Under the pieces are notes generated by a model. The model was not told the origin of the DNA and did no database searches. It was given only the letters and a program-made list of their open reading frames with translations. A stretch of DNA of 35,261 nt from Paludibacter sp. (GTDB lineage: Bacteria; Bacteroidota; Bacteroidia; Bacteroidales; Paludibacteraceae), in assembly GCA_013426815.1 (NCBI GenBank), contig JACDZH010000009.1, positions 1 to 35,261 on the forward strand, given 5' to 3'. The translations under genes were made by a program, and so were the position numbers. Of the stretch, positions 1 to 35,261 are shown one piece after another; the stretch's first letter is position 1, and each line of letters starts with the position of its first letter.

Positions 1-51
1 ACTCCTATGATACAACTTTTTGACACACTTTCTTATCCCGAACTCAGGTTA
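1..51. repeat. 51-bp terminal inverted repeat, left copy
   Basis: Bases 1-51 are the exact reverse complement of bases 35211-35261, and similarity stops at base 52. A perfect match of this length at both ends of an otherwise unrelated 35-kb stretch suggests that both ends run into the same dispersed repeat, for example the outer end of an insertion sequence present in opposite orientations. No transposase is visible because the window ends here. The identity of the element cannot be told from 51 bases. Confidence 0.9.
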
Positions 52-365
52 TTAGAATTCTTTATTGATAAGGGTACACTACGACCATTTAATGTTGTGC
101 CCGAATCTTTTGCTTCGGTTTTGAAATAGTAAATCTCAATATTTGAGGAGTTTTGGATATCAAATTGGATACCTGATTTTGCTTCAATACCATCATCGGC
201 AAAAATCCTTTCGGAATTGTATCCATAGAATCGAATGGGTTGTTTGGTATTGTTAATTTTTACAGCCCAATATTCCGTATTGTGGGTAAGTCCCTTAACC
301 CAACTTGCAGCATAATTGCACAAAAATGTGCAAATCAGTTCAATTACAAAGGCAAAATAGTGCAT
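33..365 (-). CDS. Unrecognised protein, probably 3'-truncated at the terminal repeat
   Basis: This 110-residue reading frame matches no family I recognise. The first 20 or so residues are hydrophobic and could be a signal peptide or membrane anchor. The rest is polar and rich in Asn, Ile and Lys, with a stretch around residues 45-85 that looks like a small beta-rich domain. The last five codons and the stop lie inside the 51-bp terminal repeat, so the native C-terminus has probably been replaced when the repeat element inserted. No clear ribosome binding site precedes the start, which is usual in this phylum. It lies downstream of the polysaccharide locus on the same strand. It could be a real but broken gene or a chance frame. 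Confidence 0.35.
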   Translation of the reverse strand: MHYFAFVIELICTFLCNYAASWVKGLTHNTEYWAVKINNTKQPIRFYGYNSERIFADDGIEAKSGIQFDIQNSSNIEIYYFKTEAKDSGTTLNGRSVPLSIKNSNNLSSG

Positions 366-499
366 TCAAACAGATAAATGTTTGTAAATCAATTTATGTA
401 TTTTTGAAAGTGCTTTGTAGTGCCCTGCAGAAAGTTGATTTGCAAGTAAAAAGTATTTTACTTTGCGTTATGTATTTCAAAGCCACCTATCCCCCGCTA

Positions 500-578
500 G
501 CGCAGGTCAGTGACCTGTGTTATTCAAAAAGAAGGTTTCTTTTCTTTTTCTGTATTGGCACAGGTCACTGACCCGCGC
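500..578. repeat. Paired REP-like palindromes (GGTCA-n-TGACC type)
   Basis: Two 20-base units at 500-519 and 559-578 are inverted copies of each other with one mismatch. Each contains its own small palindrome, GGTCAGTGACC in the first and GGTCACTGACC in the second. They sit about 40 bases downstream of the acyltransferase stop codon, in a 256-base stretch (366-621) that holds no other recognisable feature. A related third unit lies upstream of the same gene at 1468-1484. The paired, opposed layout is like that of bacterial REP/BIME elements, and the pair could also act as a transcript-end hairpin. Confidence 0.6.
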
Positions 579-621
579 CAGTATTGAATACCTACATTCA
601 TACACTCATTTCATAATTAAC

Positions 622-1314
622 TTATTTAATACGTTCACGTTTCCATGTAATATCATTTTTAATAATTTTAGCTGGTATTCCTACAACCAAGGAATTGTCA
701 GGATATGTCGAAGTTAATATTGATCCAGTACCTACTACTACATTATTACCAATCGTAACACCTTTTAAAATAGTTACTTTAGCGCCTATCCAAACATGAT
801 TTCCAATAAAAACATTTTTTGCTTTATTAATTCGTTTCTCAGTTAAAAGGTCAACAATGGAATGAGAATCCCCTGTTCTGACTTCGATTTCATATGAAAA
901 CATACAGTCTTCACCTAAAGAAATGATACTATTATCTTCTGTTGCTGCTAAATGTGCGGATTCAATTGAACAATTGTTTCCAATTTTAATTGTACAATTA
1001 TTGTCTTCAATCCATAAGCTACCACCTTTAATACTACAATTACTTCCGATTAGAATAGAATTATTATTACCCACAACAAAAATACTTGTATTTGAAATTT
1101 GTGAATAATTTCCTAATTTTATAATATTATTATCTCCAATTATTTTTAAATCACATTTTGAAGAAAAAAAGGCATTTTCAAGAGTTACAAGATTTTTTAT
1201 TCCTTTAATATTTTTATTTAATAGAATTTGATTTCTAATACTAATAAATATCTTAATAAATTCTTTATTTATTCTCCTTTGTAATTTTTTTATCAGGTTC
1301 TTCACTGGTATCAA
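622..1314 (-). CDS. Hexapeptide-repeat (left-handed beta-helix) acyltransferase
   Basis: The 230-residue protein is almost entirely hexapeptide repeats, the [LIV]-G-x4 pattern of a left-handed parallel beta-helix, from about residue 55 to 210. The C-terminal half has the block of the CatB/LacA/WcaF acetyltransferase group: GNHVWIGAKVTILKG near residue 172, then VVGIPAKII near 212. Enzymes of this group transfer acetyl from acetyl-CoA to sugar hydroxyls as cytoplasmic trimers. The N-terminal 50 residues are basic and do not match the fold. As the last clear gene of the polysaccharide locus it probably O-acetylates the glycan or a precursor. It is separated from the next gene by about 200 bases and is bracketed by REP-like palindromes. 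The substrate cannot be assigned. Confidence 0.8.
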   Translation of the reverse strand: MIPVKNLIKKLQRRINKEFIKIFISIRNQILLNKNIKGIKNLVTLENAFFSSKCDLKIIGDNNIIKLGNYSQISNTSIFVVGNNNSILIGSNCSIKGGSLWIEDNNCTIKIGNNCSIESAHLAATEDNSIISLGEDCMFSYEIEVRTGDSHSIVDLLTEKRINKAKNVFIGNHVWIGAKVTILKGVTIGNNVVVGTGSILTSTYPDNSLVVGIPAKIIKNDITWKRERIK

Positions 1315-1467
1315 TTTTGTATTTTAACAGCTCGTTAACTAGTTATTTATCAATATATAAAATGTTAAATCGTACCACTTATAGTTTTTCCAATTTCTAT
1401 ATTGTTTTGTTAACAAATTGAAAAGTTATTAATAACCAATAGATTCCACATCTTGTCTTTAATTTAT

Positions 1468-1484
1468 GGCACGGGTCATGGACC
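1468..1484. repeat. REP-like palindrome, single unit
   Basis: The 17-base unit resembles the two units at 500-578 and carries the small palindrome GGTCATGGACC. It lies in the roughly 200-base gap (1315-1516) between a glycosyltransferase and the acyltransferase gene, so copies of this palindrome family flank the acyltransferase on both sides. Nothing else is recognisable in this gap. Confidence 0.45.
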
Positions 1485-1516
1485 AGAATGGTTAGTACTT
1501 GCAGACTAATTTCAGG

Positions 1517-2419
1517 TTATCTTAAAAAATAATTTTCATAAATTGCATTTATGTTATCTTTTGAAAAATTATTATAATTTTCTTTCTTTAAAAATTTTAG
1601 AATGCTACCGTATGAATAATCACGTTTTATCCATTTCAAAAATTTCTTGACAATTCTATAGCTGAGTTGTCTTTTTGTAATTGTTTCCTTACATAATGCT
1701 TCGAAAAGAACTGCTATTGTAGGATTATATACCTTGAATATATTTAAAAGTTCAATTTGCCTTTTGTCACCACTTACGCCTGTTTTATGATTTTTATGAA
1801 TACGATATATTGACAATGGTTTATTGAGTAACAAAAATTCAATATTCATTTCTTTCGCCCGTAAAAACCACTCCCAATCAAAGCCAAAATGCTGATTAAC
1901 ATTTAATTTACCTACCTCTTCCCAAACCAATCTCGTCCAAAATGTTGAAGGTTGAATCACATAATCAAACATAGACAAATCTGTGTTTTTATTACTTAGT
2001 ATATCACTACCCCATGCATCTAGTTGTGTATCAGTAAGGTTTATATGTATACACTGACCCATACAAATTTTTAACTCCTTAGGATTAAGATTACTAACAA
2101 CATAATTAAATATATTGGGCATATACATATCGTCACTATTCAACCAGCACAAAATATCACCGGTAGCAATGCTAAAACCTTTATTGATAGCTTCTGATTG
2201 CCCGTTATCTTTTTCGCTAACCCAATAAGTTAGACTATCTTCATATTTTTTTATAATTTCAACACTATTATCAGTACTACCACCATCTATAATAATGTAT
2301 TCGAGATTCGGATAGTTTTGACCAAGAACAGACAATATGGTATCTTCGAGAAATTCACCTTGATTGTAACTTGGTGTTACAATAGATATTTTGGGAAATA
2401 TAATATGTTGGCTATTCAT
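1517..2419 (-). CDS. Family 2 glycosyltransferase
   Basis: A 300-residue GT-A fold glycosyltransferase. It shows the family 2 N-terminal nucleotide-binding strand (ISIVTPSYNQ at about residues 12-21), the following IIDGGSTDNS near 43, the metal-binding acidic motif in WLNSDDMYMPN near 93, and an acceptor-side DWEWFLRA segment near 180. Such enzymes transfer a sugar from a nucleotide sugar onto a growing lipid-linked glycan at the inner face of the cytoplasmic membrane. Its start lies 1 base from the next gene's stop, so it is probably co-transcribed with, and translationally linked to, the genes at 2421-4410. Donor and acceptor are unknown. Confidence 0.88.
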   Translation of the reverse strand: MNSQHIIFPKISIVTPSYNQGEFLEDTILSVLGQNYPNLEYIIIDGGSTDNSVEIIKKYEDSLTYWVSEKDNGQSEAINKGFSIATGDILCWLNSDDMYMPNIFNYVVSNLNPKELKICMGQCIHINLTDTQLDAWGSDILSNKNTDLSMFDYVIQPSTFWTRLVWEEVGKLNVNQHFGFDWEWFLRAKEMNIEFLLLNKPLSIYRIHKNHKTGVSGDKRQIELLNIFKVYNPTIAVLFEALCKETITKRQLSYRIVKKFLKWIKRDYSYGSILKFLKKENYNNFSKDNINAIYENYFLR

Positions 2420-2420
2420 T

Positions 2421-3425
2421 TTAAATATTAAATATATTACAGACTATTTTCGAGACTATTTTATTTACTTTTCTTCCAATTTTTTGTCTACGAGTCAATA
2501 TTAATTGTTTATTATCCGCGAACGGATGATTTTCTTTGAAATTAAGACCTCTGTGAAATTTTGAATAAAACTCATACTTATTATTCATCAATATCCTTGC
2601 ATAATTTTCATATAAGGATTTCAAATCAGGACGGGTTTCAAATGAATATTCTAGCCATTTGCAAAGTTTGTCAGGATTCATTGGATTAAAACTACTATAA
2701 TGGAATAATGATAATTCGTAATCCTCGTTAACAAAATATATTTTATCTTTTATAGAGATTGTTCTCTCATTAAAATTCCAATATCCCATATTATAACCTG
2801 GTTGTTTTAGAATATAAACATTATCGAATAAACACGGCACATAATTTATCCAAATTTGATCTACAAATAGACCTTCATCGAATGCAATTCTACAATCATA
2901 ACGCAATCTACTCTTCCACCAGTCCAGAAATATTTTTGTAGTTGCACTTACTTTTAAAGCCAAAAAGCCTAAATTAAATACTCCAACGTTTAAAATCAGT
3001 TTCTCAAATTGACTTTGTTCATGCAGAGGTTCTAACAAATGAGGTGTCAAAATAAAATCATATGATTCCAGTTTATTCTCGACTTCTTCCATACGTTGGT
3101 GCAATAAAATATCCGGATCAATATAAAGTACTGAATCACCAACATTTATCCTATTGAAGAAATAATCAAAATAAAAAGGTTTTACTGCTGTATTAAATTC
3201 AACGATATTATACCTTTCAATCATGTCATCAAAAATAGCATAGTTTAAATCCTTAAATGAGAGTATTTCGGCATTAGTGAATTCTTTATAATTAATATCC
3301 GAAGAAAGTTCATCTACAATACCAATATAGAATTTATATTCAGGATGGTGCTCATTAACGGAATCAGACAATGCTTTGGCTTGAGCCAAATAATTATTGG
3401 AACATAATGTGAATGCAATTTTCAT
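2421..3425 (-). CDS. GT-A type glycosyltransferase (family 8-like)
   Basis: A 334-residue protein whose N-terminal half resembles family 8-like GT-A enzymes: an opening strand KIAFTLCSNNYL with alanine-rich helix, then a DxD metal-binding motif in YIDPDILL at residues 101-108, and an N-x-G-x-F-N-x-G-like segment (LNVGVFNLGF) near 145. An EGLFVDQIW segment near 184 is typical of the acceptor side. The C-terminal 60 residues are basic and may hold the protein at the membrane. It sits 10 bases from the next glycosyltransferase. It probably adds one sugar of the repeat unit. The family assignment is from motifs only. Confidence 0.78.
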   Translation of the reverse strand: MKIAFTLCSNNYLAQAKALSDSVNEHHPEYKFYIGIVDELSSDINYKEFTNAEILSFKDLNYAIFDDMIERYNIVEFNTAVKPFYFDYFFNRINVGDSVLYIDPDILLHQRMEEVENKLESYDFILTPHLLEPLHEQSQFEKLILNVGVFNLGFLALKVSATTKIFLDWWKSRLRYDCRIAFDEGLFVDQIWINYVPCLFDNVYILKQPGYNMGYWNFNERTISIKDKIYFVNEDYELSLFHYSSFNPMNPDKLCKWLEYSFETRPDLKSLYENYARILMNNKYEFYSKFHRGLNFKENHPFADNKQLILTRRQKIGRKVNKIVSKIVCNIFNI

Positions 3426-3435
3426 AAAAAGGACA

Positions 3436-4410
3436 CTATTTGAAATATCTATATTTGATAATTTCTTTTAATTTATTTATCGTTTTCTTTATTGATTTAT
3501 TATTTTCCAATTCATATATTTTATTCTCTCTTTGATTGGACAAAATAAACTCATTTATTATTATATCAGGAAATGAGACTAATTGATTAATAAGTGCTTT
3601 TTTTTCTGTAATATCCTTAAATATACCGTCTTTCAAAGTATGTCCAATTGTTCTTAAAAATGTATCTCTAAGTCGATCAGATACATTTTCATTAAAGTAT
3701 GGCATTAAATTTACTAACAATAGAGACCAATTAACTTGTTTTCTTCCGTATTTTTCACCACTATAAACTCCACCTCCATGCACTCTATACACCGCCATGA
3801 AATTGGGTAGCTTTTTTATCATCCCATACCTTGCATTTAACATGTGTAAAACATAATCACCCACAGCAGCATTCATGTTTGTAAAATCTTCAATCACTTC
3901 CTGATTTTTTCGGAAAACTGCCGAAGGGGTATGTATATAATTTCCTTCGGCTAAATCAAAAATGGTAGTTGTTTCGGGAACTTCACGGGTTATATAATCT
4001 TCAATTAATTCACCCTCTTTCCAAATTTTTACCGGATGAAAACACATGCTATATTCCTCATTCGCCTCCAAAAAATCAACTTGCTTTTGCAACTTTAATG
4101 GATCAGTCCAGTAATCATCACCTTCGCACATGGCTATGTATTTGCCTTTGGCACGAGGGAATTGATATGTTATAGATATTCCAACACCTTTCGAATACTG
4201 ATTTTCTGTTTGGTAAATGGGTTTTATAATGTCCGGATATTTTAATTCATACTCCCTAATTATATCAGCAGATTTGTCGGTTGAAGCATCATCATGAATC
4301 AAAACTTCAAATGCAAAGTTTGTTTTTTGCATCATAAAACCAGCCAAGCATTCTCGCAGAAAAGTCTGGTGATTATAGGAAAGACAACATATACTTACTA
4401 ATAGATTCAT
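3436..4410 (-). CDS. Family 2 glycosyltransferase
   Basis: A 324-residue family 2 glycosyltransferase with VSICCLSYNH at residues 5-14, LIHDDASTDKS at 37-47 and the metal-binding CEGDDYWTDP at 95-104, the version of the DxD motif common in Bacteroidota O-antigen enzymes. The catalytic domain covers roughly residues 1-220. The C-terminal 100 residues are lysine-rich and probably helical. Its start codon overlaps the stop of the CitE-like gene by one base, which points to translational coupling, so glycan assembly and the CitE/MaoC enzymes are expected to be made together. Confidence 0.87.
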   Translation of the reverse strand: MNLLVSICCLSYNHQTFLRECLAGFMMQKTNFAFEVLIHDDASTDKSADIIREYELKYPDIIKPIYQTENQYSKGVGISITYQFPRAKGKYIAMCEGDDYWTDPLKLQKQVDFLEANEEYSMCFHPVKIWKEGELIEDYITREVPETTTIFDLAEGNYIHTPSAVFRKNQEVIEDFTNMNAAVGDYVLHMLNARYGMIKKLPNFMAVYRVHGGGVYSGEKYGRKQVNWSLLLVNLMPYFNENVSDRLRDTFLRTIGHTLKDGIFKDITEKKALINQLVSFPDIIINEFILSNQRENKIYELENNKSIKKTINKLKEIIKYRYFK

Positions 4411-5315
4411 TATAAACTATATCTTTTTTTTGATTCAATCAACTTAACTCTTTTAATAATGCTATTGGCTTTAACAACCAAAGGTGGTCCAATAAATTTC
4501 CCATTAATAATTGCTACACCTTTGTTCAATTTCGTTGCTTCATCAGCAAGTGCTAAAATCTCATAAGCTCCAGTAACCTCATCATCTGATGGTGAAAAAT
4601 ACTTATTTGCTAATTCATTTTGCTTGGGATGCAACACCCACATACCTGCATATCCAAGTGTACGGCCAACTTTGAGATGCGCTTCAAGACCTTCCAAGTC
4701 ATGGACTTTTATATATGCTGCATCAATAGGTATCAAATTGTGCGTACGAGCCACCATTGCAACCCAAGTTCTGGGTGTAAAAAGACTTGTATTGGTATCA
4801 AAATCTCGTATGCCTTCCAAATCACTTACAAAATCTTCTGAACCGAAACCAATGGCAATAATACGTTTAGACGATTGAGCAATATCATTTGCATTAATAA
4901 TTGATGCAGCGGTCTCCAATATAGGAATTATTTTAAACTTCCCCACTTCAAATCCACGTTCAATTTCAATTACCTCCAATAGTTTATCCAGAAAAACAAT
5001 ATCTTCGGCTGTATTAGTTTTGGAAAAAAGAAAGCCTGTAATACCTTCAATGGTTAGTTGAAGTATATCTTGTAAAAGATATCCACTTGTAATTTCATTT
5101 ATTCTTACAAAAACATCAAAATCTGAAAAGGTCTTTGCTTTAACATGACTTATTATTGTATCGCGAGCTATTTGTTTATTGATAGCTGGCATAACTGAAT
5201 CTTCAACGTCTAACAATATAACATCTGCATCAGACTTAGCCGCACTTTGTATTAGTTTTTCATTATGTCCAGGAACAAACATCATGCTCCGCATTAGATA
5301 CTTCTCGTTATTCAT
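4410..5315 (-). CDS. CitE-like lyase (HpcH/HpaI aldolase/citrate lyase beta superfamily), copy 1
   Basis: A 301-residue protein with the whole CitE-like TIM-barrel pattern: RSMMFVPGHN at 9-18, LLDVEDSV at 34-41, the phosphate/carboxylate-binding Arg71 in FVRIN, metal ligands Glu134 (LETAAS) and Asp161 (GFGSEDF), and the C-terminal MWVLHPKQ block. Known relatives cleave or form C-C bonds in CoA thioesters, such as malyl-CoA, methylmalyl-CoA and citryl-CoA. No citF or citD partner is present, so it is not a citrate lyase complex. It lies 3 bases from the MaoC-like gene, with a second CitE-like gene beyond, inside a polysaccharide locus. The inferred role is making or trimming an acyl-CoA used to decorate a sugar. 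The substrate is unknown. Confidence 0.85.
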   Translation of the reverse strand: MNNEKYLMRSMMFVPGHNEKLIQSAAKSDADVILLDVEDSVMPAINKQIARDTIISHVKAKTFSDFDVFVRINEITSGYLLQDILQLTIEGITGFLFSKTNTAEDIVFLDKLLEVIEIERGFEVGKFKIIPILETAASIINANDIAQSSKRIIAIGFGSEDFVSDLEGIRDFDTNTSLFTPRTWVAMVARTHNLIPIDAAYIKVHDLEGLEAHLKVGRTLGYAGMWVLHPKQNELANKYFSPSDDEVTGAYEILALADEATKLNKGVAIINGKFIGPPLVVKANSIIKRVKLIESKKRYSL

Positions 5316-5318
5316 AAT

Positions 5319-5780
5319 TTAAGCCTCCCTTTTTTTGATTAAAATTTTTCTTCTAAATCTAATAACATCAACCCCGTTCTGATTTGAACCAATTGTTTCA
5401 ACATAAACAATACCACGATCATTTTTGGATTTTGACAAAATCTTTTCAAGAATAATGGTTCGACTGTAAATTGTATCGTTTATAAACGTAGGAGCTAAAT
5501 GTTCAATTTTTTCATATTCTAAATTCGCAATTGCCAAGCCACTAATATCCAGCACGGTAAGATGCACTGCCAAACAAAACACCAACGTGCCAGGAACAAG
5601 AATTTGTCCGTGCTGCTGCTGTTTACAATAATCTATATTGGTATGTACCGGGTGATGGTTCATTGTCAACAGACTAAACATATTATTATCACTTTCAAAG
5701 ATAGTTTTAGACTGACAATGTTTTATTTCTTGGCCTACTTCAAATTCTTCAAAGTAATGACCCATCCTATTTGCTTCCAT
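5319..5780 (-). CDS. MaoC-like hotdog-fold dehydratase/hydratase
   Basis: A 153-residue single hotdog domain. YFEEFEVGQEI at residues 9-19 and the hydratase loop around 38-66 (NHHPVHTN, then LVPGTL) match MaoC-like enoyl-CoA or mesaconyl-CoA hydratases. The catalytic His46 is present, but the usual Asp five residues before it is Asn41, so activity or chemistry may differ. The frame opens at 5780 and overlaps the preceding CitE-like gene by 14 bases. An alternative ATG at residue 6 (5765) would leave a one-base gap and gives the usual family N-terminus. Lying between two CitE-like lyases, it probably hydrates or dehydrates the CoA ester they act on, much as mesaconyl-CoA hydratase pairs with a CitE-like lyase in known carbon pathways. 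Confidence 0.8.
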   Translation of the reverse strand: MEANRMGHYFEEFEVGQEIKHCQSKTIFESDNNMFSLLTMNHHPVHTNIDYCKQQQHGQILVPGTLVFCLAVHLTVLDISGLAIANLEYEKIEHLAPTFINDTIYSRTIILEKILSKSKNDRGIVYVETIGSNQNGVDVIRFRRKILIKKREA

Positions 5781-6606
5781 AAGTATTTTTCCAATTTATG
5801 ATTTTAACAATGCGATTTATGTGTGGTTTTTCAAACACCTTACCATCAATTTTCACAACAGCTGTTTTAAGTGCTTTTATCTCCAATATCTTATCGTACA
5901 TTTTTTCAGCCTCTTCTACTTCTTTTTGTGTATAGTATTCTATTTCCTTAAGAAGTTTAAGTTGTTGGGGGTGTATAACGAACTTGCCATCAAACCCCAT
6001 ATCAAAAGCAATTAAACTATCTTCTTTAAATTCTTCGTCATACCCAATATTAACAGAAACAGTGTCTAAAGCCAATAAATTGAAGGCCTTAGCATGGTTC
6101 AAAACCATTTGTTTTGCAAAATACAGATTTGAATTCGTATGCTTCATCCCCATAGCATTGCAATAATCATGACTACCCAAGCCCAGAGCAGAAACTGTAA
6201 TTAATCCTTTACTTAATGTCTCATAAATTGAAAGTAAACCAGCAGGGTCTTCTAACAAAAGAATAAAGGACACTTCATTATTATACCTGTGATTTTCTAA
6301 AAAGGCATTTATCGCTTTAGCCTGTACAACACCACCAAATTTGGGGATAATGAATTGTCTAAAACCAATCTTTAGTAAGTTTTCGAAATCAATTTCATTT
6401 AAATTTTCATTTTCATCAAAAAAACGAAAACGAACGATATGATTTGGAACTAAATCTATAGATGTAAGATTTTGAAAACAGACTTCCATCTCATTACCTA
6501 AAATAGCATCTTCTAAATCGAAAATAATATAATCAGCTAATAAAACTTTACTCTTTTCAATAAATTTCAAGTTATTAGCAGGTACAAAAAAAAAGGATTT
6601 TAGCAT
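5767..6606 (-). CDS. CitE-like lyase, copy 2 (divergent)
   Basis: A 279-residue CitE-like protein, clearly distant from the copy at 4410-5315. It keeps FFFVPANN at 5-12, IFDLEDAI at 28-35, an Arg in VRFRF (59-61), the metal-binding Glu119 and Asp147, and FVIHPQQ in the C-terminal part. It differs at the signature sites: LLLEDP replaces the usual LETA, and LGSHDYCNAMG replaces FGxEDF. This suggests a different substrate from copy 1 or a non-catalytic partner. It is 21 bases from the acyltransferase upstream and overlaps the MaoC-like gene downstream. It may be one subunit of a heteromeric lyase, or act at a second step of the same acyl-CoA route. Confidence 0.8.
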   Translation of the reverse strand: MLKSFFFVPANNLKFIEKSKVLLADYIIFDLEDAILGNEMEVCFQNLTSIDLVPNHIVRFRFFDENENLNEIDFENLLKIGFRQFIIPKFGGVVQAKAINAFLENHRYNNEVSFILLLEDPAGLLSIYETLSKGLITVSALGLGSHDYCNAMGMKHTNSNLYFAKQMVLNHAKAFNLLALDTVSVNIGYDEEFKEDSLIAFDMGFDGKFVIHPQQLKLLKEIEYYTQKEVEEAEKMYDKILEIKALKTAVVKIDGKVFEKPHINRIVKIINWKNTYGSK

Positions 6607-6627
6607 TACTTGTTTTTCTTATTAAAA

Positions 6628-7284
6628 TTACTCTTTCACACGTAATAATTTGGCTGGATTACCAACAACAATTGAGTTTTTAGGCACATCTTTTAATACT
6701 ACCGATCCAGAACCAATAAGGGAAAAGTCACCAATATTTACATTTTCGCGTATAGTGGAATTTGTACCTACATGCGCACCATAACCTACTGTAACATTTC
6801 CTCCCACCACGCTATCAGCTGCAAGATGAGAGAATTTTTTCATTGTACTATCATGTCCTAAAATAGAACTAGACATTAATATACAATAGTCTTCAATTGT
6901 AGAATCTGGGCATATTCGTGCAAATGGAGCTACTAAAACTCCCTGACCAATTGAACAGAAATCTTTTGGTACATAAGCTGTAGGATGAATTAAGGTTGCT
7001 AATCTATCCTTGGGTATATTAAGGTTAATGATCTTATTGTAAGTCGCTTCTTCATTTTGCAAACCAAAATAACCAATAAAAAAGTAGATATCTTTATCTT
7101 CAATAAATTTATCAATTTCATTTGATGTTCCAAGTACATTATATCCTTTGTACAATCCAATTTTTTGTCCAATAGGAACAACGTCATTTAAATATCCAAG
7201 AACTTCATAAGTACCTAAATCATTTGCAATAGATGCAGCCCACATTCCGACACCTCTACCCCCTAAAATAATTAGTTTTTTCAT
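6628..7284 (-). CDS. PglD/NeuD-type sugar N- or O-acyltransferase
   Basis: A 218-residue protein with the two-part layout of the PglD/NeuD family. An N-terminal Rossmann-like domain opens with IILGGRGVG (5-13), and a left-handed beta-helix of hexapeptide repeats runs from about residue 105 to 205. The proposed catalytic base is His144 in ILGHDS, matching the histidine of PglD. The C-terminus has the usual VVGNPAKLLR. PglD acetylates the 4-amino group of a UDP-sugar made by an aminotransferase, and NeuD-type proteins O-acetylate sialic acid. With a DegT-type aminotransferase upstream and CitE/MaoC enzymes downstream, N-acylation of an amino sugar, perhaps with a group other than acetyl, is a reasonable inference. 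Confidence 0.85.
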   Translation of the reverse strand: MKKLIILGGRGVGMWAASIANDLGTYEVLGYLNDVVPIGQKIGLYKGYNVLGTSNEIDKFIEDKDIYFFIGYFGLQNEEATYNKIINLNIPKDRLATLIHPTAYVPKDFCSIGQGVLVAPFARICPDSTIEDYCILMSSSILGHDSTMKKFSHLAADSVVGGNVTVGYGAHVGTNSTIRENVNIGDFSLIGSGSVVLKDVPKNSIVVGNPAKLLRVKE

Positions 7285-7426
7285 ATTTCTTCTTTTTATA
7301 ATTTAAGTTTCTGTACGAACAATTACTCATTCTTTATTTATTTCAAATGATATTCTAACATATTTTTTTTGTGTTTAAATATAACCTACTTTATCTGTTA
7401 GAATATTCAGCAAATAATAAAATACT

Positions 7427-7613
7427 TCATTGAACCATTGTATTACAAATCAGTTGAATATCTTCTTCAGTCAATTCAACATAAATTGGCAAGCAAAGCA
7501 CTTGTTGAGCCACTTTAGTAGCTACAGTCAAATTATCTGCTACAGCAGATGGCAATTCACAATATGGATCAGAATTGCTTATCAATTGATAAAAATATCG
7601 ACGTGCAAATATA
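7427..7613 (-). pseudogene. 3'-end remnant of a DegT/DnrJ/EryC1 aminotransferase
   Basis: This stretch encodes about 55 residues almost identical to the C-terminus of the intact aminotransferase at 8648-9760: RRYFY-LISN, ELPSAV-DNL, and an unbroken match from ATKVAQQVLCLPIYVELTEE. By eye the DNA of 7453-7613 matches 8680-8840 at roughly 86%, without gaps. Homology begins exactly where the YhcG-like gene stops (7614). No start codon of its own exists; the reading frame merely runs back into the YhcG gene. It is a non-functional leftover of either the original gene's 3' end or an adjacent paralogue. The stretch 7285-7426 downstream contains nothing recognisable. Confidence 0.82.
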
Positions 7614-8651
7614 TCAATCACTCTTAAGTAATTCATTTTCAATTTCTTCAATTGTAGGCAACGACGGTTTTAATTTATCAGGAATCATTTTTTGTAACTC
7701 AAAATTACTGATTCCTATTGGTTTTTGAATATCCCGCAATGCATACTTTACTTCAATTGAATCGGCTGTTCTACAAAGTATAATGCCAATAGTAGGACTA
7801 TCATTACTATGTTTTAGTTGTGAGTCAACCGCAGAAATATTGAAATTAAGTTTTCCTGCATATTCCGGTTTGAATTTTCCGGCTTTTAGCTCGAACACTA
7901 CATAGCATCGTAATTGCAAATGATAAAACAACAAATCAATATAATAATCATTGTTATTCACCACAATATTATACTGTTTCCCAACAAATGCAAATCCTTT
8001 TCCAAGTTCTACCATAAACTCCGAAATGTGTTTTATCAGCTCCTTTTCTATTTCTCTTTCTGAGTGTTGGTCTGTTACTTCAATAAAATCGAAATAATAT
8101 GGGTTTTTAATAGTTTGAATCGCTAAGTCTGAATGGATTGAAGGTAGCGTAGCGGAAAAATTAGTTTGGCCATTCCCAACACGTAAATGAAAGTTAGAGA
8201 CAATATTAGCTTCTAAAGTATCGCGTGACCATGAATTTTCTAAACAAGCAGCAGCATAAGTTAAAGCTACATCAATATCCTTTATTTTATTAATTATCAA
8301 GCGTTGATGCCCCCACGGTAATTGTGCCACAGCTTGTGGCACAAATTCAAATCGGGTAGAGAGAAACAAGTACCATTGTCGGATAGCATATAAATTGCGA
8401 CGAGAAAAACCTTTAACTTCCGAAAATTCCATTCTCAAATCGGTAGCTAATTGTTCAATCAATTTTGCACCCCAATGATTTGTATTATCTAAACGAACAA
8501 TTTCCTTCCCTAATTCCCAATAAAAATCAACAACAATTGCGTTTGCAGCCATTGATGCTTTTAGTTGGGTTCTAAGAACTTTTTCTTTTAATTCGGACAG
8601 AAAAACACGATAGTCTTTGTCTAAACTTAGAATAGGTTTGTCATCACTCAT
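7614..8651 (-). CDS. YhcG/DUF1016 family protein with PD-(D/E)XK nuclease domain
   Basis: A 345-residue protein with the two domains of the YhcG (DUF1016) family. An N-terminal helical domain (about 10-155) includes WELGKEI near 45, KGFSRRNLYAIRQWY near 80-94 and QLPWGHQRLII near 110-120. A C-terminal PD-(D/E)XK nuclease fold (about 180-330) has Asp239 in YYIDLLFYH and Glu254/Lys256 in FELKAG. The cellular role of the family is not settled; members are often found with mobile or defence DNA. It does not fit the sugar pathway around it. It overlaps the aminotransferase start region by 4 bases (8648-8651) and ends exactly where a duplicated piece of that aminotransferase begins, so it looks like an inserted cassette. 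Confidence 0.9.
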   Translation of the reverse strand: MSDDKPILSLDKDYRVFLSELKEKVLRTQLKASMAANAIVVDFYWELGKEIVRLDNTNHWGAKLIEQLATDLRMEFSEVKGFSRRNLYAIRQWYLFLSTRFEFVPQAVAQLPWGHQRLIINKIKDIDVALTYAAACLENSWSRDTLEANIVSNFHLRVGNGQTNFSATLPSIHSDLAIQTIKNPYYFDFIEVTDQHSEREIEKELIKHISEFMVELGKGFAFVGKQYNIVVNNNDYYIDLLFYHLQLRCYVVFELKAGKFKPEYAGKLNFNISAVDSQLKHSNDSPTIGIILCRTADSIEVKYALRDIQKPIGISNFELQKMIPDKLKPSLPTIEEIENELLKSD

Positions 8652-9760
8652 TTTCTTTTCTTAATTATTTCAATTATCCGTTGAATATCTTCTTCTGTCA
8701 ATTCTACATAAATTGGCAAGCAAAGCACTTGTTGAGCCACTTTAGTAGCTATAGACAAATTATCTGGCACAGCAGACGGTAATTCACGATACGGTTCAAA
8801 ATTACTAATCAATGGATAAAAATACCGCCGTGTAAAGATATTATTTTCTTTTAGTTTTTCATACAATTCATCACGGCTCATGCCATAAACATCTTCGTCT
8901 ATCAAAATAGGGAAATAAGAATAACCGTGAGTAACGCCGTTCATATCAGGCAAAAAACAAATGCCTTGAATATCTTTAAGTAACGATTGATACAATTCAG
9001 TTATTGCTTTACGTTTGGCAAAAAAACCGTCGATATACTTTAGTAGAAGTAATCCATAAGCTGCCTGAACTTCATTGAGTTTGGCATTAATCCCGGGTTC
9101 TTCTACCAACGTTTCACCTCTAAAACCAAAATTTTTTAAATTATCTATATGGCGTTTCATATCTTCGGTATGGCAAATAATAGCACCGCCCTCGATGGTG
9201 CTAAATACTTTGGTGGCATGAAAACTCAAAACTGATAAATCGCCCTGATTAAGAATGGAAACTCCATCTTTTTTTACCCCAAAAGCATGCGCAGCATCAT
9301 AAATTACTTTCAATCCATGTTTATCAGCTATCCGTTGTATTTCATCCATCTGGCAAGGATTTCCATACACATGCACCGGCATAATGGCGGTGGTACGTGG
9401 TGTGATGGCTGCTTCAATTTTGGCTGGGTCAAGATTCAGGTATTCCATTTCTATATCTACAAAAACAGGGGTAATTTTATTCCACCAAAGCGAATGGGTA
9501 GTAGCTACAAAGCTAAAAGGAGTAGTGATGACTTCACCAGTTATATTAAGTGCCTGTAAAGCCGAAATGAGCGCCAGGGTTCCGTTGGCAAACAATGAAA
9601 TATATTTTACCCCCAAATAATCAGCCAATTCACGCTCCAATTGGTTGTGCAATGGTCCATTGTTGGTCAGCCATTTATTGTCCCATATTTGTTGTAAATA
9701 AGGAATAAACTCTTCCAAAGGTGGAAGACAAGGTTGGGTAACAGTGATACGATTGTTCAT
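8648..9760 (-). CDS. DegT/DnrJ/EryC1/StrS sugar aminotransferase
   Basis: A 370-residue fold-type I PLP enzyme of the sugar aminotransferase family. FANGTLALISAL at 58-69 binds the cofactor phosphate, Asp155 in IYDAAHAFG pairs with the pyridine nitrogen, and Lys184 in SFHATKVFSTIEGG is the Schiff-base lysine. Length and motifs are complete. These enzymes convert nucleotide keto-sugars to amino sugars, with glutamate as usual donor. The short, VioA/FdtB-like sequence suggests a dTDP-amino-dideoxyhexose, but that is a guess. The gene overlaps YhcG by 4 bases and the methyltransferase upstream by 4 bases. Its product is a likely substrate for the PglD/NeuD-type acyltransferase. Confidence 0.92.
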   Translation of the reverse strand: MNNRITVTQPCLPPLEEFIPYLQQIWDNKWLTNNGPLHNQLERELADYLGVKYISLFANGTLALISALQALNITGEVITTPFSFVATTHSLWWNKITPVFVDIEMEYLNLDPAKIEAAITPRTTAIMPVHVYGNPCQMDEIQRIADKHGLKVIYDAAHAFGVKKDGVSILNQGDLSVLSFHATKVFSTIEGGAIICHTEDMKRHIDNLKNFGFRGETLVEEPGINAKLNEVQAAYGLLLLKYIDGFFAKRKAITELYQSLLKDIQGICFLPDMNGVTHGYSYFPILIDEDVYGMSRDELYEKLKENNIFTRRYFYPLISNFEPYRELPSAVPDNLSIATKVAQQVLCLPIYVELTEEDIQRIIEIIKKRK

Positions 9761-10584
9761 TTATTTGTTTTATTATTAATTACCATTATCAAGTCTTCCA
9801 TCTTGTTAACTCCATATCTAAAACAATCATTAACACTAAATAAACTATCATTTTTCACAATATTCAAATCAAAATATCTTGACAATTCATCCAAAAATTG
9901 TCTTTTAGAAATTATTCGAGCATGGTCTTCTTGCCCATAAAAAGAAAGTCTTAACTCATCAGTATTAATATTTTGGTCTTCAAAATGATTATATAGTAAT
10001 TCTGAATATGGTGTTTGTAAAATTGCGAACCCATTCTTCTTAAGGACTCTTGATATTTCTTTAATGGCTTGTAAATGATTAGGTATATGTTCGATTACGT
10101 GATTACAAATCAAAACATCAAAATAGTTGTCTTCGAAATCAATTTTTGTAATATCAATTTTTTTCCAATCTTCTTTTGGAAATAAATCACACTTTACATA
10201 TTCATTTGGTGATAATTTTTCTATCTTTTTTGATAAAGATATTTCAGGTGCAAAATGTAAAATTTTGGCATTGTTAAACTTTTTCCACAAAGAAAGTTTA
10301 TCGAAATACATAAAAAGATGTCTGTCTCTATCATTACAATTACAATAATAGCACCCATAATTATCAACATCACTTCCAACAGTCTGGAAATGACTTATAG
10401 CTCTATCAACCTCATTATCAATTCTGTATTTATAATAATTTTCAAATTGTTCGCCACAAATATAGCATTCTTTGATTTTGTTTTTTTTATTTAAAACTAA
10501 AATATCAACGTCAACCCTTTTTATTAATCCTAAACTTTTTCTAATTTTACGAATAATTTTTTTGAAAAATATCTTTATATTCAT
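9757..10584 (-). CDS. SAM-dependent methyltransferase with N-terminal cysteine motif
   Basis: A 275-residue class I methyltransferase. The N-terminal part carries Cys40-x2-Cys43 and Cys78-x2-Cys81-x-Cys83, which look like a small zinc site. The core begins with ILHFAPE (108-114), a variant motif I seen in a subgroup of polysaccharide-locus methyltransferases. It then has IDFEDNYFDVLICNHVIEHIPN (about 148-169, motif II and the typical VIEHI helix) and a C-terminal substrate part. It overlaps the aminotransferase by 4 bases. It probably methylates a sugar or a glycan end. In some ABC-exported O antigens a terminal methyl group caps the chain and is read by Wzt, and the Wzt gene lies next to this one; that link is inference. 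Confidence 0.82.
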   Translation of the reverse strand: MNIKIFFKKIIRKIRKSLGLIKRVDVDILVLNKKNKIKECYICGEQFENYYKYRIDNEVDRAISHFQTVGSDVDNYGCYYCNCNDRDRHLFMYFDKLSLWKKFNNAKILHFAPEISLSKKIEKLSPNEYVKCDLFPKEDWKKIDITKIDFEDNYFDVLICNHVIEHIPNHLQAIKEISRVLKKNGFAILQTPYSELLYNHFEDQNINTDELRLSFYGQEDHARIISKRQFLDELSRYFDLNIVKNDSLFSVNDCFRYGVNKMEDLIMVINNKTNK

Positions 10585-10617
10585 ATTATTAATATATTAA
10601 TTATTTAAAACAAAAAT

Positions 10618-11901
10618 TTATGTATTTTTTAAATCTAAATCTATGGATAATGCTGTTAATTCAGTTTTTAAAAAAGTAGGACGCACTGCACCAATCCACT
10701 TCCCATGCCATCCCGATGATTCTCTATCCTCAACAATTTCAAAAGAATTTGCATTATTATGAATAAAGTGAGGCGTTGATTCTGTTACAAAATAATTTTG
10801 AACAATATAATAACCATCATTCATTATATGTGCAGGTATATGAAAAGTAGCTTTATGTAATCCTTTAGATAATGGTTTTTGTATTGTTGATATATTGAAA
10901 ACACAGTTCAGATCTTTATCCCATAATACCATACTTACATTAACAGGGAAACCTTCTTCTTCTATCCAAAATTCTGTAATAATTTCAAACGGTGTGTTTA
11001 CTGTAATAAATGGCGTATCGTGACTTACATAAGCTTTTATTACTTTTATTTTATCTGTACCAGGTGCATTCTCCTTTTTCCACTCGTTATTGAATAATCC
11101 ACGAATAGTTTTATCAGTTAAATAATAATCTACCACATCATTAATATTTCCTGCAAAGTCAACTGTACCATTTTTAAGCAAAACGCCTGTTTTACAAAGA
11201 TTTTTTACGGCAGTCATATTATGGCTTACAAAAAGTACCGTCCGTCCTTCACCCTTACTCACATCCTGCATTTTGCCAATGGCTTTCTTTTGAAATTCGG
11301 CATCGCCTACCGCCAGTACTTCGTCTACAATCATAATTTCAGGGTCGAGATGAGCAGCAATGGCAAAACCTAGGCGCACATACATTCCACTGCTATACCG
11401 CTTGGCAGGTGTATCGATATAACGTTCAATGCCCGAAAAATCAACAATTTCATCTAGTTTTCGGGTAATTTCGGCTTTGGTCATACCTAATATGGCACCG
11501 TTGAGATAAATATTTTCACGTCCTGTCATTTCGGGATGAAAACCGGTACCTACTTCAAGCAATGCTGCAATTCGTCCTGTATGGCTTATTGTTCCTGTGG
11601 TTGGAGATGTTATCTTCGAAAGAATTTTTAGTAAAGTTGATTTACCGGAACCATTTTTTCCAATAATACCCAACACATCACCTTGTTGTACTTCTAAGTT
11701 GATATCTTTTAATGCCCAAATATAATCACTTTCGGCTTTGGTGGCGCGGTCGTTTATATCACCAATTTTCAGGTAAGGATCTTCTTTGCCACGTATAGTG
11801 GTTTGCCACCAGCGGTTCAGGTCATGGCTAATGGTATTGGTGGATACAAGACCAAGGCGGTATTGTTTGGATATATTTTCGAATTTAATCGCTACACTCA
11901 T
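10618..11901 (-). CDS. wzt: Polysaccharide ABC exporter ATPase with C-terminal glycan-binding domain (Wzt-like)
   Basis: A 427-residue ABC ATPase from the chosen ATG at 11901. A longer frame starting at 11934 adds 11 residues that come from spacer-like DNA, whereas MSVAIKFENISKQYRLG is the normal family start. Walker A (GKNGSGKST, residues 81-89), signature SSGMYVRLG, Walker B IMIVDEVLAVGD and the switch histidine in FVSHNM are intact. From about residue 265 an extra beta-sandwich domain follows, as in Wzt proteins that bind the finished O-antigen end before export. With the permease at 11993-12829 it forms the exporter that flips lipid-linked polysaccharide across the inner membrane. Intact and probably functional. 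Confidence 0.92.
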   Translation of the reverse strand: MSVAIKFENISKQYRLGLVSTNTISHDLNRWWQTTIRGKEDPYLKIGDINDRATKAESDYIWALKDINLEVQQGDVLGIIGKNGSGKSTLLKILSKITSPTTGTISHTGRIAALLEVGTGFHPEMTGRENIYLNGAILGMTKAEITRKLDEIVDFSGIERYIDTPAKRYSSGMYVRLGFAIAAHLDPEIMIVDEVLAVGDAEFQKKAIGKMQDVSKGEGRTVLFVSHNMTAVKNLCKTGVLLKNGTVDFAGNINDVVDYYLTDKTIRGLFNNEWKKENAPGTDKIKVIKAYVSHDTPFITVNTPFEIITEFWIEEEGFPVNVSMVLWDKDLNCVFNISTIQKPLSKGLHKATFHIPAHIMNDGYYIVQNYFVTESTPHFIHNNANSFEIVEDRESSGWHGKWIGAVRPTFLKTELTALSIDLDLKNT

Positions 11902-11992
11902 GTTGTTAGTTGATAATTGACAATTGAATGTCACGAAGTTAATTTTTTTTCCATAATCAATTATTATTCTTATCTGTGTTAATCTTTATTTC

Positions 11993-12829
11993 TCAGACAG
12001 TATCCATAAAGCTCCGTTGCACTTTGTTGAAAACCACAATGCCAATGCTCAGTAAAATAACCATAAAACCAAAACTATAACCCAACATTTCCCAACTGAA
12101 AGTTCCAACTCCCATGGTTCCATACTTAAAAGCTTCAACAATTGACGTAATGGGATTGAGTGCCATTATCCACTGTTTTTTAGGTGACATGGTGCTTAAT
12201 GGGTATATAATTGGTGTAGCATACATCCACAATTGCACTATAAACCCAAACAGCAATGTAAGGTCGCGGTATTTGGTTGTCATTGATGAAATAATGATAC
12301 CAAAACCCAACGACAAACCGGCAAGCATAATGATCAAAATAGGAAATAACAAAAGGTAAAAATTGGGGGAAATATCAACACCAACAACGAGATAATAAAT
12401 ATAAACCAAAATAAACAGGCTTAACTGAATTAACATCCTCAGTAAGTTGGAAGTAACCGTAGAAAGTGGTACAATTATTCGTGGAAAATAAACTTTACCA
12501 AAAATAACCTGATTGGAAATAAATGTGGATGATGTACTGTTAAGACAAGCTGAAAAATACTGCCACAAGGTGATACCGGCTAAATAGAACAATGGCTCTG
12601 GAAGTCCATCGGTAGGAATTTTGGCAATACCATTAAACACCACCATATACATAATAGTGGTAATGACGGGTTGAATAAAAAACCACAGTGGGCCTAGTAT
12701 TGTTTGCTTGTAGGAAGTAATAATATCGCGCTTTACAAACATGGAATACAAATCGCGGTAGTGCCATATTTCTTTAAAATCGACGTCGAAAAGCTTGTTT
12801 TTGGGTTTAATTTCGGTGGTAAATTCCAT
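11993..12829 (-). CDS. wzm: Polysaccharide ABC exporter permease (Wzm-like, ABC-2 type)
   Basis: A 278-residue ABC-2 type permease with about six membrane segments. The cytoplasmic N-terminus contains the coupling-type sequence YSMFVKRDIITSYKQTILGPLWFFIQP (about residues 28-54), typical of Wzm/KpsM/TagG proteins. The C-terminal part has the LNPITSIVEAFKYG block. It partners the ATPase 91 bases downstream to export O-antigen-like glycan. The gap between the two genes contains no other gene. A possible promoter -7 element lies upstream at 12906-12913. A second, decayed permease of the same family lies at 13924-14772. Confidence 0.92.
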   Translation of the reverse strand: MEFTTEIKPKNKLFDVDFKEIWHYRDLYSMFVKRDIITSYKQTILGPLWFFIQPVITTIMYMVVFNGIAKIPTDGLPEPLFYLAGITLWQYFSACLNSTSSTFISNQVIFGKVYFPRIIVPLSTVTSNLLRMLIQLSLFILVYIYYLVVGVDISPNFYLLLFPILIIMLAGLSLGFGIIISSMTTKYRDLTLLFGFIVQLWMYATPIIYPLSTMSPKKQWIMALNPITSIVEAFKYGTMGVGTFSWEMLGYSFGFMVILLSIGIVVFNKVQRSFMDTV

Positions 12830-12905
12830 TTTGTCAGTGATTTATTTGCTTTAATGGGAGTATCTAGTACTTATATCTATTTTGAGAAAGTATAAAAAGA
12901 GTCTG

Positions 12906-12913
12906 CAAAGTTA
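12906..12913 (-). promoter_or_regulatory. Possible -7 promoter element upstream of wzm
   Basis: On the minus strand this reads TAACTTTG, matching the Bacteroidetes -7 consensus TAnnTTTG. No convincing -33 TTG is seen at the usual spacing. It would start a transcript with about 70 bases of leader before the permease start codon. It lies just downstream of the ATPase stub, which would let the intact exporter be expressed apart from the decayed genes. Confidence 0.35.
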
Positions 12914-12934
12914 GCGATTATTGTGTAATAACAG

Positions 12935-13108
12935 CTAATAATGGGTAATAACGGGGCATAACGGGGCATTATTGCGTATGTCGGTGGCTGTGGCATCCTG
13001 CCCGGCAATGGCCCGTAACGAATCCATAAAACCATATCGAATGGAACGTTTCAGGTCTTTGCAAAAGCGCTTGGATACATTTTGTACGTCTATGAGTATT
13101 TCTTCCAT
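12935..13108 (-). pseudogene. N-terminal stub of a second polysaccharide ABC ATPase (Wzt-like)
   Basis: The frame gives only 57 residues. Its start, MEEILIDVQNVSKRFCKDLK and the following basic RSIRYGF, matches the N-terminus of Wzt/TagH-type ATPases known in this phylum, where the region precedes the ATP-binding core. After about residue 40 the sequence no longer fits, and a TAG stop follows. No Walker A, signature or Walker B is present anywhere downstream, so roughly 85% of the gene has been deleted. It follows the decayed permease at 13924-14772 in transcription order, as expected for an exporter pair. Between them lies the GxxExxY cassette. Confidence 0.72.
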
Positions 13109-13125
13109 ACGAATTATTTTTGGGA

Positions 13126-13490
13126 AACCACGAAATGTTTTTTAACTACGAATTGAAGACGAATTTGACTAATTACACGAATTAATATAATTTCTTGTTC
13201 GTGAAATTCGTTTAATTCAGTGTATTTATTCTTAGTTTAGTGATTGGCTTAACCACGAAATGTTTTTTAACTACGAATTGAAGACGAATTTGACTAATTA
13301 CACGAATTAATATAATTTCTTGTTCGTGAAATTCGTTTAATTCAGTGTATTTATTCGTAGTTTAGTGATTGGCTTAACTACGAAATGTTTTTTAACTACG
13401 AATTGAAGCCGAATTTGACCAATTACAGGAATTAATATAATTTCTTGTTCGTGAAATTCGTTTAATTCAGTGTATTTATTCGTAGTTAAC
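13126..13490. repeat. Tandem array of three 125-bp palindromic repeats
   Basis: Three near-identical units start at 13126, 13251 and 13376, a period of exactly 125 bases, with the third slightly short. Each unit is an imperfect palindrome. The left arm AACTACGAAT (13144, 13269, 13394) pairs with a right arm of the form ATTCGTAGTT (13228, 13353, 13478; one base changed in the first unit), and inner CACGAA/TTCGTG segments also pair. Units differ at only a few bases. There are no spacers of constant size and unique sequence, so it is not a CRISPR. The array abuts the stop codon of the GxxExxY gene. Confidence 0.92.
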
Positions 13491-13500
13491 GTATTAGTAG

Positions 13501-13878
13501 TTATATATTTAAAAATCTTTTATGTATTAAACTTGATTCGCCAAAGTTAATCAATAGTCCTAACCGAACATTTGTTGCTTTTAAATAATTTATAAGTTGT
13601 GCATCGTGTTCAGGTAGTAGTTTTGAAGCAGCCTTTATTTCAACAATAATATCATCAAAACAAAAAAAATCAGCGAAAAATTTCTTATTTAACTTTAAAG
13701 TTCTATAATAAATATCGATTGGAGTTTGTGATAGGAAAGGCACATTGTCATCTTTAAGTTGAATCTCTAATGCCTCATGATATACAGATTCTAAAAAACC
13801 TGACCCCAGTTCAGAATGCACCTTCATGCAAGCACCTATTATTTTGTAACTCTCATCCTTGTATAAAATATCTGCCAT
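13501..13878 (-). CDS. GxxExxY family protein (PD-(D/E)XK-like)
   Basis: A 125-residue protein of the GxxExxY family. The name motif is Gly27-x2-Glu30-x2-Tyr33 in GSGFLESVY. A PD-(D/E)XK-like core follows: Asp70 in FFADFF, Glu80/Lys82 in IVEIKA, and a helix with Glu90, Gln94 and Tyr98. Length is normal for the family, whose function is not established. It lies alone between a decayed permease and a decayed ATPase, with a palindromic repeat array directly after its stop and an inverted part-copy of the repeat directly before its start. It therefore seems to travel with these repeats rather than serve the polysaccharide pathway. Confidence 0.88.
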   Translation of the reverse strand: MADILYKDESYKIIGACMKVHSELGSGFLESVYHEALEIQLKDDNVPFLSQTPIDIYYRTLKLNKKFFADFFCFDDIIVEIKAASKLLPEHDAQLINYLKATNVRLGLLINFGESSLIHKRFLNI

Positions 13879-13918
13879 AATTCGTGTAAATCGTATTCTT
13901 AAAAATTCGTCTTAATTC
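13879..13918. repeat. Inverted part-copy of the 125-bp repeat
   Basis: Read on the minus strand these 40 bases (GAATTAAGACGAATTT ... ACACGAATT) match the segment at 13150-13182 of the array, apart from a 7-base length difference in the middle. The array is on the other side of the GxxExxY gene in the opposite orientation, so the gene is flanked by inverted repeats. The outer edge is only about 5 bases from the permease-relic stop codon at 13924. Confidence 0.7.
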
Positions 13919-13923
13919 ATATA

Positions 13924-14772
13924 TTACGATCCCATACGCTCAATTATTATCGGCATAGTTATCCGATACATTACAAATCCTACAATTAACAGCACTAAAG
14001 AAAAGATACTTATCACGGTAAATTGAAGAGTACTTTCTAAAGGCATTCCCGTAAATATATCTCTCGAAAAATTAACCAAATGTGCAAGAGGATTGATATT
14101 AAAAACAATACTTGCTATTCAATCCGTTTTAGGTTTTGGGAATATAACTGCCGAAACATACATCAGAAATTGTAAGGCGATTGTAATCATTCTCGAAAAA
14201 TCGGAAATCATACTAAATACCGAATGAAATAAAAGACCTACAGCAATACCCACAACAATAAGATCTAATACCACCAAAGGAAAAAGCAACAGGGTAAATG
14301 TAGGATGCCAACCAAGAAACAAAGAAATGATACATGTTACAGCAATTAAAATACTAATATTGAATACAATAGTATAAAAAGCATGAATAAGTAAAGATTC
14401 GCGTGGAAAATTGAGTTTGGTGAGTAATGATTTGCCATTGTTCACACAAGTCATGGTTGTATTTAAGCTTTGTGTCAGTATTTGCCACATCAAAGTACCG
14501 GTTACAGTAAACAAAGCAAAGGACATTCCTGTCACTTCCACCTTAATAACTTTTGAACCATTCAGGAAAATCCACAATACAGCAGTTACCACCGCTGGAG
14601 CAAAAGCCCAAAATATACCAAGAAATGATTGACGATACATGGCTTTTATATCTCGTTCAAAAAGCTGTTTTCCTAGATTGTGACCTAGATAAAAGTCTTT
14701 AAAAATAGCTTTAAAATACGATAACAAGCCATTGGGCATTGATTGCGGCGAATATATGGTTTCTCTTAGCAT
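13924..14772 (-). pseudogene. Second polysaccharide ABC permease (Wzm-like), interrupted by in-frame TGA
   Basis: The open frame from 14772 stops at a TGA (14119-14121) after 217 residues, but the same frame continues without another stop to 13924. The continuation encodes 64 residues that form the expected permease C-terminus: FNINPLAHLVNFSRD, a final membrane helix, and RITMPIIIERMG. Read through, the protein would be 282 residues, normal for an ABC-2 exporter, with YRQSFLGIFWAFAPA in the N-terminal part as usual. The TGA sits where TGG (Trp) would fit (KTD-W-IASIV). A single G-to-A change, or a sequencing error, would explain it. Its ATPase partner is also broken, so genuine decay is likely. 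Confidence 0.85.
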
Positions 14773-14893
14773 TTTTATTGAAAATTTTGAAAAACATGAA
14801 TTAAGAAAAAAAAAAGAATTTTACCCTTTGAAATCACACCTTTTAAACTTTGCGTTTCAATCGTTTTAGCATTTAGTAAATATGATTGAGTTA

Positions 14894-14924
14894 CAAAGAT
14901 AATCTTTTTGCTCAAAACATCAAA
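14894..14924 (-). promoter_or_regulatory. Bacteroidetes-type promoter of the polysaccharide locus
   Basis: On the minus strand, TTTG (14921-14924) is followed after exactly 19 bases by TATCTTTG (14894-14901), a full match to the -33/-7 consensus of the phylum. The predicted start near 14887 leaves a leader of about 115 bases before the permease-relic start at 14772. A strong hairpin just upstream (14998-15030) ends the preceding unit. It probably drives the whole minus-strand polysaccharide locus. Confidence 0.72.
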
Positions 14925-14997
14925 TGTTTTACAAATCCTATATACAATGATAAAGGTTGCCTGACGTTTTCGAAAAAATAGGACATGATAAACATAA

Positions 14998-15030
14998 AAC
15001 AGGAGATGAACCAATGGTTCTTCTCCTGTT
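14998..15030 (-). terminator. Hairpin terminator after the SPOR lipoprotein gene
   Basis: AACAGGAGA pairs with TCTCCTGTT, and inside it GAACC pairs with GGTTC around a 3-base loop, with one T-T mismatch between the two stems. On the minus strand it lies about 40 bases after the SPOR gene stop and is followed by a T-rich tract. Confidence 0.7.
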
Positions 15031-15071
15031 ATATTTATTGGCATAAAATGGTAAAATTAAACTCAATTAAG

Positions 15072-15548
15072 TTACTTTTGCATCAACACCCAAGCATCTG
15101 GAAAACGACTAGTTAATTCTTTTATACGTGCATGTGCCTGTTTATAATCGTTAAACGAAGCGATTAATAAACGGAACATCCCTTTTTCGTTCACAACAAT
15201 TACAGAATTATTACCTTCGCCGTTCAAAATTGATTGTAAACCTTTGGCGTTGCTTTGAACACTAAAACTACCAACTACTACATGGTATTTGAACTTCATG
15301 GCATCGGTATTGGTTTCACCTTCAGCCAATGCGAAATTTTCATTGCGAGTTATTTCGGGTTCGGCAACTGCTGATACTGTGTTATCGGCTGCTTTTGGTG
15401 GTGTAGGAGTTACTGCTACAGGTGCAGGTACAGTAGCAACTATTTTGGCTCCAGCAGGAATTTCAGCCACTTTTTGTTTTGTTTTACAGGATGTTACGGT
15501 CATTAAAACGAGACCTAATACAATCATTAATCGGGTTGTTTGCTTCAT
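15072..15548 (-). CDS. SPOR-domain lipoprotein
   Basis: A 158-residue protein with a lipoprotein signal peptide: basic start, hydrophobic residues 7-18, and a lipobox ending at Cys21 (TVTSC). A Pro/Ala/Val-rich linker spans about 30-75. The C-terminal 75 residues form a SPOR domain (YHVVVGSFSVQSNAKGL, then GMFRLLIASF). SPOR domains bind septal peptidoglycan stripped of side peptides, so this is probably an envelope protein acting at the division site or on the cell wall. It is a single-gene unit with its own promoter-like site upstream and a hairpin downstream. Confidence 0.85.
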   Translation of the reverse strand: MKQTTRLMIVLGLVLMTVTSCKTKQKVAEIPAGAKIVATVPAPVAVTPTPPKAADNTVSAVAEPEITRNENFALAEGETNTDAMKFKYHVVVGSFSVQSNAKGLQSILNGEGNNSVIVVNEKGMFRLLIASFNDYKQAHARIKELTSRFPDAWVLMQK

Positions 15549-15605
15549 AAAATTTATTTGTTTGGTTGTAAATAATCGAATTTATTTTTTCCTTCATTGC
15601 GACCA

Positions 15606-15636
15606 CAAAGATGGTAAGAAAAAAGCAGTTAAACAA
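15606..15636 (-). promoter_or_regulatory. Possible promoter of the SPOR lipoprotein gene
   Basis: On the minus strand a TTG (15634-15636) lies 20 bases upstream of CATCTTTG (15606-15613), one base off the TAnnTTTG consensus. The transcript would begin about 50 bases before the start codon. Confidence 0.4.
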
Positions 15637-15672
15637 TAGTATTGTAAATTTTTCCAAAAAAAACACTTTTTG

Positions 15673-15702
15673 TTGAAACAAAAATAGACAAAATTATGTT
15701 TA
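15673..15702 (+). promoter_or_regulatory. Possible promoter of the superoxide dismutase gene
   Basis: TTG at 15673-15675 is followed after 19 bases by TATGTTTA (15695-15702), which differs from TAnnTTTG only in the last base. It would give a leader of about 45 bases before the sod start codon. Confidence 0.35.
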
Positions 15703-15754
15703 ACTATAAATTCAACAAAATCAATTTTATTAATAACATATAAATATTAAAATC

Positions 15755-16330
15755 ATGAAATTTTCATTGCCAGAATTACCTTATGCTCATAATGCATTGG
15801 AACCTATTATTAGCGAAAAAACCATCAGCTTTCACTATGGTAAACATCACCAGACTTATGTTACAAATTTAAATGGTTTGGTAGTTGGTACAGAATTTGA
15901 AAATGCTGATTTAGAAACAATTGTAAAAAAATCGGATGGTCCAATTTTTAACAATGCAGCTCAGATTTGGAATCACAATTTTTATTTTCTGTCATTAACA
16001 CCGAATAAAGGCTCTGTTCCAAGCGAAAGTTTATTAAAGGCAATTAATGCAGCTTGGGGTTCTTTGGACGAATTTAAAGCTGAATTTAACAAAGCTACCA
16101 TTTCTATATTCGGTGCAGGCTGGGGTTGGTTAGTTAAAGATGCTGATGGAAAACTGTCGATTGTTAAAGAAAGTAATGCCGGAAATCCGCTTACCCGTGG
16201 TTTGACTCCACTACTTACCTTCGATGTTTGGGAGCATGCTTATTATATCGACTATCAAAATCGCCGTGCTGACTATGTTTCGGCGTTGTGGGATTTGGTT
16301 GACTGGAATGTGGTTTCGAAAATATATTAA
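15755..16330 (+). CDS. sodB: Iron/manganese superoxide dismutase
   Basis: A 191-residue Fe/Mn superoxide dismutase with all four metal ligands at the standard positions: His27 (FHYGKHH), His74 (WNHNFYF), Asp157 and His161 (TFDVWEHAYY). The GAGWGWLV segment at 120-127 is also present. Length is full. The enzyme converts superoxide to oxygen and hydrogen peroxide in the cytoplasm. Iron or manganese (or cambialistic use) cannot be decided from motifs alone, so the symbol is by closest convention. It is a single-gene unit with a hairpin terminator about 140 bases downstream. Confidence 0.95.
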   Translation: MKFSLPELPYAHNALEPIISEKTISFHYGKHHQTYVTNLNGLVVGTEFENADLETIVKKSDGPIFNNAAQIWNHNFYFLSLTPNKGSVPSESLLKAINAAWGSLDEFKAEFNKATISIFGAGWGWLVKDADGKLSIVKESNAGNPLTRGLTPLLTFDVWEHAYYIDYQNRRADYVSALWDLVDWNVVSKIY

Positions 16331-16471
16331 GTATTTAAAAGTAATTAGTTACGAGTTATAAGTTTGATTATCTGAATATTAATAACAAAAAAAACATATC
16401 ATTTATTATTATAAATTACTTAAATATTTTAAAACTAATGTGTTAAATTTTTATTCATTAAAAATCAATCA

Positions 16472-16509
16472 AAGCCGAATTGTTGTTCAAAACAATTCGG
16501 CTTTTTTTT
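16472..16509 (+). terminator. Rho-independent terminator after sod
   Basis: A perfect 13-base stem, AAGCCGAATTGTT against AACAATTCGGCTT, with a 6-base loop, followed directly by a run of T. It lies about 140 bases after the sod stop codon with no gene between. Confidence 0.9.
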
Positions 16510-16527
16510 CAAACATCCAACAAATTT

Positions 16528-16826
16528 AATTATACTTTGACAGATTAAAGATTAATTTTCAAGGAAAGAAATTCAAAAGAATAGCAACGCGGATTTAACT
16601 GATAAAGTAGATTAAAACAGATATAAATTGAAAAAAACAGATTTAATTCGGATTTAAATTTTGAATTGTCAAAATTAGGTTGAAATAAAGAGACACTATA
16701 ACTTCAATCTGCAAATTTCATTTATAAAATTTTTGAATCCGTGTATAAATCAGTTATAATTTCAAAAAATAATCCGCTAAATCTGCGTTACTATTACTTT
16801 TAAGATAAATATGTCAAAGTAGAATT
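16528..16826. mobile_element. MITE-like imperfect inverted-repeat element, about 300 bp
   Basis: The outer 15 bases (16528-16542) are repeated inverted at 16812-16826 with one mismatch (AATTATACTTTGACA against AATTCTACTTTGACA). Inside, AATAGCAACGCGGATTTA (about 16580) pairs with an inverted AATAGTAACGCAGATTTA (about 16797) with two mismatches. No reading frame of note lies within. Size, terminal inverted repeats and lack of coding sequence fit a non-autonomous transposable or interspersed repeat. It fills much of the 850-base gap between sod and the OmpH-like gene. Confidence 0.55.
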
Positions 16827-16942
16827 AAGTAAACAAATAATAACAAAACAGTATAATTAAGGTCAAATCGTTAAAAATCACAATGAAACATTCAAATTCC
16901 TAAAAAATGGAAACGCGTAGTAACGATATGTACTAAAAAAAT

Positions 16943-16950
16943 TATCTTTG
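16943..16950 (+). promoter_or_regulatory. Probable -7 promoter element of the OmpH-like gene
   Basis: TATCTTTG matches TAnnTTTG exactly. No clear TTG is present at the -33 spacing. A start near 16957 would give a leader of about 220 bases before the gene at 17179. The leader contains two very short frames (16975-17019 and 17022-17078), overlapping TAATG style, whose meaning is unclear. Confidence 0.5.
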
Positions 16951-17178
16951 CACTCTAATAAAAAAAATTGGTTATGCTTTGGGGGTTGGAGAATGACCAA
17001 AATTCTTTTCAAATTTAGTAATGACTGACGATTCTATCGTATTTATTTTAACAAGAAGTCCTAAAGTTAATAACTAAGGTATTAAAATTGAGGTTTTTTC
17101 TGTTGAATAATTGAGCATTCATTTTGTTACTACATTATAAATCATTAACAATCAACCTTCTAAAACAGAAAAAGGTGT

Positions 17179-17781
17179 ATGAAAAATTTATCTCTCATTT
17201 TAAATGGCATTTTGGTAATAGCAGTTGTAATTCTATTTTGGTTAGTGCTAAGCAATAGAACCTCAACAGAAAACACACAAACAATTATGTGGAACGATTC
17301 TATCAGCAATGGAAAATTACCGATTGCTTATATTAATATTGACTCATTGCTTTCGAATTATCAATTTGCCAAAGATGCTAACGAATCATTGATAAAAAGA
17401 CAAGAAGAATCACGATTAACAGTTAATACAAGAGCCAGAGAACTAAAAATTGAAATGGGCGAATTTCAACGTAAATTGGAAAATAATGCGTTTTTAAGTC
17501 GTGAACGAGCAGAACAGGAACAACAACGGTTATTGAGAAAACAACAAGATTTACAAGATATGGATGGAAAATTGAGCCAACAATTGATGCAGTTACAACA
17601 AAAAATGAGCGAAGAACTTCGTGACACCATTAACGCCTTTATGAAACATTACAACAAAGGCAAAAAGTACGAAATGATTATAAGTAATACTTCGAGCGAT
17701 AATATACTGTATGCAGCTAAGGGTTATGACATTACAGCTGAGGTAACTAAATTGCTGAACGAAAGATGTAAAATAAAATAA
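17179..17781 (+). CDS. OmpH/Skp-like membrane-anchored periplasmic protein
   Basis: A 200-residue protein with one N-terminal hydrophobic segment (about 5-25), which is either an uncleaved anchor or a signal sequence. PIAYINIDSLLSNYQFAKD (about 48-66) is the typical opening of OmpH/Skp family proteins. A long charged and Gln-rich coiled coil follows (about 70-150), then a short C-terminal beta segment (YEMIISNTSSDNILYAAKG) that closes the family fold. Skp-type proteins form trimeric jaws that hold unfolded outer-membrane proteins in the periplasm. It stands alone, transcribed toward a bidirectional terminator. Confidence 0.82.
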   Translation: MKNLSLILNGILVIAVVILFWLVLSNRTSTENTQTIMWNDSISNGKLPIAYINIDSLLSNYQFAKDANESLIKRQEESRLTVNTRARELKIEMGEFQRKLENNAFLSRERAEQEQQRLLRKQQDLQDMDGKLSQQLMQLQQKMSEELRDTINAFMKHYNKGKKYEMIISNTSSDNILYAAKGYDITAEVTKLLNERCKIK

Positions 17782-17843
17782 CTATTCAACCCACCGACCC
17801 CTTGTTTATCCCGATTACTCCCAATAGGGGGAGTTATGAGTTC

Positions 17844-17892
17844 TATTCAATATTCAATATTCAATATTCAATATTCAATATTCAATATTCAA
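17844..17892. repeat. Heptamer microsatellite (TATTCAA)x7
   Basis: Seven perfect head-to-tail copies of TATTCAA run from 17844 to 17892, with a partial eighth. It lies between two convergent genes, not in a coding region or promoter. A palindromic CTCCC-AATA-GGGGGAG sequence resembling the REP elements of the ilv operon lies just before it (about 17818-17833). Confidence 0.95.
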
Positions 17893-18029
17893 TCAATCAT
17901 TAAATATCGTGATATGGCATTTAAAATGTCATTTAGATTATAAGTTTATTACAAAATCACTATTCTGTAATATTGTAGGATTGCTGTGTTAATATAATAA
18001 AAGATAATTGATAGATATTACAAGGAACA

Positions 18030-18067
18030 AAAAAATGCAACTCTCAAAAATGGGAATTGCATTTTTT
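18030..18067. terminator. Bidirectional hairpin terminator
   Basis: AAAAAATGCAA (18030-18040) pairs with TTGCATTTTTT (18057-18067). A-runs and T-runs on both sides let it serve either direction. It lies between the convergent OmpH-like gene and the small membrane protein gene. Confidence 0.8.
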
Positions 18068-18092
18068 TTATGCTGTAAATTGGTAAAAAATT

Positions 18093-18419
18093 TTAATTTC
18101 CTCGAAACGAAAGGAAAAATGAGGACAGTGCATAAATCAAAACAGCAACTACCCATAAATTAGAACCTGAAAACATAAAATAGCCAGCCAAAGCAAGTAA
18201 TAAACTGGAAAAAAGTCCAATACGGGCTAGACGTTGTTGTCTCATGACTACATTCCAACTATCCAGTGTTATTTTTACCTGAATGAAAATCAGTATGGCT
18301 GCTCCAATTGCAAAGTCAAAAGGAGCATAATTCGTTTTAAAAAGTTGAGCTACAGCACCAATTATGGTTAAAGTCCCACCTAATATAAACAGAATTTGAA
18401 AGGAATTCTTTTTTTTCAT
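18093..18419 (-). CDS. Small conserved-looking membrane protein of unknown function
   Basis: A 108-residue protein with four likely membrane helices (about 8-24, 33-47, 66-82 and 87-103) and a short basic loop (MRQQRLAR) in the middle. I do not recognise a named family. Its start overlaps the stop of the DivIC-like gene by 4 bases, so the two are translationally coupled. The partner suggests, but does not prove, a role in the cell envelope or division. Confidence 0.75.
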   Translation of the reverse strand: MKKKNSFQILFILGGTLTIIGAVAQLFKTNYAPFDFAIGAAILIFIQVKITLDSWNVVMRQQRLARIGLFSSLLLALAGYFMFSGSNLWVVAVLIYALSSFFLSFRGN

Positions 18420-18721
18420 TCTTTGATAATAAAAATATCTTCATTTTCTTTTTTCAATAAGTAATGCTCTCGGGCAAATTTTTCGAGGTTTTCGTCGCTC
18501 GATTCCAGCTCATTTTTCTTTTGTTTGGTGCTTTTTATTTCTTCTTTGTAAAACTTCAACTCCTTTTCCATTCGATAAATTTTTTGATTCGTTTTCCATC
18601 GTTGAATCAAATTATGTTCATCAAAAAATGTTACAAAAACAGCAAATACCATAAAAACAATCGTATACTTGTTAAAAAGCAACGATTTGAATCTTTTCCC
18701 TGTTATTCCTAAAAATGACAT
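18416..18721 (-). CDS. Septum formation initiator family protein (DivIC/FtsB-like)
   Basis: A 101-residue single-pass membrane protein. It has a short cytoplasmic N-terminus, one membrane helix (about 18-37), a heptad-like coiled coil (about 45-80), and the C-terminal block AREHYLLKKENEDIFII typical of DivIC/FtsB proteins. These bridge FtsL and FtsQ/DivIB in the divisome. The following gene overlaps it by 4 bases. A -7-like element lies about 265 bases upstream, overlapping the dnaX promoter region in the opposite direction. Confidence 0.88.
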   Translation of the reverse strand: MSFLGITGKRFKSLLFNKYTIVFMVFAVFVTFFDEHNLIQRWKTNQKIYRMEKELKFYKEEIKSTKQKKNELESSDENLEKFAREHYLLKKENEDIFIIKE

Positions 18722-19101
18722 TGGTTATTGAATTATGATTTTTGAAATTAGCATTGTGCTTTAGAAAAAGTTACAAGTTACGAATATTTTGATAAGAGTT
18801 AAAAGACTGTTTATCTCAATACTAATCACATATAACGAAGAATTAATTGTTTAACATAACTTAAAAATTTACTTAAAATCAGTACGTAAATTGCGCAAAT
18901 TTTCACAAATAATTATTATAATAATGACCTAATAATTAGCGAAGCAAAATTTTAAGTTTCTCGAAATTATCTAAAATATATTGGACAAAGGTAAGCATTT
19001 TTTATGAATGGAATTTTTTTTGAGATTTTTTTTTTTTTGATGCGCAAAGAGTTATATTTTCAGTATATTTGCAAACAAAAGTAGAAAAAAGATTACTATT
19101 C
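18722..19101. other. Divergent intergenic region between divIC-like gene and dnaX
   Basis: This 380-base AT-rich gap has no gene. On the minus strand TACCTTTG (18986-18993) matches the -7 consensus and could start the DivIC-like unit with a leader of about 258 bases. On the plus strand TATATTTG at 19064-19071 serves dnaX. A run of eleven or more T lies at about 19025-19038. No -33 element is convincing for the leftward promoter. Confidence 0.4.
19064..19071 (+). promoter_or_regulatory. -7 promoter element of dnaX
   Basis: TATATTTG matches TAnnTTTG exactly. A start near 19078 leaves about 24 bases before the ATG at 19102. It overlaps the TTG at 19069 from which a longer reading frame could be drawn, which argues that the longer start is wrong. 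A TTTG lies about 24 bases upstream, somewhat farther than usual. Confidence 0.6.
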
Positions 19102-20814
19102 ATGGATAATTTCATTGTCTCGGCACGGAAGTATCGTCCGTCCACCTTTAATTCGGTTGTAGGCCAATCGGCACTAACCATAACCCTTAAAAATGCTATA
19201 AAAAGTAACCATTTAGCACATGCTTATTTGTTTTGTGGTCCACGTGGAGTGGGGAAAACCACCTGCGCACGGATTTTTGCTAAAACTATAAATTGCCAAA
19301 ATCTTACTGCCGATTCGGAAGCCTGCAACGAATGTGAATCCTGCGTTTCGTTCAATGAACAACGCTCCTACAATATCCATGAATTGGATGCTGCCTCAAA
19401 CAACGGTACCGATGATATTAAATCATTAATTGATCAGGTACGGATTCCACCTCAAATAGGTAAATATAGTGTTTATATTGTAGATGAGGTTCACATGCTT
19501 TCGAATGCAGCTTTTAATGCTTTCCTTAAAACGTTGGAAGAACCGCCCGCTCACGCCATATTTATATTAGCCACCACCGAAAAACATAAAATAATTCCTA
19601 CTATTTTGTCGCGATGTCAGATTTACGATTTTAATCGTATTTCGGTAGCCGATACAGTGGCATATTTGCAATTTGTGGCTGAAAAAGAAGGCGTTACAGT
19701 GGACATAAACGGACTGAATGTAGTAGCTCAAAAAAGTGATGGAGGAATGCGTGATGCATTGTCAATTTTCGACCAATTGGTGAGTTTCTGTGGCAATAAC
19801 ATTACCTATCAGGGAGTTATTGATAATCTAAATGTGCTCGATTATGTGTATTACTTCAGTTTGGTTGACTGTTTTTTGAAAGGTGAGGTCAACAAATCGT
19901 TGCTTATTTTCAACGAAGTACTTAACAAAGGCTTTGATGGTCATCATTTTATTACCGGACTTAGTTCTCACTTACGCGATGTGTTGGTAAGCAAAGATGT
20001 TGAAACCATTATATTGTTAGAAGTTGGTGCTGGAATAGGTGCCCGTTACAAATTGCAGGCACTTCATTGTCCGGTTGATTTTCTATTTCAGGCATTGAAA
20101 ATTAGTAACGATTGCGATATCGATTATCGGTTGAGCAAAAATAAAAGGCTTTTGGTTGAAATAACATTAATACGTTTGTGCCTACTGACAAATGAAAAAA
20201 AAAAGACCTTAATGGATGATGTACAGCCAATTGCAATCCACAGCAATTCTGCAACATCTACAATTCCAATTCATGATAATATTAATATTGTTCCGCCAGT
20301 ACAAAAAATTATGGTTACTTCCAAAACCTCTGCCGCAGATCATGCACCTATATATCAACGTCCCGGAAGTATTTCCATCACCACCTCAAGCATTGTTTTG
20401 GAAAAACAAGAAACATATCAACCAAAAAAACCAGAAGAACTAGTAGAGAAAAATGAGCCTTTCGCCCATGAAGATCTGATAATTGCTTGGCGACAATTTG
20501 CTAATACAATACCGGAACAAGGTCGAATAAGAAGTTTTATTTTGGGTAATTATCCACAACTTATTTCGAAGAATGAATTTGAAATAACAGTTAGTAACTC
20601 ATTGCAAGAGAAAGAATTAAATCGAATTCAACATGAGATTCTGTCATTTGTTCATGCGTATTTGAAAAATTCATTGGTAAAAATGACCATAAGAATAATG
20701 GAAGAAAACGAAAAGCAACGTGTCAATACTAACGAAGAACGATTTAGAATAATGGCTGGACAAAATTCGGCTCTTAATACACTCCGAATTGGACTAAATT
20801 TGGAAATTGATTAA
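19102..20814 (+). CDS. dnaX: DNA polymerase III subunit gamma/tau
   Basis: A 570-residue protein from the ATG at 19102 (MDNFIVSARKYRP, the normal family start). The AAA+ clamp-loader core is complete: Walker A GPRGVGKT at 46-53, four zinc-binding cysteines at 65, 75, 78 and 81, Walker B VYIVDEVH at 124-131, LEEPPA at 145-150 and the SRC arginine-finger motif at 170-172. Domain III runs to about 370, followed by a variable linker and a tau-like C-terminal domain from about 460. It loads the sliding clamp and ties polymerases at the replication fork. It ends facing ilvC, with a shared hairpin between. Confidence 0.96.
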   Translation: MDNFIVSARKYRPSTFNSVVGQSALTITLKNAIKSNHLAHAYLFCGPRGVGKTTCARIFAKTINCQNLTADSEACNECESCVSFNEQRSYNIHELDAASNNGTDDIKSLIDQVRIPPQIGKYSVYIVDEVHMLSNAAFNAFLKTLEEPPAHAIFILATTEKHKIIPTILSRCQIYDFNRISVADTVAYLQFVAEKEGVTVDINGLNVVAQKSDGGMRDALSIFDQLVSFCGNNITYQGVIDNLNVLDYVYYFSLVDCFLKGEVNKSLLIFNEVLNKGFDGHHFITGLSSHLRDVLVSKDVETIILLEVGAGIGARYKLQALHCPVDFLFQALKISNDCDIDYRLSKNKRLLVEITLIRLCLLTNEKKKTLMDDVQPIAIHSNSATSTIPIHDNINIVPPVQKIMVTSKTSAADHAPIYQRPGSISITTSSIVLEKQETYQPKKPEELVEKNEPFAHEDLIIAWRQFANTIPEQGRIRSFILGNYPQLISKNEFEITVSNSLQEKELNRIQHEILSFVHAYLKNSLVKMTIRIMEENEKQRVNTNEERFRIMAGQNSALNTLRIGLNLEID

Positions 20815-20920
20815 AATTGTTCCATCTGTGCTGGATGTTGAGTACGTTATGGAAAATTGGTAATTGATATGTATTTGGTTTTATGTAGTTGTTATTGAGT
20901 ATATTAACATGAAAATATGC

Positions 20921-20956
20921 AACAAAAGCTACCACCAACTGGAAGTAGCTCTTGTT
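20921..20956. terminator. Bidirectional hairpin terminator between dnaX and ilvC
   Basis: AACAAAAGCTAC pairs with GTAGCTCTTGTT with one mismatch around a 12-base loop. It lies between convergent stop codons (20814 and 20979). T-rich sequence follows on both strands, weakly on the plus strand. Confidence 0.65.
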
Positions 20957-20978
20957 TATTCTAGAAAAATTACAGATT

Positions 20979-22457
20979 TTATTCCACAATTGATTTCATG
21001 GCAGTCATAGCGGCACGCAATTTTGCACCACAAATTTCGACAGAATGGTTACGAATGGCAGCATTTATTTTCACCAATTCAAAGTTGTCAACGTGACCGG
21101 ATGCAGTTTCGTTAAAGTTTTTACCAATTATGTTGGTTTCTACTTTTTTCATAAAGTCGGCCAATAGTGGTTTACAGGCGTGGTCGAACAAATAGCAACC
21201 ATACTCAGCAGTGTCAGATATTACACGATTCATTTCGTACAATTTTTTACGAGCAATTGTGTTGGCAATTAATGGTGTTTCGTGCAAAGATTCATAGTAA
21301 GCTGACTCGTTTTTAATGCCTGAACAAGTCATGGTTTCGTAAGCCAACTCTACTCCTGATTTTACAAATGCAACCATCAACAAAGCGTTATCGAAATATT
21401 CCTGTTCAGAGATTTCAACGTCGCCCGCAGGAGTTTTTTCGAATGCAGTTTCGCCTGTTTCAGCCCTCCATTCCAATAAATTTTTGTCACCTAAAGCCCA
21501 GTCTTCCATCATGGTTTTGGAGAATCTGCCTGATAAAATATCGTCTATGTGTTTGATAAACAACGGACGCATAATATCTTTCAATTCGTCAGCCAATTTG
21601 TATGCTTCAATTTTGGACAGATTTGATAATCTATCCATCATGTTAGTGATTCCACCAATTTTTAACGCTTCTGTTATTGTTTCCCAGCCATATTGCACCA
21701 ATTTGGAGGCATAACCAGGGTAAATTCCTTTTTCTACCATTTTATTAAAACTCAGTATAGAACCGGTTTGCAACAATCCACAAAGAATGGTTTGTTCACC
21801 CATCAAATCTGATTTTACTTCAGCAACAAATGATGAAAGTAACACACCGGCTTTGTGACCACCAGTTCCAACGCAATATGCTTTAGCAATTTCGAGTCCA
21901 TCACCATTGGGATCATTATCGGTATGAACTGCAATCAATGTAGGAACACCAAAACCACGAAGATATTCGGCACGAACTTCAGTTGCAGGCGATTTTGGAG
22001 CCACCATAATAACAGTAATGTCCTTGCGGATTTGAGTGCCTTCTTCCACAATATTAAAACCATGCGAATATGCTAAACAAGAGCCTTTTTTCATCATATG
22101 CATAACTTGATTAACAACTGAAGTATGCTGTTTATCGGGTGCCAAATTCATCACCAAATCGGCAGTTGGAATTAATTCTTCGAAAGTTCCAACTACAAAA
22201 TTATTGTTAGAAGCATTGATAAAAGAAGCTTTTTTCTTATCAATTGAATCCTGACGCAACGCATAAGAAATATCCAAACCACTGTCGCGCATGTTAAGTC
22301 CCTGAGCTAAACCCTGAGCTCCACAACCTACAACTACAACTTTTTTTCCAATAAGTTTTTTAACACCATCAGCGAATTCGCTGCTTTGCATAAAATCACA
22401 TTTTCCAAGTTCCTGTACTTTCAGACGATAAGGAAGTGAGTTAAAATAATTTACCAT
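20979..22457 (-). CDS. ilvC: Ketol-acid reductoisomerase, class II
   Basis: A 492-residue protein, the long class II form with a duplicated C-terminal knot domain, very similar in layout to the E. coli enzyme. The NADPH-binding [19 protein letters not shown] lies near 42-60, the nucleotide-specificity ALRQDSI loop near 66, the metal-binding Asp and Glu in SDLMGEQ near 217-223, and the second metal/substrate block GVELAYETM near 390, with the serine of [11 protein letters not shown] after it. It converts acetolactate or acetohydroxybutyrate to the dihydroxy acid in Val/Ile/Leu synthesis. It is the last gene of the ilv operon, 103 bases after ilvN; that gap has no gene. Confidence 0.97.
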
Positions 22458-22560
22458 TTTTTTTTAATTTTTAAGTATCAATAAATAGACACTTGGTTTT
22501 ATTATTGAACAATTTTATATTATTTAGTATTTATCTTTTTATTAGCAACATGCTGGGGTA

Positions 22561-23112
22561 TTAATCCGTAATGTTGCCATATTTTTCTTGTATTGTATTC
22601 AGCATATCAGTCAGTCTTTCAACTGTAGAACGTGTTATTGCCACTCTTCCCGAGCGTATAAATTGTAAAACTCCAATTGAATCACTCAGTTCATCAAATA
22701 GTTTTTGGGTTTCATCATAATGTCCGGCCTTTTGCAGTACTATAAAATGTTCGTTCATTTCCATGATGCGAATATGGTATTTACGAATCAGGCTTTCTAT
22801 TGAGCCCAATGCCAAAACTTTAGCAGTTGAAACTTTATACAAAGCAATTTCCTGAAATATCAATTCATCGTCGGTATTAAAATAAGCTTTCAAAATATCT
22901 ACTCGTTTATCAATTTGTTGTACCACTTTGGTTACTTGGTCCAAGGTAGAGTATACTGTAATGGTAAACTTATGAATCCCTTTAATAGCTGATGGTGAAA
23001 CAGATAGTGTTTCAATATTTATGCTCCGACGAGTAAAAACAACTGTAACTTGTCCCAACACACCAACTGTATTTTCCGAAAATACGGTAATGGTATATAA
23101 TTTTCTTTCCAT
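22561..23112 (-). CDS. ilvN: Acetolactate synthase small (regulatory) subunit
   Basis: A 183-residue protein with an N-terminal ACT domain (about 4-75: YTITVFSENTVGVLGQV, then RRSINIETLSVS) and the C-terminal ALS_ss_C-type domain (about 90-170). The subunit binds valine and related end products and controls the catalytic subunit IlvB encoded just upstream. The gap of 110 bases to ilvB holds two REP-like palindromes. Length fits the longer bacterial form. Confidence 0.94.
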   Translation of the reverse strand: MERKLYTITVFSENTVGVLGQVTVVFTRRSINIETLSVSPSAIKGIHKFTITVYSTLDQVTKVVQQIDKRVDILKAYFNTDDELIFQEIALYKVSTAKVLALGSIESLIRKYHIRIMEMNEHFIVLQKAGHYDETQKLFDELSDSIGVLQFIRSGRVAITRSTVERLTDMLNTIQEKYGNITD

Positions 23113-23118
23113 ATTAGT

Positions 23119-23222
23119 AAGCCCCCTAAATCCCCCGAAAGGGACTTCCCAATTGATTAGGAGGGTGGGAAATAATGAATAAAAGTATTTTTTAAGTCCC
23201 CTTATGGGGGATTATGGGGCAT
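23119..23222. repeat. Opposed pair of REP-like palindromes between ilvB and ilvN
   Basis: Two elements of the form AAGTCCC-loop-GGGGGATTTAGGGGGCTT lie at 23119-23150 (minus orientation) and 23194-23222 (plus orientation), 43 bases apart. The second abuts the ilvB stop codon. The same family occurs as an opposed pair at the ilvD start (29791-29904). The hairpins may affect relative expression of ilvB and ilvN. Confidence 0.75.
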
Positions 23223-24917
23223 TTACCCCAATAAAATATCACTCACGGATGCTCCGGTTGGAATCATCGGATAAACCATGCCTTTCATTTCCACATTTAC
23301 AACCAATAAATATGGTTTGTCATCTTTGAGCATATTGGCAATGGCTTCGTCCAGCTCTTCGCGTTTTCTTACTTCACTGCCATCAATTTTATATGCTTTC
23401 GCAATGGCGATAAAATCAGGGTTTTGCATTTTAGTGAACGAATAACGTTCTTCGAAAAACATTTCCTGCCATTGGCGTACCATTCCCAAAAAATGATTAT
23501 TGAGAATGACCATTTTAATGCCAATTTGCTCTTGCATAATGGTTCCGAGTTCTTGTATTGTCATTTGAAAACCCCCATCGCCAGCAAACATACAAACTGT
23601 TCGCTCTGGAGCTCCTATTTTGGCACCCATAGCAGCAGGAATTGCAAATCCCATAGTGCCTAAACCACCCGAAGTAACCGAACTACGGGTCTTAGTATAT
23701 TTGAAGTAGCGGGCTGCCATCATTTGGTTTTGTCCAACATCCGACACCATAATAGCCTCGTTATTAGTAGCTTCACTCACTTTGCGAATTACTTCGCCCA
23801 TGGTTATTTCGCCAAATGTAGGAAATACTTCTTTTAGTAATACTTTTTCAAATTCTCGTTCGTCATATTCCTTAAACGATTCTATCCATTCGGTATGCTT
23901 AGCATGCAGTATTTTATCAGTTAGTGCTGGCAATGTTTCTTTGGCAGTTCCTAATACAGGAGCATCCACTTTTACATTTTTGTTTATTTCAGCAAAATCA
24001 ATATCCAGGTGAATAATTTTTGCCTGCTTAGCATACCTAGATAAATCGCCTGTTACACGGTCGTCAAAACGCATTCCAATAGCAATTAGCACATCACACT
24101 CATTGGTCTTCATATTTGGTGCCACATTTCCGTGCATACCTAAAAATCCTTTGTTCAATTCAAAATCAGTAGACATTGCCGATGAACCCAGTAAAGTCCA
24201 AGCTGCAGGAATATTTCCTTTTTCCAAAAATGCTTTCAATTCATTTTCGGCATTGGCCAAAATAACACCCTGCCCCACTAATGCCAAAGGTTTTTTTGCT
24301 TGATTTATTAAGGCAGCTGCGGCGTTAATTTGGTCGTTGCTTACTTCTGGAATGGGGATATAGCTGCGAATAAATGTACAAGGCTTGTATTCGAAATCTA
24401 CTTTTTCGAACTGTGCATTTTTAGTAATGTCAAGAACCACTGGACCTGGTCTACCGCTACGAGATATATAAAATGCACGCGCAACTGCCCAAGCTATATC
24501 CTCCGCTTTACGTATTTGGTATGACCATTTGGTGATTGGTTGGGTAATACCAACCACGTCAATTTCTTGAAAAGCATCAGTTCCCAACAATAAAGCGCCA
24601 ACTTGTCCGGTAATTACAACAAGAGGCGTACTATCAATCATGGCGTCACCAATTCCAGTAATTGTATTGGTGGCGGCTGGTCCCGAAGTTACCAAACAAA
24701 CACCAACTTTGCCTGAAACACGAGCATAACCCTGCGCTGCATGTGTAGCACCTTGTTCGTGTCGGGTTAAAATATGATTTATATGTTTATCAAAATCATA
24801 TAAAGCATCAAATATCGGCATGATTGCGCCACCTGGATATCCGAATATAGTATCAACGCCTTCATTTAGAAGTGATTGAATAAAGGCATGAGAGCCTAAA
24901 ATTTTTTTTTCTATCAT
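23223..24917 (-). CDS. ilvB: Acetolactate synthase large (catalytic) subunit
   Basis: A 564-residue ThDP enzyme. FGYPGGAIMPIFDALY opens the Pyr domain, with the catalytic Glu54 in RHEQGA. The central FAD-type domain spans about 190-330, and the ThDP-binding motif starts with GDGGFQMTIQEL near 435 and ends with the NN of ILNNHFLGMVRQWQ. The domain order is normal for acetohydroxyacid synthases, which condense pyruvate with pyruvate or 2-oxobutyrate. Its start is only 2 bases from the stop of the GtrA-like gene, so in this genome ilvB translation appears coupled to a glycosylation gene, not to ilvD. Confidence 0.97.
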   Translation of the reverse strand: MIEKKILGSHAFIQSLLNEGVDTIFGYPGGAIMPIFDALYDFDKHINHILTRHEQGATHAAQGYARVSGKVGVCLVTSGPAATNTITGIGDAMIDSTPLVVITGQVGALLLGTDAFQEIDVVGITQPITKWSYQIRKAEDIAWAVARAFYISRSGRPGPVVLDITKNAQFEKVDFEYKPCTFIRSYIPIPEVSNDQINAAAALINQAKKPLALVGQGVILANAENELKAFLEKGNIPAAWTLLGSSAMSTDFELNKGFLGMHGNVAPNMKTNECDVLIAIGMRFDDRVTGDLSRYAKQAKIIHLDIDFAEINKNVKVDAPVLGTAKETLPALTDKILHAKHTEWIESFKEYDEREFEKVLLKEVFPTFGEITMGEVIRKVSEATNNEAIMVSDVGQNQMMAARYFKYTKTRSSVTSGGLGTMGFAIPAAMGAKIGAPERTVCMFAGDGGFQMTIQELGTIMQEQIGIKMVILNNHFLGMVRQWQEMFFEERYSFTKMQNPDFIAIAKAYKIDGSEVRKREELDEAIANMLKDDKPYLLVVNVEMKGMVYPMIPTGASVSDILLG

Positions 24918-24919
24918 AA

Positions 24920-25339
24920 TCAGTCCTTTTTCGTGAAAAGAATTTGTTTTTTAGCTAAAAAGTTCCATACAAAAACTATGGTTGTAGTTAGAATTTTGGA
25001 AAATAAATAATGTAATAATAATATTGATGTAAATAACCACATAAAAAAGGAGGTAAGTCCCATCCCAATAGTACCAATAATAATAAATATTGTGAGTTCA
25101 ATGAACTTGTTATCTTTACTTTTTTCATCAAAAACCCAAAAAATACTCATCAAATAAGTAATCACCAAACCAGCTGAAAATCCTGCAATTGATGATAATA
25201 AATAATGAACATGTGCATATTCCGTAAGCAAATATAATATCAACACGTCAACTACAAATGCTATCCCACCAGCAAAAAAATAACGAAGTAGCTGAATGTA
25301 AGCACTGTTAGCTTTCCCTAAAACAATTTTTTTTATCAT
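24920..25339 (-). CDS. GtrA-like membrane protein
   Basis: A 139-residue protein with four membrane helices and the GtrA family opening QLLRYFFAGGIAFVVDVLILYLL (about 16-38), plus the final FVWNFLAKKQILF block. GtrA-type proteins are thought to help move polyprenyl-phosphate-linked sugars across the inner membrane. It overlaps the polyprenyl-phosphate-sugar synthase-like gene upstream by 4 bases and ends 2 bases before ilvB. Together with the two genes upstream it forms a plausible three-part module: make the lipid-linked sugar, flip it, transfer it outside. Confidence 0.85.
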   Translation of the reverse strand: MIKKIVLGKANSAYIQLLRYFFAGGIAFVVDVLILYLLTEYAHVHYLLSSIAGFSAGLVITYLMSIFWVFDEKSKDNKFIELTIFIIIGTIGMGLTSFFMWLFTSILLLHYLFSKILTTTIVFVWNFLAKKQILFTKKD

Positions 25340-26076
25340 TTATACAATTTTGATTTCATCAAACCCCATTTACATAATCGATAAAAAATTGAAACCTTTA
25401 ACACGCCAAATCCGTAAATTGAACTTCTTATCAGATTAATAGAAGAGGCATTGTCAAAATATTTAGTTGGACAAGTAACTTCGCCAATTTCATAGTCGGA
25501 ATAAAAAATTTGTGCAATCATTTCATTATCAAACACAAAATCATCAGAATTTATATTATAATTAATATTTCTCAAAACCTCAGCCGAAAATGCTCTATAT
25601 CCAGAGTGATATTCCGAAAGTTTTTGTTTTAATAATATATTCTGAAAGAGTGTTAAAAACCTATTTGCAATGTACTTAATCTTAGGCATTCCTCCTTTTA
25701 AAGCACCATTACCTAAAATGCGCGATGCCAATACTACCGGATACAAATCGTTGGCAATGATATATGATATCGAATGGATAAGCTTTGGTGTGTATTGATA
25801 ATCCGGGTGCAACATAATCACTATGTCAGCACCAAGTTCCAAAGCACGGTTGTAACAAGTTTTTTGATTACCACCGTAACCTTTATTTTTTTCGTGAATC
25901 TGAATTTCTTTTATTCCTAATTCCATTGCTTTTGCTATAGTAAGATCCTTACTGCAATCATCTGTTAAAATTACCTCGTCAACAATATCAAAAGGAATTT
26001 CATTGTAGGTTTGTTCCAACGTCTTTTCAGCATTATATGCTGGCATTACAACAATTATTTTTTTTCCAAGAATCAT
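25336..26076 (-). CDS. Family 2 glycosyltransferase, polyprenyl-phosphate sugar synthase-like
   Basis: A 246-residue family 2 enzyme. IIVVMPAYNAEKTL at 7-20, ILTDDCSKD at 36-44 and KNKGYGGNQKTCYNRAL at 63-79 match the dolichol/undecaprenyl-phosphate mannose or glucose synthase group. HPDYQYTP (90-97) stands in place of the usual DADLQHPP acceptor/metal loop, and SEYHSGYRAFS near 150 matches the catalytic stretch. There is no C-terminal membrane pair, so flipping is probably left to the GtrA-like protein it overlaps. It likely makes a polyprenyl-phosphate sugar in the cytoplasm for the GT-C enzyme next door. The sugar is unknown. Confidence 0.85.
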   Translation of the reverse strand: MILGKKIIVVMPAYNAEKTLEQTYNEIPFDIVDEVILTDDCSKDLTIAKAMELGIKEIQIHEKNKGYGGNQKTCYNRALELGADIVIMLHPDYQYTPKLIHSISYIIANDLYPVVLASRILGNGALKGGMPKIKYIANRFLTLFQNILLKQKLSEYHSGYRAFSAEVLRNINYNINSDDFVFDNEMIAQIFYSDYEIGEVTCPTKYFDNASSINLIRSSIYGFGVLKVSIFYRLCKWGLMKSKLYK

Positions 26077-26230
26077 GGTTTGGTTATTGGTTAATTTTAA
26101 ATTAGTTAGGTGTTAATTGGTATTTTGGATAATTGGTATTAATTGAAATTGATTTTATTTACTTTTTAAGTTTTAATAAATTGAATTACAGCTTCATATC
26201 TCATACTAACTACTTTCCATTACCTTCCAA

Positions 26231-27892
26231 CTATTTTACAGGATTACGGACAAAAAATACAAACCCGTTTTTTTCATATAGTTTTTTGGAATCAGGTGCA
26301 TTTTTAGAAAATTCAATTACATTGCTCTTTGTATTTCTAAGAACATAATAACAAGGTTTAGTTAAAGTACTATGTAATAAAAATTCTTTATCATCACATT
26401 TGTTATCGGGTAATCTATCTGAATAAAAATAATGCGCATAACTCTTAAACATCGGTAATATGAAACAATCTTGCACCTTTTTGCTTTCATAAAATTCAAT
26501 AGCAGAAGCCTGACTGTATTTCTCTACTTGAGGTACTACAAAATAAATTGAAACTGATACGAAAAACAATGTTCCAATCATTAAATAAGTAAAAGTTTTA
26601 AGGTCAGGTGTTTTGCCAATCTTATTACAAAACAAAATTGTGAGTAATATAAGAATTAAACCAAATAATGGCTCAAAACCATACCAATGTGCCGTTGCTT
26701 GCATATTTCCGACTGTAAATTCGTCATTAATATATTGGAAAAGCATTGGTTTAATTATATCAAATAAAGTTACAATGGTTATCAAAATTCCAAAAAAAGA
26801 AGCAAGAATAATGAGCAAAATCTTCAAATAATTGTGGAACTTCACCTTTTTTTCTAGAACCTGATCAACAAACCATGCTGCTAAAAATGTGAGAGGGAAA
26901 TAACACATCGACGAATAATGGACTATTTTGGTACTTACAATTGTAAAAAGTATAAGTACAACCCAAAAAACAATCATCATCCATCTGAAAAAATGTGCCG
27001 TATGCACATCGGTTTCTTTTTTTAGCACTGACTTTCGGAATGTAGGTAATGCTAAAATAGATGCCGGAAAAACCCCAACAAATAAAATCACAAAATGATA
27101 TAGTAAAAAACCACCATGTCCGGCATCCTTAGTTTGAAACAACCGAATCTGATAATTTATAAAGTCTTGGATAATATTAAAATTTCCATTTAAAATAATA
27201 AGGACAAACCAAAAACATCCTACAACAGTTAAGATTGAAACAAACAACAAAACATGCATCCAATTATATTGCAATTTAAATCTGTTGATAATTAAGTATA
27301 CCCCAAAACTCAACAGGAAAATCAAAAATCCAACGGGACCCTTTGTTAGTATAGCTAAACCCAGAAACAATGCAGAATAGGAAATTTGTGAATAGCTATT
27401 TCCTTTATTATCAGGCGATGTAAACCTTACAAAATAATATATTCCCAAAAAAATAAATAGGTTAAACCATGGGTCGATTATACCTGTTTTAAAATAAAGA
27501 AAGGGCAAAATAGAACTAACATACAAAAGCATCCAAAGCAAACCAAATCGAGCATTCTTCAGCTTTAGTCCGATATTAAACAAAACGAGTAGTGTAATAA
27601 TACCACAAATCGCATTTGGGAAACGTGCAGCAAACTCATTGATACCAAAAATTTTCATAGAAAGTACTTGCATCCAAATAAACAACGGTGGTTTCTCCCA
27701 AAATGCCTCAAAATTTATTTGAACCGTTAAATAATTTCCACTTACAATCATCTCGCGAGCCGATTCAGCAAAGTTTATTTCATCCCAATCGAAAAGGTGT
27801 ACAATACCTAATCTGGGAATAAAAAGTAAAGACGCAAAAATGACTATTGCAAATTGAATGAATAATGAATTGTTTTTTAGGTTATTATACAT
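26231..27892 (-). CDS. GT-C membrane glycosyltransferase (ArnT/PMT-like)
   Basis: A 553-residue polytopic protein with about 11-12 membrane helices in the first 430 residues. The first outer loop carries the acidic DWDE motif (35-38) and the FWEKPPLFIW stretch (64-73), both typical of ArnT/PMT-type enzymes that use polyprenyl-phosphate sugars on the outer face of the inner membrane. The C-terminal 100 residues form a periplasmic domain. It lies 81 bases after ilvD and 154 bases before the next gene. The acceptor may be lipid A, another glycolipid or a protein. The gaps on either side contain nothing clear. Confidence 0.87.
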   Translation of the reverse strand: MYNNLKNNSLFIQFAIVIFASLLFIPRLGIVHLFDWDEINFAESAREMIVSGNYLTVQINFEAFWEKPPLFIWMQVLSMKIFGINEFAARFPNAICGIITLLVLFNIGLKLKNARFGLLWMLLYVSSILPFLYFKTGIIDPWFNLFIFLGIYYFVRFTSPDNKGNSYSQISYSALFLGLAILTKGPVGFLIFLLSFGVYLIINRFKLQYNWMHVLLFVSILTVVGCFWFVLIILNGNFNIIQDFINYQIRLFQTKDAGHGGFLLYHFVILFVGVFPASILALPTFRKSVLKKETDVHTAHFFRWMMIVFWVVLILFTIVSTKIVHYSSMCYFPLTFLAAWFVDQVLEKKVKFHNYLKILLIILASFFGILITIVTLFDIIKPMLFQYINDEFTVGNMQATAHWYGFEPLFGLILILLTILFCNKIGKTPDLKTFTYLMIGTLFFVSVSIYFVVPQVEKYSQASAIEFYESKKVQDCFILPMFKSYAHYFYSDRLPDNKCDDKEFLLHSTLTKPCYYVLRNTKSNVIEFSKNAPDSKKLYEKNGFVFFVRNPVK

Positions 27893-27973
27893 TTTAATTT
27901 TTGTTAACCACTGAAAGCGTAAGTACCGATAATAATATATTTTAACACTAGACTTGAAACACGAAACGAATTT

Positions 27974-29854
27974 TTAGTCTACGATTCTTACCGCACCTTT
28001 GTCGGCGGAACTAACCATACTTGCATAAGCTCTCAGCGCTTTTGATACAACTCTGTTTCTATCTTTTGGTTTGAATGCATCTTTGCCACGGGATTCTTCA
28101 ACAAAACGACGTTTGAGTAATTCTACATCACTTAATTTTACATTGATGGTACGATTTGGAATATCTATTTCAATAATATCTCCATCAACAATTAATCCGA
28201 TATTTCCGCCCGAAGCTGCTTCGGGTGAAATATGACCTATTGACAATCCTGAAGTTCCTCCAGAGAAACGACCATCAGTTATCAACGCACAAGCTGCACC
28301 AAGATGTTTGGATTTTATATATGAAGTTGGATAAAGCATTTCCTGCATTCCGGGACCACCTTTTGGACCCTCGTGGGTTATTATTACCACATCGCCTGCA
28401 ACCACTTTTCCACTTAAAATTCCGGTGCAAGCAGTATCCTGAGATGTAAAAACTTTGGCAGGTCCACTGAATATCAAAATATTTTCATCAACACCGGCTG
28501 TTTTAATAACACAACCATCTTTTGCAATATTCCCCTTCAAGATGCCTAATCCACCATCTTTAGTGTAAGCATATTCAACACTACGAATACAACCGTTGAT
28601 ACGATTGTTGTCCAACTCGGGATATTGTACGTTTTGTGAACCCATTACTAAATTAAATCTGTTTGCGGGAGCACTTTTATAAATTTCAATCGCTTTGGAA
28701 ATTACCGTTGCTGTCGTAATATCATATTGTTCAATGGCATCGCCTAATGTTAATCCATCAACACGAAATACAGATTTATTAACCAAACCACCTTTACTCA
28801 ATTCGGCTAATATTCCCAAAATTCCACCGGCACGATTTACATCCTGAATGTGATATTTTTGAGAATTTGGAGCCACTTTACATAAACAAGGAGTTATGCG
28901 AGAAAGTTTATCCATATCGTCCATAGTCAATTCCACTTCTGCTTCGTGTGCAATGGCAAGAATATGTAAAACTGTATTTGTAGATCCACCCATGGCAATA
29001 TCCAGGGTCATTGCATTCAGAAATGCTTCGCGGGTTGCAATGTAACGTGGTAATACAGAATTATCGCCTTCGAAATAATATTTATTGGCATTGTCTACAA
29101 TCAATTTGGCCGCATCAACAAAAAGTTGAGTTCGATTGGCATGTGTTGCCACAATCGTTCCATTACCGGGTAATGCTAAGCCTATTGCTTCATTCAAACA
29201 ATTCATTGAATTTGCAGTAAACATGCCCGAACAAGAACCACAAGTAGGACAAGCTGCATTCTCAATTTTCTTTACTTGATCATCTGAAACATTTTCGTCA
29301 GCCGATTGCACCATAGCATCTACCAAATCAAGATGTTTTCCATCTAATTCGCCGGCTTCCATTGGTCCACCGGAAACAAAAACACAAGGAATATTCAATC
29401 GCATGGCAGCCATAAGCATACCCGGTGTAATTTTATCACAATTGCTGATACAAACCATTGCATCAGCTTTATGAGCGTTAACCATATATTCAACACTATC
29501 GGCAATCAAATCACGAGAAGGTAAGGAATATAACATACCATCATGCCCCATAGCTATACCATCATCTATAGCAATGGTGTTAAATTCGGCGGCAAAGCAA
29601 CCTAATTTTTCAATTTCAGCCTTTACCTTTTGACCAATTTCGTGCAAATGAACATGTCCTGGTACAAATTGAGTAAAAGAATTAACAATGGCAATAATCG
29701 GTTTCCCCATTTGCTTATCTGTCATTCCATTGGCACGCCAAAGTGAACGAGCTCCGGCCATTCTGCGACCACCGGTACTGGTTAAACTGCGAAGCCCCAC
29801 CAACCTCCCCGATGGGGAGGCTTTTAAGATAGTATCTGAATTATTTGTTTCCAT
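27974..29854 (-). CDS. ilvD: Dihydroxy-acid dehydratase
   Basis: A 626-residue Fe-S dehydratase, complete from [15 protein letters not shown] (30-44) to the [15 protein letters not shown] end. The cluster-binding cysteines are in VCISNCDK (about 135-139) and [11 protein letters not shown] (about 205-215). It makes the keto acids of valine and isoleucine from dihydroxy acids. The N-terminus is about 20 residues longer than typical enzymes, which begin shortly before [14 protein letters not shown]. Residues 10-22 of the extra part are encoded by a REP-like palindrome. The chosen ATG has the A-rich context usual here. No ATG lies between it and the conserved core. It is the first gene of the ilv unit, preceded by a leader peptide and terminator. 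Confidence 0.96.
29791..29825. repeat. REP-like palindrome inside the ilvD coding start
   Basis: The element has a core palindrome CCTCCCC-GAT-GGGGAGG (29804-29820) and, on the minus strand, the arrangement AAAGCCTCCCC-ATC-GGGGAGG followed by GTGGGGCTT. This is the same plan as the elements at 29875-29904, 23119-23150 and 23194-23222. It is read in frame as codons 10-22 of ilvD. Confidence 0.75.
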
Positions 29855-29874
29855 TTTTTTATTTATAAACTAAA

Positions 29875-29904
29875 AAGTTCCCCCTTCGGGGGATTTAGGG
29901 AGCT
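29875..29904. repeat. REP-like palindrome upstream of ilvD
   Basis: AAGTTCCCCC-TTC-GGGGGATTTAGGGAGCT in plus orientation lies 21 bases upstream of the ilvD start and opposes the copy inside the gene. It is part of the ilvD leader transcript and can form a GC-rich hairpin just before the start codon. Confidence 0.75.
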
Positions 29905-29927
29905 GTATTTGGGTATTTTCTTAAATA

Positions 29928-29962
29928 AAAAACCTTTCTCCATTATGGTGAGAAAGGTTTTT
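29928..29962 (-). terminator. Attenuator-type terminator in the ilvD leader
   Basis: A perfect 13-base stem, AAAAACCTTTCTC against GAGAAAGGTTTTT, with a 9-base loop, ends in a T-run on the minus strand and continues T-rich. It lies between the leader peptide stop (29999) and the ilvD start (29854), so the ilv transcript must read through it. It could also work weakly for the plus strand, but no plus-strand gene ends here. Confidence 0.85.
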
Positions 29963-29998
29963 CTGTATTTTTACATACATTTTATTACATAACCATCC

Positions 29999-30067
29999 TC
30001 ACTTCTGATTTTTGACAAAAAGAAGGACGAAGTGTACGAGAATAATATTTAGATGTTGAAGAGTCAC
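29999..30067 (-). CDS. Candidate ilv leader peptide
   Basis: A 22-codon frame starts at GTG (30065-30067), directly after an in-frame TAA one codon upstream, and ends at TGA (29999-30001). Ten codons specify branched-chain residues: Leu at 3 and 6, Ile-Ile-Leu-Val at 8-11, Val-Leu-Leu at 14-16 and Val at 18. A 6-base hairpin, CACTTC against GAAGTG (30000-30034), covers the distal codons. The -7 promoter element lies 20 bases upstream and the 13-base terminator stem follows 36 bases after the stop. This is the layout of amino-acid-sensing transcription attenuation. The GTG start has no visible ribosome binding site. Confidence 0.65.
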   Translation of the reverse strand: MTLQHLNIILVHFVLLFVKNQK

Positions 30068-30086
30068 GTTTTAGTTATATTGGATG

Positions 30087-30117
30087 CAAAGATAAGGCAA
30101 GAATTTGATTCGACAAA
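30087..30117 (-). promoter_or_regulatory. Promoter of the ilv operon
   Basis: On the minus strand TTTG (30114-30117) is followed after 19 bases by TATCTTTG (30087-30094), a full match to the Bacteroidetes -33/-7 consensus. A start near 30080 would place the leader peptide GTG about 13 bases into the transcript and gives a leader of about 225 bases to ilvD. Confidence 0.75.
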
Positions 30118-30296
30118 TAGATAGGTAGAAAAAAAACAATATTTTATTCAATTAGAAAGAAATCAAGGGTAAATTATTAAAAAAAATCAGAAATAGCAAA
30201 ATAATAAGTAAAGCAAGTATTTAAACCTTATATATAAAAAAAACGTTCGTACAAAATATACGCTTCACTAAATGGAAAATGCCAACAAATTTTTAT

Positions 30297-30304
30297 TATA
30301 TTTG
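30297..30304 (+). promoter_or_regulatory. -7 promoter element of dxs
   Basis: TATATTTG matches TAnnTTTG exactly and lies 20 bases before the dxs ATG. No TTG at the expected -33 spacing is clear. The roughly 190 bases between this and the divergent ilv promoter contain no other recognisable feature. Confidence 0.55.
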
Positions 30305-30324
30305 CAAGCAATTTCGACAATAAT

Positions 30325-32229
30325 ATGAAAAAAAGTAACTATCAATATATCAACGAAATCAACTCACCGATTGATTTAAAAGCTGTTAACAAAAATAAAC
30401 TCACTGAAGTATGTTGTGAGTTAAGGCAGTTTATTATCGATGAGGTTTCACAAAATCCAGGACATTTAGGATCAAACCTTGGAGTAATTGAACTTACAGT
30501 AGCACTTCATTATGTTTTTAATGCACCTTATGATCGTATTGTATGGGATGTGGGTCATCAGGCTTACGGTCATAAAATACTTACCGGACGTAGAGATAAA
30601 TTTTATACCAATAGGCAATTCAAAGGTTTATGTGGTTTTCCAAGTCCAAAGGAAAGTGAATATGATGCCTTTGGAGTTGGACATTCATCGACTGCAATTT
30701 CAGCTGGATTGGGAATGTCAGTTGCAGCAATGTATAAGGGAGAAAATGACAGACAGGTAGTAGCCATTATTGGTGATGGGGCAATGACTGGTGGTTTAGC
30801 ATTCGAAGGATTGAATAATGTATCGATGGTAAAAAACAACATGTTGATTATTTTGAATGATAACCAAATGGCTATAGATCCGATAAGTGGAGGTTTCACA
30901 CAATATTTGGTAGATATTACCACATCACAAACCTATAATAAAATTCGTTTCAAAGCTTCAAATTTTCTTCAAAAATGGAATATTCTCAACGAAGCCAAGA
31001 AAAAACGTATTATCCAGTTCAATAATAGTATAAAAGCCACACTTACAAGACAAAACAATATTTTTGAAGGAATGAATATACGCTATTTTGGACCTGTAGA
31101 TGGACACGATGTAGAAGGATTGGTGAGAATATTATTTGACATCAAAGATTTTAAAGGACCAAAAGTACTTCATTGCATTACAAAAAAAGGAAAAGGTTAC
31201 GAACCGGCAGAAAATTCAGATACAGGCTGGCATGCTCCAGGCATATTCGATGTAGAAACCGGAAAACTGAAAACTAATGATTCCCAGACTCCCACTCCTA
31301 TACTTTTTCAGGACGTTTTTGGCGAAACGCTACTTGAACTGGCAAGAAAAAATGATAAAATTGTAGCAGTAACTCCTGCTATGCCTTCGGGCTGTTGCAT
31401 GAATATTATGCAGCGCGAACTTCCAAACCGCGTTTTCGATGTTGGAATTGCCGAAGGTCATGCTGTAACATTCTCGGCTGGAATGGCAAAAGATGGAATG
31501 TTGCCATATTGCAATATTTATTCCTCGTTTATGCAACGTGCATACGACAATGTGATACACGATGTTGCATTACAAAAATTGAATGTAGTAATGTGCCTGG
31601 ACAGAGCAGGAATTGTTGGTTCAGATGGAGCCACACATCAAGGACAATTTGATTTAGCGTATATGCGCTGCATTCCTCAACTTACAATTTCTGCACCCCG
31701 AAATGAAGTAGAACTTCGCCATTTGATGTTTACAGCTCAACAAACAAATATGGGACCATTTGTGATTCGCTATCCTCGCGGAAAAGGATTTATTGTGGAT
31801 TGGAAACAGTCAATGAATGCTTTGCCAATTGGAAAAGGTGAACGTTTAAAAGATGGGATTGACCTTGTTGTACTTACCATAGGTACAATAGCAAATATTG
31901 CTCAAAATGCCATTGAATTGATTGAAAAAGAACAAAAAATATCCATTGCACATTACGATCTACGTTTTTTAAAACCATTGGATGAAACAATGCTTCACGA
32001 AGTTGCAAAGAAGTTCCAAAAAATAGTTACAATTGAAGATGGTGTGATTCAGGGTGGATTTGGAAGTGCTGTACTTGAGTTTATGTCTGACAATGGATAT
32101 AATGCAAGTGTTAAACGACTGGGATTGCCGGACCGTTTTATTGAACATGGTACACCCGATGAACTTTATAAAATGTTGGGATTGGATACTGTTGGAATTG
32201 CAAAGAGTCTGAAGAGTTTATTGTTGTAA
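30325..32229 (+). CDS. dxs: 1-deoxy-D-xylulose-5-phosphate synthase
   Basis: A 634-residue ThDP enzyme of the transketolase group with the features of DXS. His47 is in [11 protein letters not shown] and His78 in [10 protein letters not shown]. The ThDP/Mg motif starts with GDGAMTGG (150-157) and ends with Asn178-Asp-Asn180. The mid-domain block [21 protein letters not shown] follows near 426-446, and [10 protein letters not shown] lies near 480. It condenses pyruvate and glyceraldehyde 3-phosphate, the first step of the MEP isoprenoid pathway. It is followed by trkA after 70 bases on the same strand, so the genes may share a transcript. Confidence 0.96.
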
Positions 32230-32299
32230 ATATTTTTGTTGTTTTTTTGAATTAATAAAATCGTAAACTTGTATACTCGTTACAAATTAAATTATCATT

Positions 32300-33634
32300 A
32301 TGCGAATCATAATTGCCGGAGCTGGCGAAGTAGGAACATTTTTAGCCAAAATGCTGGCACGCGAAAACATGGAAATTACTTTGCTAGACGAAAATCCAGC
32401 ACTATTGAGAAACCTAGAAGCCAGCTATGATTTATTGACTTATCAAGGCTCAGCTACTTCTATAAATGTTTTAGAAGAAACTAAGGTTGAAAATGTGGAT
32501 TTATTTATTGCTGTAACACCCAATGAAAGTGTAAACATGACAGCATGTATGTTGGCCAATAACCTTGGAGCAAAACGCACACTGGCAAGAATTGATAATT
32601 ATGAATACTTGTTGCCAAAAAACAAAGAGTTTTTTGAAAAATTGGGTGTAAACAATTTGATTTATCCAGAAATGCTTGCAGCACATCAAATTGTAGAGGC
32701 ACTGAAAACAAACTGGTTACGTCAAAACTTAAGTTTTTGCAATAATGCTTTGATTCTGCTGGGAATAAAAGTTCGGGGAAATGCAGTCATTGTGAATCAG
32801 AAATTCAGAACCAAATTTTTTGATCATGGAAAATTTAGAATCGTTGCCATTAATCGAAAAAATAAAACAATAATTCCGAAAGGAACTGATGAAATACAGG
32901 AAAATGATATCGTTTATTTTATGACAACCCCCGAAAATCTCGATTTTGTAAGAACACAGGCAGGTAAAGAAGCATTTCAGATAAAAAATGTAATGATTAT
33001 GGGTGGAAGTAGGATAGCACAAAAAACCATCCAATTTCTACCTGCAAATGTTCGTACAAAAGTACTTGAGCGCGACATAGAAAAAGGATATGCTTTAGCT
33101 GAGAAACTTGGTAAAGCACTTATAATTAATTGTGATGGTAGAAATCTTGAAGTTTTGAAGGAAGAAGGTATTCAGGAAATGGATGCTTTTGTGTCTGTAA
33201 CAAGTAATTCGGAAGCAAATATATTGGCATGTTTAGCAGCTAAACGATTGGGAGTTAAGAAAACAGTTGCGGAAGTTGAAAATATCGACTATATCATGTT
33301 GGCTGAAAGTTTGGATATCGGTACAGTTATCAATAAAAAAATGATTGCTGCCAGCTATATTTATCAGCTAACGTTGGATGCCGATGTATTAGATGTTCAA
33401 AGTTTGACATCAGCAGATGCAGAAGTTGTTGAATTTGTGGCAAAAGCAGGTTCAAAAATAACTCGCTCACAAATTAAAGATATTCGGCTGCCAGATGATG
33501 TAAATATAGGTGGAATAGTACGGAACGGACTTGGAATTATTGTATATGGAAACACAGAAATTTTGCCCAACGATCATGTCATCGTGTTTTGCGTTTCATC
33601 TGCAATTCGTAAAATCGAAACATACTTTAATTAA
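32300..33634 (+). CDS. trkA: Trk potassium uptake regulatory subunit TrkA
   Basis: A 444-residue cytoplasmic protein with the duplicated RCK plan of TrkA. The first Rossmann domain opens with IIIAGAGEVG (3-12) and a nucleotide-ribose acidic residue (LLDEN) near 30, followed by a TrkA_C domain at about 150-215. The second Rossmann-like domain starts at VMIMGGSRIAQK near 230, and a second TrkA_C ends the protein. It binds NAD(H) or other nucleotides and gates the TrkH pore. Its stop overlaps the trkH start in TAATG, a strong sign of coupled translation of the two subunits. Confidence 0.95.
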   Translation: MRIIIAGAGEVGTFLAKMLARENMEITLLDENPALLRNLEASYDLLTYQGSATSINVLEETKVENVDLFIAVTPNESVNMTACMLANNLGAKRTLARIDNYEYLLPKNKEFFEKLGVNNLIYPEMLAAHQIVEALKTNWLRQNLSFCNNALILLGIKVRGNAVIVNQKFRTKFFDHGKFRIVAINRKNKTIIPKGTDEIQENDIVYFMTTPENLDFVRTQAGKEAFQIKNVMIMGGSRIAQKTIQFLPANVRTKVLERDIEKGYALAEKLGKALIINCDGRNLEVLKEEGIQEMDAFVSVTSNSEANILACLAAKRLGVKKTVAEVENIDYIMLAESLDIGTVINKKMIAASYIYQLTLDADVLDVQSLTSADAEVVEFVAKAGSKITRSQIKDIRLPDDVNIGGIVRNGLGIIVYGNTEILPNDHVIVFCVSSAIRKIETYFN

Positions 33635-35100
33635 TGAATAAATTTAACTATCGTTTAGTGTCGAGGGTTATGGGCAGTTTGATGCTTATCGAAAGTATTG
33701 TATTGTTGGTTATCTGCCTTATACCGTTAATTTACGGCGAAAATGATGCATATTATTTTCTTAAAACATCTGGTATTTGTTTGGTATTTGCTGGCTTAGC
33801 CTTGATTATTAGTCGAAATCCTTCTTCAAATATTGGAAAACGCGAAGGTTCTGTAATCGTTACATTTACCTGGATAATTTTTACTTTATTCGGATTACTA
33901 CCATTTTGGCTCAGTGGTTCTATCCCTTCGTTTACCGATGCTTTTTTCGAAACCATGTCGGGATTTACCACCACCGGTTCTTCCATTCTGAACAACATTG
34001 AAGAACTTTCGCACGGTATGTTGTTTTGGCGAAGTTTAACTCACTGGATTGGTGGATTGGGTATTATTGTTATATCATTGGCAATACTTCCTGTTTTTGG
34101 TGTAAGTGGAACGCAACTCTTTGCAGCCGAAACCACAGGTCCTACAAAGGATAAAATTCATCCTAAAATTAATGAAACAGCTAAACGATTGTTTGCCATT
34201 TATATAGCACTTACAATTTCGGAAACAGTTTTACTTAAATTGGGTGGTATGAATTGGTTTGATGCATTGTGTCATTCATTTGCAACCATTGCTACCGGTG
34301 GTTTTTCAACCAAACAAGCAAGCATCGGCTATTGGGATTCGGGTTATATTCAGTACATTATCACACTTTTTATGATTCTTTCGGGCATCAATTTCAGCCT
34401 TTATTATTTTGGGTTAAAAAATAAATGGCAAAAAATTAGGGAAAACGAAGAGTTACGTTATTACTTAATTGTACTTTTTACTTTTGCCATTATTGTTTCA
34501 TGGTCGTTGGTTGATTTTTCTAAAGTTCAAAGTTTTCAACCCCTGGAAAAAGCGTGGCGCGATGCCCTGTTTACAGTAACATCATTGATGACTACTACCG
34601 GTTTTGTTACAGCCGATTATATGTTTTGGAAACCACTTACCTGGGTAATTTTACTAATCGTAATGCTTACGGGTGCTTCGGCGGGTTCTACCAGTGGAGG
34701 TATCAAAATGATTCGGGTTGTAATTTCGGCAAAAGCAATTTACTATGAATTTAAACGCCTTATTCATCCAAATGCAGTATTTCCGGTTAGGTATAGCAAG
34801 CATTTAGTTCGCGAAGATATAGTTACACGCGTTTTGGCATTTACTTTGCTATATCTCATTGTTGCAGCTTTTGGCATTTTAATTTTAGCAATTTCAGGAA
34901 TGGGATTTCTAGAATCTATTGGAGGCTTGATAACCTGTTTGGGTGGAGTTGGTCCCGGGTTAGGATTAGTAGGACCAGCTGGAAATTTTTCATATATTCC
35001 TGATTTCAGCAAATGGTTTTTGTCATTTATTATGCTTATCGGAAGGTTAGAATTATTTACAGTTTTACTGTTATTTACACCAACTTTCTGGAAAAATTAA
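33634..35100 (+). CDS. trkH: Trk potassium uptake channel subunit TrkH
   Basis: A 488-residue membrane protein with the four pore-loop repeats of TrkH/KtrB. The filter segments are MSGFTTTGSSI (about 109-119), ATGGFSTKQ near 220, TTTGFVTADY near 322, and a divergent fourth, CLGGVGPGLG, near 438. LTGASAGSTSGGIKMIRV near 345-362 is the intramembrane loop that gates the channel. It takes up potassium, controlled by TrkA encoded directly upstream with a one-base overlap. It is complete and ends before the terminator and the terminal repeat. Confidence 0.95.
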   Translation: MNKFNYRLVSRVMGSLMLIESIVLLVICLIPLIYGENDAYYFLKTSGICLVFAGLALIISRNPSSNIGKREGSVIVTFTWIIFTLFGLLPFWLSGSIPSFTDAFFETMSGFTTTGSSILNNIEELSHGMLFWRSLTHWIGGLGIIVISLAILPVFGVSGTQLFAAETTGPTKDKIHPKINETAKRLFAIYIALTISETVLLKLGGMNWFDALCHSFATIATGGFSTKQASIGYWDSGYIQYIITLFMILSGINFSLYYFGLKNKWQKIRENEELRYYLIVLFTFAIIVSWSLVDFSKVQSFQPLEKAWRDALFTVTSLMTTTGFVTADYMFWKPLTWVILLIVMLTGASAGSTSGGIKMIRVVISAKAIYYEFKRLIHPNAVFPVRYSKHLVREDIVTRVLAFTLLYLIVAAFGILILAISGMGFLESIGGLITCLGGVGPGLGLVGPAGNFSYIPDFSKWFLSFIMLIGRLELFTVLLLFTPTFWKN

Positions 35101-35132
35101 TTTAATTCTTAAAATTAAAACAGAATTTCATT

Positions 35133-35161
35133 AGCCACTGTAGTTTTACTGTGGCTTTTTG
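35133..35161 (+). terminator. Terminator after trkH
   Basis: AGCCAC (35133-35138) pairs with GTGGCT (35151-35156), with an inner GTA/TAC pairing across one mismatch, followed by a run of T. It lies 32 bases after the trkH stop. Confidence 0.75.
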
Positions 35162-35210
35162 TGTGATTTACAATTTAAAATAAAAATTGAACAGGATTGA
35201 AATACTCTAT

Positions 35211-35261
35211 TAACCTGAGTTCGGGATAAGAAAGTGTGTCAAAAAGTTGTATCATAGGAGT
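35211..35261. repeat. 51-bp terminal inverted repeat, right copy
   Basis: Exact reverse complement of bases 1-51. It begins 110 bases after the trkH stop and runs to the end of the window. The inner boundary (TAACCTGAGTTCGGGATAAG, inward edge first) is the same on both sides, which marks the likely edge of the repeated element. Confidence 0.9.

Follow-up and report, generated by a model that had tools for sequence, protein, structure and literature searches.

The sequence upstream of ilvD in Paludibacter sp. (Bacteroidales; Paludibacteraceae) very probably encodes a transcription attenuator that, like those of the trp/ilv type, is governed by a translating ribosome. It was found in contig JACDZH010000009.1 of assembly GCA_013426815.1, in a stretch of 35,261 nt that was analysed as a whole and is called the window below. 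A short ORF, promoter and terminator sequences, alternative pairings, conservation in relatives and a match between leader codons and operon product are directly observed at this site. The original prediction had interpreted the site as an attenuator controlled by ribosome stalling. The conserved frame, the Ile/Leu/Val codons, the terminator and the antiterminator in relatives support this interpretation at the level of sequence.

The ilvD leader and its operon

On the minus strand, the sequence upstream of ilvD contains, from 5′ to 3′, a promoter, a leader ORF, a hairpin over the distal codons of this ORF and a terminator (Table 1), all where the original prediction had placed them. The four genes ilvD, ilvB, ilvN and ilvC, assigned by Pfam and NCBIfam, are on the same strand as the leader. 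The interval between ilvD and ilvB (24920-27892, minus strand) holds three genes, encoding a PMT_2-type mannosyltransferase, a family 2 glycosyltransferase and a GtrA-like protein. Besides the Paludibacter window, a PMT_2 gene was seen at four other loci (L023, L026, L042 and L052), and ilvB was present in the short stretch downstream of ilvD at 81 of 110 fetched loci. Elsewhere in the window (13501-13878, minus strand), a gene of the PD-(D/E)XK nuclease superfamily (PDDEXK_3) is flanked by two genes for ABC-2 type membrane proteins.

Table 1. Positions in the window of the ilvD leader elements and of the ilv genes
Feature	Position	Strand	Remarks
Promoter -33 element, TTTG	30114..30117	-	Sequence read; TTG conserved in relatives
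Promoter -7 element, TATCTTTG	30087..30094	-	Sequence read; TANNTTTG in relatives
Leader ORF, 22 codons, MTLQHLNIILVHFVLLFVKNQK	29999..30067	-	GTG start 30067-30065, stop TGA 30001-29999
Region 1, protector hairpin 5′ arm	30016..30030	-	Covers leader codons 13-18; from fold
Region 2 as protector hairpin 3′ arm	29993..30007	-	14 pairs with region 1; from fold
Region 2, antiterminator 5′ arm, GUGAGGAUGGUU	29991..30002	-	Overlaps leader stop codon
Region 3, terminator 5′ arm and antiterminator 3′ arm, AACCUUUCUCAC	29948..29959	-	Folding
Intrinsic terminator, regions 3 and 4, AAAAACCTTTCTC-ACCATAATG-GAGAAAGGTTTTT	29928..29962	-	13-bp stem, 9-nt loop, U-rich 3′ end
ilvD, dihydroxy-acid dehydratase	27974..29854	-	Pfam and NCBIfam
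ilvB, acetolactate synthase large subunit	23223..24917	-	Pfam and NCBIfam
ilvN, acetolactate synthase small subunit	22561..23112	-	Pfam and NCBIfam
ilvC, ketol-acid reductoisomerase	20979..22457	-	Pfam and NCBIfam

The two promoter elements, TTTG and TATCTTTG, are separated by a spacer of 19 nt and together form what we take to be a Bacteroidota-type promoter. The pattern occurs four times in the window, compared with 2.4 occurrences expected by chance. As predicted, ten of the 22 codons of the GTG-started leader specify Ile, Leu or Val. Among 5000 shuffled versions of the leader sequence, 588 also hold an ORF with at least ten such codons. Neither the leader ORF nor the promoter, each taken alone, is therefore beyond chance, and their significance rests on the relatives. 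The proposed GTG start aligns codon by codon with the ATG of the leaders at four related loci (L003, L005, L006 and L032), and the register of the stop codon is identical. This supports GTG as the start codon, from which the leader would be translated.

The terminator has all 13 positions of its arms, AAAAACCTTTCTC and GAGAAAGGTTTTT, paired, confirming the perfect stem of the original prediction, and it begins 36 nt after the leader stop. A simple terminator scan overlooks this main hairpin because the scan allows loops of up to 8 nt and the loop here has 9. The leader RNA as a whole folds at -36.2 kcal/mol, compared with a mean of -21.1 for 200 dinucleotide shuffles (z -4.18), none of which folds as well.

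Folding of the leader for alternative structures, which had been suggested together with the original prediction, gave three pairings. The hairpin over the distal leader codons was found as described and has 14 pairs; we refer to it as the protector. The original prediction had recognized no convincing antiterminator, only a 5-base GTGAG/CTCAC match. This has to be corrected, as GUGAGGAUGGUU and AACCUUUCUCAC pair at 11 of 12 positions, one of these pairs being G.U, with a U.U mismatch at the remaining position. This antiterminator is the minimum fold of the RNA without region 4, and 2 of 200 shuffles fold equally well. The pairings 1:2, 2:3 and 3:4 are mutually exclusive in the window. The Paludibacter leader thus has the 1:2, 2:3, 3:4 anatomy that also characterizes the trp and ilv attenuators of enteric bacteria.

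Between the attenuator and ilvD there is a second terminator-like hairpin, a GC-rich palindromic repeat at 29879-29893 (minus strand). Another GC-rich palindromic repeat, at about 29788-29818 (minus strand), falls within the ilvD frame, at its 5′ end. A 16-mer related to these repeats has 15 exact copies in the genome and 44 with at most one mismatch, the reversed control giving 26. In the same genome, leuA and trpE likewise carry copies at their 5′ ends.

Conservation of the leader in relatives

Of 101 family genomes, 64 yielded an IlvD, the genome studied here among them, and the upstream sequence of all 64 was used (in one case only 425 bases). A further 80 loci came from the genome collection, as the best 80 of at least 596 matching stretches. 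In total there were 145 loci, some of them duplicates, and 76 passed a mechanical terminator rule. After removal of L001 (identical to L002) and of the duplicates L025, L031, L042 and L140, 71 distinct loci were kept.

A leader was picked by rule at 69 of the 71 loci. At least 40% of its codons specify Ile, Leu or Val at 61 of these 69, compared with 10.6% of ORFs from shuffled sequence, and it starts with ATG at 65 of the 69. Some of the picks behind these counts look wrong (for example L015 and L210; L006 is cut short) and were kept. The rule also misreads the GTG leader of the window, which counts there as a miss and was entered by hand for the promoter and codon counts. The motif TANNTTTG stands 10-50 nt before the leader start at 59 of 67 loci, compared with 3.4% in the shuffled control, and TTG is found 17-23 nt before TANNTTTG at 53 of 67. 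At two loci, L023 and L026, the terminator is not accompanied by a convincing leader. The rule-picked leaders of L047, L051 and L066 run about 24 nt beyond the start of region 2, so that translation to their end would carry the ribosome across region 2. Outside the Ile/Leu/Val run the leader sequence is highly variable, and the position of the stop codon relative to region 2 differs between relatives.

Among the family loci, the terminator rule was satisfied by 39 of 64 and failed at 25. Of five of these 25 that were sorted by eye, two (L013 and L018) retain the element, and in the printed stretches of the other three (L017, L028 and L030) no element was seen. The comparison with relatives that the original prediction had proposed thus favours it as regards the Ile/Leu/Val-rich leaders, the promoter and the covariation described below, and counts against it at the family loci where the rule failed.

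Covariation of the alternative pairings

Two alignments were used. A1 contains 68 of the 71 loci; it excludes L080, L083 and L089, for which the hairpin chosen by the rule lay about 250-300 nt upstream of ilvD. A2 contains 19 loci hand-picked for similar leaders. The terminator covaries across the Bacteroidales, and so does the antiterminator, less strongly. In A1, 96.2% of the terminator cells are paired (shuffled, 92.4%), and 10 of its 12 pairs show changes on both sides, compared with a shuffled mean of 2.8. For the antiterminator in A1, 79.8% of the cells are paired, compared with 76.7% in shuffles and 46-58% when slid. Its covariation score of 0.194 (shuffled, 0.159) was reached by none of 500 shuffles. 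Five antiterminator pairs changed on both sides and 16 further pair types were counted in A1, neither number being above that of the shuffles. Among the 19 close relatives of A2 the antiterminator is 97.6% paired, with no pair changed on both sides.

The antiterminator was also assessed with no preselection of region 2. The pairing of the upstream segment with its own arm scored 22.24 on average, compared with 18.32 for the arms of other loci, a difference reached by none of 20,000 permutations, and 63 of the 71 upstream segments score higher with their own arm than with different arms; kinship between the loci inflates these values, as it does all permutation tests and counts in this study. 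The protector was examined at the 63 of 71 loci with an antiterminator score of at least 17. Across these 63 loci its own pairing is stronger than cross pairing (-12.6 and -10.3 kcal/mol; 0 of 20,000 permutations). At only 20 of the 63 does it beat shuffled segments at 0.05, the value for the window being 0.11, and its covariation score on the close alignment is below that of most shuffles.

Leader codons, the leuA site and distribution

The codons of the leaders correspond to what the operons make. Among the 101 family genomes, 66 have LeuA; 30 loci were fetched, and 24 yielded a terminator and a leader. Val codons number 145 in 35 family ilvD leaders, none of which lacks Val, and 3 in the 24 leuA leaders, of which 21 lack Val; as the genomes are related, the independent events are fewer than these counts. 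In all 18 genomes with both leaders (one of them, L140, with the leader entered by hand), the ilvD leader is richer in Val than the leuA leader.

A covariance model built from A1 finds two strong sites in the Paludibacter genome, the ilvD leader (86 bits) and a site upstream of leuA (53 bits). The genome has 11 matches at E ≤1: these two sites, two matches on their opposite strand and seven weak ones (E 0.098-0.83). Two of the weak matches were read, and by eye they show a terminator-like hairpin with no such leader. The leuA site has the same type of promoter, an ATG leader MNRNFLHILLLGIILLQNK, an antiterminator and a terminator. Its antiterminator folds at -14.5 kcal/mol (z -3.29), a stability reached by 2 of 200 shuffles. 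In the stretch read upstream of hisG in the same genome there is no such leader; trpE is located close to a contig end.

The leu genes of Paludibacter are in the order leuA, leuC, a GxxExxY gene, leuD, a citramalate-synthase-like gene and leuB. The GxxExxY-protein gene between leuC and leuD is at 6002-6385 (minus strand) of the locus L224 in this genome. The citramalate-synthase-like gene scores 649 bits with the citramalate synthase model, below the cut-off of 950, and 336 with the best LeuA model. A Leu/Ile leader nearly devoid of Val would fit an operon that makes leucine and perhaps a precursor of isoleucine. We consider it fairly probable that in the Bacteroidales one related attenuator stands before two branched-chain operons and that the two are told apart by their leader codons: Val, Leu and Ile before ilvD, and Leu and Ile with almost no Val before leuA, whose operon includes the citramalate-synthase-like gene in Paludibacter.

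In the order as a whole, the model matched 115 of 198 Bacteroidales genomes at E ≤0.01, the E-values being rough and some of the genomes possibly sharing a species with the loci used to build the model. The best match in the 29 best-scoring other genomes lies before ilvD in 26 cases, before leuA in two, and in one before an ilvB-like gene for a TPP enzyme that carries acetolactate synthase domains. The 26 ilvD cases include L184, whose product is 36% identical to IlvD of Paludibacter.

Proposed mechanism and alternative explanations

Classic amino acid attenuators combine an ORF rich in codons for the operon product with a terminator and an antiterminator. All three are found here, the antiterminator with partial covariation. 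In the proposed mechanism, a ribosome would start at the GTG codon and trail RNA polymerase along the 22-codon leader. With ample charged Ile-, Leu- and Val-tRNA, it would proceed to the stop codon and cover region 2. Region 3 would then be free to pair with region 4 as the terminator, and transcription in the cell would stop before ilvD. A shortage of one of these tRNAs should have the opposite effect. The ribosome would stall over or just before region 1 (approximately codons 8-18), region 2 would stay out of the protector and pair with region 3, and with this antiterminator in place the polymerase would continue into ilvD and probably ilvBNC. If the leader is left untranslated, the protector and the terminator would form and transcription would stop.

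Theoretically, the hairpin could instead be a constitutive terminator that closes an independent unit, a short RNA or a small gene, with ilvD transcribed from its own downstream promoter and the leader playing no regulatory role. Judged by its sequence, the stem is indeed a terminator. However, no TTTG occurs in the sequence read between 29927 and ilvD, and hence there is no Bacteroidota-type promoter there. Furthermore, a constitutive terminator needs no upstream partner, yet a matching region 2 has been kept for its 5′ arm, and the leader codons follow the downstream operon. This explanation is therefore improbable.

Even less probable is a leader RNA sensed by uncharged tRNA, as in a T-box, or by a protein, the short ORF being incidental. 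T-boxes and RNA-binding proteins also work through terminator/antiterminator pairs. However, no Rfam family, with T-box and leader families included, matches the whole window at its gathering score. None of the eight weak matches in the leader (for example Phe_leader, RF01859, with 19 bits against a threshold of 55) is a T-box, and the ORF, its register and its codon content are conserved. Finally, the idea that the short ORF encodes a functional small hydrophobic peptide, control of ilvD being a side matter, agrees with the hydrophobic nature of leader peptides but hardly with the variation outside the Ile/Leu/Val run, with the shifting stop position or with the near absence of Val, an equally hydrophobic residue, from leuA leaders, and we give it the least credence of all.

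Comparison with known systems

The trp, ilv and leu attenuators of Escherichia coli and Salmonella are leader-peptide attenuators. The Paludibacter element, with very high probability an attenuator of this kind, resembles them in having a short ORF rich in product codons together with a putative protector, an antiterminator and a terminator, and it resembles the ilv and leu leaders in its place upstream of branched-chain amino acid genes. Unlike the enteric leaders, it has a different sequence, a Bacteroidota promoter, a GTG start and an antiterminator built with the stop-codon region, and none of the enteric leader models in Rfam matches the window.

A comparative analysis of attenuation, published by Lopatovskaya, Seliverstov and Lyubetsky in 2010, may cover Bacteroidetes. 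Leader-peptide attenuation has been reported for amino acid operons of Flavobacterium psychrophilum (PMC9723704). The phylum, the proposed mechanism and the type of operon are shared with Paludibacter. The class is different, and the main text of that report contains no occurrence of ilv, and its passages on attenuation describe no antiterminator anatomy. In Bacteroides thetaiotaomicron, which belongs to the same order, short ORFs in long 5′ UTRs were described as reminiscent of leader peptides (PMC7366714); the example is BT_4401, and ilv does not occur in the main text. In other phyla, a short ORF or attenuator peptide likewise controls ilv, as reported for the uORF in the ilvB leader of Corynebacterium (PMC10272879) and for the leucine-rich peptide of the ilv attenuator in Staphylococcus aureus (PMC5794164). 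The kind of mechanism is thus already known, also within the phylum. No description of an ilvD/leuA leader family in Bacteroidales was seen among the literature matches listed, which were covered by titles and the starts of abstracts, with most subscription journals outside.

Implications

With this element, the ilv and leu operons in many Bacteroidales gain a conserved candidate regulatory RNA, which in the window stays below the Rfam thresholds. The short leader genes may have been overlooked by annotation. Ribosome and RNA polymerase are reported to be uncoupled in Bacillus, and for bacteria beyond Bacillus and E. coli, this lineage among them, their coupling is described as not settled (PMC10931766). 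A leader-peptide attenuator that has been kept by selection would imply that the ribosome can keep pace with RNA polymerase in the lineage. The ribosomes of Bacteroidota hide the anti-Shine-Dalgarno sequence. If one related attenuator does stand before both operons across the order, the Bacteroidales would be a lineage in which ribosomes are coupled to RNA polymerase on their leaders.
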